From an uncultured Agrobacterium sp. (lineage in GTDB: Bacteria > Pseudomonadota > Alphaproteobacteria > Rhizobiales > Rhizobiaceae), in assembly GCA_913777615.1 (NCBI GenBank), contig CAJYTK010000009.1:1-64000 (forward strand): a DNA stretch of 64,000 nt. The letters run 5' to 3'. This document shows positions 1 through 64,000 of the stretch, one piece after another. The notes beneath the pieces were generated by a model that saw only the letters and a list, made by a program, of their open reading frames with translations, was not told where the DNA came from and searched no databases. Within the stretch, counting starts at the first letter, position 1; each line of letters opens with the position of its first letter. The translations under genes and the position numbers were made by a program.

Positions 1-75
1 CTCATCTTTTCCGATTTTCTCTAGAACAAAGGACTTCGTCGCCAGCAGCGCCGCCGCCCTCGTCAGTGAGCGGAC

Positions 76-104
76 TTATAAGAGAACACCCCCAAACAAG
101 TCAA
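76..104 (-). promoter_or_regulatory. Strong sigma-70-type promoter reading out of the window
   Basis: On the minus strand a TTGACT -35 box (99-104) and a TTATAA -10 box (76-81) are separated by exactly 17 bases, with a G-rich spacer. Transcription would leave the window at position 1. The transcribed leader (1-70) is GC-rich and has no convincing ORF, so a stable RNA operon such as rRNA is plausible but not shown. Nothing else clear lies in 105-305, the leader of purC. Confidence 0.6.
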
Positions 105-305
105 CAGACGTTTTTCAACAATTTCCACTTTTATCGTAAGTAACTGGTTTTAAACGATATTTTTCACCTCACCTTACGGAAGCCAGCAAATCCACCTTGC
201 ACCACCTTCCTATTTTCCCCCGTCCCAACATCGGATAGGGTTGTTTTATCGGCGCGCCATCGACTAAGGCCGGTCCAGTCATATTTGTGAGAGATAGGAA
301 AGCCC

Positions 306-1256
306 GTGCGTATCCTGAAAGAAGCCGTCATCCCTGAACTTCCCAACTATTATCGTGGCAAGGTCCGCGAGAATTACGACTTGCCGGACGGCAACCGCAT
401 CATCATCTCCACCGACAGGCTGAGTGCATTCGACCGTATCCTCACCTGCATTCCTTATAAGGGACAGGTCCTGACTGAGACCGCGCGCTACTGGTTCGAA
501 GAGACCAAGGACATCTGCCCCAACCATATCGTCTCCTATCCCGACCCCAATGTGGTTATCGGCAAGCGCTTGACCATCCTTCCCGTGGAGATCGTCGTTC
601 GTGGTTATCTGGCCGGCACCACCGGTACATCGATCCTGACCCTCTATAAGAAGGGTGAGCGCAGCATGTATGGCGTGACCTTCCCGGATGGCATGAAGGA
701 CAACCAGGAACTGCCCGAGCCGATCATCACCCCCACCAGCAAGGAATTCGACGGCGGGCATGACGAACCGCTGACGCCTGCGGAGATCGTCGAGAAGAAG
801 CTTCTCACAGAAGAGCAGTGGCAGACGCTGTCCAGCTATGCGCTGGCGCTCTTCAAGCGCGGCCAGGAGATCGCGGCCAAACGCGGCCTGATCCTCGTCG
901 ATACGAAATATGAATTCGGCACGGATGAAAACGGCACGATCATTCTGGCTGACGAGATCCATACGCCTGATAGCAGCCGTTACTGGATGGCAGACAGCTA
1001 TCACCACGCCTTCGAGACCGGCGCCCGCCCGATCAGCTTCGACAAGGATTTCGTCCGCGCCTGGGTGGCCGAACGCTGCGATCCCTATAAGGATGACATT
1101 CCTGAAATCCCGGAGGAATTGGTTCTGCAGACATCTCGTGTCTATATGGAAGCCTACGAGCGCATTACCGGTCAGGCCTTCAAGCCAAATGATGACGACG
1201 CAACGCCGCTCGACAGAGTGAGACGGAACCTGGAGCCCTATTTCCCCGGAGCCTGA
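306..1256 (+). CDS. purC: Phosphoribosylaminoimidazole-succinocarboxamide synthase (SAICAR synthetase)
   Basis: Cytosolic enzyme of de novo purine synthesis that joins CAIR and aspartate using ATP to give SAICAR. The 316-residue product starts at a GTG codon and has the SAICAR synthetase layout: an N-terminal ATP-binding part with KVRENYDL near residue 19, a central [14 protein letters not shown] stretch, and the C-terminal substrate region with DTKYEFG and [12 protein letters not shown]. Its length fits the longer PurC type. The stop lies two bases before the next gene, so the repressor gene may be read from the same transcript, although the functions are unrelated. Family assignment is firm; the exact start is less so. 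Confidence 0.96.
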
Positions 1257-1258
1257 AT

Positions 1259-1918
1259 GTGACCAAGGTTGCCGATAGCAATTTGACGAAAAGCGGCGAG
1301 GCGGTGGTGAAGAAGACCACCCGCCCTCGGCGTTCCGGCGAGGAAACCCGCCGCGATATTCTGGCGATGACCGACCGGCTGTTCCGTGAACGGGGTTTTT
1401 CTGCCGTCGCGATTGCCGATGTCGCCGCCGCACTCGGCATGTCGCCTGCCAATGTCTTCAAGCACTTTCATTCCAAGATCGCGCTGGTCGATGCGATCAT
1501 GCTTCAACGCATCAAAGTCTTCGAAGAGAAGATGCATCTCCTTGACGAGACCCACACGCCGCATGATCGGATGCTGACGCTCGTGCGCACATTGATGCAA
1601 AACCATCGCAACGACCTGACCGACAACCCCTATATGATTGAGGTCTTCCTGCAAACGCCCAAGCGCGAGCTTTCCTGCGGCGCGCATTACCACCAGGTGC
1701 TGACACAGCAATTCGCCACCATTATCGGCGATGGCATTCAGCAGGGTATCTACCGCCGGGCAGATCCGGTGAAAGAAGCCACACTCGCGCTGACGGTGCT
1801 CTCCTGCGTGCTGCATCCCCTGCTGATTTCCCGCGAAGATGTTGGCATTTTGGCAACACGATGCGAGGATGTCGTTATGATGATTGATCGTTCACTGAAA
1901 TACGCACTTGAAAAGTGA
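1259..1918 (+). CDS. ameR: TetR-family repressor, AmeR-like
   Basis: A 219-residue TetR regulator beginning at GTG. After a basic, poorly structured leader, the helix-turn-helix spans roughly residues 30-75, with AIADVAAALGMSPANVFKHF as the recognition part. The C-terminal ligand and dimer domain ends with ILATRCEDVVMMID. These segments closely resemble the AmeR repressor of Agrobacterium tumefaciens as I remember it. Three efflux genes follow in the same direction, as expected for an ame locus. The protein probably represses the pump and is released by a toxic ligand, which cannot be named from sequence. A palindrome overlapping its stop codon is a likely binding site. Confidence 0.85.
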   Translation: MTKVADSNLTKSGEAVVKKTTRPRRSGEETRRDILAMTDRLFRERGFSAVAIADVAAALGMSPANVFKHFHSKIALVDAIMLQRIKVFEEKMHLLDETHTPHDRMLTLVRTLMQNHRNDLTDNPYMIEVFLQTPKRELSCGAHYHQVLTQQFATIIGDGIQQGIYRRADPVKEATLALTVLSCVLHPLLISREDVGILATRCEDVVMMIDRSLKYALEK

Positions 1919-1940
1919 CGATTTTAAATTTACGTCACTT
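1913..1940 (+). promoter_or_regulatory. Candidate AmeR/TetR operator
   Basis: Perfect 8-base arms AAGTGACG (1913-1920) and CGTCACTT (1933-1940) flank a 12-base AT-rich centre. The site overlaps the end of the repressor gene and lies about 150 bases before the efflux operon. GTGAC/GTCAC half-sites suit a TetR dimer. Binding is inferred. Confidence 0.6.
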
Positions 1941-2087
1941 ACAACATTTCAACGCTTGGCCTGATCTGACGGGATATTTGCGTCGTTCAAGCTTTCAGAC
2001 AAGATGAGTGCAAGTGCCGCCTCCAAACCGGAGGCCCAATTTTTAAAAAGACCGATCGACCGCAGCCATAGTCCTTCATACTCCAAT

Positions 2088-3299
2088 ATGAGAAAATTGA
2101 TGACACGACGCCTTCAAGCCCTTTTTGCGACTGTTCTCATGGCGGGCGTCCTTTCGGGCTGCAGCGATAGCGGCGATGGCAAGGATGCCGGAGCCCAGCA
2201 GGCCAAGCGCCCGCCCTCGCCCGTCAGCGTCATCACCATGAAAGAGGGCGAAAATCCACTGACCACCGTGCTACCCGGTCGCGCCAGCGCCTATCAGAGC
2301 GCCGATATCCGCCCGCGCGTCTCCGGTATTATCCGCGAAATTCCCTACAAGGAAGGCAGCGAGGTCAAGCAGGGCACTGTTCTCTATCAAATCGACGACG
2401 ACACCTACGGAGCCGAGGTCGCGCAGGCACAGGCGACCCTTGCCAAGGCGCAAGCAAGCATTCCCGCCGCGCAGGCAAATTTTGCGCGCTATGAGCGTCT
2501 GGTGAATAGCGGCGCCACCCAGATCGAGTTTGAAAATGCCAGAACCACGCTTGCGCAGGCGCAGGCCGATGTCGCGCAGGCACGCGCCGCACTCGAAACG
2601 GCGCAGATCAATCTCGACCTCACCAAGGTGCGCGCGCCCTTTGACGGCATCGTCTCCTTCACCAATGTTACCGTCGGCAACGTGGTGACGGCCAACCAGA
2701 CGACGGCATTGACGACTCTGCGCCGCATCGACCCCATCTATATCGACCTGATCGAATCGAGCGCCAATCTGCTGCGCCTGCGCGATGCGATCGCGGCCGG
2801 AACCATCGGCAGCGGCGAGAAAAAGGCTGGCATTCACCTGACGCTGGAAGACGGCACCGAATATAAGCAGGACGGCAAGATCGACATGTCCGACATGGCG
2901 GTCAGCGAAACGACGGGCACGTTCTCCATCCGCGCGCTGTTCGACAACCCGAACGATCTCATTCTGCCGGGCATGTATGTGCGCGCCACGCTCGCGATCG
3001 GCAAGGAAAAGGGCTTCCTCATTCCGCAGAGAGCGGCAATGCGAAACGCCAATGGCGAACTGACGGCAAAGTTCGTTGGCGCGGAGAACAAGGTCGAAAC
3101 CCGCACCTTCCCCAACAGCCGCCAGTCCGGCAACTCATGGCTGGTGACGGAGAACGTCAAGGATGGCGACAAGCTGATCGTCGACGGCTTTCAGTGGATC
3201 ACCGAGGGCGTGACCATCGCGCCGGTCGAAGCCACTATCGACGATCGCGGCATCGTGGTTCCGCAAAAGCAGGCCCAGCCTGCTGCGCCCGCCAAGTAA
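2088..3299 (+). CDS. ameA: RND efflux periplasmic adaptor lipoprotein (membrane fusion protein)
   Basis: Periplasmic adaptor that links the inner-membrane RND pump to the outer-membrane channel. From the ATG at 2088 the product has 403 residues and begins with a lipoprotein signal ending in LSGC (Cys25). The order is beta-barrel/lipoyl half, a long Ala/Gln-rich alpha-helical hairpin (about residues 100-170, rich in AQA repeats), second lipoyl half with VRAPFDGIVSFTNVTVG, then barrel and membrane-proximal domains with RAAMRNANG. An in-frame ATG at 2004 would add 28 residues that destroy the signal peptide, so it is rejected. An alternative ATG lies at 2100. The first gene of the pump operon, followed after 59 bases by the pump. 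Confidence 0.93.
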   Translation: MRKLMTRRLQALFATVLMAGVLSGCSDSGDGKDAGAQQAKRPPSPVSVITMKEGENPLTTVLPGRASAYQSADIRPRVSGIIREIPYKEGSEVKQGTVLYQIDDDTYGAEVAQAQATLAKAQASIPAAQANFARYERLVNSGATQIEFENARTTLAQAQADVAQARAALETAQINLDLTKVRAPFDGIVSFTNVTVGNVVTANQTTALTTLRRIDPIYIDLIESSANLLRLRDAIAAGTIGSGEKKAGIHLTLEDGTEYKQDGKIDMSDMAVSETTGTFSIRALFDNPNDLILPGMYVRATLAIGKEKGFLIPQRAAMRNANGELTAKFVGAENKVETRTFPNSRQSGNSWLVTENVKDGDKLIVDGFQWITEGVTIAPVEATIDDRGIVVPQKQAQPAAPAK

Positions 3300-3358
3300 G
3301 ACCGGCATTATCCAAAATGTCCGGCTCAACTGTTCAATTCAGATAAGGCGCAGTCCAG

Positions 3359-6300
3359 ATGGCTCATTTCTTTATCAAGCGCCCTGTTTTTGCCTGGGTC
3401 ATTGCCATCGTCATTATGCTTGGCGGCGTCCTGGCGATCTTCACCCTGTCGATTTCGCAATATCCCGATATCGCGCCGACGACGGTGCGCATCAGCGCGT
3501 CTTATAATGGCGCGAGTGCCGAGACCGTGGAAAAATCGGTGACGACCGTCATCGAAGACGGCATGACCGGCCTCGATGACCTGACATATATGACGTCGAC
3601 ATCATCGACCGGCAGCGCCACCGTCACGCTCACCTTCGGCAACAGCATCCTGCCGGACATTGCCCAGGTTCAGGTGCAGAACAAACTTCAGCTGGTTCAG
3701 TCGCAGCTTCCAGATGTGGTCCAGCAGCAGGGTATCGAAGTCAGCCGTTCAACCTCGTCGATCCTGATGGTCGGCGCGCTGATCTCCACCGATGGCAAGC
3801 GCAACTCCGCCAATCTCGGCGACGTGTTTTCCACCCGCGTCGAAGACCAGATCAAGCGCCTCGAAGGTGTCGGCAGCATCAACGTCTTCGGCTCCGAATA
3901 TGCCATGCGTGTCTGGCTCGATCCCTACAAGCTGAACAAGTATCAGTTGACGACCGCCGATGTAACCGGGGCGATCCAGAGCCAGAACACCCAGGTTTCG
4001 GTCGGTTCGCTCGGCGCACAGCCCTCCGTCAAGGGTCAGCAGCTGAACGTTACCGTCACGGCACAGAGCCAGTTGACCACCGTTTCCGACTTCGAGTCCA
4101 TCATCCTGAAGGTGGAAAAGGACGGCGCCACGGTTCGCCTCAGCGATGTGGCCCGTGTGGAAATCGGCCAGGAAAGCTATGGCGGCGATTCCCGCTCAAA
4201 TGGCCGCCCTTCCGCTGGCTTTGCAGTGAACCTTGCGACTGGCGCGAACGCGCTTGATACGGCAGCCCGCGTCAAGGACGCTCTGACGAGCGTTGCAGGC
4301 TCGCTGCCGGAAGGCGTGGTCATCGAATATCCTTACGACACCACACCCTTCGTCAAGCTGTCGATCGAGAAGGTCGTCCACACGCTGATCGAAGCCATCG
4401 TGCTGGTCTTCGTCGTTCTGCTCGTCTTCCTGCAAAACCTGCGCGCCACCTTCATTCCGATGATCGCCGTGCCCGTCGTTCTGCTCGGCACCTTCGGTGT
4501 GCTAGCGTTGACCGGCTACTCAATCAATACGCTCACCATGTTTGCCATGGTTCTGGCAATCGGCCTTCTGGTGGATGACGCGATCGTCGTGGTCGAAAAC
4601 GTCGAGCGCATCATGTCGGAGGAAGGTCTCTCTCCGGTCGAGGCGACAGAAAAGTCGATGGGCGAAATCACCGGTGCAATCATCGGTATTGCGCTGGTCC
4701 TGACTGCCGTCTTCATTCCCATGGCCTTCTTCGGTGGTTCGACCGGTATCATCTATCGCCAGTTCTCCATCACCATCGTTTCGGCGATGCTGCTGTCTGC
4801 CGTTGTCGCCATCGTGCTCACACCAGCGCTCTGCGCCACGATGTTGAAGCCGGTCCATGCCAAGAAGGAGCGTGGCCCAGCCGCCTGGTTCAACCGTAAT
4901 TTTGGTCGCACGACCGATCGTTATGTCGGCAGCATCGGCCATCTTCTGAAGCGCCCGGTTCGCGTCACGATCCTCTTCCTCATCGTGGTGGGCGGCTGCG
5001 CCTGGTTCTTCACCCGTCTGCCAAGCTCCTTCCTGCCACAGGAAGACCAGGGCGTGCTCCTGACCATCGTGCAGCTGCCGACAGGCGCCACGACAGAGCG
5101 CACCAATGAGGTGGTGAAGCAGGTGGAAAGCTATTTCCGTGAGAAGGAAGCAGGAAATGTCGAGTCCGTCTTCGGAGTTCTTGGCTTTAGCTTCGGCGGC
5201 TCTGGCCAGAACAATGCCATGGTCTTCACCAAGCTGAAGGACTTCTCCGAGCGCACGGCACCGGAAGCACATGCCGCAGCGATCGTGCAGCGCGCCATGG
5301 GCACCTTCCTGTCATTCCGCGACGCGCAGGTCTTCCCGCTGCTTCCCCCGGCAATCCAGGGTCTCGGCACCTCCAGCGGCTTCTCCATGTATCTGGTGGA
5401 TAGCGGGCGAAATGGTACGGCTGCTCTGACCAACGCCTCGAAGGAACTGATCCAGCTTGCAAACGGCAATCCGAATATCAGCTCGCTACGCTCCAACAGC
5501 CGTGATGCCGAATCGCAGATGAAGATCGATCTCGACAAGGAAAAGATGGGCGCGATGGGCATCGATCTTGCCTCGGTCAACCTCATGCTTTCGACCATAT
5601 TCGCCGGTCGCGACGTCAATGACTTCACCCTCAATGGCGAGCTGAAGCCGGTCTATGTGCAGGGTGACGCGCCCTACCGCATGCAGCCCGACGATCTGAA
5701 GCACTGGTATGCCCGCAATGCCAGCGGCGAGATGGTGCCATTCTCCTCCTTCAGCAACGTAAGCTGGGTAAACGCCGCTCCCACCCTTGCACGCTTCAAC
5801 GGCACGAGCGCCATTTCGCTGGACGGCGCTGCAGGTGCCGGTGTTGCCTCGGGTGATGCGATGAACGAGATGGAACGGCTGACTGCCAGCCTACCCGGTG
5901 GCTACACCGTAGCCTGGCAAGGCATTTCCTATCAGGAACGACTGTCGGGGTCGCAAGCGCCTATGCTTTACGCGCTGTCTATTCTGATCGTGTTCCTGTG
6001 CCTTGCAGCGCTGTACGAGAGCTGGTCGATTCCCTTCTCGGTCATTCTAGCCGTGCCGGTCGGCGTACTGGGTGCGGTTACCGCAGCCCACTTCCTCGGC
6101 CAGTCCAACGACGTCTATTTCAAGGTGGGTCTGCTGACCACGATCGGCCTTGCCGCCAAGAACGCCATTCTCATCGTGGAGTTTGCGAAAGAACGGCAGG
6201 AACATGGTTTGAGCCTGCTGGATGCCACGCTGGAGGCCGCAAAGCTGCGCCTGCGACCCATTATTATGACATCTCTCGCCTTCATTCTGGGCGTCGTGCC

Positions 6301-6445
6301 TCTCGCCATTGCAACCGGCGCAGGCTCGGCGGCGCAGAATGCCATCGGTATTGGGGTGTTGGGTGGTATGCTTTCTGCAACACTGCTCGGAATTTTCTTC
6401 GTACCGTCCTTCTTCGTCATCATCAGGCGGCTTTCTAAACGTTAA
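3359..6445 (+). CDS. ameB: RND multidrug efflux pump, inner-membrane subunit
   Basis: Proton-driven HAE1-type transporter of 1028 residues, the usual AcrB length. It opens with FIKRPVFAWVIAIVIML, the typical first transmembrane segment. Two large periplasmic loops alternate with two groups of transmembrane helices. TM4 carries the proton-relay pair in GLLVDDAIVVVENVERIM (about residues 400-417). The C-terminal half shows the second signature VGLLTTIGLAAKNAILIVEFAKE and RLRPIIMTS. No frameshift or missing key residue is seen. It would expel amphiphilic toxins, drugs or plant compounds. Substrate range cannot be read from sequence, and the ame name rests on locus structure and the repressor. 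Confidence 0.95.
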   Translation: MAHFFIKRPVFAWVIAIVIMLGGVLAIFTLSISQYPDIAPTTVRISASYNGASAETVEKSVTTVIEDGMTGLDDLTYMTSTSSTGSATVTLTFGNSILPDIAQVQVQNKLQLVQSQLPDVVQQQGIEVSRSTSSILMVGALISTDGKRNSANLGDVFSTRVEDQIKRLEGVGSINVFGSEYAMRVWLDPYKLNKYQLTTADVTGAIQSQNTQVSVGSLGAQPSVKGQQLNVTVTAQSQLTTVSDFESIILKVEKDGATVRLSDVARVEIGQESYGGDSRSNGRPSAGFAVNLATGANALDTAARVKDALTSVAGSLPEGVVIEYPYDTTPFVKLSIEKVVHTLIEAIVLVFVVLLVFLQNLRATFIPMIAVPVVLLGTFGVLALTGYSINTLTMFAMVLAIGLLVDDAIVVVENVERIMSEEGLSPVEATEKSMGEITGAIIGIALVLTAVFIPMAFFGGSTGIIYRQFSITIVSAMLLSAVVAIVLTPALCATMLKPVHAKKERGPAAWFNRNFGRTTDRYVGSIGHLLKRPVRVTILFLIVVGGCAWFFTRLPSSFLPQEDQGVLLTIVQLPTGATTERTNEVVKQVESYFREKEAGNVESVFGVLGFSFGGSGQNNAMVFTKLKDFSERTAPEAHAAAIVQRAMGTFLSFRDAQVFPLLPPAIQGLGTSSGFSMYLVDSGRNGTAALTNASKELIQLANGNPNISSLRSNSRDAESQMKIDLDKEKMGAMGIDLASVNLMLSTIFAGRDVNDFTLNGELKPVYVQGDAPYRMQPDDLKHWYARNASGEMVPFSSFSNVSWVNAAPTLARFNGTSAISLDGAAGAGVASGDAMNEMERLTASLPGGYTVAWQGISYQERLSGSQAPMLYALSILIVFLCLAALYESWSIPFSVILAVPVGVLGAVTAAHFLGQSNDVYFKVGLLTTIGLAAKNAILIVEFAKERQEHGLSLLDATLEAAKLRLRPIIMTSLAFILGVVPLAIATGAGSAAQNAIGIGVLGGMLSATLLGIFFVPSFFVIIRRLSKR

Positions 6446-6592
6446 CAACTTTTGAAATATGCTAGCAATGCAGAAACAGGCTGATAAGAAGTATGGCAGA
6501 TTCGTAAACGCTGCCTCTTCCGTCAGCACACAGCAAACATGCTCGCTTCGACTGAGAGGCGCCTCGTGCGCCGCACCAACCGGGATAACCAC

Positions 6593-8041
6593 ATGCTGTC
6601 ACTTCGCGCGACCATTCCTTTGACACTGCTCCTGCTTTCAGGCTGCGTTGTCGGCCCTGACCACAAGGCGCCGGAAACCCAACTGCCAGCCAAATTCGCC
6701 GAAGGCGGTAAAACCAGCAATGGCGACATTGCGACGGTGGCATGGTGGACGGCATTCAACGACAGCCGCCTGAATTCCTACGTCTCCACGGGCCTCTCCC
6801 AGAACCTCACCGTTCTTCAGGCGATCGAGCGTATCAATCAGGCCGAATCGAACATCACGGTCGCTGGCGCAGGCTCGCTTCCCCAGCTCGGCTCGACCTT
6901 CCGTCATCAGACGCAGGGCAGCAAAGGCAGCTTGCCGAGCACCAATGAACGGGTGAGCAACACCACCAGCAACGCCTTCAATGTGTCTTGGCTGCTGGAC
7001 CTCTTCGGTCGCTACCGTCGAGAAAAGGAAAGCGCCGCAGCCTCGCTCGACGCCGCTTATGCAACGGCGGACGTTCAGCGCCTGACGCTGATCTCGTCCG
7101 TAGCGTCCGCCTATATCGACGTGCGCTACTATCAGGAGCGTCTGGCAATTGCCCGCCAGAACCTTGGCTCGCGCCGCGAAACTCTCGACTTGACCAAGCT
7201 GCAGCTGGAAGCGGGTGCCGCGTCGCGTCTCGATGTCGTCCAGTCCGAAGGTCTGGTGAACTCGACGCTGGCGCAGATGCCGACGCTTGAAACCAATTAC
7301 CGCCGTGCCGCCCACCGCATCGCAACGCTTCTTGGCATGCCAGCCGATTCGCTGGTTGTCGAACTGCAGCGCGGCGCGCGCCAGCCTGTGGCCCGCGCTA
7401 TTCCGCGCACCGGTATCCCTGCGGACCTTATTCGCAACCGTCCGGACATTCGCGCAGCCGAGCGTCAGCTGGCCGCAGCCGTTGCCAATATCGGCGTTGC
7501 CGAAGCACAGCTTTACCCAAGCATCACGCTGAGCGGCTCGATCACGCCAAGCTACACCCGCATCAGCGGCGGCGCACGCGGCACGTCCAATGGCTGGGGC
7601 TTCGGCCCCACCATCACGCTGCCGATCCTCGACGGTGGCGCTCTGCGCGCAGGCGTCGATATTCAGAAGTCGGTCGCTCGTGAGCAGTACCTTGCCTGGA
7701 AGCAGACCGTGCTGAACGCCGTGGAAGAAGTCGAAAACGCACTGACGGCGCTCAACCGCGACCAGCAGACCGTCAGCGCCTATCGCAAGACGGTCGATTC
7801 CTACAAGGAAGCCCTCTCGCTTGCGACCGCGAGCTACCGCGACGGCGCCTCCTCGCTGCTCGACGTTCTCGATGCACAGCGCAACGTCTCCGACGCGCAG
7901 GCGAACCTTGCCACCGCGGTTCAGCAGGCAGCACAGGATTATGTGGCGCTGAGCGTCGCACTCGGCGGCGGCTACGCCGTGGGAACACCCAACTCGGTCG
8001 CAGCCGTCAAGGTCGCGTCCAACGTGCCGAAGGGCATGTAA
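6593..8041 (+). CDS. ameC: Outer-membrane efflux lipoprotein, NodT/OprM family
   Basis: TolC-like outer-membrane channel completing the tripartite pump. The chosen ATG at 6593 gives 482 residues with a compact lipoprotein signal ending LLLLSGC (Cys18). The upstream ATG at 6539 would place 18 charged residues before the signal. Two outer-membrane-factor repeats are visible: the first half ends around LEAGAASRLDVVQSE, the second has RPDIRAAERQLAAAVANIG near the middle and YRDGASSLLDVLDAQRN near the C terminus. The 147-base gap from the pump gene has no terminator. A clear terminator follows the gene, so ameA-ameB-ameC forms one unit. Confidence 0.93.
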   Translation: MLSLRATIPLTLLLLSGCVVGPDHKAPETQLPAKFAEGGKTSNGDIATVAWWTAFNDSRLNSYVSTGLSQNLTVLQAIERINQAESNITVAGAGSLPQLGSTFRHQTQGSKGSLPSTNERVSNTTSNAFNVSWLLDLFGRYRREKESAAASLDAAYATADVQRLTLISSVASAYIDVRYYQERLAIARQNLGSRRETLDLTKLQLEAGAASRLDVVQSEGLVNSTLAQMPTLETNYRRAAHRIATLLGMPADSLVVELQRGARQPVARAIPRTGIPADLIRNRPDIRAAERQLAAAVANIGVAEAQLYPSITLSGSITPSYTRISGGARGTSNGWGFGPTITLPILDGGALRAGVDIQKSVAREQYLAWKQTVLNAVEEVENALTALNRDQQTVSAYRKTVDSYKEALSLATASYRDGASSLLDVLDAQRNVSDAQANLATAVQQAAQDYVALSVALGGGYAVGTPNSVAAVKVASNVPKGM

Positions 8042-8065
8042 CGATCTCACCATTCCGGTGTTTTC

Positions 8066-8100
8066 AAAATCCCGCGGCCCTGGCTGCGGGATTTTTGTTT
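8066..8100 (+). terminator. Rho-independent terminator of the efflux operon
   Basis: The arms AAAATCCCGC (8067-8076) and GCGGGATTTTT (8086-8095) form a strong stem that runs into a T-rich tail, 25 bases after the ameC stop. Confidence 0.9.
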
Positions 8101-8487
8101 GTGCGGAGGGTTTGTTCGTGGATGGACCAAGGCGATGACGCCGTGGATAGACGCGACCTCTCTTCCGTATTCTTGATGTGCCGATCACTCCCCTTGCTCT
8201 GCCGCTCCCCTCAAGGAGGGGAGATCCGCACGAGGGGCTCTTAGAGAGCCACTTCTGACAGCAGCTTGGGACAAGACGGTGCAATGGTTCGATCCACCTT
8301 GAGCGGGACATGTGCAGCAGGGGCAGAGGGGTTGAGGCTCGTCTCGGGGCTTTACCTCAAGCGTTGAAGTGGGCTGACACAACAAGCCAACCCCTTCCTA
8401 AAGCAGATGTCTCGTTTTAGGCGAGCCAGCACTTGCCTGGGGCCGAGGATACATCTCTTCCAACCATGGCGTCGCCCCACCTCCCCC
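8101..8487. other. Intergenic spacer without a supported gene
   Basis: Reading frames on both strands here lack coding character. The only structure I see is a perfect hairpin, CTCCCCT (8205-8211) and AGGGGAG (8217-8223) with a five-base loop and no T tract, resembling small intergenic palindromes of rhizobia. Confidence 0.5.
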
Positions 8488-8521
8488 AAAAACAAAAAAA
8501 GCCCCGGATCGCTCCGAGGCT
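8488..8521 (-). terminator. Rho-independent terminator of efp
   Basis: Read on the minus strand, GCCTCGGAGC and GATCCGGGGC form a GC-rich imperfect stem followed by TTTTTTTGTTTTT. It lies 27 bases beyond the efp stop. Confidence 0.88.
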
Positions 8522-8547
8522 TCTCGATCTCAAATACGTGCTCGCAC

Positions 8548-9117
8548 TTAGTTCTTGGCGCGCTCGACGTAGGAGTTGTCTTCGGTCGCGACGACCACGC
8601 GCACACCGGCGTCGATATGCGGCGGGACCATGGTGCGGATGCCGTTGGAGAGGATCGCGGGCTTGTAGGAGGACGATGCCGTCTGGCCCTTGACGACCGG
8701 CTCGGTCTCGACGATTTCCAGCGTCACGTGGCGCGGCAGCTCGATGGCGAGCGGGATGCCTTCGTGGATGGAGAGCACGCAGGTCATGCCTTCCTGGAGG
8801 TAGGCCTTCTGGTCACCCATTGTCTCGGCATCGACGACCACCTGGTCGTAGTTTTCCGGGTTCATGAAGTGGAAGCCTTCGCCATCCTCATAGAGGAACT
8901 GGAAGTTCAGGTCTTCGACGAAAGCGCGTTCGACCTGCTCGGTCGTGCGCCAGCGCTCCGATACCTTCACGCCGTCGACGATGCGGCGCATGTCCACCTG
9001 GGTCACGGGCGTGCCCTTGCCGGGGTGGAAGTTATTGGCCGTGAGCACGACGTAGAGCTTGCCCTCGACTTCGAGAACATTGCCCTTGCGGACGGATGAG
9101 GCGATAACCTTGACCAT
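8548..9117 (-). CDS. efp: Translation elongation factor P
   Basis: EF-P binds between the ribosomal P and E sites and rescues ribosomes stalled on polyproline. The 189-residue product from the ATG at 9117 has the normal three-domain length. The start is backed by an AAGGAAATC ribosome-binding site; a longer in-frame start (9207) adds a foreign 30-residue leader. The loop [13 protein letters not shown] carries Lys34, the residue beta-lysylated in E. coli EF-P. The modifying enzymes EpmA and EpmB are encoded divergently next door, which fits the lysine type rather than the arginine-rhamnose type. The C-terminal signature [14 protein letters not shown] is intact. Confidence 0.97.
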
Positions 9118-9365
9118 ATGATTTCCTTGTAACTCAATGAAATGCGTCGTAAGGACGGCGCGGCTGCACTGACCCGATGGACGTTTTGTCTGTTTTCTGG
9201 GGCGCAACTACCTTAATTCCGGGAGAATTGCCAGCCTTTCAGACACGCGAAGCGAAAACTGTCATATGGTTTTCAAACGGGCGGCGCTGAAACAGACATT
9301 CAACCGGTGGATTAGGCAGCGTTGCCACGCACCTTGGTCAAGAGAGACAGCGGACAGACGGGCAG

Positions 9366-10430
9366 ATGAGCACGCGCGCAGACACAACCTCATCCTGGTG
9401 GCAACCGGACGTCCATATGGACCGCCGCCCTTTCCTGATGGGCCGCAATGCCATCCAGCGCGCTTTCCGTTCTTTCTTTGCCGATCGCGATTTCATCGAA
9501 GTCGATACCGCGACATTGCAGATTTCGCCCGGAAACGAGGCGCATCTGCATGCCTTCGCCACGACGGGCATCACCACGAGTGGCGAGAACGCGCCCCTTT
9601 ACCTGCACACATCGCCGGAATTTGCCTGCAAGAAACTGCTGGCCGCCGGTGAAACGCGCATTGCCTGCTTTGCCCATGTCTATCGCAACCGCGAGCGCGG
9701 GCCGTTGCACCACCCAGAATTCACCATGCTGGAATGGTACCGCGCAGGCGAGACCTATGAGAGCCTGATGGCCGACAGCGCCGAGCTTCTGGCGCTCGCC
9801 GCAGACACGGCAAAAACCAAACGCTTTGCCTATCGCGGACGCGAGATGGATCCGTTTCTTCCGCCCGAGCGGCTCAGCGTCGCCGAGGCCTTCCAGCGCT
9901 ATGCATCAATCGACCTGCTGACAACAGTGTCGGCCAATGGCGAGAACGACCGCGATCATCTGGACCGGCTGGCAAAGGCTGCGGGCATCCGCACCGCGCA
10001 TGACGACAGCTGGGCCGATATCTTCAGCCGCATCATCGTCGAGAAGGTGGAGCCGGAACTCGGTTTTGGCCGTGCCACCATCCTGGACGAATATCCCGTC
10101 AGCGAAGCCGCCCTTGCCCGCCGCTCGCCGCGCGAGCCTCGCGTTGCGGAGCGCTTCGAGCTTTATGGCTGCGGCGTGGAGCTTGCCAATGCCTTTGGCG
10201 AACTGACCGATGCCGACGAGCAGCGCCGCCGCTTCGAGATCGAGATGCAGGAAAAGAGCCGCATCTATGGCGAGACCTACCCGATCGATGAAGAGCTTCT
10301 GGCAGCGCTGACCATCATGCCGGCGGCGAGCGGTATCGCGCTTGGCTTCGACCGGCTGGTGATGCTGGCAACCGGCGCGCCGAGAATTGACCTTGTGATG
10401 TGGGCGCCCGTCGCGGCCTATGGATCATGA
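9366..10430 (+). CDS. epmA: EF-P--(R)-beta-lysine ligase (EpmA, GenX/PoxA)
   Basis: Class II aminoacyl-tRNA-synthetase-like enzyme that activates beta-lysine with ATP and joins it to EF-P. The 354-residue protein equals a lysyl-tRNA synthetase catalytic core with no N-terminal anticodon-binding domain, the mark of EpmA. Motif 2 is seen as RNRERGPLHHPEFTMLEW and motif 3 as GIALGFDRLVMLATG at the C terminus; an AHLHAFATTG stretch lies early in the core. The stop codon overlaps the epmB start (ATGA), indicating coupled translation. A longer GTG/ATG leader is not needed. The substrate is inferred from the neighbouring epmB and efp. Confidence 0.94.
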   Translation: MSTRADTTSSWWQPDVHMDRRPFLMGRNAIQRAFRSFFADRDFIEVDTATLQISPGNEAHLHAFATTGITTSGENAPLYLHTSPEFACKKLLAAGETRIACFAHVYRNRERGPLHHPEFTMLEWYRAGETYESLMADSAELLALAADTAKTKRFAYRGREMDPFLPPERLSVAEAFQRYASIDLLTTVSANGENDRDHLDRLAKAAGIRTAHDDSWADIFSRIIVEKVEPELGFGRATILDEYPVSEAALARRSPREPRVAERFELYGCGVELANAFGELTDADEQRRRFEIEMQEKSRIYGETYPIDEELLAALTIMPAASGIALGFDRLVMLATGAPRIDLVMWAPVAAYGS

Positions 10431-11479
10431 CGACACGGGCGCTGAAATCGGCTGACGATCTTCACGACGCAGGCCTCATAGACCAGGCAGCGCTGGAGCG
10501 GGTGCGCCCGGTGGCGGAGCGCTATGCCGTGGCGCTGACGGCAAGCGTGGCCAGGCTGATCGATCCGGCCGATCCACAGGACCCGATCGGCCTGCAATTC
10601 ATTCCAAGCGATGCGGAGTTGCGCCAGACCGATGAGGAACGCGCCGATCCCATCGGCGACGAGGCTCATAGCCCCGTTCCGGGCATCGTGCACCGCTACC
10701 CCGACCGGGTGCTGTTGAAGGCCGTGCATGTCTGCCCGGTCTATTGCCGCTTCTGCTTCCGCCGCGAAATGGTCGGGCCGGACGGCAATGGCATGATGAG
10801 CCCGGATGAGCTCGCGATCGCCTTCGATTATATCCGCTCCCGCCCAGAAATCTGGGAAGTGATCCTGACCGGCGGAGATCCGCTGGTGCTTTCGCCGCGC
10901 CGTCTGCTGACGATCATGCAGGGCCTGCACACCATCGCGCATGTAAAGATCGTGCGCTTCCACACCCGCGTGCCGGTGGTGGATCCGCAGAAGATCGATG
11001 CCGATCTGATTGCAGCGCTGAAGGCCAGCGGCAAGACCACCTATGTGGCGCTGCATGCCAACCACCCGCGCGAGATGACGCAAGAGGCGAAGGCGGCCTG
11101 CGCAAGGCTGGTCGATGCCGGCATTGCCATGGTCAGCCAGACGGTACTGCTGAAGGGCATCAATGACGATCCGGCCGTGCTGGCGGAGCTGATGCGCAGC
11201 TTCGTCGAAAACCGCATCAAGCCCTATTACCTGCACCATCCGGATCTCGCCCCCGGCACCAGCCACTTTCGGCTGAGCATAGAGGAAGGCCAGAAGATCG
11301 TGTCCGCCTTGCGCGGTCATGTGTCGGGTCTGTGCCAGCCGACTTACGTGCTGGATATTCCAGGCGGCCACGGAAAAGCCGTCATCGGTCAGAATGCGGC
11401 GACGAAACAGGCCGAGGGTTGTTACGCCGTCTCCGATTTCAACGGGAACGATCACCTCTACCCGCCTTCGGCAGATTAA
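10427..11479 (+). CDS. epmB: L-lysine 2,3-aminomutase-type radical SAM enzyme (EpmB)
   Basis: Radical SAM, PLP-dependent enzyme that converts (S)-alpha-lysine to (R)-beta-lysine for EF-P modification. From the ATG at 10427 it has 350 residues. The CPVYCRFCFRR motif supplies the three cysteines of the SAM-binding 4Fe-4S cluster. ILTGGDPLVL and FHTRVPVVDP are typical of the aminomutase barrel, and DIPGGHGKA near the C terminus holds the PLP-binding lysine region. The protein has the short EpmB length, without the extra zinc region of clostridial aminomutases. A longer ORF from 10400 lies wholly inside epmA and is not the start. Confidence 0.94.
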   Translation: MTTRALKSADDLHDAGLIDQAALERVRPVAERYAVALTASVARLIDPADPQDPIGLQFIPSDAELRQTDEERADPIGDEAHSPVPGIVHRYPDRVLLKAVHVCPVYCRFCFRREMVGPDGNGMMSPDELAIAFDYIRSRPEIWEVILTGGDPLVLSPRRLLTIMQGLHTIAHVKIVRFHTRVPVVDPQKIDADLIAALKASGKTTYVALHANHPREMTQEAKAACARLVDAGIAMVSQTVLLKGINDDPAVLAELMRSFVENRIKPYYLHHPDLAPGTSHFRLSIEEGQKIVSALRGHVSGLCQPTYVLDIPGGHGKAVIGQNAATKQAEGCYAVSDFNGNDHLYPPSAD

Positions 11480-11594
11480 ACGGGCACGAAATCTTCGGCG
11501 TTTCCGGTGCTTTGATACAACCAAGCCGGATAAACAAAAATTTCACATTTCCGCCCCCGTCCTGTCATCATAAAGAAAAATATTCTACCTATAT

Positions 11595-11603
11595 TGATAA
11601 TCA
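11595..11603. promoter_or_regulatory. TGATAATCA palindrome in an AT-rich spacer
   Basis: A perfect odd palindrome TGAT-A-ATCA sits in an AT-rich stretch about 90 bases before a small ORF with a strong ribosome-binding site. It resembles part of a Fur-type box, but it is short and may be chance. The rest of 11480-11692 shows nothing clear. Confidence 0.25.
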
Positions 11604-11692
11604 TTGATTCCGAGGCAAAACCGGGATATCAGTGATTCAACTGGAGAGTGATTCTTCGGTATTCCGGGTCAACACGAGCAGAGGAGAGTGTC

Positions 11693-11788
11693 ATGTCGAA
11701 ATTTATGCGCATTGCCGCGCTCCTGGGTCATCGGATCTCGAATGCCGGGCACAAATCCACGTGTTCCCGCTGCTGTCGAATGTGGTGA
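11693..11788 (+). CDS. Candidate 31-residue Cys/His-containing peptide
   Basis: A short ORF from ATG 11693 to TGA 11786-11788, preceded by a strong AGGAGAG ribosome-binding site at 11682-11688. The peptide starts MSKFMRIAALLGHRISNAG and ends with a Cys-rich tail, CSRCCRMW. The family is not recognised. It could be a real small protein or a leader peptide for the following 63-residue gene, from which it is separated by 81 bases. The case rests only on the ribosome-binding site and composition. Confidence 0.35.
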   Translation: MSKFMRIAALLGHRISNAGHKSTCSRCCRMW

Positions 11789-11869
11789 CTTTTTAAGTCC
11801 CCTCAAATTTTCAATTCATTCAATTCGACATTTATGCTGTGCGATCAAGCCACAGCGGGAGTATGCACC

Positions 11870-12061
11870 ATGCAAAAGCAAGTCATCGAATTCGCAGGCG
11901 AACCGGTCGGTATCGTCGTACCGGATAACAACCGGCTGAAGTTCATTGCCGTCAAGTTCCACGTCCATGATCTGGACGAGCAGCGCTTCGACAGCGCCGA
12001 GGATGTGCGCGTTGCCATCCGCAACCTCGTGCGCAACCGCAACGTGGCAGCGCTGGTTTGA
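11870..12061 (+). CDS. Small conserved-looking hypothetical protein (63 aa)
   Basis: Starts at ATG 11870 behind a GCGGGAG ribosome-binding site and ends just before a strong terminator, which supports a real transcription unit. The protein is soluble, with no signal or membrane segment. It reads like a small beta-strand fold (FAGEPVGIVVPDNNRLKFIA) followed by a helix containing RVAIRNLVRNRN. No catalytic motif is visible and I do not recognise a named family. Longer in-frame starts at 11834 lack a ribosome-binding site. Confidence 0.7.
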   Translation: MQKQVIEFAGEPVGIVVPDNNRLKFIAVKFHVHDLDEQRFDSAEDVRVAIRNLVRNRNVAALV

Positions 12062-12102
12062 GCCCATCTTCAGCCTGTTACGAAACCACATTTGAAAAAC
12101 GA

Positions 12103-12140
12103 TAAAGGCGATGCCCGTTCAACCCGGCATCGCCTTTTGA
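12103..12140 (+). terminator. Rho-independent terminator
   Basis: AAAGGCGATGCC (12104-12115) pairs perfectly with GGCATCGCCTTT (12126-12137), and the tail reads TTTTGATTTT. It ends the 63-residue gene. Confidence 0.9.
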
Positions 12141-12259
12141 TTTTCAGCCAGTATTTTTCAATCACGACACTGAATAAGTTCTTCGGCCATTTCCTCCACC
12201 CTAAACCGCGAGACGTCCACCTCCGCACGACGTTGCGATGAGGTTCAATCCCTCCTCCC

Positions 12260-12347
12260 CGTCATCCTCGGGCCTGACCCGAGGATCCACGTTTTCAGGC
12301 ACTTACGGGTGGGGTGATAGATCCTCGGGTCAAGCCCGAGGATGACG
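12260..12347. repeat. Inverted pair of palindromic intergenic elements
   Basis: Two copies of a short element face each other: GTCATCCTCGGG...GACCCGAGGATC at 12261-12287, and GATCCTCGGGTCAAGCCCGAGGATGAC at 12320-12346. Each copy is itself a palindrome with CCTCGGG/CCCGAGG arms. Such elements are scattered between genes in many alphaproteobacteria. Here the pair sits downstream of both flanking genes. Confidence 0.8.
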
Positions 12348-12392
12348 AACGAGAGGGTGTCGCTCTCTCCTCCCTGGAAACCCTGTGTCGTC

Positions 12393-12629
12393 TCAAAACG
12401 CCGTAAACGTCAGCGTCGTCAGCGAGCGCACGATGCCCGGAATACTGACGATGTTATCATTGATGAATTTGCCGACATCCTGCTCCGGGCCAAGATAGAT
12501 TTTCAACATGAGATCATACTCGCCGCTGGTGGAATAAAGCTCCGACACCAGTTCGGTCTTGTAGATGGCGTCCGCAACCTCATAGGTCTTGCCGGGTGCG
12601 CATTGGAGCTGAACGAAGATGGGCTTCAT
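12393..12629 (-). CDS. Stand-alone Lrp/AsnC ligand-binding domain protein
   Basis: A 78-residue protein that corresponds to the C-terminal RAM (AsnC_trans_reg) domain of Lrp-type regulators without the DNA-binding helix-turn-helix. It shows the beta-alpha-beta pattern, with VQLQCAPGKTYEVADAI, a SGEYDLMLKIYL strand and the C-terminal VRSLTTLTFTAF. Such domains dimerise and bind amino acids. The true start is the ATG at 12629 with GAGGAAG upstream; the ORF continues open to 12890 without coding character. Target or partner is unknown; it could tune a full-length Lrp protein elsewhere. Confidence 0.85.
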   Translation of the reverse strand: MKPIFVQLQCAPGKTYEVADAIYKTELVSELYSTSGEYDLMLKIYLGPEQDVGKFINDNIVSIPGIVRSLTTLTFTAF

Positions 12630-12918
12630 GACTGGTCTTCCTCGCCAAAAGGCTGATGTAAGCGTGGCGCGGTGGGGCAAAAGCCGCCGCCTGCGCGTGT
12701 GTGACACACTATTGGCTGAGGCAGCCCGCTCTTTCAAGCCTTTGGCGTCGCACGATCCCATGGCAACGCTGCCCGCTACTATTCCCGCCCGGCATGAATT
12801 GATGACGATATGTCGATGGTCAGCGATGAAGCGCCGCGATAGAGTTTTCGCCAAAGGGCGCTTCTTCGCGCCCAACCGCCTGCCCGGCAACTCTGCCTCA
12901 TGATTGTGGATGCCTCCG

Positions 12919-14202
12919 ATGTATAACGATCCCCGCTCGCATGGCCTTTGGGAAAAGACCGCTCCGCCACCGCCGCAAACGCGCGCGCTGGAAGGGGATG
13001 TGACGACGGATGTGGTGATCGTTGGCGGTGGCTTTACCGGCCTTTCGGCGGCCCTTCATCTGGCGGAACGCGGCATCAAGTGCATCGTGCTGGAAGGCAA
13101 GGAGATCGGCTTTGGTGGCGCTGGCCGCAATGTCGGCCTCATCAATGGCGGCATGTGGGTGATGCCGAAGGAGTTGCCCAATGTGCTGGGCCCCGTCTAT
13201 GGCGACCGCCTGCTGGACCTTCTGGGCAACGCGCCCTTCCTGGTACGAGAGATCATCGAGAAACATGAGATTGCCTGCGAACTGGAAAAGAACGGCACGC
13301 TGCATTGCGCCGTCGGCGAAGCGGGGCTAACCGAAATTCGCGAGCGCTGCGACCAATGGGCCGCGCGCGGCGCGCCGGTGCGCATCCTCAGCGCCGAGGA
13401 AACCGCAAGGCGGGTCGGCACGACCGGCTACACGGGCGCGCTTCTGGATGAACGCGCCGGAACGCTGCAGCCGCTCGCCTATGTGCGCGGACTGGCCAAC
13501 GCCGCACTGAAGGCGGGCGCCATCATCCACACGGCAAGCCCCGTGCATGCGACGGAAGCGAATGGCGAAGGCTGGACGGTACGCACCGATCGCGGCTCCG
13601 TCTCGGCGGGCTGGATCATCGTGGCGACGGAAGCCTACAGCGAAGGCCCGTGGAAGATCATCCGCGAGGAGCAGGTCTACCTCCCCTATTTCAACTTCGC
13701 CACCCGGCCGCTCGGCGATAATCTCGCCAAGTCCATTCTGCCTGGCCGCGAAGGCTGCTGGGACACCAAGGAAATCCTCTCCTCCTTCCGCATGGACAAG
13801 GCCGGCCGCCTCGTCTTCGGCAGCGTCGGCGCACTTCGCAACACAGGCGCTAGCGTCCATCGCGCCTGGGCCAAACGCGCGCTCAAACGCCTTTTCCCGC
13901 AGCTTGGCGATGTGGAGTTCGAATGCGAATGGTACGGCCAGATCGGCATGACCGACAACGCCGTCCCCCGCTTCCACCGCTTCGCCAAGAACGTCGTGGG
14001 CTTCTGCGGCTATAACGGCCGCGGCATCGCACCGGGCACCACCTTCGGCAAAACACTGGCAGCCCATGTGGCCGGCGAGATCACCGAAAGCGACCTGCCG
14101 CTGCCGGTTTCAGAGCCCAAGGCGCAGAGTTTGAGGGCGCTGAAGGAGGCCTATTATGAGGCGGGTGCGCAGGTGGCGCATTTTGCGGGTGAGCGGTTTT
14201 AG
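12919..14202 (+). CDS. FAD-dependent amine/amino acid oxidase-like oxidoreductase (DAO family)
   Basis: A 427-residue flavoprotein. The N-terminal Rossmann motif is VVIVGGGFTGLSAALHLAERG, split here as VVIVGGGFTG plus the following helix. The C-terminal FAD-contact region has GFCGYNGRGIAPGTTFGK, as in the DadA/SoxA/PuuB group. The opening YNDPRSHGLWEKTA resembles gamma-glutamylputrescine oxidase-like proteins, so an amine or modified amino acid is the probable substrate. Possible starts are TTG 12904, ATG 12910 and ATG 12919; the last gives the most family-like N terminus, but none has a strong ribosome-binding site. It is cytosolic, with no transporter or regulator adjacent. Confidence 0.85.
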   Translation: MYNDPRSHGLWEKTAPPPPQTRALEGDVTTDVVIVGGGFTGLSAALHLAERGIKCIVLEGKEIGFGGAGRNVGLINGGMWVMPKELPNVLGPVYGDRLLDLLGNAPFLVREIIEKHEIACELEKNGTLHCAVGEAGLTEIRERCDQWAARGAPVRILSAEETARRVGTTGYTGALLDERAGTLQPLAYVRGLANAALKAGAIIHTASPVHATEANGEGWTVRTDRGSVSAGWIIVATEAYSEGPWKIIREEQVYLPYFNFATRPLGDNLAKSILPGREGCWDTKEILSSFRMDKAGRLVFGSVGALRNTGASVHRAWAKRALKRLFPQLGDVEFECEWYGQIGMTDNAVPRFHRFAKNVVGFCGYNGRGIAPGTTFGKTLAAHVAGEITESDLPLPVSEPKAQSLRALKEAYYEAGAQVAHFAGERF

Positions 14203-14349
14203 GAATTACAACGATGCACGCTTGGCTGATATAGTTTGGACAGAACGATAAGGAAAGTAAAAACCTCGAACAGTCTGATAGCGGTCCGTCACGCGACTTT
14301 AGATCGCTTTGGCGGGCCTCATTCCTACCCTGAACTCGCTTAACTCGGC

Positions 14350-15120
14350 TCAATCGTCAAACAAGTCCTTTGGGCGAGGGGGTGGCACTAACGGCGCTTC
14401 TCGCCTACGACGCTCCGCATCTTCGGCCATTTCCTTCAACAAAATTTGACGGGCTAGGTCTCGGGAGGTCAAGAATATTCCGACCGCATCATTAAGATCA
14501 TGATCGCTCAAAAGATCATAATCGCCTCTGTTCCAAACCTCTGGTGCCCGCTTTAACTCCACGCCGTTATCGACTTTTGGAAAGAACAAAAACTCAGCCG
14601 GGGAGCTCTGATAATCAGTGAGTGACAGAAATGCGTCCTCGCATATCGTAACAAGCAGCCGCCGCTGAAAGTTAGTGAGGTTGAGCTCACTCCAGCCGCA
14701 TACAAACAGCGGAACAAGTTTTCCCCGTTCTATAATAACACTTAACGGAGACACGGGGACCGCCACATCTCGTGAAATACGAAACCATTCCTTATCGAAC
14801 TCGACGAAGCGATGCGCCGCGTATCGACGGTCGTCGTCATGTTCAAAAAAGCATCGAATTAGGGCTTCGTTCTGCTTCCGCCCCGCAGGAGCGCCAGAAC
14901 GAGCCGCTACAGCAAGTGCCGTCTCCATATCTATGCCGAGCTGGATTCGGTCTCTAATAGCAGTGTAGCCAGTTGCATAAGTAAAACGAGGTGAACCTTT
15001 TACGAACGATACGATCGATTTCGTGGTACTAGCCACATCGTCTTGAACGAAGCGAACCCAGTTAGGCCCGGAAGGCGGTCTGTCAAGCTTCGCAATTAGC
15101 TTCAAATAGTCGAATGCCAT
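14350..15120 (-). CDS. Unrecognised protein coupled to a Panacea antitoxin; candidate toxin
   Basis: A 256-residue soluble protein with no signal peptide, membrane segment or motif that I can name. It is mixed alpha/beta: a middle block RFVEFDKEWFRISRDVAVPV, a hydrophobic stretch LVPLFVCGWSELNL, and a charged C-terminal tail with RRRREAPLVPPPRPKDLFDD. Its ATG shares one base with the stop of the upstream Panacea-domain gene (TGATG), so the two are translated together, in the antitoxin-then-toxin order common for Panacea pairs. GC content, by eye near one half, is lower than in neighbouring genes, which suggests horizontal arrival. The toxin role is inferred from position only. Confidence 0.6.
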   Translation of the reverse strand: MAFDYLKLIAKLDRPPSGPNWVRFVQDDVASTTKSIVSFVKGSPRFTYATGYTAIRDRIQLGIDMETALAVAARSGAPAGRKQNEALIRCFFEHDDDRRYAAHRFVEFDKEWFRISRDVAVPVSPLSVIIERGKLVPLFVCGWSELNLTNFQRRLLVTICEDAFLSLTDYQSSPAEFLFFPKVDNGVELKRAPEVWNRGDYDLLSDHDLNDAVGIFLTSRDLARQILLKEMAEDAERRRREAPLVPPPRPKDLFDD

Positions 15121-15605
15121 CAGTGCTTCACCGTTCTTTCGTACCAGCTCTTAATTGCCTCATCCGAAATCCTCATTGAGGCATTCGTTCTTGTCTCATG
15201 ATTCCACGTTTGATCCCACGGTCCGCCCTCAAGGTGAGATTGAGCGACGAGTACTCCTGGCGCCATAGAGGCATACTTTGCCGTAAGCTCGCGTAGAAAT
15301 TCTTCCTCTTCTGCAGCGAACTTCCATTCTGCCCTCTGCTTTTGTCCTGTATTGGGGTCTAACCACCTAGCCCTCCCAACTATAGGTGCATCACCATACT
15401 GTTTGAACTCACGGTACAATTCGCGGAATACGGGGCCGTAGGTCCAAGCTTCGATCTTCGCTGATACTAAAGGCCGCGAGAAAGCAGCGAGAAAGTCTGC
15501 ATGCAAAAAATAAACAATCTTATTGATGTGCAGATTGGAGACGACCCTGCCTTCCTCCTCTGCAACATCAAGAACGAAGTTGGCGACCGCACGAACATCA
15601 TACAT
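15120..15605 (-). CDS. Panacea/SocA-like (DUF4065) domain antitoxin
   Basis: A 161-residue protein with the layout of the Panacea (SocA/GepA) domain. It starts MYDVRAVANFVLDVAEEEG, then has NLHINKIVYFLHADFLA, the characteristic AWTYGPVFRELYREFK, and ends with a helix around RISDEAIKSWYERT. Members neutralise structurally unrelated toxins encoded beside them; SocA of Caulobacter is a proteolytic adaptor for its toxin. This protein has the bare domain with no added DNA-binding region. It is the first gene of a two-gene operon, and expression presumably starts in the AT-rich spacer at 15606-15700. Confidence 0.82.
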   Translation of the reverse strand: MYDVRAVANFVLDVAEEEGRVVSNLHINKIVYFLHADFLAAFSRPLVSAKIEAWTYGPVFRELYREFKQYGDAPIVGRARWLDPNTGQKQRAEWKFAAEEEEFLRELTAKYASMAPGVLVAQSHLEGGPWDQTWNHETRTNASMRISDEAIKSWYERTVKH

Positions 15606-15970
15606 GGCTTAAATTACTTGATTCACAATTTGTTCACAACTCTGCACTGAATTATCCCCAACTTGCGCACTTTTACCTAAATAAAAAAAGAAACGTCTCA
15701 TCTTTGGGAGAAGATGTCATCCGCCGGTACGCGGCAATCCAGTTTTGCAGCAGCCATCCTGGCCAGCGAGGCTCGCTAGAACTGACTAGCAGATAACTTG
15801 TCTACTCAGAATGGCAAATTTTCGGAAAACGTCAGTAAGCGGCTTTAATCAACCCTCTGTTGACGGCTTCGGAGGCGAGGCTCAAGTGGCATAAACGGGA
15901 AACCACCGAAGCGTTCTCGATCATATGCCAGCGCTATATCCTTGCAAACATAACCCCCATCCGTTACCAC
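15606..15970. other. AT-rich intergenic spacer at the edge of the low-GC islet
   Basis: No gene is supported. The first 100 bases are AT-rich and probably carry the leftward promoter of the antitoxin gene. The remainder has short open frames without coding character, possibly eroded sequence from an earlier insertion. I found no direct repeats that mark insertion ends. Confidence 0.4.
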
Positions 15971-15994
15971 CGATATATCCAACCAGATATCTCG
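15971..15994 (+). promoter_or_regulatory. Candidate ModE operator before modA
   Basis: CGATATATC (15971-15979) and GATATCTCG (15986-15994) form 9-base inverted arms with one mismatch around a 6-base spacer. This matches the general ModE box pattern of CG-TATAT half-sites. It ends 17 bases before the modA start, where bound ModE would block transcription or translation. A ModE-type protein is encoded at 19047-19442. Confidence 0.65.
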
Positions 15995-16011
15995 CTTGAG
16001 GTGCAGCCATC

Positions 16012-16806
16012 ATGACATTCCACCGCCGCATCATCCTGAAAACCGCCGCATGGGCCATCGCCGCCGCGTGCATTGTGGCACCCGCCCTTTCCTCCCCGGC
16101 GCTGGCCGCGGAGAAGGTCACTGTCTTTGCTGCGGCCAGCATGAAGAATGCGCTGGATGCGGCTAATGCCGAATTCGCCAAGGAGAGCGGCGATGAGGTT
16201 GTGGTGTCCTATGCCGCAAGTTCGGCGCTGGCAAAGCAGGTTGAGGCGGGTGCGCCGGCGGATGTTTTTATTTCGGCGGATCTGGCCTGGATGGATTATC
16301 TGGCGGGCAAGGGGCTGATCAGGGAAGACACGCGGAGCAATCTTCTGGGCAACCGCCTCGTTCTGGTTGCGCCTGCGGCGAGCGCCAAGCCGGTGGAGAT
16401 CCAGCCGGGGTTTGATCTTTCGGCTCTCGTGGGCAACGGCAAGCTTGCCATGGGAGCGGTGGATTCCGTGCCGGCGGGCAAATATGGCAAGGCGGCGCTG
16501 GAGAAGCTTGGGGTCTGGTCTGCGGTTTCCGGCAAGGTGGCGGGGGCGGAAAGTGTGCGCGCGGCGCTGCTCCTGGTCTCGCGCGGGGAAGCGCCCTATG
16601 GCATCGTCTACCAGACGGATGCGGCGGCTGATCCCGGCGTGAAGATCGTCGGCACCTTTCCGGAAGATTCGCATCCACCGATCATCTATCCCGTCGCGAT
16701 GCTGAAGGATGCCAAAAGCCCGGCAGCGGCGGCCTATCTGGAATTTCTGAAATCGGCCAAGGCAGCGCCCTTCTTCGAGGCCCAGGGCTTTACGGTTCTG
16801 AAGTAA
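16012..16806 (+). CDS. modA: Molybdate ABC transporter, periplasmic binding protein
   Basis: Captures molybdate or tungstate in the periplasm and delivers it to ModBC. The 264-residue precursor has a signal peptide cut near ALA-AEK at about residue 33. The mature N terminus VTVFAAASMKNALDA and the VVVSYAASSALAKQVEAGAPADVFISAD region are typical, the latter here cited as YAASSALAKQ and GAPADVFISAD. Later blocks include KLAMGAVDSVPAGKYGK and the ATP-independent hinge GIVYQTDAAAD. It is the first gene of the mod locus, but 462 bases filled by repeats separate it from modB, which is unusual for this operon. Confidence 0.95.
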   Translation: MTFHRRIILKTAAWAIAAACIVAPALSSPALAAEKVTVFAAASMKNALDAANAEFAKESGDEVVVSYAASSALAKQVEAGAPADVFISADLAWMDYLAGKGLIREDTRSNLLGNRLVLVAPAASAKPVEIQPGFDLSALVGNGKLAMGAVDSVPAGKYGKAALEKLGVWSAVSGKVAGAESVRAALLLVSRGEAPYGIVYQTDAAADPGVKIVGTFPEDSHPPIIYPVAMLKDAKSPAAAAYLEFLKSAKAAPFFEAQGFTVLK

Positions 16807-16910
16807 GGCAAGGACGCATGGTTTGAAACGGCGTGGCGGGCTTTCACAGCCGCATCACCGCGTCAGCTCTGATCGCGTTTGTGCCGAAACGCTGCGCGGC
16901 TTTGGCCAGA

Positions 16911-17248
16911 AGCGTATCGCGATCTTTCAGATTCGCTCCCGGCGCTCTCGACCCTTGTTCTGTCGCATGTCGTTATCGCGAAGCCGCTGCACAGTCTTGC
17001 GTGGACCATGCTTCAGAACGGGCATCGGAACAAATCCTTAAAGCAAATCGCGCAAAGTTGCTCAGCGGTTTGCGAGAACGACAGGCGGTCAGATCGCAAG
17101 CGTCGATGTCGCAAAAGTGGGGGCGATGTTGCGCACCTCGGCGCCTAAAGCATGTCGCGCAAAAGTGTGCAGCGGTTTTGCGACAGCGACATACTACAAA
17201 ACAAAGACCTAAAGCGTAAGGAGCGACTCTGAAAGATCGTGACACGCT
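16911..17248. repeat. Three-copy inverted-repeat (MITE-like) element between modA and modB
   Basis: The outer arms 16911-17001 and 17158-17248 are inverted copies; aligned by hand without gaps, 71 of 91 positions agree. A third, partial copy in the orientation of the right arm lies at about 17040-17083. Shared core words are GATCTTTCAGA, CCGCTGCACA and, in the other orientation, CGCGCAAA. The element carries no transposase. Its right arm reaches to 21 bases before the probable modB start. It could fold into a long stem in mod mRNA. Similar TGCAGCGGTTTTGCG-containing elements are common between rhizobial genes. Confidence 0.8.
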
Positions 17249-17268
17249 TTAAGAACAGGAATGGCAGT

Positions 17269-17970
17269 TTGGACTGGTTATCGCTGAGTGCGGAAGAATG
17301 GACGGCGATACGGTTGAGCCTGTGGGTCTCGACCGTTGCCATGCTGGCAAGCCTTCCCTTCGGCATTCTCATTGCGCTGGCGCTGGCGCGCGGGCGCTTC
17401 TTTGGCAAGTCGCTGCTGAACGGCATCGTGCATCTGCCGCTGATCCTGCCGCCGGTCGTCACCGGCTTTCTGCTGCTGATCCTCTTTGGCCGCAAGGGCG
17501 TGATCGGCGCGTTTCTCGATCAGCATTTCGGCATCGTCTTTTCCTTCCGCTGGACGGGTGCGGCGCTCGCCTGCGCCATCATGGCCTTTCCGCTGATGGT
17601 GCGCTCCATCCGCCTGTCGATCGAGGCGGTGGATCGCAAGCTGGAGGAAGCGGCGGGGACGCTCGGCGCAAGCCCGCTCTGGGTGTTCCTGACGGTAACA
17701 CTGCCGCTCACACTTCCCGGCATCATTGCCGGCATGATTCTGGCCTTTGCCAAGGCGATGGGCGAGTTCGGCGCGACCATCACCTTCGTCTCCAACATTC
17801 CCGGCGAAACGCAAACGCTCTCAGCCGCGATCTACAGCCTCACCCAGGTGCCGGGCGGAGATGCGGGCGCCATGCGCCTGACGCTGGTGGCGATCGTCAT
17901 TTCCATGGTGGCGCTGCTGGCATCGGAGTTTCTGGCGCGCATGGTCAGCAGAAGGGTGGCCGGGCAATGA
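17269..17970 (+). CDS. modB: Molybdate ABC transporter permease
   Basis: Inner-membrane channel subunit of ModABC, 233 residues from the TTG at 17269. About five or six membrane helices are visible, with the permease EAA-type loop [20 protein letters not shown] and the ModB-typical [16 protein letters not shown]. The TTG start gives an N terminus ([18 protein letters not shown]) of family length and has AGGA nine bases upstream. A GTG at 17239 would add ten residues encoded by the right arm of the repeat element, so it is less likely. The stop overlaps the modC start (ATGA). Confidence 0.92.
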
Positions 17971-19040
17971 CGCTGTCCTTCTCCGCCCGCCACAGGCTGG
18001 GCAGCTTCACGCTGGATGCGGGTTTTACCGCAGACAAAGGGGTGACCGCGCTTTTCGGCCGCTCCGGCTCCGGCAAGACCTCGGTAATGCGCATCATTGC
18101 CGGGCTGACGAAGCCGGATGAAGGGCGGATCGAACTGGATGGCACGGTGCTGGCCGATCGGCAAAAACGCATCTTCACGCCCGCGCATAAAAGGCGCTTT
18201 GGTTATGTGTTTCAGGAAGCGCGGCTTTTTCCGCATTTGAGCGTGGAGCAGAACCTGCATTATGGCCGCTGGTTTTCCGGCGCGGGCGCGGATGCTACCG
18301 CCTCCACTCACGTGATCGAGATGCTAGGCATCGGCGCGCTGTTGCAGCGGCGGCCGGAAAAGCTCTCCGGTGGCGAAAAGCAGCGCGTGGCGATTGGCCG
18401 GGCTCTGCTCTCCTCCCCCCGCTTGCTCCTGATGGACGAGCCGCTGGCCGCCCTCGATGAGGCGCGCAAGGCCGAGATCATCCCCTATCTGGAGCGGCTG
18501 CGCGACGAGACGACCATTCCGATCCTTTATGTCAGCCACTCGGTCAGCGAAGTATCGCGCCTGGCAGACCAGGTGGTGGTGATGAAGGATGGCCGGATCG
18601 ATGCCGCTGGCCCGGCATCGGACATCCTCTCCCAGCCCGCCTTCAGCACCTATCTGGAGCGGCGCGAAGCGGGCAGCATTCTTTCCGGCAGAGTGGAGGC
18701 CTTCGATGCCGCCCATCGGCTGGCGACCGTTCGGCTCGGTCAGACAGCACTTCAGGTGCCCGCGCAAAGCGCAGAGCCCGGCAGGGCGGTGCGCGTGCAT
18801 ATTCCGGCAAGAGACGTCATGCTGGCAACGGTGCGACCGGAGGGTTTGAGCGCGCTCAACATTCTCGAAGGCCATGTTACAGGCATTACGCTTGCCGATG
18901 GCATGGCGCTGGTGCAGGTGGCGTGCAGCGGCACATTGATCCAGTCGCGGGTGACAGGTCTTTCCATCGAGCGGCTGTCGCTCGAAGCCGGAAGCCCGGT
19001 CTTTGCCATCGTCAAATCGGCGGCACTTGATCCGTATTGA
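17967..19040 (+). CDS. modC: Molybdate ABC transporter ATP-binding protein
   Basis: Cytoplasmic ATPase that powers ModB, 357 residues from the ATG at 17967. Walker A is GRSGSGKTS (about residue 32), the signature is LSGGEKQR, Walker B is [12 protein letters not shown], and the switch histidine is in YVSHSVSEV. The C-terminal third is a TOBE/MOP molybdate-binding domain (about 285-357), including GHVTGI and [19 protein letters not shown], which senses oxyanion. All catalytic motifs are intact. The open frame extends back to 17298, but that part is a shadow of modB. Confidence 0.95.
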
Positions 19041-19046
19041 GTGGCC

Positions 19047-19442
19047 CTATTGCGGGGGCGCATCCTGCGTCTTGCGATCGTCGGCTCCCCGGTTGGCTTC
19101 CAGCCAGTCGAGATCGGCCTGCAGCGTCTCGCGCATGCGCGCTTCCATGCCGCGAAAGCGCGCCAGCAGTTCTTCGCCAAAAGGCGTCAGCCCCGCGCCG
19201 CCACCCTGCTTCCCGCCGCGCTGCGATTCGATCACCGGCTCTGTGAACATGTGGTTCAGCGCATCCACCAGCAGCCAAGCACGGCGATAGGACATGTCCA
19301 TGGCGCGTCCGGCTGCAGAGATGGAGCCAGTGGCAACGATATGCTCCATCAGCTCGATCTTGCCACGACCAAGCCGCTCGCCCGGTGGAAAATCCACCCG
19401 CAGCACGGGCTTGAGAGGCGGGCGCGATGGCGTGTCGCTCAT
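19047..19442 (-). CDS. ModE-type winged-helix molybdate regulator lacking MOP domains
   Basis: A 131-residue protein equal to the DNA-binding half of ModE: LERLGRGKIELMEHI-like entry (here GERLGRGKIELMEHI), then the helix-turn-helix GSISAAGRAMDMSYRRAW and the wing ESQRGGKQGGGAGLTPFGEEL. The C-terminal MOP molybdate-binding pair of E. coli ModE is absent, so molybdate sensing would need another route or a compact mode. It faces modC end to end, six bases apart, and its ATG overlaps the stop of the upstream peptidase gene (ATGA), so it is expressed with that gene rather than with modABC. Confidence 0.88.
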   Translation of the reverse strand: MSDTPSRPPLKPVLRVDFPPGERLGRGKIELMEHIVATGSISAAGRAMDMSYRRAWLLVDALNHMFTEPVIESQRGGKQGGGAGLTPFGEELLARFRGMEARMRETLQADLDWLEANRGADDRKTQDAPPQ

Positions 19443-20446
19443 GGCTGCGCGGCTCCGAAGCGATCCCGCCAGGAAGGCTGCGCGCCCTCATGGGGAAGCG
19501 CGCTCGCCTCGAACACACCGCGGGCAATGGCACGTGCCATGACCAGCGTGGCGAGATGGCAGAGTTCGGCAAAATCGCTCGGCTGCGTGAGCGCTTTTTT
19601 ACCCGTCGCTGCGGCAAACATCGTGTCGCCATCGCTGGAGAGGTGCGAGGGCAGCACGGCGCGCGCCAGCCCATCATGCGCTAGGATCGAAAGCCGATGC
19701 GCCTGCGCCTTCGTCAGCACCGCATCGGTGATCACCGCGCCAATGGTGGTGGCCGTCAGCGTCACGCCCTTGATGCGAAGCGCCGTATCGGCCTGGCTGA
19801 ACTGTGTTGGCAGGCCAAGCCCGCCAAATTCGCCATTCTGTTCAAAGGGGGCGGACCAGAAGTTTTGCGTGGTGCCAACCGTTGCCGAGCCCAAGGCATT
19901 GACCGCGACAATCGCCGCAATCGTAATGCCGGAGGATGTCTTGTCGCTGGCAGAGCCCAGCCCGCCCTTCACCGTCGCGGTCGTGGCACCCGTTCCGGCC
20001 CCCACGGTGCCGAGCGCAAAGGGCGCGTGCGAAGCGGCCTTGAACGCCTCGTACCCCATGTCCCGATAGGGCGAATGCAGCCCCCAATCCTTGTTGCCGC
20101 CATTCAAAAGATCCATCAGGATCGCCTGCGGCACGATCGGCACGCGTGTATTGCCCACCGGAAAGCCGCGCCCGGCCTGGCGCAACCCCGCCTGCACACC
20201 ACCTGCCGCATCCAGCCCAAAGGCCGACCCACCAGAGAGCACGAAGGCATCCACCGCCTCCACCGTCATCGATGGATCGAGAAGGGCCGTATCGCGCCCA
20301 CCCGGCGCGCCACCCAGAACCGAGCCGGAAGCAATCGCAGGCTCATCGAAAACGATGGCTGTCACGCCGGAGCCAAGGGTGAGATCGGTGGCATGGCCCA
20401 CCGCAACACCATCAATATCGATCAGCAGATTATGCAAGGGCGGCAT
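19439..20446 (-). CDS. P1-family (DmpA/BapA-type) aminopeptidase
   Basis: A 335-residue member of the P1/S58 N-terminal nucleophile peptidases, which cut themselves into two chains and release N-terminal amino acids or beta-peptides. Typical blocks are GVAVGHATD near the start, FVLSGGSAFGLDAAGGVQ, the GAGTGATTATVKGGLGSAS region preceding the cleavage site, and TIAAIVAVNALGSA. The ATG at 20446 has AAGGA directly against it, so a TTG nine bases further in (20437) is an alternative start. It sits downstream of thiG in the same direction, with a strong hairpin between them. Substrate cannot be predicted. Confidence 0.86.
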   Translation of the reverse strand: MPPLHNLLIDIDGVAVGHATDLTLGSGVTAIVFDEPAIASGSVLGGAPGGRDTALLDPSMTVEAVDAFVLSGGSAFGLDAAGGVQAGLRQAGRGFPVGNTRVPIVPQAILMDLLNGGNKDWGLHSPYRDMGYEAFKAASHAPFALGTVGAGTGATTATVKGGLGSASDKTSSGITIAAIVAVNALGSATVGTTQNFWSAPFEQNGEFGGLGLPTQFSQADTALRIKGVTLTATTIGAVITDAVLTKAQAHRLSILAHDGLARAVLPSHLSSDGDTMFAAATGKKALTQPSDFAELCHLATLVMARAIARGVFEASALPHEGAQPSWRDRFGAAQP

Positions 20447-20534
20447 TCCTTCTGTTGTCCTGCCGGTATCCCGCTGTGGGGCGGTGTTGTCAATTGCGGG
20501 ATAGTCACTGTTGCCGGGGGTCAGCCTCACCCGC

Positions 20535-20565
20535 CCTCATTCCTGTGCTTGTCACAGGAATGAGG
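20535..20565. repeat. Perfect 13-bp hairpin between thiG and the peptidase gene
   Basis: CCTCATTCCTGTG (20535-20547) pairs fully with CACAGGAATGAGG (20553-20565) around a five-base loop. There is no T tract, so it may be an intergenic palindromic element or an mRNA 3'-end stabiliser for the thi transcript. Confidence 0.7.
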
Positions 20566-20620
20566 AGAGCAGGAGACCTCGCGCAAAACATGACAAGGGT
20601 GCCACCCCCTTACCAAGCCC

Positions 20621-21394
20621 TCACGAAAACACCGCCGTCCCGATCACCGGCGTGGACGGTACCGCCATGTCGCGCGGCTCCATCATGCCGGAGAGATAGG
20701 CCTCGCGCCCCGCCGTGACGGCTTTCGCAAAAGCCCCGGCCATGATCACCGGATTGCCCGCACCGGCCACCGCCGTATTGAGCAGCACCGCGTCATAGCC
20801 AAGCTCCATCACCGTTGCCGCATGCGATGGGCGGCCAAGGCCGGCGTCGACGATCATCGGCACATCGGGAAAATGCGCCCGCATGGATTTGAGTGCCACG
20901 AGGTTCAGCGGTCCCATGGCGCTGCCGATGGGCGCGCACCAGGGCATCAGCACCTTGCAGCCCGCATCGATCAGCCTTTCCGCCACCACCAGATCGTCGG
21001 TCGTATAGGGAAACACCTCGAAACCCTCCTCTGAGAGGATGCGGGCCGCTTCCACCAGCGCGAAGACATCCGGCTGCAGTGTGTCATGGTGGCCGATCAC
21101 TTCCAGCTTGATCCAGTTGGTCTTGAACACCTCCCGCGCCATCTTCGCCGTCAGCACCGCTTCCTTGGCGGTATGGCAGCCCGCCGTGTTGGGCAGGATG
21201 AGCCGGTCGAGTTCGCGGATCAGCTCGAAGAACTGCCCGCCCTTTTTGCCGCCTGCGGTTTCCCGCCGCAGCGAAATGGTGAGAATGTCCGTCTTGCTGG
21301 CGCGAACGGCATCGGCCAGAACGGCGGGCGACGGATAGCGAGCAGTACCCAGCAACAACCTTGAGCTGACATCGCGATCATACAATCGAAGCAT
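20621..21394 (-). CDS. thiG: Thiazole synthase
   Basis: Builds the thiazole phosphate moiety of thiamine from deoxyxylulose 5-phosphate, dehydroglycine and sulfur carried on ThiS. The 257-residue TIM-barrel protein shows [11 protein letters not shown] at the N terminus, [10 protein letters not shown] with the Schiff-base lysine (about residue 97), the phosphate site [13 protein letters not shown] and [22 protein letters not shown]. It is the last gene of the thi operon and lies three bases after thiS. The thiE gene that often follows in rhizobia is missing here. Confidence 0.96.
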
Positions 21395-21397
21395 GGT

Positions 21398-21595
21398 TCA
21401 TCCTCCCTGCATCGGGGAAAGGATTTCGATCCGGTCGGAATCCTTCAATTGAAATTGCGGGCGATCTTCCGCATGGACGAGATCGCCATTGACCGCCGTT
21501 GCCAGCCAGTCGCCCTCATAGTCAAGGACCGAGAGCAGTTCTGAGAGCGTGGCGGCGGAAAGATCATGCACTTCGCCGTTGACGTGGATCCGCAT
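21398..21595 (-). CDS. thiS: Sulfur carrier protein ThiS
   Basis: Ubiquitin-like sulfur carrier of 65 residues whose C-terminal Gly-Gly (ILSPMQGG) is converted to the thiocarboxylate used by ThiG. The start MRIHVNGEVHDLSAATLSEL has the typical beta-grasp opening. The ATG at 21595 lies 32 bases inside the end of thiO, which suggests translational coupling; the ribosome-binding site AAGGAGG is inside thiO. The adenylating enzyme ThiF is not encoded in this window. Confidence 0.95.
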   Translation of the reverse strand: MRIHVNGEVHDLSAATLSELLSVLDYEGDWLATAVNGDLVHAEDRPQFQLKDSDRIEILSPMQGG

Positions 21596-22559
21596 GGGAC
21601 ACCTCCTTTTGTTCGATGAAATCGGCAGCCTGCCGCGCCATGGCTGGCGAAAGCAGGAAGCCGTGCCGGTGCGCGCCATTGATTGAGAGCGTCTTTCCCT
21701 CCTCGACGATGCGCGGAAGATTGTCGGGAAAGGCAGGCCGGATGCCGGTTCCGGTTTCGATGATCTGCGCTTCTCCGAAGGACGGATGCAGCGCGTAAGC
21801 GGCGTTCAAGAACTCCATCATCGAGCGGGCGGAAATCGGCCCCGCCTCCTCCATCTCGATCATCGTTGCGCCCACCATGAAGCGCCCCGGCTCACGCGGG
21901 ACGATGTAGAGCGGAATGCGCGGATGCAGGAGCCGCACCGGGCGCGATAGCGAAACCTCACTCGTGGCGAGATAGAGCATTTCACCGCGCACGCCCCGAA
22001 GTCCTGAGAGCGATCCGACCCGCGCATGGCCGGTGCAATCGACGATGCGATCGAAGCCGCCTTCATCGGGTGGCCCTCCGCCCAGATGGAAGGCGACGCC
22101 GCTTGCCACAAGACGCTGGTGCAGCGCCGCCATCGCCAGCCGCGGATCGAGATGACCTTCGCCCTCGAAGAACAGCCCATGGCGGAAGCGCCCGGCAAGG
22201 TCCGGCTCGAGTGCTGCAATCTCATCCTCATCCACCAGGCGGTAGCCGCTGGTGCGCGAGGCAAAGCGCGAGAGTTCCGCCTTGTCGCGTGCGGGTGCGA
22301 CCACCAGCGTGCCATGGCGTGTGACGAGGCCGGGTGCGGCCTCCTCCCACCAGTCGAGCGCCGATTGTCCGAGGTCGAGCACCGCCTGTTCGGCGCTCTC
22401 CCTTTCGCACCACGGCGCCAGCATGCCGCCGGCAAACCAGGATGCGCCGTGGCCGATCTGCGGCGCGGTATCGAACACCGTCACCACACATCCGCGCCGC
22501 GTCAGCTCAAGAGCAGCCGTCAGACCGGCAACGCCTGCGCCTTTGATCAGGATGCGCAT
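21564..22559 (-). CDS. thiO: Glycine oxidase ThiO
   Basis: FAD enzyme that oxidises glycine to iminoglycine for the thiazole ring, 331 residues from ATG 22559. The Rossmann motif is IKGAGVAGLTAALELTRRG at the N terminus, and GASWFAGGMLAPWCERE is typical of ThiO. The C-terminal FAD region includes TGIRPAFPDNLPRI and NGAHRHGFLLSPAMA. The start codon lies one base after the thiC stop, and the gene end overlaps thiS. The open frame runs further upstream through thiC and that part is a shadow. Confidence 0.94.
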   Translation of the reverse strand: MRILIKGAGVAGLTAALELTRRGCVVTVFDTAPQIGHGASWFAGGMLAPWCERESAEQAVLDLGQSALDWWEEAAPGLVTRHGTLVVAPARDKAELSRFASRTSGYRLVDEDEIAALEPDLAGRFRHGLFFEGEGHLDPRLAMAALHQRLVASGVAFHLGGGPPDEGGFDRIVDCTGHARVGSLSGLRGVRGEMLYLATSEVSLSRPVRLLHPRIPLYIVPREPGRFMVGATMIEMEEAGPISARSMMEFLNAAYALHPSFGEAQIIETGTGIRPAFPDNLPRIVEEGKTLSINGAHRHGFLLSPAMARQAADFIEQKEVSHADPRQRRSA

Positions 22560-22560
22560 T

Positions 22561-24598
<2,038 letters not shown>

Positions 24599-24780
24599 AT
24601 GCCGCAATCAAAGACCCGATAACGCCGATTGTCAAGCTGGCCGTGGGCGCCCCAAAAAAGCTGAATAGCGCGCAAAGCAATGTCACCGGATATTAACCGC
24701 TCCACTTATGACAATGTTATTTTTTTAAATGTAACCACAAATGACGCTATGATGGCTCTAGTTTAGGGAGATGAGCTCAG

Positions 24781-25032
24781 ATGAATTCTACTATCCGTGA
24801 CGTGCTGGCAAAGTTTGGCCAGCTTCCCGTTTCCGTCGACACGCTTGCCGACGATGCCGATCTTTATGCGGCGGGCCTTTCCTCCTTCGCCTCCGTGCAA
24901 TTGATGCTTGGCCTTGAGGAAGCTTTCGACATCGAGTTTCCCGACAGCATGCTGAACCGCAAGTCCTTTGCCAGCATCGCCGCCATCGAAACCACGGTCA
25001 AAGCCATCCTCGACGGGAAAGAGGCCGCCTGA
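24781..25032 (+). CDS. Acyl carrier-like protein for an activated amino acid
   Basis: An 83-residue acidic carrier protein. The phosphopantetheine site is read as GLSSFASVQL, with Ser35 aligned to the serine of the usual DSL motif; the Asp before it is replaced by Ser. The helix after it, GLEEAFDIEFPDSML, is typical of carrier proteins. It has a GGGAGA ribosome-binding site. The gene shares one base with the next (TGATG). In Agrobacterium and Bradyrhizobium such carriers accept glycine or alanine from the ligase encoded two genes downstream, and the same partner is inferred here. Confidence 0.9.
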   Translation: MNSTIRDVLAKFGQLPVSVDTLADDADLYAAGLSSFASVQLMLGLEEAFDIEFPDSMLNRKSFASIAAIETTVKAILDGKEAA

Positions 25033-26213
25033 TGAACCTCGCCGTCGCGCCTCACCGTGAAGCACTGAGCGCCAGGGCGGCGCGGGTGGCGGCGATTGCC
25101 GCAAAACATGCCGACGTGGTGGATACCGAAGGCCGCTTCCCGAAGGAGGCTGTTGACGCGCTTCGGCAGGAAAAGCTGCTCGGCATCCAGGTTCCCGTTC
25201 ATATGGGTGGCGAAGGCGCCACCATGCTGGAGCTTGCCAATATCTGCTCCATTCTCGGCCAGGCCTGTTCGGCAACGGCGATGATTTACGCCATGCACCA
25301 CATCAAGGCCTCGAGCCTTGTGGAGCATGGCGAAGACAGTGAATGGCACAGCGCTTTCATGCGCCGCCTGGCAAACGAACAATTGCTGCTTGCCTCCGCC
25401 ACCACCGAAGGCGGCATTGGCGGAAACCTGCGAAATTCCATTTGCGCCGTCGAGGTGGATGGCGATGTCTGCCGCCTGGAAAAGGACGCGACCGTCATTT
25501 CCTATGGCAGCGAGGCCGACGCCATTCTCATCACCTCGCGCAGCAACAAGGATGCCGCTCCCTCCGACCAGGTGATGACGGTGTTTCTGAAGCACCAGTA
25601 CAGCCTGGAGCGCACCCACGTCTGGGATACGCTCGGCATGCGCGGCACCCGCTCCGACGGCTTCCTGTTCAAGGGCGAGGCTCCGGCGGAACAGATCTTT
25701 CCCAAGCCCTTTGCCGAAATCGCGGCCCAATCCATGCTGGCCACCTCGCATCTTCTGTGGAGCGGCGTGTGGTACGGCATCGCGTCCGACGCTGTGGCAC
25801 GGGCGCAGAGCTTCGTGCGCGCCGCCGCCCGCAAATCGCCGGGGTCCGCACCGCCCGGCGCGCTGCGACTGGCCGAAGTGTCGAACAAGCTGCAGATCGT
25901 CAAATCCAACGTGATTGCCGGCATCAAGGCCTATGACGAGACCAGATCCGACCCGGACAAGCTGATGTCGATGGGCTTTGCCATTGCCATGAACAACGTC
26001 AAGATCTGCTCGTCCGAGACCATTCTGGAAATCATCGACCATGCCATGCTGATCTGCGGCATCATGGGTTACAAGAACGGCACGCCCTATAGCCTTGGCC
26101 GCCACCTGCGTGACGCGCATTCCGCCCGGCTGATGATTTCCAACGATCGAATCCTGAGCAATTCCGCCAATCTCCTGCTGGTTCAAAAGCAGGATACGAG
26201 CCTTCTGAGGTAG
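25032..26213 (+). CDS. Acyl-CoA dehydrogenase-like flavoprotein
   Basis: A 393-residue protein with the acyl-CoA dehydrogenase fold: helical N-terminal domain ([20 protein letters not shown]), a central beta domain containing [14 protein letters not shown] and [15 protein letters not shown]-like sequence (here [15 protein letters not shown]), and a C-terminal four-helix region. In typical family members this flavin enzyme oxidises a thioester-bound acyl chain. Placement between the carrier gene and the amino acid:carrier ligase suggests that it acts on a carrier-bound aminoacyl group or a related acyl chain. The real reaction is unknown. Its start overlaps the carrier gene, and the ligase follows after four bases. 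Confidence 0.85.
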
Positions 26214-26217
26214 GACC

Positions 26218-27129
26218 ATGGACGCACAAACATCTTTCCTCGACAGGCTCTTCGACAAGGGTTTGCTCATCGATACCGGCGTGGACGGTCTCTATGGCCG
26301 TAGCGGCCAGTTCGAGGACGTGATCACCGGTCTTGAAAGCCTTGTCAGCAAGGTGGGTGCCGGCGACAAGGCCGAAGCGATCCGCTTTCCGCCTGGCATC
26401 AACCGCGCTTACTTCGAAAAGAGCGGCTACATGAAAAGCTTCCCGCAGCTTGCCGGTACCGTCCATTCCTTCTGCGGCTGCGAGCTCGACCACGTCAACC
26501 TGTTGAAGACAATGGATGAGGGCGGCGACGACTGGGCGAAAGACCAGAAGATCACCGATATCGTGCTCACACCGGCCGCCTGCTATCCGCTCTATCCGAC
26601 CATTGCCAAGCGCGGCAATCTGCCCGATGGCGGCGGTCTCTACGACATCCAGTCCTATTGCTTCCGCCATGAGCCTTCCAAGGACCCGGCGCGCCAGCAG
26701 CTCTTCCGCATGCGCGAATATGTCCGCATGGGCACCGAAAGCGACGTCACCGATTTCCGCCAGCTGTGGATGGATCGCGGCGTGGCAATGATGGAAGGCA
26801 TCGGCCTCGACGTGAAGCTCGATATCGCCAACGATCCCTTCTTCGGACGCGCAGGCCGGATGCTGGCCAACAACCAGCGCGACCAGAACCTGAAGTTCGA
26901 ACTGCTGATCCCGGTCACATCGACGACCAATCTGACCGCCTGCATGAGCTTCAACTACCACCAGGATGCCTTCGGCGCGAAGTGGGGCTTGAACCTTGCG
27001 GACGGCTCTGTCGCCCACACCGCCTGCGTCGGCTTCGGCCTGGAGCGACTGGCGCTCGCCCTCCTTGCCAAGCATGGTCTGGATGTCGATCAATGGCCGC
27101 AGTCGGTTCGCGACACGCTGTGGAACTGA
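26218..27129 (+). CDS. Amino acid:[carrier protein] ligase (SerRS-like, AMP-forming)
   Basis: A 303-residue homologue of the catalytic core of atypical seryl-tRNA synthetases that loads an amino acid on the phosphopantetheine of a carrier protein rather than on tRNA. There is no N-terminal tRNA-binding coiled coil. Class II motif 2 is [20 protein letters not shown] and motif 3 is [17 protein letters not shown]. Conserved Cys residues ([22 protein letters not shown]) fit the zinc-dependent active site of this group. Characterised rhizobial members use glycine or alanine. The carrier protein is encoded two genes upstream. Confidence 0.9.
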
Positions 27130-27145
27130 GGCCTAAGAGGTACGC

Positions 27146-28132
27146 ATGACGGCAATTTTTCCGGCCTTGAGCCTTGAGAGCCATGTCCCTCACCTGCTCC
27201 ACGCATCCGACAGGATGTGGCCGGAAACCAATTGCTTTGTTGATTTGTGGATCGAGCTTGTGGCCTCGTGCGGCCTGCCGCCGGAAGCCATGTTCGGCTT
27301 TACCCTGACGCAGGATTTCGAGGGCGACCACTTCACCTTCTTCAAGATGCCGCTGGAAGACCTCGACGCGCTTTACGGCATCCGCTCCACCGAGCTTGCG
27401 ATCTTCGACAATGTCGAAACCCATATCGAAACGCAGTTGAAGCGTGGCCGGATTTCTCTGATCGAGGTGGACAGCTTTTACCTGCCGGATACCCATGGCG
27501 TGGGCTACCGCAAGGATCACGGCAAGACGACGATTGCCATCAACCGCATCGATCGCGACAATCTCACGCTCGACTATTTCCACAATGCCGGCTACTTCGC
27601 GCTGAACGGCGAGGACTATGCGGGCATTTTCCAGCATCACCTGAAGGAGAGCGATCCGCCTTTCCTGCCCTATGCGGAGTTCGCCAAGTTCCCGGAAAAG
27701 CCAGTCCCCGAAGAGCACCGCCGCGCAGTTGCCGAACGGCTGCTGGTGCAGCATTTTTCCAGACGACCGGCAAACAATCCCATCCGCGCTTTCTCGCAGG
27801 TCTTCCCGGCACAGGTGGAAAAGGTTGCCGACCGCCCCTTCGGCTTCTTCCACAAATATGCCTTCAACACGCTGCGCCAGCTCGGCGCCAATTTCGAGCT
27901 GGCGGCCAGCCATCTGCAATGGCTGCGCGGCGCGCATGCTTTCGATGATGCGGCGATAGAGGCCCTGAAGATTGCCGAAGTGGCGAAGACCGTGCAGTTC
28001 CAGCTGGCACGCGCCGTTGCGCGCCGCAAGTTCGAACCGCTCGCAACCGTTCTCGATCCGGCGGCTGATGCCTGGGATCAGCTGATGGCAAAGCTCGACG
28101 CGACGCTCGATCACACGAGCGAAGCGGCGTGA
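27146..28132 (+). CDS. DUF1839-family protein, possible BtrH-like acyltransferase
   Basis: A 328-residue cytosolic protein recognised as DUF1839. The N-terminal half has NCFVDLWIELVASCGL with a conserved cysteine, then RISLIEVDSFYLPDTHG and YRKDHGKTTIAINRID with Asp and His residues. That Cys/Asp/His pattern recalls the BtrH family, which transfers an acyl group from a carrier protein in butirosin synthesis. On this basis it may pass the carrier-bound amino acid to an acceptor; this is inference. The C-terminal half is helical. The stop overlaps the GTG start of the next gene (GTGA). Confidence 0.72.
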   Translation: MTAIFPALSLESHVPHLLHASDRMWPETNCFVDLWIELVASCGLPPEAMFGFTLTQDFEGDHFTFFKMPLEDLDALYGIRSTELAIFDNVETHIETQLKRGRISLIEVDSFYLPDTHGVGYRKDHGKTTIAINRIDRDNLTLDYFHNAGYFALNGEDYAGIFQHHLKESDPPFLPYAEFAKFPEKPVPEEHRRAVAERLLVQHFSRRPANNPIRAFSQVFPAQVEKVADRPFGFFHKYAFNTLRQLGANFELAASHLQWLRGAHAFDDAAIEALKIAEVAKTVQFQLARAVARRKFEPLATVLDPAADAWDQLMAKLDATLDHTSEAA

Positions 28133-30591
28133 CGCGCCATATCCGCCATGATGCCCTTCCGGGCCGGCTTCTGACGGAAGGCTGGCGGCTGACGCTGTCA
28201 GAGGCCAATGTCTTCGCACGCCCGTCTTATATCCCCGCAGACACGGAGACCATCGCCGCCCCCGTTCCCGGCACGGTGGCCGAGGCACTGGAGAATGCGG
28301 GCCAGTTCGACCGTTACAATCAAAAGCCGCTCAACCATCTCGATGCATGGTACCGGGTGAGGCTGGAAAAGGGCGAACCGCAGACCGCGACATTGCATTT
28401 CGATGGCCTTGCCACCATTTCCGAAGTGTATCTGAATGACGAGATCGTCGCGCATTCGCAGAGCATGTTCGAAGCGCTTGAGGTCAATGTCGAGCTCTCC
28501 GGCTCAGACGAACTGGCGATCTGCTTCCGCGCCCTGAAACCGCATCTGGAAAAGACCGGCCCCCGCGCCCGCTGGCGTCCGCAGATGATGTCGACCCAGG
28601 GGCTTCGCCTGATCCGCACCACGGCGCTCGGTTACATGCCGGGCTGGTGCCCGGAGATCCACGCTGCAGGGCCATGGCGGCCGATCCGGCTGGTTTGCCA
28701 TGGCGAAACGGCTTTCGATGTGACCACCTTCACCACCGAACTGACGGAGGACGGCACGGGCGTGATTCGCCTGAGCGTCGCGACGGCGGCCTCCCATGTG
28801 GAGATTGGCTGCAACGGAACATGGCAGGCCCTTTCGTCGTCCGGCGACGGCATCTTTACCGGAGAGCTCAGGCTCGACGGTATCACGCCCTGGTGGCCCG
28901 CCACCCATGGCACACCGGCCCTGCATGAGGTGGGCCTGCGCATCGACGGCAAGCCCCATACACTCGGCAAGACCGGCTTCCGCCGCATCGAGATCGATCA
29001 TGGGGCGGATGGCAAAGGCTTCGGCCTGACGATCAACGGCGTCGCCATTTTCTGCCGGGGCGCCGTCTGGTCCAATGCCGATATCGTCCGGCTTCCCGGC
29101 GCCAAAGAGGATTACGCACCCTGGCTGCACCTTGCCGCAGAGGCGGGCATGAACATGATCCGCATTGGCGGAACCATGACCTATGAGACCAGAGACTTCT
29201 TTGGCCTTTGCGATGAACTCGGCCTGATGGTCTGGCAGGACATGATGCTGGCCAACTTCGATTACCCGGCGAAAGATGAAGGCTTTGTCACCCATATCGA
29301 GGAGGAAACGGCAGACCTTCTGGCCAACGCTGCTCTTTCGCCCTCTCTCACCGTGATTTGCGGCGGTAGCGAAGTCTATCAGCAGGGGGCAATGCTCGGT
29401 CTTGGCGAGACCTTCTGGAAAGGTCCGCTGACCGAAGAGATGCTGCCGCGCTTCGTCAAAGCCCGCCGCCCGGATGTCGCCTATGTGCCGAATTCGCCCT
29501 TTGGCGGCGCACAGCCCTTCTTCACCGATGAGAAGGTCGGCCATTATTACGGCGTCGGCGCCTATTGCCGACCGCTGGAGGATGCCCGCCGCGCCGATGT
29601 CCGCTTTGCCGGCGAGTGCCTGGCCTTCGCCAACGTGCCGCAGCAAAAGACGCTTGATCGGCACCTTCCCGTTGCCGCCGTTCATCATCCGGTGTGGAAA
29701 GCCCGCGTGCCGCGCGATCGCGGTGCCTCCTGGGATTTCGAGGATGTGCGCGACCATTATCTCAAGCTCCTCTACGATCTCGACCCTTCGAAGGTGAGAC
29801 GCGAGGATAGCGAGCGCTATCTCGATCTGTCGCGTGCCGCCATTGCCGAGGTTATGGAAACCACCTTTGGCGAGTGGCGACGCAACGCCTCCTCCTGCCA
29901 GGGCGCCATGGTGCTGACCCTTCAGGATCTTGTACCGGGTGCGGGCTGGGGCGTGATCGATTCCACCGGCGAACCGAAGTCGGCCTGGTACGGGCTGAAG
30001 CGCGCATTTCGCCCGGTACAGCTGATCCTGACCGATGAAGGGACCAACGGGCTTGCCGTCCATCTCGTCAACGAGACGGCGGAAAGCCGCAAGCTCACCG
30101 TCGAACTCGCCTGCCTGCGCGATGGCCTGCAACCCGTCGTCCGCGGCCAGAAGCAACTCGATCTCGCACCGCGATCCAAGACAAGCCTTGCCGCCACCGA
30201 TTGCTTCGGCGCATTCTTCGACACGACCTATGCCTATCGCTTCGGCCCACCTGCCCATGATGTGACGGTTGCAAGGCTGAAGAACGCTGTGACGGGAGAG
30301 GTTCTTGCCGAAGCCTTCAACTTTCCACGCGGCCGCAGCGCGGCGTTGCATGCCGCAAACCTGAGCGCAACGACAGAGCAGACGAACGGGCAATGGTTCC
30401 TGACGCTGACCACGGATCGGCTGGCCCAGTCGGTCAATATCAGTGCCGATGGCTTCCGCCCAGTCGATGACTGGTTCCATCTGGCTCCCGGTGAGGCCAA
30501 GACCATCGCACTGATCGCTGAGGAGAATGCCCCTGCCGAGCCCCATGGCGAAATCCGGTCGCTCGGCTCGCGCCTGCATTTTGGCTTCTAA
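28129..30591 (+). CDS. Glycoside hydrolase family 2 (beta-mannosidase-like) protein
   Basis: An 820-residue protein with GH2 architecture: N-terminal sugar-binding jelly roll (LNHLDAWYRVRLEKGE, LHFDGLATISEVYLND), Ig-like domain, then the TIM barrel from about residue 300 (FCRGAVWSNADIV, GMNMIRIGGTMTYE, LGLMVWQDMMLANF). The usual acid/base motif is read as VICGGSEVYQQ, which keeps Glu while the preceding Asn is Ser. A candidate nucleophile is Glu in FAGECLAFAN. No signal peptide is seen, so any sugar substrate is cytosolic. The link to amino acid loading suggests an intracellular glycoconjugate. Activity is uncertain because of the changed motif. Confidence 0.82.
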   Translation: MTRHIRHDALPGRLLTEGWRLTLSEANVFARPSYIPADTETIAAPVPGTVAEALENAGQFDRYNQKPLNHLDAWYRVRLEKGEPQTATLHFDGLATISEVYLNDEIVAHSQSMFEALEVNVELSGSDELAICFRALKPHLEKTGPRARWRPQMMSTQGLRLIRTTALGYMPGWCPEIHAAGPWRPIRLVCHGETAFDVTTFTTELTEDGTGVIRLSVATAASHVEIGCNGTWQALSSSGDGIFTGELRLDGITPWWPATHGTPALHEVGLRIDGKPHTLGKTGFRRIEIDHGADGKGFGLTINGVAIFCRGAVWSNADIVRLPGAKEDYAPWLHLAAEAGMNMIRIGGTMTYETRDFFGLCDELGLMVWQDMMLANFDYPAKDEGFVTHIEEETADLLANAALSPSLTVICGGSEVYQQGAMLGLGETFWKGPLTEEMLPRFVKARRPDVAYVPNSPFGGAQPFFTDEKVGHYYGVGAYCRPLEDARRADVRFAGECLAFANVPQQKTLDRHLPVAAVHHPVWKARVPRDRGASWDFEDVRDHYLKLLYDLDPSKVRREDSERYLDLSRAAIAEVMETTFGEWRRNASSCQGAMVLTLQDLVPGAGWGVIDSTGEPKSAWYGLKRAFRPVQLILTDEGTNGLAVHLVNETAESRKLTVELACLRDGLQPVVRGQKQLDLAPRSKTSLAATDCFGAFFDTTYAYRFGPPAHDVTVARLKNAVTGEVLAEAFNFPRGRSAALHAANLSATTEQTNGQWFLTLTTDRLAQSVNISADGFRPVDDWFHLAPGEAKTIALIAEENAPAEPHGEIRSLGSRLHFGF

Positions 30592-30602
30592 TAAAAAAGT
30601 TT

Positions 30603-30640
30603 CGCTTCCCTACGCGATATTGTAGGGAAGCGGCTTGTTT
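30603..30640 (+). terminator. Hairpin terminator after the carrier-protein operon
   Basis: CGCTTCCCTAC (30603-30613) pairs perfectly with GTAGGGAAGCG (30622-30632) across an eight-base loop; the tail GCTTGTTT is only weakly T-rich. It separates the first five genes from the ABC protein gene. Confidence 0.6.
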
Positions 30641-30767
30641 CACCACTATGTGAACCACCATATCCTATCCCCGTTTCAGCGCTCTCCTTCCCCCTCCAGA
30701 GCCGCTTTGACGCCAGCATGAACATCCATTACCTTCCACTTTATCCGGCACGGCATAGAAGTCCTCG

Positions 30768-33485
30768 ATGGAAAAAAGTCTGACGCGTTACATCTGGACG
30801 CATACCAAGAAGCAGCAGCTTTTCATTCTGCTGATCGTGGCGCTGTCGATGATCCCGTACTTCCTGGCCTTCGATCTGCCCAAGCAGATCGTCAACGGGC
30901 CGATCCAGGGCGATGGCTTCGAAGGCGCCAACGCCACGCAGCTTTTCATGCATCTGACGCTTAACCTGCCTTACTTCGGCACGGTCACACTTTTTCCGGG
31001 TATCGAGCTGAACCGCATGGCCACCTTGATGGGCCTCAGCCTCACCTTCCTGGCGCTCGTCATCATCAACGGCCTCTTCAAATATTACATCAACACCTAC
31101 AAGGGCCGACTTGGCGAGCGCCTGCTGCGCCGCATCCGCTTCCAGCTGATCGACCGGGTCCTGCGCTTTCCGCCCACGCACTTCAAGCGCGTCAAAGGCG
31201 CGGAAATCTCCAGCATGATCAAGGACGAGGTGGAGCCACTCGGCGGCTTTACCGGCGACGCCTTCGTCCAGCCTGCTTTGCTCGGCGGCCAAGCACTGTC
31301 GGCGCTGTTTTTCATTCTGGTGCAAAATTTCTGGCTCGGCATGATTGCCGCTTTCATGGCCGCCATTCAGGTGGGCATCATCCCGAAAATGCGCCGCCGC
31401 CTGATCGATCTTGGACGCCAGAGACAGCTGACCGCGCGCGAGCTTGCCGGTCGCATCGGAGAAATGGTCGATGGCATCGGCACCATCCACGCCTATGACA
31501 CCTCGAACTACGAACGCGCAGATGCCGGCCAGCGTCTCGGCCAGATCTTCAAAATCCGATACGACCTTTATCAGTGGAAATTTCTGGTCAAGTTCATCAA
31601 CAACTTCCTGGCGCAGCTGACGCCCTTCTTCTTCTATGCAGTCGGCGGTTACCTGACGCTGCGCGGCAGCCTCGATGTCGGTCAGCTCGTTGCCGTCATC
31701 AACGCCTACAAGGAACTGCCAGGACCACTGAAAGAGCTGATCGATTGGGATCAGGCCCGCCAGGACGTGCAGGTGAAATACGAACAGGTCTTCGAGCAGT
31801 TCGATTCTCCGAGCATGATCGACCCCAAAATCCAGGATCTGTCTCCGGCGGCAGCTGCCGCGATCACAGGCCCGATCGTCATTTCCGCACTTTCGCTCGA
31901 TGACGACAGCGGGACGCGCCTCCTCGATCAGGCAACACTTACCATCAATCCCGGAGAAACCGTGGCGATCGTCGGCAGTGCCGGTGGCGAAGCCCTGGCA
32001 GATGCCCTGGGACGCACGCTCTGGCCAACATCGGGCAAGATTTCCATTGGCGACACCGATTTCCACGATCTGCCCGAATCCGTCACCGGACGGCGCATTT
32101 CATACGTCTCGGCTGACAGCTACTTCTTCCACGCAAGCCTGAAGGACAATCTTCTCTACGGATTGAAGCATGCGCCCCTCAAACCTAAGCAGTATGAAGG
32201 GACTGAACTCGAGCACCGAAAATGGGAAGTCCGCGAGGCCAAGCTTGCCGAGAACCCGGACATGGATCTCAACGGCGACTGGATCGATTACGAGTCGAGC
32301 CCGGCAGGCCGCGAGGACCCGGAGCAATTTCTCAAATCCATGCTCGCCGTTTTGGACACTGTTCAGCTTTCGCCGGACATTCTGGAATTTGCGCTCCGCT
32401 CCTCCATCGATCCAATGAGCGACCTGCATCTGGCAGCCCGCATCGTCGAACTGCGCCGGACGCTGCGCAGCGAGTTGGAGCGGGAAAACCTCTCTGGTCT
32501 CATCGTTCCCTTCGAGCCGGACAGCTACAACACCGAAGCGACCGTCGGCGAAAACATCCTGTTCGGCACGATGCGCGATGCGCAGACCGGCAGCAGCAAG
32601 ATCATCGAGAGCAAGTATTTCCTGTCGCTCATGCGCGGAACGGGTCTTTCCCATACACTCTTCGACATGGGTTATACGATCGCCGAGAACATCGTCGAAA
32701 TCTTCTCCGACCTGCCGCCTGACCATCCGCTCTACCAGCAGTTGACCTTCATGACCGCGGATGACATTCCAAACTATCAGCAGATCCTGCAGCGCCTGCA
32801 GGGCAAGCATTACGATGACGCGAACGAGGCAGACCGCCGTGCCATGATCCGCCTCAGCTTCTTCTATGTCGAACCAAGACAGCGTTTCGGTCTTCTGACA
32901 CCGGAAGTGATGAACCGCATCGTTGAGGTGCGCCACATGTTCCACGAGAACCTGCCCGAAGAACTGCGCGACGTGATCGAGCCTTACGATCCCGATCAGT
33001 ATGCCGCATCGACCAGCCTGCTCGACAACATCCTCTTCGGCAAGGTCAGCCATCGCTACACCGACGCCTCGCGCCGTATCACCCGGCTTGTGGCCGATGC
33101 CATGCGCAAGCAGGGTGTCTATGAGCGGGTTCTTGCCGTGGGGCTTGACTTCAATCTCGGTGCCGGCGGCAAGCGTCTTGGGCCATTGCAGCGCCAGAAG
33201 CTCAATCTCGCGCGCGCCTTGATGCGGCGCTCGGATTATTACGTGCTCAACCGTCCGCTACCGGGTCTCGACCATCGCCTGCAGCAGGAAATCGTCGATA
33301 ACGTCATTGCCTTCCTGAGAAGAGACGGCGCAAATCCTGCAGTTCTGTGGGTCTTGTCAAACCCGTCGCTTTCCAAGATGTTCGATAGAGTTATCGTCGT
33401 TAACCACGGTACAATTGTCGCAGACGGATCATACGAGACTCTTGTGGAAGAAAACGGTACATTCAAGGAAATGATCGCTGCGTGA
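30768..33485 (+). CDS. Exporter-type ABC protein with degenerate ATPase and large insertion
   Basis: A 905-residue ABC protein. Residues 1-330 form an exporter-type membrane domain with about six helices, and a nucleotide-binding-like domain starts near 370. The Walker A position reads AIVGSAGGEALADAL (about 398-412) and lacks the GKS/T lysine. The signature region is AGGKRLGPLQRQKLNLARAL (near 797) instead of LSGGQ, and the Walker B position is YYVLNRPLPGLD with no acidic pair. About 300 residues (475-790) interrupt the domain, partly repeating phrases such as NILFG. ATP hydrolysis looks unlikely, so this may be a scaffold or a partner-dependent transporter. No frameshift is seen; the reading frame is intact. 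Confidence 0.85.
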   Translation: MEKSLTRYIWTHTKKQQLFILLIVALSMIPYFLAFDLPKQIVNGPIQGDGFEGANATQLFMHLTLNLPYFGTVTLFPGIELNRMATLMGLSLTFLALVIINGLFKYYINTYKGRLGERLLRRIRFQLIDRVLRFPPTHFKRVKGAEISSMIKDEVEPLGGFTGDAFVQPALLGGQALSALFFILVQNFWLGMIAAFMAAIQVGIIPKMRRRLIDLGRQRQLTARELAGRIGEMVDGIGTIHAYDTSNYERADAGQRLGQIFKIRYDLYQWKFLVKFINNFLAQLTPFFFYAVGGYLTLRGSLDVGQLVAVINAYKELPGPLKELIDWDQARQDVQVKYEQVFEQFDSPSMIDPKIQDLSPAAAAAITGPIVISALSLDDDSGTRLLDQATLTINPGETVAIVGSAGGEALADALGRTLWPTSGKISIGDTDFHDLPESVTGRRISYVSADSYFFHASLKDNLLYGLKHAPLKPKQYEGTELEHRKWEVREAKLAENPDMDLNGDWIDYESSPAGREDPEQFLKSMLAVLDTVQLSPDILEFALRSSIDPMSDLHLAARIVELRRTLRSELERENLSGLIVPFEPDSYNTEATVGENILFGTMRDAQTGSSKIIESKYFLSLMRGTGLSHTLFDMGYTIAENIVEIFSDLPPDHPLYQQLTFMTADDIPNYQQILQRLQGKHYDDANEADRRAMIRLSFFYVEPRQRFGLLTPEVMNRIVEVRHMFHENLPEELRDVIEPYDPDQYAASTSLLDNILFGKVSHRYTDASRRITRLVADAMRKQGVYERVLAVGLDFNLGAGGKRLGPLQRQKLNLARALMRRSDYYVLNRPLPGLDHRLQQEIVDNVIAFLRRDGANPAVLWVLSNPSLSKMFDRVIVVNHGTIVADGSYETLVEENGTFKEMIAA

Positions 33486-33541
33486 CATGTCGCGGGCACA
33501 CGACAGCAACGTGAACCGGTAATACCAACCAGGACAGGGCT

Positions 33542-33997
33542 ATGCTTTTCAAAGATGAAATTCAGATGCTGAAGCGCGTCCCCTTCTTCAGTGAGATGGA
33601 GCCGTCGAAACTCAAGCTACTTGCTTTTGCTTCGGACCGCGTTTCCTATCTTGCAGGAGACGAGCTATTCCGGCAGGGCGACCTTGGCGATAGTGCCTAT
33701 GTGCTTCTGACCGGCAAGGTCGATGTCCTGATCGACTCGCCATCGGGCCAGATCAAGCTGACGGAAATGAGCGGCAATGCCATCGTCGGCGAGATCGCCA
33801 TTCTCTGCGACAGCGTACGTACGGCAACCGTGAAGGCTTCGACGCCGGTGGAAGCGCTGCGCATCGGCAAGGAGCAGTTCTTCAAGCTGATGTCGGACTT
33901 CCCGGAGATCACCATCAAGGTCATGCGGGTTCTTGCGGAGCGTCTGACGCAGACGACGACGGAACTGAGCAAGGCACGTGCGCATTCAAGCGTTTGA
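33542..33997 (+). CDS. Stand-alone cyclic-nucleotide-binding domain protein
   Basis: A 151-residue Crp-type beta-barrel with no DNA-binding domain. After a short helix (MLKRVPFFSEMEPSKLKLLA), the barrel shows AGDELFRQGDLGDSAYVLLTG and the phosphate-binding cassette NAIVGEIAILCDSVRTATVKA, in which Glu and Arg fit cAMP or cGMP binding. The C helix RVLAERLTQTTTELSKA would close over the ligand. It lies 56 bases after the ABC protein gene and near an adenylate cyclase gene, so cAMP made by that enzyme may regulate the ABC protein through it. This link is inference. Confidence 0.88.
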   Translation: MLFKDEIQMLKRVPFFSEMEPSKLKLLAFASDRVSYLAGDELFRQGDLGDSAYVLLTGKVDVLIDSPSGQIKLTEMSGNAIVGEIAILCDSVRTATVKASTPVEALRIGKEQFFKLMSDFPEITIKVMRVLAERLTQTTTELSKARAHSSV

Positions 33998-34162
33998 TAA
34001 TATATTCTTCCGCACCACGATATTTTAAGAGAAAAATAAAAGTGGTGCTGCAGTCATAAAACTGAAATGCTGCATGGAGTAGGCACGCGCCATTGAATGG
34101 CGAAGAGACAACGGCACCTGGCGGAGGAGCGTTGAGACGGTGGCCGTGGCAGGTTGGGGTGT

Positions 34163-35026
34163 ATGATGGCGTTGAATTCCGACGGAGACCGTCGGGGCAA
34201 TAGACAGGAATTGCGGGTCAAGATCTGGGGAGCGCGAGGAACGCTTCCTGTGTCGGGAGAAAAATTCCACAAATACGGCGGTAACACCATCTGCATCGAG
34301 GTTCGGTGCGGCGACCATATCCTGCTCTTCGATGCAGGCTCTGGTCTGCACCCCGCTGGCATGGCGCTGAAAGCCGAAGGCGCAACCAATGTGGATATGT
34401 TCTTCTCGCATTGCCACTACGACCACATTGTCGGATTTCCCTATTTCAAACCCTTCTTCAAGCGCGAGAACGATATTCGCATCTGGTCCGGCCATCTGGC
34501 AGGGCAGAAGACCACGCGCGAGATGCTGCGCGAATTCATGAGCCCGCCCTGGTTTCCGGCACCGCTCGATATTTGCTGCGCCCATCTGGAGACGCGCGAT
34601 TTCGCGGCTGAGGACACGCTCCAAGTCAAGCCGGATCTGACGATCCGCACCGGCATGCTGACCCACCCCGGCAATGCCATCGGCTACCGGATCGACTGGC
34701 AGGGCAAGAGTCTTGCTATCATCACCGACACCGAGCACGAACCCGGCAAGCTGGACAAGGCAGTGCTGAAGCTGATCGACGATGTCGATCTGTTCCTCTA
34801 TGACGCAAGCTTCACCGATGCGGAGATGGAGCTTTACAAGGGCTATGGCCACTCCTCCTGGCAACAGGGGATCAGACTGGCGAAGGCCGCAAATGCCAAA
34901 TCGGTGGGCTTCATTCACCACGCGCCCTTCCGCACCGATGGCGAACTCGACCAGATCGACGAGGATGCGAAGAAGGAATTTGCCGGTGCCTTCTCAGCCT
35001 TCGACGGACAGACAATCGAGCTTTGA
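34163..35026 (+). CDS. Metallo-beta-lactamase-fold hydrolase
   Basis: A 287-residue MBL-fold protein. The first metal motif is FFSHCHYDHIVGFPYF (HxHxDH), an acidic ligand is in AIITDTEHEP, and late histidines occur in YGHSSWQQG and GFIHHAPF. The opening KIWGARGTLPVSGEKFHKYGGN is typical of the group related to class-II-type phosphodiesterases and RNase Z-like enzymes. The substrate is unknown; a cyclic nucleotide is attractive given the cyclase downstream and the binding domain upstream. Starts at TTG 34154, ATG 34163 and ATG 34166 are possible. The 165-base AT-rich gap before it likely holds its own promoter. Confidence 0.85.
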   Translation: MMALNSDGDRRGNRQELRVKIWGARGTLPVSGEKFHKYGGNTICIEVRCGDHILLFDAGSGLHPAGMALKAEGATNVDMFFSHCHYDHIVGFPYFKPFFKRENDIRIWSGHLAGQKTTREMLREFMSPPWFPAPLDICCAHLETRDFAAEDTLQVKPDLTIRTGMLTHPGNAIGYRIDWQGKSLAIITDTEHEPGKLDKAVLKLIDDVDLFLYDASFTDAEMELYKGYGHSSWQQGIRLAKAANAKSVGFIHHAPFRTDGELDQIDEDAKKEFAGAFSAFDGQTIEL

Positions 35027-35141
35027 AACAGGCAGCCGCCTCGAATAAGACCAAATAGCATTATTTTCGTAAGGCCGATCAATCGCTCGATCTAAACCCG
35101 GCGATTCAGCATTTGAATATCCATTTTCCATTGAGAGAAAT

Positions 35142-36866
35142 TTGAGGTCGGGATTGGCGCAGTATGTGACGGAGACCTCTTTGCGACGAGCGCGGTTGCT
35201 CTCGGGTCTCGTCATGCTGACCTTCGTGGCCTGCCACCTTTTCAACCATGCGCTGGCGCTGATCTCCATCGACACTGCTGAATATGGAAGGATATGGTTC
35301 AGCATCATCTGGCTGAACCCGGTCAGCAGCATCATCCTCTATGGCTCGGTCTTCGTCCACCTCATGCTCGTGCTGCGCTCCATCTATTTGCTGCGCTCCT
35401 TGCAAATGCCCTGGCGCGAGGCGATGCAGATTTTGCTTGGCCTGGCGATCCCGTTTCTCATCATCGACCACGCTGCGGGCATCCGCTTCTCACGCATGCT
35501 TTTCGGTATCGATGAAGGTTATGACGTTGTCATCAGACGGTTCTGGATCACGTCACCCTATCTCGGCCTGCGCCAGAGCATCGCACTGGTGCTGATCTGG
35601 GCGCATGGCTGTTTCGGCGTGTTCTTCTGGCTACGTTACCGAAGCTGGTACCGGCAGGTGGCGCCCTATCTGTTGATGATCGCCGTTCTATTGCCAATCA
35701 TGGCGCTTCTGGGGTTCAGCGATGCAGGGCGGCAGATGGAGATGGATCTGCCTGCCGATCACCCCCATTCGGAAGCGGGCATGCGCTCGCCCTCCGATCC
35801 GCCTCTGCCACCTGTACGCCCACCGGGCTCATCCGCGCGCCAGGAGACCATCCAGCACATCACCTTCGGTCTTCGCCTCGCCTTTGGTGCAGCCGTCATT
35901 CTCACCTTTGCCGCCCGTGCCGTCCGAGGGTGGCGGCAGCGATCGAATGGTTTCGAAGTTCTCTATGAAGACGGACATGCGGTGCGCGCACCGGCAGGCT
36001 TCAGCATTCTGGAGGCGAGCAGGCTTGAGGGCGTTTCGCATTTCTCCGCCTGTGGCGGCAAGGGCCGCTGCTCCACCTGCCGGGTGAAGATACTGGAATC
36101 CGACGGCCCACTGCCGGAACCGAGCGATCTGGAACGTGCCACCTTGCAGCGCATCCACGCCGATTCCGATGTGAGGCTAGGTTGCCAGCTTCGCCCGACG
36201 GGGCGGGTCAAGGTCGCACTGCTTCTGTCCACGCGGCAAAAGGACGACAGCCCGGCGAATGACGAGCCCATTCGGCCCGGTCGCGAGGAGGAGATTGCGG
36301 TTCTCTTCTGCGATCTCAGAAACTTCACCTCGCTCTCCGAAGCGCGCCTGCCCTATGACATGGTGTTTCTGCTGAACCGCTATTTCACCGTGGTCGGTCA
36401 ATCGGTGGAGCAGGCAGGCGGGCGCATCGACAAATTCATCGGCGACGGCGCCATGGCGCTTTTCGGCCTCGACGGCAACCAAGAGACTGCCTCGGCCGAT
36501 GCGCTGAAAGCAGCCTGTCTGATCCTGCGCAATGTCGAGAAGCTGAACGAGGAACTGGAGCAGCAATTTGCCGTGCGCCTGCGCGTTGCGATCGGCATTC
36601 ATGCCGGTCCGTCGGTTGTCGGCATCATGGGCTATGGCGCAGCAAAAACGCTGACGGCCATTGGCGATACGGTCAATGTCGCAAGCCGCCTGGAGACGGC
36701 GGCAAAGGAGTTCGGGGCCGCCATGGTCGTTTCCGAACCGGTCATGGTCCAGTCGGGCCTCAAGCGCGATACGCTTCGAAATCGCACCATTCCCATTCGC
36801 GGGCGCAGTTCCGAGATGCGGGTCTTCCTGCTGTCGGAAGACGAAAGCTATGGCCTTTTGTCGTAA
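35142..36866 (+). CDS. cyaC: CyaC-type membrane adenylate cyclase with ferredoxin domain
   Basis: A 574-residue class III cyclase. Residues 15-265 form about six membrane helices with histidines in CHLFNHAL, SVFVHLML, IIDHAAG and IWAHGCFG, matching the diheme-b anchor of Sinorhizobium meliloti CyaC. A plant-type 2Fe-2S ferredoxin domain follows (CGGKGRCSTC near 304-313 and a fourth Cys in RLGCQL). The cyclase domain (about 383-560) has AVLFCDLRNFTSLSE with metal-binding Asp, GDGAMALFG and GDTVNVASRLE. By analogy it makes cAMP in response to quinone redox state. The start is TTG at 35142 after GAGAGAA; TTG 35154 is an alternative. It ends the long plus-strand run. Confidence 0.9.
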   Translation: MRSGLAQYVTETSLRRARLLSGLVMLTFVACHLFNHALALISIDTAEYGRIWFSIIWLNPVSSIILYGSVFVHLMLVLRSIYLLRSLQMPWREAMQILLGLAIPFLIIDHAAGIRFSRMLFGIDEGYDVVIRRFWITSPYLGLRQSIALVLIWAHGCFGVFFWLRYRSWYRQVAPYLLMIAVLLPIMALLGFSDAGRQMEMDLPADHPHSEAGMRSPSDPPLPPVRPPGSSARQETIQHITFGLRLAFGAAVILTFAARAVRGWRQRSNGFEVLYEDGHAVRAPAGFSILEASRLEGVSHFSACGGKGRCSTCRVKILESDGPLPEPSDLERATLQRIHADSDVRLGCQLRPTGRVKVALLLSTRQKDDSPANDEPIRPGREEEIAVLFCDLRNFTSLSEARLPYDMVFLLNRYFTVVGQSVEQAGGRIDKFIGDGAMALFGLDGNQETASADALKAACLILRNVEKLNEELEQQFAVRLRVAIGIHAGPSVVGIMGYGAAKTLTAIGDTVNVASRLETAAKEFGAAMVVSEPVMVQSGLKRDTLRNRTIPIRGRSSEMRVFLLSEDESYGLLS

Positions 36867-36961
36867 CACGAACGCGGCACGATGACCGCGTCATCTGATC
36901 GAACTAGCCATGTCGCCATCAACAGCGCTTAGAAATCCACCCCGACACCCAAGGGCACATT

Positions 36962-36988
36962 GCCCCGCCGAATGTCCTCCGGCGGGGC
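36962..36988. other. GC-rich hairpin between convergent genes
   Basis: GCCCCGCCG (36962-36970) pairs with CGGCGGGGC (36980-36988). It lies between the cyclase stop and the stop of the amidohydrolase gene read from the other strand, and could end transcription from both sides, although neither side has a good T tract. Confidence 0.5.
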
Positions 36989-36998
36989 TCTACATCAA

Positions 36999-38189
36999 TT
37001 ACTCCGCAAGAAATCGTTCCGCCAGGCGCGCCCACAGAGCCGCACCCACGGTCAGGCTGCCATCGGCAAAATCATATTTGGGGCTGTGCAGAATAGCGGA
37101 GTCCATTCCGTTGCCCAAGCGCAGGAAGCTGCCTGGTTTTTTTTCGAGGAAGTAGGAAAAGTCCTCGCTGCCGGGAATGAGCGGGCAGGTAGCGACCTTG
37201 TCTGAGCCGATCAACTCTTGCGCCACGAGCCGCGCAAAGTCCGTCTCTGCCTCGGAGTTGGCGACCACCGGGTAGCCGTGCTCGTAATCGATCTCGATCG
37301 TAGCATCATAAGCCTCTGCCATGGATCGGGCGAGCTTGGTGATGCGCCGCTCCAGAAGTTCGCGGATCTTCGGCTCGAAGCAGCGCACGCTCAGCGCCAG
37401 CTTTGCATACTCGGGGATGACGTTTACCGCTTCTCCCGCATGGATGGTGCCGACGGTGACGACGGCTGTCTGTGTGGGATCGATGTTGCGCGAAACGACC
37501 GTCTGAAGCGAGACGACGAGGTTGCAGGCAACCACGATGGGGTCGATGGTAAGATGAGGACGCGAGGCATGGCCGCCCTTGCCCTTGATGGTGATGTTGA
37601 CCGTATCGGATGATGCCATCATCGGCCCGGAGCGCGTTAAAATCGTGCCTTCCGGTGCGCCAGGATGATTATGCAGGCCGAAGATCGCGTCGATCGGGAA
37701 GCGCTCGAAAAGGCCATCCTCGATCATTTTCTGGGCGCCGGATGGCTTTCCATTCTCTTCCGCCGGTTGGAAGATCAGGGTCACCGTACCATCGAAACGG
37801 CGAGTGCGAGCGAGATACTCCGCTGCACCAAGCAGGACGGTCGTATGTCCGTCATGGCCACAGGCATGCATCTTGCCGGGCGTCTTGCTAGCATAGGGTA
37901 GTCCCGTTTCCTCCAGGATCGGAAGCGCGTCCATATCGGCGCGAATGCCGATGCTTTTGGTTCCAGTGCCATTCTTCAGACGAGCCACGACACCGTGACC
38001 GCCGACATTGCGCGCCACCTCGTAGCCCCAAGCGTCAAGCTTCTCCGCCACATAGCGGGCGGTTTCGGCCTCTTCCAGCGAAAGCTCAGGGTTGGCATGC
38101 AGATATTGGCGCGTGGCCTTGAGCTCTGCCTCCATCGGCTCGAAATCGGAAACGCGGGCATAGTGATTGTCGTTCAGCATTGGGTCCAC
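36999..38189 (-). CDS. M20-family amidohydrolase (hippurate hydrolase-like)
   Basis: A 396-residue metallo-amidohydrolase of the HipO/IAA-amino acid hydrolase group, which splits N-acyl amino acids. Metal-ligand motifs are HACGHDGHTTVLLGAA, IFQPAEENGKPSGA and GLHNHPG, with the C-terminal GSEDFSYFLEKKPGSF. The dimerisation domain includes INIKGKGGHASRPH-like sequence (here ITIKGKGGHASRPH). There is no signal peptide, so substrate must be imported. An amino acid ABC transporter lies upstream in the same direction, separated by a terminator, and probably supplies the substrate. The ATG at 38189 (MDPMLNDN) is chosen; ATG 38180 is possible. Confidence 0.9.
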   Translation of the reverse strand: MDPMLNDNHYARVSDFEPMEAELKATRQYLHANPELSLEEAETARYVAEKLDAWGYEVARNVGGHGVVARLKNGTGTKSIGIRADMDALPILEETGLPYASKTPGKMHACGHDGHTTVLLGAAEYLARTRRFDGTVTLIFQPAEENGKPSGAQKMIEDGLFERFPIDAIFGLHNHPGAPEGTILTRSGPMMASSDTVNITIKGKGGHASRPHLTIDPIVVACNLVVSLQTVVSRNIDPTQTAVVTVGTIHAGEAVNVIPEYAKLALSVRCFEPKIRELLERRITKLARSMAEAYDATIEIDYEHGYPVVANSEAETDFARLVAQELIGSDKVATCPLIPGSEDFSYFLEKKPGSFLRLGNGMDSAILHSPKYDFADGSLTVGAALWARLAERFLAE

Positions 38190-38199
38190 CAGGGTCTTG

Positions 38200-38230
38200 G
38201 AAAAAGGACGCCAGCCGTGAGGCTGGCGCC
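38200..38230 (-). terminator. Rho-independent terminator of the amino acid ABC operon
   Basis: Read on the minus strand, CGCCAGCC and GGCTGGCG (38228-38209) form an 8-base stem with a TCAC loop, followed by TCCTTTTTCC. It lies just after the ATPase gene and before the amidohydrolase start. Confidence 0.85.
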
Positions 38231-38252
38231 AAGTTGGGGAAAAATCGCACGC

Positions 38253-39032
38253 TTACAGGAAGCGTGAGAGGAAGGCCTGCGTGCGTGGATGTTGCGGATT
38301 GCCGATCACTTCTTCCGGCTTGCCCATCTCCACAATATGTCCGCCGTCCATAAAGACCACACGATCCGCCGCCTCTTTGGCAAAGCCGATTTCGTGCGTG
38401 ACGACGATCATCGTCAGGCCCTGACTTGCAAGATCCTTCATCGTGGCAAGCACTTCACCGACAAGTTCGGGGTCGAGTGCGGACGTTGGTTCATCGAACA
38501 GCATGAGCTTCGGCTTGATGGCCAACGCGCGCGCGATCGCGACACGCTGTTGCTGCCCACCGGAGAGCTGACGCGGATAGGCGGAGGCTTTTTCCGACAG
38601 GCCGACACGCTCCAAAAGGCGCATGGCATTTTCGGTCGCGTTCTTGCGGCTCTCCCCATGAACGCCGACGGGCGCTTCGATGATGTTTTGCAACACCGTC
38701 ATATGCGGATAGAGGTTGAACTGCTGGAACACCATGCCGATCTTGCGGCGTTGGCGCGCAATGCCGTTGGCCGAGAGCTTCTCCAGCCGGTTGTTCTTCA
38801 CCCGGTAGCCGATCTGTTCGCCGTCCACCGCAATCGCGCCCTGCTGGATCGTCTCCAGATGGTTGATGCAGCGCAGGAAGGTTGATTTGCCAGAACCCGA
38901 AGGGCCGAGAATAACCACGACCTCACCCGGCATCACATCCAGATTGATACCTTTCAAAACCTCAAGATGATCGAAGGATTTGTGAACGTTGCGCGCCTCC
39001 ACGAGAGGCTTTGTGTCTGCGATCGCGGTCAA
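38253..39032 (-). CDS. Polar amino acid ABC transporter ATP-binding protein
   Basis: A 259-residue ATPase of the GlnQ/HisP type. Walker A is [17 protein letters not shown], the Q-loop is [18 protein letters not shown], the signature is [15 protein letters not shown], Walker B is [16 protein letters not shown], and the switch is [20 protein letters not shown]. All catalytic residues are present. It would energise import by the adjacent permease. Its ATG overlaps the permease stop by four bases (ATGA), and a terminator follows. The substrate cannot be read from the ATPase; the binding protein and the amidohydrolase suggest an amino acid or an acylated derivative. Confidence 0.95.
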
Positions 39033-39952
39033 TGGCTTGCCTCCACGTCCTGAGCAGGCTTGGCGACGCCGGCATTGCGGCGGTCGCTGCGACCGTAATA
39101 GGCTTCGATGTAGCTTTGGCCGATATTGAGGACCGACGTAATCAGCAGATACCAGATGACGGCTACGAGAAGCATCGGAATGATTTCGAACGTCCTGTTA
39201 TAAATGGACTGCACCGAGTAGAGCAGGTCCGCCATGGCAATGACGCTGACAAGCGAGGTTGCCTTGATCATGCTGATCAGCTGATTGCCGGTTGGCGGAA
39301 CGATGGAGCGCATGGCTTGCGGAATGATGATGCGCCACAGCGCGCGCGCCTTGGTCATGCCGAAGGCCTCTGCGGTTTCCGCCTGCCCGCGATCGACCGA
39401 AAGAAGGCCTCCGCGAATGATTTCCGCCATGTAAGCCGCTTCGTTGAGCGCCAACCCGACGATTGCCGCAGTCATCGGTGTGATGACGGAGTTGGTGTCC
39501 CAGCTTGCAAGCGTCGGTCCGAAGGGGATCGAAATGGAAAGCTGCGGAAACAGGGTAGACATGTTGTACCAGAAGATCAGCTGGACGAGCAGCGGCGTGC
39601 CGCGGAAGAACCAGATGAACAGGGAGGCAAAGGAGCTTGCCAGCCCATCCTGCGACATTCTGGCGATCGCGATGATCAGACCGAGAATGGTGCCGAGGAT
39701 CATGGCGATGACCGTCAGCCCGAGGCTTACATACAGACCGCTGATGACGACCGGATCGAAGAAATACTGCGCAACGACGGGCCAGCCGAAGTTTTCGTTG
39801 TTGGCAACGATCCAGGCGAAGTTCATGACGAAGAGCGCTATGACCAGCCAAAGCACGAGACGGCCCGTGCGAAACGGGGTGTGGGCAGTTGCCACATCCC
39901 GCAGATCGGTGCCACCCATGGGCGGCACTTTGGTTTCAACAGGGCTCGTCAT
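39029..39952 (-). CDS. Polar amino acid ABC transporter permease
   Basis: A 307-residue inner-membrane permease of the His/Glu/Gln/Arg family. It has an N-terminal cytoplasmic tail, then membrane helices including [18 protein letters not shown] and [18 protein letters not shown]. The conserved EAA loop is [21 protein letters not shown], quoted in part as [34 protein letters not shown] and [18 protein letters not shown] are typical of the family. A single permease gene is present, so the channel is probably a homodimer. It overlaps both neighbours by four bases, indicating tight coupling in the order binding protein, permease, ATPase. Confidence 0.94.
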
Positions 39953-40839
39953 TTTGGCAACTGGCCCCCGAGGTTGATGCCCGGCTGCTTGAGGATATTG
40001 TTCTCAAGACCCCACTTCTTCATGATCGTTTCGTAAGTTCCGTTGGCCATGAGAACCTTGATAGCATCGAGAAGAACCGGGCCTAGCTCCGACCCCTTGG
40101 GAACGACTGCGCCTTGGTAGAGATCGTCGAAGCCGTTCTTCTGTCCGACGCCGGTCAGTTCCAGCTGGCCATTGGCCTGAGAAACGAAATAGGTCAACGG
40201 CGCCTGCGACGAGAAGAAGGCATCGGCGCGTTTGGAGCGAACCGCAAGGATCGAGCTTGGCTGGTCGGTATAGGACTGCACCTCGATCGCCGCCTTGCCA
40301 TCGGTCTTGCACTTTTCCGCCTGAGCCTGGATGACGCGCTCCGCCGAGCCGCCGGCCATGACGGCGATGCGCTGGCCGCAGGACGTGTCGAGCGAAACGA
40401 TGCCCTTGGGATTGCCCTTCTGAACGGCAAAGACCACGAATTCCTGCACCCAATCGACAAAATCATTCGATTCTTCGCGGCTCTTGAAATCACCCACAGG
40501 CCCGAAGGCAAACTGATAGCGCCCGGAATTCACGCCCGCCAGAAGCGCTGGCAGGCCACCAACCGTCGCGTGTTCGATCTTGATGCCCAGCACTTCGCCG
40601 AGCGCATCGGTCAGGTCGGCACTTGCGCCTTCCATCTTGGTGCCGGTCACGATTTCGTAGGGAGGGAAGGAGCCGTTGTTGACGGAAATCATCTTGCCCT
40701 CGGAGCGAATTTTTTCCGGCAGTCGGGCGCGAAGTTCCTCATTCACGCTCTGCTTGGGAATGGCAGCCGTTTCGGCAAAAGCGGTTCCGGCGAGAAGAAG
40801 CCCGGCGAGCGCGGCGGAGGCAATGAGTTTCGGATGCAT
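39949..40839 (-). CDS. Amino acid ABC transporter substrate-binding protein (family 3)
   Basis: Periplasmic binding protein of 296 residues from the ATG at 40839, with a signal peptide cut after AGLLLAGTAFA near residue 21. The start is backed by AAGGGGAA upstream; an in-frame GTG/ATG at 40881 would precede the signal and is rejected. Family 3 features include NNGSFPPYEIVTG, ASADLTDALGEVLGIKIEH and a late hinge region with FFSSQAPLTYFVSQANG. Two cysteines (DTSCGQRIAV, QAEKCKTDGK) probably form a disulfide, as in several members. The ligand is likely a polar amino acid or derivative and is otherwise undefined. Confidence 0.93.
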   Translation of the reverse strand: MHPKLIASAALAGLLLAGTAFAETAAIPKQSVNEELRARLPEKIRSEGKMISVNNGSFPPYEIVTGTKMEGASADLTDALGEVLGIKIEHATVGGLPALLAGVNSGRYQFAFGPVGDFKSREESNDFVDWVQEFVVFAVQKGNPKGIVSLDTSCGQRIAVMAGGSAERVIQAQAEKCKTDGKAAIEVQSYTDQPSSILAVRSKRADAFFSSQAPLTYFVSQANGQLELTGVGQKNGFDDLYQGAVVPKGSELGPVLLDAIKVLMANGTYETIMKKWGLENNILKQPGINLGGQLPK

Positions 40840-40897
40840 TTTGGTATTCCCCTTTTTGTTTGCAGCGATTGAAAGTGCCAAGGCCTGACTATCCTCG

Positions 40898-41860
40898 TCA
40901 GTTGACCCCGGCTTGCAGCGGAAAAAGCTCCGCGGGCGTCAAGAGGCGCGGCAGAATGCCTTGAGCGTGAAGCTCTTGAGCGAAATCGGAGATCATGGCG
41001 TCGTTCTCCTTCAAGCCGCTGACATTCCAGTTCGGCGGCAGATCTGCGGCGCAACGGCGCAACTCATCGATCATCCAGGGCGTGGTATCGGCATATTTCT
41101 CCCGCTTTTCCAGCCACATGCGCTGTGAGGCATCGATGAGCGCGCTGAGCTCGTCCATAACCCACGGATTGTCGCGCACGAACTGCGCCTTGAAACCGAT
41201 CAGATGCATGCCAGGCACGTAGCCAACATCGTTGAAATAGGCGACTTCGGACGCCCGGTAATCCGGCAGAACCTGACGGAACGGCGAGTCCTGATCGAAG
41301 AAACCCTTGGGCATGAAGGGTGTGAAGACAGCATCCAGCCCGCCCTCTTTCAGCAGATCCACCATCGGGCGTTCGCCAGGTGCCGCCTCGATCCGGCCCG
41401 GACGTCCGAAACCATCCAGACGGTCGGTGATGGGATGGGCGTCCGTCAGACGACCAGCATACCACATGGCGTCTTCCACGCCCACGCCCTCGCGACGGCA
41501 CGCCGCACGGGTCCAGGTATTGCCGGAATCGCGCCAGCCAGTCACACCGATCTTCTTGCCGGCAAGATCGGCAAGCGTGCGGATCGGGCTATCCTTGGTG
41601 GTGATAATGCAGCGATGACGAAAACCGCGCATGATGAAGTTTGGCATACCGATGACGCGCTCATCGCCATCATGGCGCATCTGCGCATAGCGGCTGAAAG
41701 AGGTTTCGGCAGCGTCATGCGCATCGTCTTCGGCGACATTGGCAACAAGCGTACCGACGCGATCGACCTCGATCTGAAGCCTCGGAGACGATACGTCTCC
41801 CAGAACAAGCGGCGTCATATAGTCCCAGTCGCGAAGAGCCAGGCGAAGTTTCAACGGCAT
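40898..41860 (-). CDS. Binding-protein-fold protein of the dihydroxyphthalate decarboxylase/NMT1-like group
   Basis: A 320-residue protein with a type II periplasmic-binding fold but no signal peptide. Visible parts are LRLALRDWDYMTPLVLGDV, SFSRYAQMRHDGDERVIGMP and IRTLADLAGKKIGVTGWRDS, which resemble NMT1/taurine-type binding proteins and the family annotated as 4,5-dihydroxyphthalate decarboxylase. Without export, an enzymatic or sensing role in the cytosol is more likely than uptake. It is the first gene after the divergent MocR regulator and reads into the amino acid transporter genes 58 bases on, so it probably belongs to the same pathway. Confidence 0.75.
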   Translation of the reverse strand: MPLKLRLALRDWDYMTPLVLGDVSSPRLQIEVDRVGTLVANVAEDDAHDAAETSFSRYAQMRHDGDERVIGMPNFIMRGFRHRCIITTKDSPIRTLADLAGKKIGVTGWRDSGNTWTRAACRREGVGVEDAMWYAGRLTDAHPITDRLDGFGRPGRIEAAPGERPMVDLLKEGGLDAVFTPFMPKGFFDQDSPFRQVLPDYRASEVAYFNDVGYVPGMHLIGFKAQFVRDNPWVMDELSALIDASQRMWLEKREKYADTTPWMIDELRRCAADLPPNWNVSGLKENDAMISDFAQELHAQGILPRLLTPAELFPLQAGVN

Positions 41861-41919
41861 GATTTAGGTCTCATTTATTTTCCAATGCCGAAAGAATAAA
41901 TGTACACTCGTAAGCGCAC

Positions 41920-41945
41920 AAATGTTATTACGTTATTGAACATTT
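41920..41945. promoter_or_regulatory. Candidate MocR operator in a divergent promoter region
   Basis: Perfect arms AAATGTT (41920-41926) and AACATTT (41939-41945) flank 12 bases. A further AATAAATGTACAC at about 41895 repeats the AAATGT word directly, and direct or mixed repeats are usual for MocR proteins. The site lies between the two divergent genes that such a regulator would control. Confidence 0.55.
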
Positions 41946-41961
41946 AAAGTGAGAGTTCCAA

Positions 41962-43287
41962 GTGAGCGATATTTGCGAGGCCCGCTGGCTCGCCGACAGA
42001 ATAACCGACAAGACGATCCGGGGCATCGCACTGGAAACGAGCGCACTCGTGCGGGCTGGCGTTTTGCCGGTCGGCACGCGCCTGCCCGCCATGCGCGATC
42101 TGGCCTACGAACTCGGCGTCAGTCCCGCGACCATATCCGAAGCCTGGAGCGAGCTACGCCAGCAGAAGATCATCAGCGGTCGTGGGCGCAATGGCACGTG
42201 GGTCTGTGCGGAGCGCTTCGTTGCAAAGCCGGAGCGTCTGGCAAGTGCTGGTCACTATGGCGCCAATGTTCTCGATCTCTCGATGGCGGTACCGGATCAG
42301 GCGTTGCTGCCGCCGCTCGAGAAAGCAATGGTCTACGCCACTTCGGTCGGCGACCTGAACAGTTACGCCCGCAGCCGGATCGTTCCCGAACTGCGAGACG
42401 CGATTGCGGAAGGCTGGCCTTACGAGCCCGAAGCCTATCTCGCGATCAACGGCGGTTATAACGGTGTCTATACCACGCTGCGTGCGCTCGTACGGCCGGG
42501 ATCGGTCGTTGCCGTCGAACATCCCACCGCCATGCGCCTTCTGGATATTCTCGAAGATCTCGGCGTGAAGATCGTGCCGATCCTGTCGGATCGCGAAGGC
42601 CCCCTGCCCGCATCCTTGAGGCAGGCACTCGCCGAGCGACCCGCAGCCTTTCTCTTCCAGCCCCGGCTGCACTCGGTCACGGGACAGACCGTAACCCCGG
42701 AGCGGATGCAGGCGCTTGGAGATGTTCTTGCCGAAACCGACACGCTGATCATCGAAGATGACGGCCTGGCAGATATTTCGGCGGAAAGACCGGTCTCTCT
42801 CGGCAAGCGCTTCCCGGACCGAACCGTGCGCATCGTCTCCTTTTCAAAGACCTTGGGTCCCGACTTGCGACTGGCAGTGCTTTCGGGTTCTGCCCCTATT
42901 GTCGAACAGATCCAATCCTACCGTGCCTTCAGCGCGGGATGGACCAGCCGCGTGCTGCAAGCGGCTGTTGCCTGGCTGATCAGGGACGAGGAAGCGTCCC
43001 GGATCGTCGCGAGAGCGCGCGCGACCTATCAGGAACGGCGCGATGCGCTGGCGCGTGAACTGCTGGAACGGGGCGTCGAAACCATGCCCGGCAGCGGCAT
43101 GTGTCTCTGGGTGCCGGTAGAATCCGAGCCCTTCGCGATGGTGACCCTTGCGGCCAGGAACATCGCCGTTGTACCCGGCAATAAATTCTCCATCCTGCCG
43201 AGTGCCCATATTCGCGTGGCCACCAGCAAGCTCTCGTCAGGCCACGCGCAGGTAGCCGAGGCGATAGCGCTTGCGCATCTGAGATAG
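41962..43287 (+). CDS. MocR-type regulator (GntR DNA-binding domain fused to aminotransferase-like domain)
   Basis: A 441-residue transcription factor from a GTG start. The winged helix (about 10-80) has LPAMRDLAYELGVSPATISE and SGRGRNGTWV. The remainder is a fold-type I aminotransferase-like domain with the PLP lysine in VSFSKTLGPDLRLAV (about residue 296) and an FLFQPRLHSVTGQTV block. MocR regulators sense an amine or amino acid through PLP. It is transcribed away from the 41860-38253 genes and shares their promoter region, so it is their likely regulator. The lysine and arginine residues needed for PLP are present. Confidence 0.92.
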   Translation: MSDICEARWLADRITDKTIRGIALETSALVRAGVLPVGTRLPAMRDLAYELGVSPATISEAWSELRQQKIISGRGRNGTWVCAERFVAKPERLASAGHYGANVLDLSMAVPDQALLPPLEKAMVYATSVGDLNSYARSRIVPELRDAIAEGWPYEPEAYLAINGGYNGVYTTLRALVRPGSVVAVEHPTAMRLLDILEDLGVKIVPILSDREGPLPASLRQALAERPAAFLFQPRLHSVTGQTVTPERMQALGDVLAETDTLIIEDDGLADISAERPVSLGKRFPDRTVRIVSFSKTLGPDLRLAVLSGSAPIVEQIQSYRAFSAGWTSRVLQAAVAWLIRDEEASRIVARARATYQERRDALARELLERGVETMPGSGMCLWVPVESEPFAMVTLAARNIAVVPGNKFSILPSAHIRVATSKLSSGHAQVAEAIALAHLR

Positions 43288-43296
43288 GGTGGCGCG

Positions 43297-43779
43297 CTAG
43301 ATCTTCCGGTACAGGAAGTAACGATCCGTCGGCACGGTGTCAGGCACCGGCAGTGGATCGAGGCTAGGTTCCTTCAATGGCAGTCCGCTCACCGCGATAC
43401 CGCCCTTGGCCAGCATGCCAGACACGATTTGCGGCAGCCACGTGAGCGTCACCGCATCCTTCTCGTCGTAACCGGTGCCGATATCGGCATGCACAAGTGC
43501 CGCCCCGATGCCGACCCAGTCTTTCGCCGTCTGGTGGATTTCGCCGAGAACCAGATTGCCCTCTTCCGGCACGGAAGATGCGTGTGCGCCCATGGCCCGG
43601 TCGAAGGCGACGATGCGGCGATCGGCAAACAGCTCGCGCAGATGGTTGAAGGTGCGCCCATTGCCAAGGCCGATTTCCATGATCGGACCGTCAGCCGGCA
43701 GATCGAGATCGCCATGCACATGGTTCAAGATATCGCGCTGGGCGCTGAGGCGGCGGATGAAACTGTCCAGTCTGCTCAT
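43297..43779 (-). CDS. Small class I SAM-dependent methyltransferase-like protein
   Basis: A 160-residue protein with a Rossmann-type SAM-binding start: GPIMEIGLGNGRTFNHLREL (motif I) and RRIVAFDRAMGAHASS (acidic motif II loop). Later parts, LVHADIGTGYDEKDAVT and MLAKGGIAVSGLPL, fit motifs III-V. It is shorter than most full methyltransferases and has little substrate-binding insertion, so its target is unknown. It reads in the same direction as the nucleotide-sugar dehydrogenase 17 bases upstream, which suggests a role in polysaccharide modification. Its end lies nine bases from the convergent MocR gene. Confidence 0.8.
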   Translation of the reverse strand: MSRLDSFIRRLSAQRDILNHVHGDLDLPADGPIMEIGLGNGRTFNHLRELFADRRIVAFDRAMGAHASSVPEEGNLVLGEIHQTAKDWVGIGAALVHADIGTGYDEKDAVTLTWLPQIVSGMLAKGGIAVSGLPLKEPSLDPLPVPDTVPTDRYFLYRKI

Positions 43780-43796
43780 GGGAGAAGGGTTTCCAA

Positions 43797-45197
43797 TCAG
43801 GCTTTGATGATGTGGCTGGCGCTGATGCCGCGACGGGCAAAAGCGTTGCGCGTATCGATGATCAGCGGCGACCAGCCGGCAAGCTGCTGGTAATCGACGT
43901 TGTCATGGTCGGTGGCGACCAGCACCGCGTCGAAACCGCCAATGCTGTCCTTGGTCCAATCTGCAGACTTCATGCCCATCAGATCGCTATATTCGCGGGT
44001 CTTCGGGATTTCCGCCACGTAAGGGTCATGGAAGGCAACATCGCCGCCGCGCTCGAGTATGAGCTCGATCAGTTTCAAGGACGGGCTTTCGCGAATGTCC
44101 GGTACGTTCTTTTTGTACGCCAGCCCCAGAACTAGCACCTTCGAACGGCTGAGCGCCTTGCCCTGATGCACGTCCAGCGCTTCCGCCAGTCGCCCGACGA
44201 CATGGCGCGGCATGGCCGTGTTGATCTGGCCTGCGAGTTCGATGAAGCGGGTGGGCAGTTCGTATTCCTTCGACTTCCACGTCAGATAGAACGGATCGAT
44301 CGGAATGCAGTGGCCGCCAAGGCCGGGCCCTGGATAGAAGGGCATGTAGCCGAAGGGCTTGGTCTTGGCCGCATCCACCACTTCCCAGATGTCGATACCC
44401 ATCGCCTCGTAGACGACCTTCAACTCGTTGACGAGCGCGATATTGACCGCGCGAAAGACGTTCTCGGTGATCTTCACCGCTTCTGCCGTCGCTGTAGTAG
44501 AGACCGGGATGACGGTCTTGACCACGGAGCCGTAGAAGGCCGTCATCAGCTCAGCAGCATCCGGTCCGTCACCGGCCACGACCTTCGGAATGGTGGAGGT
44601 GTGGAAGTCGCGGTTGCCGGGGTCTTCGCGCTCCGGGGAAAAGCCGAGGAAGAAATCCTGAGCCGACTTTAGCCCGGTCTTTTCCAGGATCGTCTTGACG
44701 ATGCCATCTGTCGTCCCGGGATAGGTGGTCGATTCCAGCACAACAAGCTGGCCGGGACGCAGCGTCTCGGCAATCTCGCGGCAGGTGTTCTCCACATAGG
44801 AGAGATCGGGATCGCGATATTTCGTCAGCGGGGTGGGAACGCAAATGGCAATCACATCGCATTCGCCGAGCTTGGAAAAATCGCTGGTGGCTTCGAACGT
44901 GCCGTTCTCGCAGGTACCCGCCAAAATCTCATCCGGCACGGCCTCGATATAGCTCTTGCGCGCTTCGACGGCCTTGATCTTGCCCGGATCGATATCGAAA
45001 CCTGTCACCTTGAAGCCGGATGTGGCGATCGTCATGGCAAGCGGCAGGCCCACATAGCCAAGGCCGATGACACCCGCCCGCGCCTCTTTCGATTGAATGA
45101 GGTCGAGAAGTCGCTGTGCATTTGGAGAAGAGGTCAAAGCGTTTTGCGTCCTGCGCGCGAGGAAAACTTGGCCTTTCAGTTGGGCAAGAAGACCCAT
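43797..45197 (-). CDS. Nucleotide-sugar 6-dehydrogenase (UDP-N-acetylhexosamine type)
   Basis: A 466-residue enzyme that oxidises C6 of a UDP-sugar to a uronic acid with NAD. The NAD motif is AGVIGLGYVGLPLAMTIATS; the catalytic cysteine lies in GPGLGGHCIPIDPFYLTWKS; ALVNELKVVYEAMGIDIWEV and VLGLAYKKNVPDIRESPS are shared with WecC/WbpA-type UDP-GlcNAc/ManNAc dehydrogenases rather than plain UDP-glucose enzymes. The ATG at 45197 gives a 37-residue N-terminal extension before the NAD domain; the frame open to 45302 is discounted. It supplies an acidic sugar for a surface polysaccharide, consistent with the glycosyltransferases encoded divergently. Confidence 0.9.
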   Translation of the reverse strand: MGLLAQLKGQVFLARRTQNALTSSPNAQRLLDLIQSKEARAGVIGLGYVGLPLAMTIATSGFKVTGFDIDPGKIKAVEARKSYIEAVPDEILAGTCENGTFEATSDFSKLGECDVIAICVPTPLTKYRDPDLSYVENTCREIAETLRPGQLVVLESTTYPGTTDGIVKTILEKTGLKSAQDFFLGFSPEREDPGNRDFHTSTIPKVVAGDGPDAAELMTAFYGSVVKTVIPVSTTATAEAVKITENVFRAVNIALVNELKVVYEAMGIDIWEVVDAAKTKPFGYMPFYPGPGLGGHCIPIDPFYLTWKSKEYELPTRFIELAGQINTAMPRHVVGRLAEALDVHQGKALSRSKVLVLGLAYKKNVPDIRESPSLKLIELILERGGDVAFHDPYVAEIPKTREYSDLMGMKSADWTKDSIGGFDAVLVATDHDNVDYQQLAGWSPLIIDTRNAFARRGISASHIIKA

Positions 45198-45253
45198 GGT
45201 GTCAAGGCTGCGACGGTCTAAAATACAGTTGACGAAGACGCGGCTGAAAACGC

Positions 45254-46363
45254 ATGACTGCAGCCATGAAGATCGCGTTCTACTGCCCGATGAAGTCTCC
45301 AAACCATCCGGTCCCCTCCGGCGACAGGCTGATGGCGCGGCTGTTGATGCAGGCGATGCAGCTTGCCGGCTACGAGGTCGAGGTGGTGTCGGAACTGCGA
45401 TCCTTCCTGCGCCAGCCGGATGGCGAAGAGGCAGAAGCGCTGGCGCGGGACGCGGAGCAGGAACGGCAGCGCATATCGACGCTCTGGCAGGAAACGAGCC
45501 CGCCCGATCTCTGGTTCTGCTATCACCCCTATTACAAGGCGCTCGACCGTTTGGGACCTGAGCTCAGCCGCTCATTCGCCGTGCCCTATGTGACAGCGGA
45601 AGCCTCTTACTCCCCGAAACGCAATGCCACCGGCTGGGCTCAGATCCAGGCCCGGCTTCTGGACGATCTAAGCTCTGCTGCCGTCAACATCTGCTTCACC
45701 CATCGCGACCGAGACGGCCTTATGAAGGCCAATCCTGCGATGCGCACACAGATGCTGCCGCCCTTTCTGGACACGTCCCTGTTCTGCGCGCTGGACCCTG
45801 CCCCGCAAGCGAGCCGCATGGCAACTGTCGCGATGATGCGTCCTGGCGACAAGCTCAGCAGCTATGAAGCCTTGGCGGCTGCGTTGAATCGCCTTTCCCC
45901 CAATCTCGACTGGACGCTGGCCATCATTGGCGACGGGCCGGAGCGCGATACTGTCCAAAAGATCTTCAAAGACATCTCACCGCATCGCCTCGCCTGGCAT
46001 GGCGAGAAGACCCCTCATGAGATCGCAGACATCCTGTCGCATGCCTCGCTCTATCTCTGGCCCGGCCATGGCGAAGCCTACGGACTTGCCTATCTGGAGG
46101 CACAAGCCGCAGGCCTGCCGGTCATCGCCGAGCGGATTGCCGGCGTGCCGGAAGTGGTGATCGATGGAAAGACCGGCATTCTGACGGAGCCGGGGAATAC
46201 GCAGAGCTATGCGAATGCCATAGAAAAGCTGCTGACCGATCAGGAAAAGAGACAGTCCATGGCGCAAAGCGCGAGAGCATTCGTCAGTCAGGAGCGCTCC
46301 TTGCAAAAGGCAGCGTCGACGCTCGACCGGATTTTGCAAGACGCCAGAGGGTACGAACTATGA
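45254..46363 (+). CDS. Glycosyltransferase family 4 protein
   Basis: A 369-residue GT-B glycosyltransferase. The N-terminal half starts KIAFYCPMKSPNHPVPSGD; the C-terminal donor-binding half shows LAIIGDGPERDTV, WHGEKTPHEIADILSHASLY and the EX7E motif in GEAYGLAYLEAQAAGLPVIA. The retained motif suggests an active retaining enzyme using a nucleotide sugar. It may start at ATG 45254 or at ATG 45266. It overlaps the deacetylase-like gene by four bases (ATGA) and is divergent from the nucleotide-sugar dehydrogenase. The acceptor is unknown. Confidence 0.88.
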   Translation: MTAAMKIAFYCPMKSPNHPVPSGDRLMARLLMQAMQLAGYEVEVVSELRSFLRQPDGEEAEALARDAEQERQRISTLWQETSPPDLWFCYHPYYKALDRLGPELSRSFAVPYVTAEASYSPKRNATGWAQIQARLLDDLSSAAVNICFTHRDRDGLMKANPAMRTQMLPPFLDTSLFCALDPAPQASRMATVAMMRPGDKLSSYEALAAALNRLSPNLDWTLAIIGDGPERDTVQKIFKDISPHRLAWHGEKTPHEIADILSHASLYLWPGHGEAYGLAYLEAQAAGLPVIAERIAGVPEVVIDGKTGILTEPGNTQSYANAIEKLLTDQEKRQSMAQSARAFVSQERSLQKAASTLDRILQDARGYEL

Positions 46364-47109
46364 CGGAAAAGAAACTTCTGGAAACGCTCGACAGCTTCGC
46401 CCATCGCGGCGTTGCCGCCGACCTCTGGCTGCGCGACGACGATGCGACGGAGCCGACACCGGCGCTCGATCGACTGCTGACGCTCTCCGATCGCTATGCC
46501 GTGCCGATGACGCTGGCCGTCATTCCTGAGCCCACCGGTAGTGCTCTCGCGAAGCGGCTTGAAAAGGCGCAGGCGATTGACGTCGCGGTGCATGGCTGGG
46601 CGCATCGAAACCATGCCGGGCCGAACGAGAAGAAGCGAGAGCTTGGCTTACATCGCCCGAAGGATACCGTGCTCGCAGAGCTGCAAAGCGGATTTGAAAA
46701 GCTGCAGAACCTCTATCCGAGCCGCTTCGTGCAAATCCTGGTGCCGCCGTGGAACCGCATCGACCCGGAGATCGTCGACGCTCTGCCATCGCTCGGCTAT
46801 CAGGCGCTATCGGTCTATGGCCCGGAAAAGGCATCGCCCATTCACCTCTTGAACACCCATGTCGATATTATCGACTGGCGGGGAACGAGAGGCGGCAAGG
46901 ACCACGATCTGCTATTTGGCGAAACCGCCGAGCGCATTGTGGTAGCAGAGCAAGAGGCAAGAACCACTGGCATCCTTACCCACCATCTCGATCATGATGA
47001 GGCGGCATGGGCTTTTCTCGACCGCCTATTCACGCTGACCGCCAACCATCCCGGCTGCCGTTGGCGCAGCGCCGGGTCGCTGGTCGAAAAGGCTGGCTCG
47101 ACGGCCTGA
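46360..47109 (+). CDS. Polysaccharide deacetylase-fold protein
   Basis: A 249-residue cytosolic protein with the NodB-type fold. DLWLRDDDATEPTPALD carries the acidic residues of motif 1 and VAVHGWAHRNHAG the histidines of motif 2. QILVPPWNRIDPEIVDAL corresponds to the RPPxG region, and GILTHHLDHDEAAW provides a late histidine. No signal peptide is visible, which is uncommon for extracellular deacetylases and favours an intracellular sugar or lipid-linked substrate. It is translationally coupled to the GT4 gene before it, and the two likely act on the same glycan. Confidence 0.85.
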   Translation: MTEKKLLETLDSFAHRGVAADLWLRDDDATEPTPALDRLLTLSDRYAVPMTLAVIPEPTGSALAKRLEKAQAIDVAVHGWAHRNHAGPNEKKRELGLHRPKDTVLAELQSGFEKLQNLYPSRFVQILVPPWNRIDPEIVDALPSLGYQALSVYGPEKASPIHLLNTHVDIIDWRGTRGGKDHDLLFGETAERIVVAEQEARTTGILTHHLDHDEAAWAFLDRLFTLTANHPGCRWRSAGSLVEKAGSTA

Positions 47110-47275
47110 CATGGCGCGACAATATGTCGAGTATCAAGTCGGACTACTCAGGCGTAAGCACACGAACGAAGAGCCACTAAAGCGCCTTGCGTCCTGTTGG
47201 GCGCACAAAGGACGTTTTGGTTTTGCGTTTCCGCATCGCCGATGCTGCAGGCTCTGTTTGGAAAGTGTGACGAAG

Positions 47276-47488
47276 ATGGAATGGTTCGAGTATTTTCCGA
47301 TTGTAATGTTGCCGCTGAAGCTGCTCGTCGTCGGCATCGGCATGTATTATTCGATCAAGTGGCATTACGATCAAGGCAAGCTGAAGCGCGCGGAAGACGA
47401 GAAGCGCAAGCATCAGATGGCAGCCGCCGCGAAGGCCGCCGAGGACCGCGAGATCGCCTCGGCAGAACTCCCTCAACCTTCACCATGA
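47276..47488 (+). CDS. Small single-span membrane protein (70 aa)
   Basis: From ATG 47276 the protein has one membrane helix near the N terminus (YFPIVMLPLKLLVVGIGMYY) and then a charged, Ala/Lys/Glu-rich cytoplasmic tail (RAEDEKRKHQMAAAAKAAED) that probably forms a coiled coil. The open frame reaches back to 47111, but that part has no family character and the ATG at 47276 gives a clean small protein. It overlaps the end of the convergent GT32 gene by nine bases. Function is unknown. Confidence 0.72.
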   Translation: MEWFEYFPIVMLPLKLLVVGIGMYYSIKWHYDQGKLKRAEDEKRKHQMAAAAKAAEDREIASAELPQPSP

Positions 47489-48442
47489 TTTCCACGCGAT
47501 CAGCAGACCGTCGCTCTTGGCGCTGGCTTCGGCACGCGCCTCTTCCACCGCACTGAAATCCGCCCGGTCTGCCAGCAACGCCGCAACGAAATCGGCCCCC
47601 GCCAGCGTCACCGATCCCGCACGCGCCACCACGCTAAAGATCAGCGGACCCGTGCCCCACCATGCGGGCGCGCGCGGCAGGCGCTCGGCAATCTCCGGCA
47701 GCGCCTGCAAGATGCGCTCGAAGACGGGATGGCCGGGCGGTGTGGCGATAAAGGAATTGGCGAGTAGCACGCTTCCCTTCCCCGTCATGCGCGGCGTTTC
47801 CTCGGCAAAGGCGGTGAGCCCCACCATGGGGAGGATATCGCCAAAGCTGATGTCGTCGCGGGCCGGATAAAAATCACAGTCGAGATAGATGCCACCAACG
47901 CGCGACAGGATGAAATAGCGCGCAACATCGACCGCACCCGGATAATCCCCGTCCTCCAGCATCTGCCGGAAGATCGGATCGGCATCGATCCCTTCTGCTT
48001 CCAGATCGGCTTCCCGCCACAGCCGATAGGCGTAGCCATTCGCCTGCGCATGTTTGCGCCAGGCATCGGTTGAGGGTGGCACTGGTTTGTTGCCGATCCA
48101 GATCTGGTGGATCTTCCGTGGCACCGCCTCGCGGTTCCTCTGTGCAATCGCTCGTCTCTCATCCGCAGAGAAGCGGCCATAGGGCGCAAAGACTTCGGGC
48201 GGCGGCACGAGAAGATATTGGTAGCCGGCTTTGGCAACCGCATCTCCTTTGGCCTTGGCGAGCCTGAGATAGGCCGAATGCAGGCGGCGCGGCAGGCCGA
48301 GCGCTGTCACCTCCCCCATCAGATGCTGGTCGTGCGCATTCGATAGCTCGAGGAAACGATCTTCTGCCGCAGCGAAATCTTTTTCCGCCAGCAACCGCCT
48401 GATGTCTGCAAGCGTTGCATCAAAAGTGGCTTTGTCCGGCAT
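47480..48442 (-). CDS. GT32-type (DXD) glycosyltransferase
   Basis: A 320-residue glycosyltransferase. An N-terminal helical region of about 100 residues precedes the catalytic part, which starts at VPRKIHQIWIGNKPVPP and has the metal-binding DXD in RVGGIYLDCDFYPARDD, preceded by GAVDVARYFILS. These are hallmarks of the GT32 (Och1-like, capsular polysaccharide) sugar transferases. WWGTGPLIFSVVAR lies near the C terminus. The ATG at 48442 has a GGAG ribosome-binding site; the frame also opens at 48472. It is cytosolic and probably acts on a surface glycan or glycolipid. Confidence 0.87.
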   Translation of the reverse strand: MPDKATFDATLADIRRLLAEKDFAAAEDRFLELSNAHDQHLMGEVTALGLPRRLHSAYLRLAKAKGDAVAKAGYQYLLVPPPEVFAPYGRFSADERRAIAQRNREAVPRKIHQIWIGNKPVPPSTDAWRKHAQANGYAYRLWREADLEAEGIDADPIFRQMLEDGDYPGAVDVARYFILSRVGGIYLDCDFYPARDDISFGDILPMVGLTAFAEETPRMTGKGSVLLANSFIATPPGHPVFERILQALPEIAERLPRAPAWWGTGPLIFSVVARAGSVTLAGADFVAALLADRADFSAVEEARAEASAKSDGLLIAWKSW

Positions 48443-48637
48443 GTTCGCTCCTGAGCTTAATAACCCCGACATATCTTCGGACTAGACGTTTCCCAAGAGC
48501 CCGAGACCATGCAGAAAGCCGGAAATTTTTCACGGTTTCAAGAGCATGGACAGAGCTTATACTGTGCGATAACGTGAATATAAGGGCCGCGTGATAATGC
48601 CACAGGCAAACAACAAGACGGCAAGGGAACCTATGGC

Positions 48638-50530
48638 ATGACTGCAGGCGCAGATTTGCTTCGCATTGAAAATCTGCAGGTCTCTTTTTCCATTATGGGC
48701 GGAAAGATCGAAGCGGTCCGGGGCGCAAGCCTGCGCATCCTGCCAGGAAAGGTCACCGCGCTCGTCGGCGAATCCGGCTCCGGTAAATCGGTCATCGGCC
48801 AGACGATCATGGGAATCCAGCCGCGCACGGCCCACGTCAGAGGTCGCGTTCTTTTTTCCGACCCTTCGAGACCAGACGATCGTCCCATCGACCTCCTCCA
48901 ACTGGAGCAGGACGGCAAGCCGATGCGCGCCATTCGCGGCAACCGCATCGGCCTGATCTTCCAGGAGCCGATGACCTCTTTTTCGCCTCTCCACACCGTC
49001 GGCAACCAGATCGACGAGGCGCTGCGCATCCATTCGGTTCTGACACCGAAGGAGCGGCAGGAAAAGATGGAGGAAACGCTTGATCTCGTCGGCTTTTCCA
49101 ACCCCGCCAGGATCTGTCAGATGTATCCTTTCGAGCTTTCCGGCGGCATGCGCCAGCGCGCCATGATCGCCATGGCGCTGATCTGCCGCCCGGCGCTGTT
49201 GATCGCTGACGAGCCGACCACGGCACTCGATGTGACGATCCAGGCGCAGATTCTCAAGCTTCTGCGTGACCTTCAGAGCCGGCTCAATATGAGCATGCTG
49301 CTCATCACCCACGATCTTGGCGTCGTCGCCAACATCGCCGATGAGGTCGCCGTCATCTATCAAGGCGAAATCATGGAAGCGGGCACGGTAGACGACATCT
49401 TCCGCGCACCCTCGCATCCCTATCTGAAAGGCCTGATGGCGGCTGTCCCACATTTCGATATGAAGCCCGGTGAAAGGCTTAAAGCGCTACGCGATGTCAC
49501 CCTCGACAAGGAAAGCCTGATCGGCAAAAAAACCGACAGCGTCGACAAGGCGCCGGGCGTCATTCTCAGCGTCAGGAATATCTCCAAGACCTACACCACC
49601 CGCAAGTCCACATGGTTTACCGCCGGCAATGCGAACAGCACCAAGGCGGTGGATGGCGTCAGCTTCGATATCATGCGCGGCGAATGTCTGGGCCTTGTCG
49701 GCGAAAGCGGCAGCGGCAAGACCACCGTCAGCAAGATCCTGATGCGCGCGGTAAAGCCTGAAGAAGGCTCGATCACCTTCCATAGCAAGAACGGCGACAT
49801 CGACGTGCTGAATGCCGTAGATGGCGATCTGCGTGAGCTGCGCACCCGCATCCAGATGGTGTTTCAGGACCCGGTCTCCTCGCTGTCGCCACGCATGACG
49901 GTCGGCAATATCCTCAGCGAACCCTTGGAAATCCACGGGCGTGGCGACTCGAAATACCGGCAGGAGCGCGTCAAGAATTTGCTGCGCGCCATTGGCCTTG
50001 GCGATAACGCGCTGAACCGATATCCGCACAGCTTCTCAGGCGGTCAGCGCCAGCGCATCGGAATTGCGCGCGCGCTGATGCTGGGGCCGGAACTCTTGAT
50101 CTGCGACGAGCCCGTCTCCGCGCTGGACGTTTCGGTACAGGCGCAGATCCTCAATCTGCTCAAGGATTTGCAGAAGGATCTCGGGCTCACCTATCTCTTC
50201 ATCTCGCACAATCTGGCGGTCGTCGATTATATGGCCGACCGCGTCGCGGTGATGTGCGAGGGCAAGATCGTTGAGCTTGCGCCACGCGAGACGCTAATGC
50301 GCAATCCGGTTCATCCCTACACAAAGTCGCTTCTCGCCGCCGTTCCCTTCCCCGATCTCGACCGGCCACTGGATTTCAAGACGATCGGCAAGATCAGTGC
50401 CACCGGCAAGTTCGACTGGGGCAAGCAGTTTCGAGACGAAGACAACGGACAGATGATAACGGCCGATCTTGGCGGGGGGCATCTCGTGCTTGCCAATGCC
50501 AATGCGGATGTTCGGGAGCTACGGTCTTGA
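48638..50530 (+). CDS. Peptide-type ABC transporter, fused double ATPase
   Basis: A 630-residue protein holding two DppD/DppF-like ATPases in tandem. Domain 1 has [28 protein letters not shown]-like signature (here [10 protein letters not shown]) and [12 protein letters not shown]. Domain 2 (from about residue 305) has [27 protein letters not shown] and [12 protein letters not shown]. Each is followed by the peptide-transporter C-terminal extension with HPY-type motifs ([22 protein letters not shown]). Such fusions occur in YejF/GsiA-type systems. It is first in an operon that continues with binding protein and two permeases, an unusual order, and its stop overlaps the next start (TTGA). Confidence 0.94.
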
Positions 50531-52431
50531 TTACGCGCCGCACCACCCTTGCCCTGCTCGCCTCCGTTTTCGTTCCATGGAAAGCCTCCGCCGCCAACTA
50601 TATCGACGCCGATTTCTTCAAGGAGAAGCTCGACAAGGGCGAATTGCCGCCTCTCGATCAGCGCCTGCCGAAAAACCCCCGCGTCATCGATCTGAAAGCC
50701 ATGGGCCGCGAGACAGGTCAGCATGGCGGCAATATCCGCATGCTGATTGGCGGTCAGCGCGACATTCGCCTGATGCCGATCGACAGTTACGCCCGCCTCG
50801 TAGGCTATGACGAAAAGCTGAACTTCGTTCCCGACATCCTCGAATCCTACACGGTGGATGAGGAGCGCGTCTTCACACTGAAACTGCGCGAGGGCCACAA
50901 GTGGTCGGATGGCAGCGATTTTACCGCCGAAGATTTCCGCTACTTCTGGGAAGACGTGGCGCTTAATCTGGAAATCCACAAGGGCGGCCCACCCATCGAG
51001 CTTCTGGTCAACAAGAAGCCACCTTCGATCGAGGTTCTCGATCCGTTGACGGTGCGCTACACCTGGGACGGGCCGAATCCGGATTTTCTGGCCAAACTTG
51101 CCGGTGCGTCGCCCGCACGTCTGTTCCTTCCCGCCGCCTATATGAAGCAGTTCCACGTCAAATATCAGACGCCGGAAAAGCTCGCCAAGCTGATGAAGAA
51201 GAACAAGGTGGACGACTGGAGCAGCCTGCACGTCAAGATGTCGCGACAGCTCCGTCCGGAAAATCCCGATCTTCCTACGCTCGACGCCTGGCGCGTTATC
51301 ACCGCACCGCCTGCCGAACAGTTCATCTTCGAGCGCAATCCCTACTACCACCGCGTCGATGAGAATGGTCGCCAGCTTCCTTACATCGACCGCTATCTGC
51401 TGAACGTCACATCGTCGGAAATCATCGCGGCAAAGACCGCGTCCGGTGACAGCGACCTGCAGTTCATGAACCTCGATTTCAACGACTACACCTTCCTGAA
51501 AGATGCCGAAGCGCGTTATCCGTTGAAGGTCAATTTGTGGAAGCGAAGCCAGGGTTCGCGCGTCTGCCTGCTGCCGAACCTCAACTGTGCCGACGACACC
51601 TGGCGCGCGCTGTTTCGCGATGTGCGCATGCGCCGGGCGCTCTCGGTGGCGATCAACCGGCATGAGATCAACATGGTCTGCTTCTACGGCCTCGCCAAGG
51701 AAAGCGCCGATACCGTGCTGCCGGAAAGCCCGCTCTTCCGGCCGGAATTCGCCACCGCCTGGGCGCAATTCGATCCCGAACTTGCCAATCGGCTTCTGGA
51801 CGAGGTTGGCCTGACGGAGCGCAACGATCGCGGCATTCGCCTTCTGCCAGATGGCAGGCCCGCGCACGTGATCGTCGAGACCGCTGGCGAAAGCACGCTC
51901 GAAACCGACGTGCTGGAACTGATCACCGATCACTGGCGCAAGATCGGTATCTCCCTCTCCAGCCGCCCGACGCAGCGCGACGTCTTCCGCAAGCGTGCCA
52001 TGGGCGGTGAGGTAATGATGTCGGTCTGGTTCGGCATGGATAACGCCATTCCCAACGCCGACATGCTGCCATCGGGTCTCGCACCCACCGGCGACGATCA
52101 GCTGCAATGGCCGGTCTGGGGTATCCATTATCTCTCCGGCGGGCGTGAAGGCAAACCGCCGGATCTGCCGGAAGCCGTGCAACTGCTCGATCTCCTCAAG
52201 AAATGGCGCCGCAGCGTCACCGCGCAGGAGCGCAAGGAGATCTGGCTGGAAATGCTGTCGATATACACTCAGCAAGTCTTCTCCATCGGCACGGTGAACG
52301 GCGCGCTGCAGCCGATCGTTCACAGAGCCCGACTGAAGAACGTGCCGGAGAAAGCGCTGTTTGGCTTCGAGCCGACCGCTTATCTCGGCATCTACATGCC
52401 AGATACGTTCTGGTACGACGGGAGCGCCTGA
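50527..52431 (+). CDS. Family 5 (peptide/nickel-type) ABC substrate-binding protein
   Basis: A 634-residue extracytoplasmic binding protein beginning at a TTG that overlaps the ATPase stop. The N terminus [20 protein letters not shown] has a twin-arginine-like signal, so export folded through Tat is possible. Family blocks are [57 protein letters not shown], and [19 protein letters not shown]. Its length is typical of the YejA-like large group. It delivers oligopeptides or glycoconjugates to the permeases that follow; ligand unknown. Confidence 0.92.
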
Positions 52432-52432
52432 C

Positions 52433-53431
52433 ATGCTCAGATATATTATCGGGCGCATTCTCGTCATGATCCCGACATTGATCCTGATCTCGATGCTGGT
52501 CTTCACCATCATCGAACTGCCGCCAGGCGACTATTTCGAAAGCTACGTCGCCGAAATGCGCGCCATGGGCGAGACTGCCAACATGGCAGAAATCGAGGAG
52601 CTTCGCACGCGCTACGGTTTCGACCAGCCTGCCCCCGTGCGCTACTTCAAGTGGGCGACCGGCATGCTGGTCGGCGATTTCGGCTATTCCTTCGAGTACC
52701 AGCTTCCCGTCAGCGAAGTGGTGGGCGAACGTCTGTGGCTGACGGTTCTGGTCTCCTTCGTCACCATCATCGTCACTTGGCTCGTCGCCTTCCCGATCGG
52801 CATCTACTCTGCCACCCACAAATACAGCTGGGGCGATTACGGCCTGACCTTTTTCGGCCTGCTTGGCATTGCCATTCCCAACTTCATGCTGGCGCTGATC
52901 CTGATGTATTTCGCCAATATCTGGTTCGGCACGTCCATCGGCCACCTCATGGACCGCGAGTATCTGAATCAGCCGATGAGCTGGGACAAGTTCAAGTCGA
53001 TCCTCGAGCATCTGTGGATCCCGGTCCTGATCATCAGCACGGCCGGAACGGCGGGCATGATCAGACGCCTGCGCGCCAACCTATTGGATGAATTGCAGAA
53101 GCAATATGTGGTGACGGCGCGCGCCAAGGGGCTTCACCCCTTCAAGGTACTGACCAAGTACCCGTTGCGCATGGCGTTGAACTTCTTCATTTCCGATATC
53201 GGCTCCATTCTGCCAGCCATTATTTCGGGTGCTGAAATCACCGCGGTCGTCCTGTCGCTGGAAACCACCGGCCCGATGCTGATCCGCGCGCTGCAAAGCC
53301 AGGACATGTATCTGGCCGGCTCCTTCCTGATGTTCCTCGCCTTCCTGACCGTCATTGGCGTGCTCGTTTCCGATATTGCGCTCGCCATTCTCGATCCTCG
53401 CATTCGATTGGGAGGTGGGAGCGTCAAATGA
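52433..53431 (+). CDS. Peptide-type ABC transporter permease (DppB-like)
   Basis: A 332-residue permease from ATG 52433, directly after the binding-protein stop. The N terminus MLRYIIGRILVMIPTLILIS is typical of DppB/OppB. A periplasmic segment with TRYGFDQPAPVRYFKWATGM is followed by membrane helices. The EAA loop is LQKQYVVTARAKGLHPFKVL, and a GSILPAIISGAEITAVV stretch precedes the last helices. It pairs with the downstream permease and the double ATPase. The longer frame from 52361 lies in the binding-protein gene and is discounted. Confidence 0.94.
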   Translation: MLRYIIGRILVMIPTLILISMLVFTIIELPPGDYFESYVAEMRAMGETANMAEIEELRTRYGFDQPAPVRYFKWATGMLVGDFGYSFEYQLPVSEVVGERLWLTVLVSFVTIIVTWLVAFPIGIYSATHKYSWGDYGLTFFGLLGIAIPNFMLALILMYFANIWFGTSIGHLMDREYLNQPMSWDKFKSILEHLWIPVLIISTAGTAGMIRRLRANLLDELQKQYVVTARAKGLHPFKVLTKYPLRMALNFFISDIGSILPAIISGAEITAVVLSLETTGPMLIRALQSQDMYLAGSFLMFLAFLTVIGVLVSDIALAILDPRIRLGGGSVK

Positions 53432-54603
53432 CTTCATCGATTCCGAAGCCCGGCGAGCCCTTGCCGCATTACGTCTCTACAGCGCCCTTCGATCCCTATC
53501 TGGTCGAGCCCGCTACCAGCGCGCTTGCCATGGTGGGTCGCGCATCGCAATGGAAGCTGATGTGGTGGCAGTTCCGGCAGCACAAGCTTGCGCTCTACTC
53601 CGGCATCTTCCTGCTGGTGCTTTATCTCTCGATCTTCATATGCGAGTTTCTAGCACCCTATAATCTCCACACCCGCGACGTGGAAAACATCTACGCCCCG
53701 CCGCAAAGCATTCATCTCTTCCATGACGGCAAATTCGTCGGCCCCTTCGTCTATGGCCGCACCATGAGCCTCGACATGGACAATCTGCGCCGCGTCTACA
53801 CCGACGTACCGACGGACGTGCAGAAGATTCGCTTCTTCTGCCGAGGTGACAGCTACCGCTTCTGGGGACTGTTCGATTCCAACGTCCACCTCGTCTGCCC
53901 GGCGAAAGACGGCCAGATGTTTCTGCTCGGCACCGACCGTCTTGGCCGCGACGTGCTTTCGCGCATCATCTATGGCGCACGCATTTCGCTCACCATCGGC
54001 CTCTTCGGTGTGGCCATGAGCTTCGTTCTCGGCATTGTGATCGGCGGTCTTGCAGGCTATCGCGGCGGCGTCTTCGATCTGATCGTCCAGCGCATCATCG
54101 AGGTATTGCAATCGATCCCCAGCATTCCGCTCTGGCTGGCGCTTGCCGCGATCATGCCGGTGACCTGGAGCCCGATCCTCGTCTATCTGGGCATTACCGT
54201 CATCCTCGGTCTATTGGACTGGACGGGGCTCGCGCGCGCCGTGCGCTCCAAGCTTTTGGCGCTACGCGAGGAGGATTACGTGCTCTCTGCCCAGTTGATG
54301 GGAGCCAGCACCAGCCGCATCATCGGCCGGCATCTGATCCCCGGCTTCATGTCACACCTGATCGCGTCGGCGACACTCACCATTCCAGGCATGATTCTGG
54401 GCGAAACGGCGCTCAGCTTCTTGGGCCTCGGCCTGCGTCCGCCGATCACAAGTTGGGGCATTCTGCTCACGGAAGCGAGAAGCGTCAGCGTGATTGCGCT
54501 TTATCCCTGGCTTTTGATCCCGATCCTTCCGGTCGTTCTGGTCGTGCTCGCCTTTAATTTCCTTGGCGATGGACTACGTGATGCAGCAGATCCGTTTAAA
54601 TGA
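53428..54603 (+). CDS. Peptide-type ABC transporter permease (DppC-like)
   Basis: A 391-residue permease whose start overlaps the previous stop (ATGA). After a first membrane helix (LALYSGIFLLVLYLSIFICE) comes a periplasmic region of about 120 residues with two cysteines, longer than in plain DppC and similar to YejE-type proteins. The core has FLLGTDRLGRDVLSRIIYGA and the EAA loop LSAQLMGASTSRIIGRHLIP. The C-terminal ETALSFLGLGLRPPITSWG is a DppC hallmark. It is the last gene of the operon; a UUCG-loop hairpin lies downstream at 54660-54675. Confidence 0.94.
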   Translation: MTSSIPKPGEPLPHYVSTAPFDPYLVEPATSALAMVGRASQWKLMWWQFRQHKLALYSGIFLLVLYLSIFICEFLAPYNLHTRDVENIYAPPQSIHLFHDGKFVGPFVYGRTMSLDMDNLRRVYTDVPTDVQKIRFFCRGDSYRFWGLFDSNVHLVCPAKDGQMFLLGTDRLGRDVLSRIIYGARISLTIGLFGVAMSFVLGIVIGGLAGYRGGVFDLIVQRIIEVLQSIPSIPLWLALAAIMPVTWSPILVYLGITVILGLLDWTGLARAVRSKLLALREEDYVLSAQLMGASTSRIIGRHLIPGFMSHLIASATLTIPGMILGETALSFLGLGLRPPITSWGILLTEARSVSVIALYPWLLIPILPVVLVVLAFNFLGDGLRDAADPFK

Positions 54604-54659
54604 CCGGATTTGCTGCCAGCATGTTTTGCGGTTTTCCGATCAGGGCATGTGACAAGACG

Positions 54660-54675
54660 AGGCGCTTCGGCGCCT
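54660..54675. other. Short UUCG-tetraloop hairpin after the ABC operon
   Basis: AGGCGC and GCGCCT pair around a TTCG loop. There is no T tract. It may mark the 3' end of the ABC transcript by processing or Rho-dependent termination. Confidence 0.4.
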
Positions 54676-54727
54676 TCCGCATAAAGACACGCGCCGCACG
54701 CTTTAGCGGTAAGAAGAGGTTCTGCTC

Positions 54728-55933
54728 GTGACAGTTCGTTTAAACGATGCACGCATTCTGATGTACAGCCACGATTCTTTCGGGCTTGGACATTTGCGTC
54801 GATGCCGCACCATTGCCCATGCGCTGGTGGAGGATTATCGCGGCCTGAATGTCCTGATCATCTCAGGAGCAACCATTGCAGGCGCCTTCGATTATCGCGC
54901 CCGCGTCGACTTTGTAAAAATCCCGAGTGTGATCAAGCTCAGAAACGGCGAATACACCTCGCTCGACCAGCATATCGATCTTCAGGAAACCCTGAAGATG
55001 CGCCGTTCGATCATCTACCACACCGCCGAAAGCTTCCAGCCGGACATCTTCATCGTTGACAAGGAGCCGATGGGTCTACGGGGCGAAGTGGAGGAAACCC
55101 TCACCTATCTGAAATCGCGCGGCACGAAGCTGGTCATCGGCTTGCGCGACGTCATGGATGCGCCGCAACTGCTTGAAGCCGAGTGGAAGCGCAACGACGT
55201 GCTGAACAAGATCGAACGCTTCTACGACCATGTCTGGGTCTACGGCCCGCCGGACTTCCACGACCCTCTGGCAGGTCTCGCTGTCCCACCCGGCGTCCAC
55301 GAGAAGACCGAATTTGTCGGCTTTCTGCAGCGCTCCAAGACCCGCGGCGACAACCCGAGCCGGCATGAGGGCGACTATATTCTGGTGACCACGGGCGGCG
55401 GCGGCGATGGCAGCGAACTGATCGACGACGTGATCCGCGCCTACAAGTTCGATCGCACCCTGACCCAGAAAGCGTTGGTGGTGCTTGGCCCCTACATGCC
55501 GACGGAGCAGCGGCAGAAGTTTGCGGCGAACGTTGCGGATATTCCCCAGATGGAAATCATCGACTTCGACAACCGCATGGAAGATCTGGTTGCTGGCGCT
55601 CAGGCTGTCGTGTCGATGGGCGGCTATAACACTGTCTGCGAAATCCTCTCCTTCGACAAGCCAGCCCTTGTCGTGCCGCGCATCGTGCCGCGTGAGGAGC
55701 AGTTGATTCGCGCCAGCCGCGCGTCCGAGCTTGGCCTGTTCGACATGCTGTCGCCGGAAGATGCGGAGAACCCCGAACTGATGGCGAAAGCGCTGAAGGC
55801 GCTGATGCAGCGCCCGCCACCGTCTGCCAACGGCCGCAACCTGAAGCTCGACGGGCTTGAGAACATTTCCCGCCGCGTCGCCGAATGGCTGCAACCGGAT
55901 GATACGCAGAGCGCAATCTCCGCGACTGCCTGA
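54728..55933 (+). CDS. MurG-like GT-B glycosyltransferase
   Basis: A 401-residue GT-B protein from a GTG start with AGAGG upstream. The N-terminal half opens ILMYSHDSFGLGHLRRCRTI, a glycine-rich loop as in MurG-like and UDP-sugar transferases. The C-terminal half has ILVTTGGGGDGSEL and the donor motif VSMGGYNTVCEILSFDKPAL, where the GGYNT replaces the SGGNT-type loop. It has no signal or transmembrane segment and may attach to the membrane peripherally. It starts a three-gene glycosyltransferase group with the next two genes; the third gene is a related MurG-like protein. Donor and acceptor are unknown. Confidence 0.85.
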   Translation: MTVRLNDARILMYSHDSFGLGHLRRCRTIAHALVEDYRGLNVLIISGATIAGAFDYRARVDFVKIPSVIKLRNGEYTSLDQHIDLQETLKMRRSIIYHTAESFQPDIFIVDKEPMGLRGEVEETLTYLKSRGTKLVIGLRDVMDAPQLLEAEWKRNDVLNKIERFYDHVWVYGPPDFHDPLAGLAVPPGVHEKTEFVGFLQRSKTRGDNPSRHEGDYILVTTGGGGDGSELIDDVIRAYKFDRTLTQKALVVLGPYMPTEQRQKFAANVADIPQMEIIDFDNRMEDLVAGAQAVVSMGGYNTVCEILSFDKPALVVPRIVPREEQLIRASRASELGLFDMLSPEDAENPELMAKALKALMQRPPPSANGRNLKLDGLENISRRVAEWLQPDDTQSAISATA

Positions 55934-56013
55934 CAGTAGGGGATGCGTAAAACGGTGGAGCCGAACATCTCGGTTTGCCGTGAGCTGCCGCAAATGAAAG
56001 AAGGCACGAAGAC

Positions 56014-57261
56014 GTGACCGCAGACAAGAAAATCGTGGTGCTGCTGAAAGGCTATCCGCGCCTCTCCGAAACATTCATAGCGCAGGAATTGCTCGGCCTC
56101 GAAAAAGCTGGCTTGACGCTCGAACTCATGTCGATGCGCCGCCCGACCGACAAGAAGCGCCATCCGGTGCATGACGAAATCCGCGCACCCGTCAGCTATC
56201 TACCGGAATATCTTCATGAGGAGCCACTGCGTGTGCTGAAAGCGCTGTGGGCCTGCCGGAATAAGCCCGGCTTCGGAAGTGCGTTGCGCCAGTTCTTCCA
56301 CGATCTCGCCCAAGACTTTTCTCGCAACCGCTTCCGTCGTTTCGGTCAGGCCGCAGTGCTGTCCCATGAATGGCCACAGGACGCCGGCTGGCTGCATGTT
56401 CACTTTATCCACACGCCAGCGTCGGTTGCCGCCTACACCCATCTGATCACCGGCATTCCCTGGACGATCTCGGCGCATGCAAAAGACATCTGGACCTCAA
56501 CGGACGCCGATCTCTCTTACAAGCTCGGAAGCGCCCGCTGGGCGGTAACCTGCACCGCCAGCGGTTATCGCCATCTGCAAGACCTCTCGCCCAATCCAGC
56601 CACGGTCCATTTGAGCTATCACGGCCTCGACCTCACACGCTTCCCCCCGATGGAGGGTATGCGCCCGCCACGCGATGGTTCCGACCCCGCCGATCCGGTG
56701 CAGATCCTCAGTGTTGGCCGCGCGGTGAAGAAGAAGGGCATCGACATTCTGCTGAAGGCGCTCGCCGCCCTCCCAGCATCGCTGCACTGGCGCTTTACCC
56801 ATATTGGTGGCGGCGATGAGCTGGCGACGCTGAAAGCGCTTGCTGAGCAGTTGCGCATCGCCGACAAGATCACCTGGACGGGTGCGATGGACCAGAAGCA
56901 GGTGCTGGAGCAATATCGAAAGGCCGATCTCTTCGCGCTTGCCTGCCGCATCACCGCCGATGGCGACCGCGATGGCCTGCCCAACGTGCTGGTGGAAGCC
57001 TCAAGCCAGGCGCTAACCTGCGTGTCCACCAACATCTCCGGCATTCCCGAATTCTTCGTCGATGGCGAAAACGGCCTGCTGACCGAGCCGGAAAATGAAG
57101 CCGCGTTCTCGAAAGCCCTGGAGCGCGCAATCTCCGATCCAGCGCTCAGATCAAGACTGGGCGCTGCCGCTGAGCATCGCGTGCGCACCGCCTTCGATCA
57201 CCGCACCAGCATCACCGACCTGAAAAATCTCTTCGAACAGGAATGGGAGAAGACCTCGTGA
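56014..57261 (+). CDS. Glycosyltransferase family 4 protein
   Basis: A 415-residue GT4 enzyme from a GTG start behind AAGAAGG. It begins IVVLLKGYPRLSETFIAQEL, typical of GT4 exopolysaccharide transferases. The donor domain has ILSVGRAVKKKGIDILLKAL, TWTGAMDQKQVLEQYRKADL and a late EX7E-like region around DGLPNVLVEASSQALTCVST. All expected GT-B motifs are present. The stop overlaps the GTG start of the next gene (GTGA), so the two enzymes are made together. The product is probably a surface glycan or glycolipid head group. Confidence 0.9.
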   Translation: MTADKKIVVLLKGYPRLSETFIAQELLGLEKAGLTLELMSMRRPTDKKRHPVHDEIRAPVSYLPEYLHEEPLRVLKALWACRNKPGFGSALRQFFHDLAQDFSRNRFRRFGQAAVLSHEWPQDAGWLHVHFIHTPASVAAYTHLITGIPWTISAHAKDIWTSTDADLSYKLGSARWAVTCTASGYRHLQDLSPNPATVHLSYHGLDLTRFPPMEGMRPPRDGSDPADPVQILSVGRAVKKKGIDILLKALAALPASLHWRFTHIGGGDELATLKALAEQLRIADKITWTGAMDQKQVLEQYRKADLFALACRITADGDRDGLPNVLVEASSQALTCVSTNISGIPEFFVDGENGLLTEPENEAAFSKALERAISDPALRSRLGAAAEHRVRTAFDHRTSITDLKNLFEQEWEKTS

Positions 57262-58436
57262 CAATCGCCTCCGCCCCTGCCAGCAAGGCTCCCAGAGTTT
57301 TCTTCTATGTCCAGCATCTGCTCGGCATCGGCCATATTGCCCGCGCCAGCCGCGTCGCCCATGCGCTGGTGGCAGACGGCTTTGACGTGACAATGGTGAC
57401 GGGCGGAACGCCGGTGCCGGGCTTCCCCGGTGAGGGCATTCGCCATGTCGAACTGCCGCCGGTCGCCGTTGCCGATGGCAATTTCTCCGGCCTTGTCGAT
57501 GCCAACGGCGCGCCGGTGGACGATGCCTTCAAGGATAACCGCACCAGCATGCTGCTCGGCGCTTATCACGGCGCAAAACCGGATATCGTCATCATCGAGG
57601 CCTTCCCCTTTGGCCGTCGACAAGTGCGATTCGAACTCTTGCCGCTGCTGGCGGCGATCGAGAAAAGTCTCAAGCGCCCGCTGGTCATGACCTCGCTGCG
57701 AGACATCCTGCAGGAACGCGCCAAGCCCGGTCGTGACGAAGAAACGATCGATCTCGTCAAGAAGCACTTCGATACTGTGCTGGTCCATGGCGATCCGAAT
57801 TTCGTGCGGCTGGAAGAAACCTTTCCGCTGTCCGAACAGATCCGCCAGCGCATTGTCTATACCGGCCTGGTGGCACCCGGCAAACCGACGCCGCCGCAGG
57901 AGCGCTTCGATGTGGTGGTCTCGGCAGGCGGCGGTGCCGTCGGCGGCGCGCTTCTGAAAGCAGCGCTCGCAGCCGCACCACACATTCCGGAACTCAAGAC
58001 ATGGTGCCTGATCACCGGCCCGAACATGCCGCAGGCGGATTTCGATGCGATCTCGGCTGAAGCCGGCGACGCCATCTCCGTCTTCCGCTTCCGCAAGGAT
58101 TTCGCCAGCCTTCTCTCCGGTGCGAAGCTCTCCATCTCGCAAGCCGGCTACAACACCGTCTGCGACATTCTGCAAGCCAAATGCCGCTCGCTGCTCATCC
58201 CCTTTGCCGCAGGCGGCGAAACCGAACAAGGCGCCCGCGCCTCACGGCTGGCAAAGCTCGGCCTTGCTCAGGTGCTGGAAGAACATGCCATCGCGCCGCA
58301 GTCCATGGCCGAGGCGATTCGTGCAGCATTGGCGCTACCGGAGCCTGGTGAGATCACCCTCAATCTGGATGGCGCAAACGGCACGGCGCGTGTGCTGCGC
58401 AGGCTCTATGCGGAACATCAGATGGATGATGAGTAG
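57258..58436 (+). CDS. MurG-like GT-B glycosyltransferase
   Basis: A 392-residue GT-B protein. GTG 57258 overlaps the preceding stop and has GGGAGAAG as ribosome-binding site; ATG 57243 in the same frame lies inside the previous gene. The N-terminal loop is FYVQHLLGIGHIARASRVAH, and the donor half has VVVSAGGGAVGGALLKAAL and ISQAGYNTVCDILQAKCRSL. The QAGYNT block parallels GGYNT in the first gene of this group, so the two genes are probably distant paralogues. Substrates are not predictable. The gene ends 11 bases from the convergent flavoprotein gene. Confidence 0.86.
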   Translation: MTIASAPASKAPRVFFYVQHLLGIGHIARASRVAHALVADGFDVTMVTGGTPVPGFPGEGIRHVELPPVAVADGNFSGLVDANGAPVDDAFKDNRTSMLLGAYHGAKPDIVIIEAFPFGRRQVRFELLPLLAAIEKSLKRPLVMTSLRDILQERAKPGRDEETIDLVKKHFDTVLVHGDPNFVRLEETFPLSEQIRQRIVYTGLVAPGKPTPPQERFDVVVSAGGGAVGGALLKAALAAAPHIPELKTWCLITGPNMPQADFDAISAEAGDAISVFRFRKDFASLLSGAKLSISQAGYNTVCDILQAKCRSLLIPFAAGGETEQGARASRLAKLGLAQVLEEHAIAPQSMAEAIRAALALPEPGEITLNLDGANGTARVLRRLYAEHQMDDE

Positions 58437-58447
58437 GTCTCAGCCCT

Positions 58448-59698
58448 TCAATAGGTAATCTTCTCGCGCCTGAAGCCGAGCCCGATCAGACGGCCAGCGA
58501 GATGGGCTAGAAGTGGGAAGCGCAGGATAGCGCGAACGAAGGCGGGCGGGCCTTTGGACTTGGGTGCGGCTTCGTGATCCTTACGGTTCTTGCTGCGCAT
58601 CATCAATTGCAGCTTCTGCGTGGCTTTGGTCGGAAAGGTGCGGCGCTGTTGGATAGCCGTTAGATCGCCGTCGGAGATGACTCCTCTGTCACGCAGGGCG
58701 GGCACCAGAATATTGGCGGCCGCCACCGCATCCTGAATGGCGAGATTGACGCCGACGCCGCCGATCGGCGACATGGCGTGGGCGGCATCACCGATGCAGA
58801 TGAGGCCCGGCTTCCACCATTGCGTCAGCCGGTCGATGCGCACGGTGAGAAGATAGACATCATCGAAGCTCTTGATTTCCTGCAGTCGATCAGCAGGCAG
58901 CGGGCAGACCTCGGCAACCCTATGGCGAAAAGCTTCAATGCCTTTTTCGCTGATCTCAGCATAGACGCCCCGGCGCACCACATAACCGCACTGCCAGTAA
59001 TCGCCGCGATCGATCAGCACGAAGCCCTGCTGCGGACCGGCATGACCCATGGTTTCGTGAGGATCGCCTGGCTGTTTCGACAGCCGCATCCACAAAACCT
59101 CGGTCGGCACGCCGAAGCGTTCGATATGGAGACCGGCCTTGTCGCGCACCGTGGAATTGCGGCCATCGGCACCGACCACCAGATCGGCCTTCACGGTGAG
59201 TGTACCGGATGGGGTGGAGAGGACCACGCCGCTGACGCGCCCCTTCGTCTCGATGAGATCGCTGACAGCGGCGTTGTGCAGCAAACGGAAACTGTCGAAC
59301 TGCCCAGCCTTGCCTGCCAGGAAATTGAGGAAGTCCCATTGCGGCATAAAGGCGATGAACTTGTTTTTGACCGGCAGCCAGGAGAAATCCGCGATGGTGC
59401 GCTTCTCGCCGCCAATCTCCGCATGCAGCTTTTCCGCCTTGGTGTGCGGCAGCACCAGAAACTCCTCTGCAAAACCGAGTTGTTCGATGAGCGCAATCGT
59501 CGAGGGATGAATCGTATCACCGCGAAAATCGCGCAGGAAATCGCCATGCTTCTCGATGACCGTCACGTCGATGCCCGCCCTCGCCAGAAGCAGGCCGAGC
59601 ATCATGCCAGCGGGCCCGCCGCCGACGATGGCAACCGTGGTCTCTATTGCCTGAACATCGTCGCGGTGGTCGCTTGGCATGGCAATATCCTGTGTCAT
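58448..59698 (-). CDS. FAD-dependent aromatic hydroxylase-like monooxygenase
   Basis: A 416-residue flavoprotein of the p-hydroxybenzoate hydroxylase fold. Motifs are VAIVGGGPAGMMLGLLLARA at the N terminus, VVGADGRNSTVRDKAG (the DG motif) in the middle and LICIGDAAHAMSPIGGVGVN (the GD motif). The C-terminal tail of about 60 basic residues is variable. It probably inserts oxygen in an aromatic or quinone-type substrate with NAD(P)H, but the ring is unknown. The ATG at 59698 overlaps the PAP2 stop, indicating coupled translation; ATG 59701 is one codon upstream. Confidence 0.87.
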   Translation of the reverse strand: MTQDIAMPSDHRDDVQAIETTVAIVGGGPAGMMLGLLLARAGIDVTVIEKHGDFLRDFRGDTIHPSTIALIEQLGFAEEFLVLPHTKAEKLHAEIGGEKRTIADFSWLPVKNKFIAFMPQWDFLNFLAGKAGQFDSFRLLHNAAVSDLIETKGRVSGVVLSTPSGTLTVKADLVVGADGRNSTVRDKAGLHIERFGVPTEVLWMRLSKQPGDPHETMGHAGPQQGFVLIDRGDYWQCGYVVRRGVYAEISEKGIEAFRHRVAEVCPLPADRLQEIKSFDDVYLLTVRIDRLTQWWKPGLICIGDAAHAMSPIGGVGVNLAIQDAVAAANILVPALRDRGVISDGDLTAIQQRRTFPTKATQKLQLMMRSKNRKDHEAAPKSKGPPAFVRAILRFPLLAHLAGRLIGLGFRREKITY

Positions 59699-60396
59699 CA
59701 TGCCTGATCTGCAGGCGGAAGCGGCTTGTTCTTCGGATAGGGCCAACCCTTGACCAAACGGAACAACCATTCCTTGCGGGCGAAGATAAAGGCGAAGAGC
59801 ATGGACGTCCAGATACCGAGCAGAAGGCCAGCGGCCACATCGCTCGGATAATGCGCGCCGACGATCACCCGCGAAATGCCGATGACGAGCGCAAGGGCCA
59901 TGAAGACGTAACGAAAACGCGGGATCAACATGGCAAAAGCACCGAAAAAGGCACCCGCCGCCGTAGAATGACCGGACGGGAAACTCTCATAGAGATTGTC
60001 GCCGGTAAACGGCGTCAGGCTATAGGCGCCAATATCGCCATAAAGCTCAGGCCGTCCGCGACCGATGAGGAATTTCAGGAGATGCACGAAGATGCTGGCG
60101 CTGCCGATGGTCAGGAAGAAATAGGCAAAGAGCCGCATCGCCGTCCCGATCCTTGCCGAATAAGGGCTCGCCAGCAGAAAGCGCCCGGCAATATAGGCGA
60201 GGATGGCAAAAAGCCCGGTGCTGTAGAGCATCCAGCGGAAGGTGCCGAAATCGGTGATCGCCTTGTTGAATCCGACGATCGCGCCCGGAAGGGCCTGCGC
60301 GCGCTGCGAAATGCGCGGATCGAAAGGGATGAAGACGAGCACCAGCAGAAGAGTGATGACAAAAATCCAGCCGCTCGAGATCAAAAATCGCTTCAT
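59698..60396 (-). CDS. PAP2-family membrane phosphatase
   Basis: A 232-residue integral membrane phosphatase with about six helices. All three PAP2 signatures are present: KFLIGRGRP (KX6RP), SFPSGHSTAAGA (PSGH) and SRVIVGAHYPSD (SRX5HX3D). The active site faces the periplasm. Family members remove phosphate from undecaprenyl pyrophosphate, phosphatidylglycerol phosphate or lipid A (LpxE type); the substrate here is open. The first gene of a two-gene unit with the flavin monooxygenase. The gap to dxr upstream (225 bases) holds the divergent promoters and no gene. Confidence 0.92.
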   Translation of the reverse strand: MKRFLISSGWIFVITLLLVLVFIPFDPRISQRAQALPGAIVGFNKAITDFGTFRWMLYSTGLFAILAYIAGRFLLASPYSARIGTAMRLFAYFFLTIGSASIFVHLLKFLIGRGRPELYGDIGAYSLTPFTGDNLYESFPSGHSTAAGAFFGAFAMLIPRFRYVFMALALVIGISRVIVGAHYPSDVAAGLLLGIWTSMLFAFIFARKEWLFRLVKGWPYPKNKPLPPADQA

Positions 60397-60621
60397 GAAA
60401 ATCCTCTATTTATCAATGCCGTATCAGCACTTCAGCACCGCGTCGCATCAGCCACTCAAACTGCATGCTCGCGCTGCCATTAGCAAGCGGCGCACGCAGA
60501 TGTCATCGATGTGGAGAAGGACGCAGTGTGGCGAAAAATTGCTGACAGGCTTTGATCTTGTTCTGCCCCTGTTTCGCTTGTAGAGCCTTGAGGGAGAGTT
60601 TCCACGAAAGCCGGATTTCAT

Positions 60622-61821
60622 ATGACACGCCAAAAGGGCAGCAACCCGCCTGAAAAACTGACCGTCCTTGGCGCCACCGGCTCGATCGGTACAAACACGC
60701 TGGATGTCATTCGCCAGCTCGGTGGGCGGGACCGCTTCGAGGTTCTAGGCCTTACGGGTGCGGGCAATGTGGCGTTGCTGTCTGAACAGGCGCGCGAGTT
60801 CGGCGTGACGCTGGCAGTCACCGCCGACGACGAGAAATATGCCGAGTTGAAGGATGCGCTTTCCGGAAGCGGCATTACCGTCGCCTCTGGCAAAAGCGGC
60901 TTGCAGGAAGCCGCAAGTCTGGAGGCTGATTGGGTGATGGCGGCGATTGCCGGCACGCCTGGGCTCGAGCCGACGCTGACGGCGGCGCGGCGCGGTGCCA
61001 ACATCGCGCTCGCCAACAAGGAGTGCCTGGTCACCGGCGGCGATGTCTTCATCTCCACCATGCGCGAGGGCGGCGGCACGCTCATTCCGGTCGATAGCGA
61101 ACACAGCGCCATCTTCCAGTGCCTGGAACCCCAAAACCGCGACAAGGTGGAGCGCATCGTTCTCACTGCATCCGGCGGCCCCTTTCGCACCTGGAGCCGC
61201 GAACAGATGGACGGCGTCACCGCCGAGATCGCCCGTGCCCACCCCAACTGGTCCATGGGCTTGAAAGTCTCGATTGGCAGTGCCTCCATGTTCAACAAGG
61301 CGTTGGAAATGATCGAGGCAAAGTATCTCTTCGATCTTGAACCATCGCAGATCGAGGTGATCGTCCACCCGCAATCCATCATCCACTCCATGGTGGCCTA
61401 TACCGACGGATCGGTCATCGCCCAGCTTGGTTGCCCGGATATGCGCACGGCGATTGGCTATGCGCTGACCTATCCCAGCCGCGGCACGCTCGATGTCGAG
61501 CGGCTCGATTTCGCCAAGCTGGCACGGCTTGATTTCGAAGCGCCCGACGAGGAACGCTTTCCCTCGATCAGGCTCGCACGTCTGGCGCTGGAGCGCGGCG
61601 GTGTGCAAGGTGCGGTGCTGAACGCGGCGGAAGAAACAGCCTTCCACGCCTTCGTCGACGGAAAGATCGGCTTTCTGCATATGGCCGATACCGTCGAATC
61701 CGTCATGGAGAAAATGAATGACGGCAGGTCAGCTGACACGATCGATGCCATCTTGGCCGCCGATGCCGAGGCGCGCGCCTACGCCGAGGATGTCATTTCG
61801 CAAAAGCAGAAGCCCGCTTAG
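60622..61821 (+). CDS. dxr: 1-deoxy-D-xylulose 5-phosphate reductoisomerase
   Basis: Second step of the non-mevalonate isoprenoid pathway, converting DXP to MEP with NADPH. The 399-residue protein has the NADPH motif LGATGSIGTNTLDVI, the LANKECLVTGGD catalytic region, PVDSEHSAIFQCLE with metal ligands, ASGGPFRTW of the flexible loop region and HPQSIIHSMVAYTDGSVIAQ. Length and motifs are complete. Many alphaproteobacteria use DXR-like or other enzymes for this step; this is a classical Dxr. The ATG at 60622 follows GGGAGAG at a slightly long distance. Confidence 0.97.
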   Translation: MTRQKGSNPPEKLTVLGATGSIGTNTLDVIRQLGGRDRFEVLGLTGAGNVALLSEQAREFGVTLAVTADDEKYAELKDALSGSGITVASGKSGLQEAASLEADWVMAAIAGTPGLEPTLTAARRGANIALANKECLVTGGDVFISTMREGGGTLIPVDSEHSAIFQCLEPQNRDKVERIVLTASGGPFRTWSREQMDGVTAEIARAHPNWSMGLKVSIGSASMFNKALEMIEAKYLFDLEPSQIEVIVHPQSIIHSMVAYTDGSVIAQLGCPDMRTAIGYALTYPSRGTLDVERLDFAKLARLDFEAPDEERFPSIRLARLALERGGVQGAVLNAAEETAFHAFVDGKIGFLHMADTVESVMEKMNDGRSADTIDAILAADAEARAYAEDVISQKQKPA

Positions 61822-61980
61822 GCACAATAGCCGAAGATGACGCTTACAAGAGAAGACCTGCGAGACCCGCAGGCTGCAGCTGGAAAACCTGTTTTATAGT
61901 GGAAATGGTATAGAGCTGAATTAATATGAGATTAAATTATTAATGATAATTCCGACGACATAGTCGTTGGAGATATTGCA

Positions 61981-63369
61981 ATGTTCGGTTTTGCCCGCCC
62001 GAAAGAAGATTTTCGCCGTGAGCTTGCATCGTTTCTTTTCGAGAGCTCGCCGGATGCTTACTGCGTTCTGCGCGAAGGCAGGGTCGTCGCCTTCAACGAC
62101 GCGTTCCAGAAAGCCCTTCGTCAGCCGGCCGACACGATCAATGGCCTGACGCCTCCGGATTTTTCGCCGGAACGTCAGCCGGATGGGGAACGCTCCGACC
62201 AGAAGGCAAACGTGCATATCGGTCTGGCCATGAAGGAAGGATTTTCCCGCTTCGAATGGGAAGGACAGCGCCGCGACGGCAGCCTTTTCCAGGTTCAGGT
62301 TACGCTCATTTCCTGGAAGCGGAACGATGAAACACTGCTGATCGTCGTCTGGCAGGACATTGAAGAAATGATCCGGCTGCGCAATGCCGAACGCCAGCGC
62401 CAGGAACAGGCCGCACGGGAGGCAGAGGAAGACCGCGCGGCAATCGAGCAGCTGGCAGCAGGTCTTCGTCAGTTGGCCGATGGCAACTTGACACAACAGA
62501 TCGACCGCGCCTTCTCCCCAAAGACCGATAGCCTCCGACAGAATTTCAACGTTGCCACAGAGCAATTGCGCGCGCTCGTCAGTGAGGTGTCGAACGCCGT
62601 GACCTCGGTGCTGCATCGCTGTCGGGAGATTGGCTCCGCTTCCTCGGAACTGGCAGGTCGCACCGAGCGCCAGGCTGCAAGCATCGAAGAAGCGTCGGGA
62701 GCACTTTCACAGATCGTCAATACCGTGAGCGATGCGGCGAGCGCCTCTCGGTCCGCCAAAAAGACGATCGCACTCGCCAGCAATGACAGCGGCGAAGGCC
62801 ATGTGATTGTCGAGAAGGCAATCGCTGCCATGGAAGCCATCGACCGATCCTCCGGCGAAATCGCCAAGATCATCGGCGTCATCGATGAGATCGCCTTCCA
62901 GACCAATTTGCTGGCCCTGAACGCCGGCGTGGAAGCCGCCCGTGCGGGTGAAGCGGGCAAGGGGTTTGCCGTGGTGGCGCAGGAAGTGCGCGAGCTTGCC
63001 CAACGCTCTGCGACAGCGGCCCGGGAAATCCGCGCGCTGATCACCACGTCGAGCCAATTGGTGGAAAATGGCGTCGGCCTCGTCAACGAAACAGGCTCGG
63101 CCCTTGGTCGCATCTCTGCCCACATTGCGCAGGTCGGCGGCTCCGTCGAAACCATCGAACGCTCCGCCAGTGACCAGGAAGCCGCCATTCGCGAAATCGA
63201 TAGCGTTATTGGACAGGTTGATCAGGTCACGCAGAAGAATGCGGCGATGGTGGAAGAAACGGCTGCGGCATCCAATGCGATGATCGACGAAATGGTGGAG
63301 ATCGCGCGCAAGCTGCAAAGTTTCCGCACCGCCGGTGCCGAGCAAAGCTCTCGCCGCTGGGCGGCCTGA
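61981..63369 (+). CDS. Soluble PAS-containing methyl-accepting chemotaxis protein
   Basis: A 462-residue chemoreceptor with no membrane segment. Residues 10-120 form a PAS domain ([20 protein letters not shown], then [10 protein letters not shown]), followed by a helical linker and a HAMP-like part (about 160-205). The signalling domain has the highly conserved hairpin tip [20 protein letters not shown] (about 302-321) and [18 protein letters not shown]. Flanking helices carry possible methylation sites. A cytoplasmic signal such as redox or energy state is likely, but no cofactor residue is certain. It has its own transcription unit, without che genes nearby. Confidence 0.94.
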
Positions 63370-63429
63370 CGGTTGAACGGCAACATGCTCGGCCACGTCG
63401 CGCAGACTGTTTAAAACATGCACTGGTTT

Positions 63430-63470
63430 AAGGGTGGAGTGACCGATTTTGGCATCTCCGCCCTTCTTAT
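63430..63470 (+). terminator. Hairpin after the chemoreceptor gene
   Basis: AAGGGTGGAG (63430-63439) pairs with CTCCGCCCTT (63456-63465) with one G-U pair; the tail CTTATTAT is moderately T-rich. No gene is supported in 63370-63697. Confidence 0.55.
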
Positions 63471-63565
63471 TATGACTGACAGTCAGCGCGAAATGAGAAA
63501 GACGCCTGAAGGCTTCAGAAGCGAGGGCCATTGCTGATGGCTTGATGGCTAAAATCAAGATCTGC

Positions 63566-63591
63566 GGGACGCCGTGCTGTCGTCCCTTTTT
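63566..63591 (+). terminator. Second terminator-like hairpin
   Basis: GGGACG (63566-63571) pairs with CGTCCC (63581-63586), followed directly by five T residues. It lies about 110 bases before zinT. Confidence 0.65.
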
Positions 63592-63663
63592 CAACACCCT
63601 TCCTATTATTTAAAGTTCCGGAAACGGACTTGCCACCTCCATGCTTTCCCGTTATGTCGCCTT

Positions 63664-63685
63664 TTGTTACGTTATTACATCACAA
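63664..63685 (+). promoter_or_regulatory. Candidate Zur box before zinT
   Basis: A 22-base imperfect palindrome beginning TTGTTACGTTA and ending TTACATCACAA; eight of eleven symmetric base pairs agree. It lies just before the ribosome-binding site GAGGAA of zinT, as expected for zinc-dependent repression. The match to rhizobial Zur boxes is from memory and only approximate. Confidence 0.5.
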
Positions 63686-63697
63686 TGAGGAAACACG

Positions 63698-64000
63698 ATG
63701 AAACTCACGCAAGCCCTCGCCCTTTCCGTTAGCTCGCTGCTGCTTCTGTCCGCCGCTGCGGTGGCGCAGGAGAAATCGGCACCATCGAAGTCCGAAACCC
63801 ACAATCACGCCCATAACCATTCCCATGGGCATTCACATGGTTCCAGCGACGTCTATAAGGGCTACTTTGAAGACAGCGCCGTTAAGGAACGCCCGCTCTC
63901 TGATTGGGAAGGCGATTGGCAGTCGGTTTATCCTTATCTCAAGGATGGCACGCTCGATCCGGTGATGCAGCACAAGGCCGAGCACGGCAAGAAGAGCGCC
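63698..64000 (+). CDS. zinT: Zinc/cadmium-binding periplasmic protein ZinT (partial, cut by window end)
   Basis: The first 101 codons of a ZinT (YodA) gene. The product starts with a signal peptide, MKLTQALALSVSSLLLLSAA, cut near AVAQ. A His-rich segment follows (THNHAHNHSHGHSHG), able to bind several zinc ions and pass them to the ZnuABC importer. The ZinT core then begins with YKGYFEDSAVKERPLSDWEG and DWQSVYPYLKDGTLDPVM, the latter a family hallmark. The gene continues past 64000. The ATG at 63698 has GAGGAA six bases upstream, and a candidate Zur box precedes it. Confidence 0.93.
   Translation, partial: MKLTQALALSVSSLLLLSAAAVAQEKSAPSKSETHNHAHNHSHGHSHGSSDVYKGYFEDSAVKERPLSDWEGDWQSVYPYLKDGTLDPVMQHKAEHGKKSA

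Follow-up and report, generated by a model that had tools for sequence, protein, structure and literature searches.

A gene pair of an uncultured Agrobacterium sp. is probably a SocAB-type toxin-antitoxin module of a divergent clade

Introduction

SocB of Caulobacter, the founder of its family, is a toxin that poisons replication at the beta sliding clamp. In the literature on SocB biology (PMC5422525, PMC9690074, PMC4470285, PMC12795458, PMC7566177), SocB is described as the earliest toxin known to act on the sliding clamp (PMC12795458) and as binding the clamp via the usual clamp-binding motif, which in bacteria is QL(S/D)LF (PMC9690074). Its partner in Caulobacter, SocA, hands SocB to ClpXP (PMC5422525). 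Other Panacea antitoxins neutralise their toxins without ClpXP and Lon and form complexes with them (PMC8832971).

Here we analyse two adjoining genes in a stretch of 64,000 nucleotides from an uncultured Agrobacterium sp. (contig CAJYTK010000009.1, positions 1 to 64,000), which we call the window. An initial annotation had read them as a possible toxin-antitoxin pair in which a Panacea-domain antitoxin is joined to what may be a new type of toxin.

Results

Both open reading frames described by the initial annotation are present on the minus strand at the coordinates in Table 1, and the overlap it reported was seen as well: TGATG, read from 15122 to 15118, contains both the stop codon that ends the 161-aa gene and the ATG that opens its 256-aa neighbour. 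The "bare Panacea" description of the 161-aa protein was borne out by an HMM search, as it matches PF13274 (SocA_Panacea) in Pfam with 58.5 bits, above the cut-off of 25.7, and so contains a Panacea domain. The lower-GC islet was also recovered, with a GC fraction of 0.495 against 0.644 and 0.629 in the flanking genes and 0.595 in the window. The same -1 spacing of antitoxin and toxin genes occurs in three relatives (L033, L034, L035) and in a copy in a second species of the genus (G013), and related pairs in named genomes keep the gene order of the window. Because the toxin of the G013 copy is 75% identical and has the same one-base overlap, and because gene order is kept in relatives, the pair is more than a chance arrangement.

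Table 1. Features of the locus, in coordinates of the window
Feature	Position	Strand	Basis
SocA-like Panacea antitoxin gene (161 aa)	15120..15605	minus	PF13274 and NF047745 matches
Divergent SocB-family toxin gene (256 aa)	14350..15120	minus	blastp family, hhalign to canonical SocB, model, fold matches
TGATG overlap of antitoxin stop and toxin start	15118..15122	minus	sequence; translational coupling inferred
C-terminal tail KDLFDD of the 256-aa protein, candidate clamp-binding element	14353..14370	minus	family-wide end enrichment
Low-GC islet between FAD oxidoreductase gene and modA	14208..15931	none	G029/G009 comparison
Left flank, FAD-dependent oxidoreductase gene (named by inspection)	12904..14202	plus	ORF
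Right flank, molybdate-binding protein gene modA (named by inspection)	16012..16806	plus	ORF

The 256-aa protein had been called unrecognised, and we likewise found no match to it in Pfam, NCBIfam, PADLOC or PHROGs at E values up to 10. Searches by tblastn were likewise empty, at E up to 0.01 among plasmids and at E up to 1 among phages, and nothing better than E 0.67 was obtained when it was compared with the PDB by sequence. No RelA/SpoT-like or Fic family in Pfam or NCBIfam matched it, in line with the missing motifs that the initial annotation had remarked on. NF047746, the NCBIfam model named SocB_toxin (cut-off 210 bits), also gave no match at E up to 10, and it is because this model does not detect the protein that ordinary searches do not name it. 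Matches to designed helical proteins (best E 2e-4; 12 PDB sequences matched by profile A3, which is built from the window clade, an intermediate clade and six others) were rejected as matches of helix composition.

We scanned named genomes with eight SocA-like proteins and kept the best 80 of 545 relatives, a set that represents the near end of the family. Among these best 80 loci, 79 have a downstream ORF, the exception being L065, which ends at the antitoxin. In 385 genomes of the same class, six matches to the SocA model of at least 140 bits outside the window (L003-L007, L009) each have a gene of 232-257 codons directly downstream. From these sources we assembled 84 partner proteins (76 from named loci, seven from same-class genomes and that of the window), leaving out L065 and the partners of L102, L106 and L112, which either were of a different kind or came from ORFs that had been badly chosen. 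L005 and L103 seem to be a single sequence met through two collections. By blastp (E < 1e-5 over at least 100 aa), 81 of the 84, the window's included, fall into one connected group. The remaining three (L073, L097, L110; Bradyrhizobium and Hyphomicrobium records) form a separate group of similar-size proteins ending in (I/L)DLF(R/K)K(K/R). One of them, L110, matches a broad SocB profile at 4.5e-4, and this group is perhaps a still more distant SocB clade.

In identity to the window protein, the G013 copy is followed by seven relatives at 35-54% (Bradyrhizobium, Sphingopyxis, Ancylobacter, Rhizobium, Aureimonas and uncultured Rhizobiaceae group records), then the intermediate clade (n = 11, including a Caulobacter sp. 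record) at 16-24%, and then the partners of four SocA genes scoring above the NF047745 cut-off, at 11-21%. Of the 79 proteins in the family alignment A5, 58 are recognised by the SocB model NF047746 at E up to 0.1, the best of them at 2.4e-96; L059, a canonical member, reaches 317 bits against the cut-off of 210. Among clade-mates of the window protein, four of the five tested had no match to this model and the fifth, L036, matched at 13.6 bits (E 0.026); three of four bridging proteins tested matched (6.8e-5, 3.6e-5 and 0.004) and one did not.

Aligning profile to profile with hhalign, we obtained an E value of 9.3e-7 over 201 columns between the window clade (9 sequences) and a strict set of canonical SocB proteins (29 sequences), while a reversed profile gave 0.54 and five column-shuffled profiles gave 0.25-0.79. 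A one-sided HMM of the same 29 proteins picks up the intermediates, and the window protein is absent from its matches at E up to 10. A broader SocB profile does find it, at E 1.1e-7 in the set of 84 proteins; as that profile included L042 of the intermediate clade and remote members, we relied on the strict hhalign comparison instead. The Caulobacter vibrioides control genome was not among the genomes matching the SocA and SocB models, and the founding SocB lies outside the compared set. These sequence comparisons identify the 256-aa protein as a remote homologue of SocB, one that annotation with a single model overlooks. The connected blastp family and the hhalign E value place it there rather than in the new toxin type of the initial annotation. 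A toxin unrelated to SocB that happens to be partnered by a Panacea protein would be in keeping with the silence of every family library; it is hard to square with the connected family, the profile-profile match, a similar predicted fold, the same gene order and the SocA-type antitoxin, and we regard it as largely refuted by sequence and scarcely credible.

Profile A3 finds four loci and NF047746 five in the 385 same-class genomes, seven of them distinct; the gene that A3 finds in G153 (E 1.2e-8) is one that NF047746 scores above its cut-off. All seven adjoin a SocA match and no orphan was found, so that the refutation test set with the initial annotation, which looked for a toxin gene common without a Panacea partner, did not overturn the pairing. 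Sensitivity is incomplete, since the SocB-like partner in L009 was missed by both profiles. The reverse is not true: at E up to 0.001, NF047745 matches 64 of the 385 genomes, in most of which no SocB profile finds anything, and with only seven SocB-profile loci, most SocA-model matches in the class are therefore not SocAB. Several weaker SocA-model loci (e.g., L011, L012, L017-L020) have short downstream proteins that, judged by eye, look membrane-spanning. At another locus, L010 (G443:C67), a SocA-like gene of just 111 aa is overlapped by a SocB frame whose N-terminus seems to be missing; this copy is either broken or misassembled.

The two proteins also diverge together. Across 79 pairs, antitoxin and toxin distances correlate with r 0.915 in a mirror-tree comparison and none of 2000 permutations was as high, a result that plain joint descent would also give; the nearest neighbour is identical for antitoxin and toxin in 43 of the 79, and, on average, two toxins are 21% identical and two antitoxins 39%. 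In the window itself, the 256-aa gene lies directly downstream of the SocA-like gene in the overlapping arrangement described above. The reading of the pair as a toxin-antitoxin system with a Panacea antitoxin thus gains support from co-occurrence, gene overlap, correlated divergence and the relatedness of the antitoxin to SocA. A search of viral sequences with the antitoxin alignment gave 229 relatives, of which the best 80 were kept. Eight of these 80 have an ORF that a SocB profile matches at E up to 0.01, including two doubtful cases at 0.005, so that about six of the 80 carry SocAB. These SocB-family ORFs on viral contigs with SocA-like genes (L178, L179, L180, L182, L184, L190) indicate that SocAB is also found on phages or prophages.

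The antitoxin is recognisably SocA-like and yet shorter than canonical SocA. Its match to NF047745 (SocA_antitoxin) covers model positions 1-157 of 176 and scores 158.1 bits, short of the 190-bit cut-off. After an invariant isoleucine (I151 in window numbering), exactly 10 residues follow in 9/9 window-clade antitoxins and 14 in 11/11 of the intermediate clade, against 26-46 (median 27) in 29/29 strict canonical antitoxins; the window antitoxin therefore falls short of the tail of at least 26 residues that canonical SocA has. Most of 12 canonical SocA tails inspected read ...GEP..D..P... or similar. As the window clade is without this tail, ClpXP-dependent (type VI) neutralisation cannot be assumed for it. 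If the antitoxin tail contributes to ClpXP delivery, then the window clade would, hypothetically, be type II.

The predicted structure of the 256-aa protein (pLDDT 91.8), like that of a canonical SocB, resembles RecB/Dna2/MGME1-type PD-(D/E)XK nucleases, with matches to AddA, Dna2, RecE and MGME1, and the model has the RecB-type PD-(D/E)XK core fold. Titles and abstract openings in the open-licence PMC literature yielded no description of SocB as a nuclease fold. Sliding clamps recruit nucleases. The structural matches and this biology would suit a toxin that still cuts DNA and whose tail merely recruits it to the clamp. The lack of conserved catalytic residues argues otherwise. Of the A5 columns that have a residue in at least 60 of the 79 rows, D57 is the sole one to be D/E in 70% or more, K attains this level in none, and no column set corresponds to a conserved D ... 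(D/E)-x-K triad, in an alignment so divergent that misalignment can hide conserved columns. By inspection, the positions of the window protein where the hairpin would be expected to carry catalytic residues hold P/S, V/F and G. An active nuclease missing a family-wide acidic pair and lysine is, in our judgement, very improbable, and the models point instead to a SocB-family toxin that is probably a dead nuclease turned clamp plug. In hhalign comparisons of SocB profiles with 30 AddB PDDEXK_1 domains there was no signal.

We counted clamp-motif-like ends in 76 distinct 16-residue C-termini of the family, leaving out L041, L062 and L089 for truncated or odd ends, with patterns that were chosen after the tails had been seen. 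A strict Q motif occurs in 8/76 tails (mean of shuffled tails 0.2, maximum 2; mean of internal windows 0.3, maximum 3), the looser [DEQGSPNKT][LFI][FLI] is found in 58/76 (13.9, maximum 23; 21.5, maximum 32) and Q.{1,3}[LFI][FWLI] in 17/76 (2.3, maximum 8; 4.1, maximum 13). In the intermediate clade, 10 of the 11 tails have Q-x-x-[LF]-[FIW] (e.g., QLSLI, QPSLF, QFDLF) and the eleventh is QISFNF. Of the nine window-clade tails, seven close with xLF, either directly or with a few further residues behind it. The window protein, ending KDLFDD, has the DLF and not the glutamine of the motif (PKDLFDD), and its C-terminal end is modelled with low confidence and without helix or strand. Canonical SocB proteins have an internal loop reading Q-x-[DE]-[LM]-F or similar, with Q-x-x-[LMV] in 24 of 28 strict members in which the region is intact (L062 was set aside). 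Near this place the window protein reads IQLGIDM, and a Q lies at or near there in only 2/9 clade members.

These features could mean that the fold and the antitoxin pairing have been kept while the target has moved away from the clamp, the C-terminal LF being a remnant or a protease tag. A tail without the motif glutamine, the scarcity of an internal Q in the window clade and the 11-21% identity to partners of the four above-cut-off SocA genes would all agree with such a change. The xLF-type ends nevertheless persist across the family far above shuffled expectation, and nearly all intermediate-clade tails have the Q-x-x-[LF]-[FIW] pattern; we consider a changed target unlikely. On our preferred reading, a toxin that still addresses the clamp, some clades would carry the motif in the tail, and the canonical clade would have it in the internal loop, either as well or alone.

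The site of the islet varies within the genus. All 39 genomes of the genus match the flank query, and in 37 of the 38 others the FAD oxidoreductase gene is matched near modA, G010 having a match on the modA side only. The two flanking blocks lie 159-419 bases apart in 31 of these 38 genomes and 1.0-3.0 kb apart in six (G015, G033, G028, G446, G029, G009). In the close relatives G029 and G009, the match to the window breaks off after 14207 and resumes at 15932, the two parts being separated by some 3.0 kb of unrelated sequence; the G029 flanks are 94-95% identical to those of the window. The toxin gene is found in only 2/39 genomes, and the second socAB copy of the genus, in G013, lies elsewhere in its genome. 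This distribution fits horizontal acquisition at a variable site. No convincing repeats bound the islet, and counts of promoter-like (4, shuffled mean 1.7) and terminator-like (3, shuffled mean 2.6) sites were not informative.

The junction between the FAD oxidoreductase gene and modA (window 14208-15931; L136-L140) behaves as a cargo site whose gene sets differ among the genomes read. In G029, the place of socAB is taken by a minus-strand three-gene set (L136:718-3111) encoding a HARE-HTH protein of 309 aa, a HEAT-like protein of 372 aa (sub-threshold match) and a protein of 150 aa with a hydrophobic end and a sub-threshold YfdX match, possibly a defence or toxin-antitoxin system of its own; the G009 insert is of the same size. 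G028 and G446 have alike glutathionylspermidine-synthase/DUF1190/DUF350 sets (families tested for G028), and G033 has a histidine phosphatase and an unknown gene. Beyond the islet, between modA and a permease-like gene, lies an imperfect inverted repeat (16910-17001 / 17158-17249) with 92-nt arms, 78% complementary and 156 nt apart.

Discussion

We think it likely that the two genes form a SocAB-type toxin-antitoxin module belonging to a divergent clade, with a clamp-plugging toxin whose nuclease-like body is dead and which is neutralised by the bound Panacea antitoxin. According to this model, the tail of the un-neutralised 256-aa toxin would sit in the hydrophobic cleft on the sliding clamp of DNA polymerase; in canonical SocB, the internal Q-x-[DE]-[LM]-F loop would fill the cleft in addition to the tail or in its place. 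Polymerase and repair proteins would then be shut out of the clamp and forks would collapse. The nuclease-like body would serve as a catalytically dead scaffold and also as a surface for the 161-aa antitoxin, which would neutralise the toxin by binding.

More tentatively, and with somewhat less than even confidence, we suggest that SocB toxins as a whole are dead RecB-type nucleases turned clamp plugs, in which the motif has moved between the internal loop and the C-terminal tail and the antitoxin tail has changed in step. Clades with a tail-less antitoxin, such as that of the window, would then be neutralised by direct binding (type II) and not by ClpXP delivery (type VI), making this one homologous module in which the toxin-antitoxin type has switched.

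Our results indicate that SocB as presently modelled is one clade of a wide family, whose other clades are missed by the model or fall below its cut-off. Judged by record titles among the best 80 of 545 relatives, this family is mostly alphaproteobacterial. The predicted fold suggests how SocB may have arisen, namely, from a nuclease whose active site was lost. The natural variants separate two linked questions, one about the identity of the clamp-binding motif and the other about the part of the antitoxin required to deliver the toxin to the protease. Should toxicity be borne out, the family would be a set of evolved binders of the clamp cleft, which is discussed as an antibacterial target.

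Among described systems, the closest is SocAB of Caulobacter crescentus (type VI; NF047745 / NF047746). The window pair shares with it the gene order, a SocA-like Panacea antitoxin, a homologous toxin of similar length, a clamp-motif-like element and, for a canonical member, a similar predicted fold. It differs in scoring below the NF047745 cut-off and in having no NF047746 match; its toxin is without the canonical internal loop and has its candidate clamp motif at the C-terminus, and its antitoxin ends 10 residues past I151, whereas the 29 strict canonical ones continue for at least 26. With PanAT systems more broadly, it shares a Panacea antitoxin adjoining a toxin gene, and PMC8832971 places SocB in cluster T10 of its 88 clusters; verified PanATs described there differ in that they act on translation and membranes or, for one of them, chiefly on transcription. 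From RecB/Cas4/MGME1/Dna2-type PD-(D/E)XK nucleases, the window protein is set apart by the lack of a recognisable catalytic triad and of profile similarity to AddB nuclease domains. A further clamp-targeting toxin, RipA of Streptococcus pneumoniae, is described in PMC12795458, where suppressors are reported in the same clamp pocket as for SocB.
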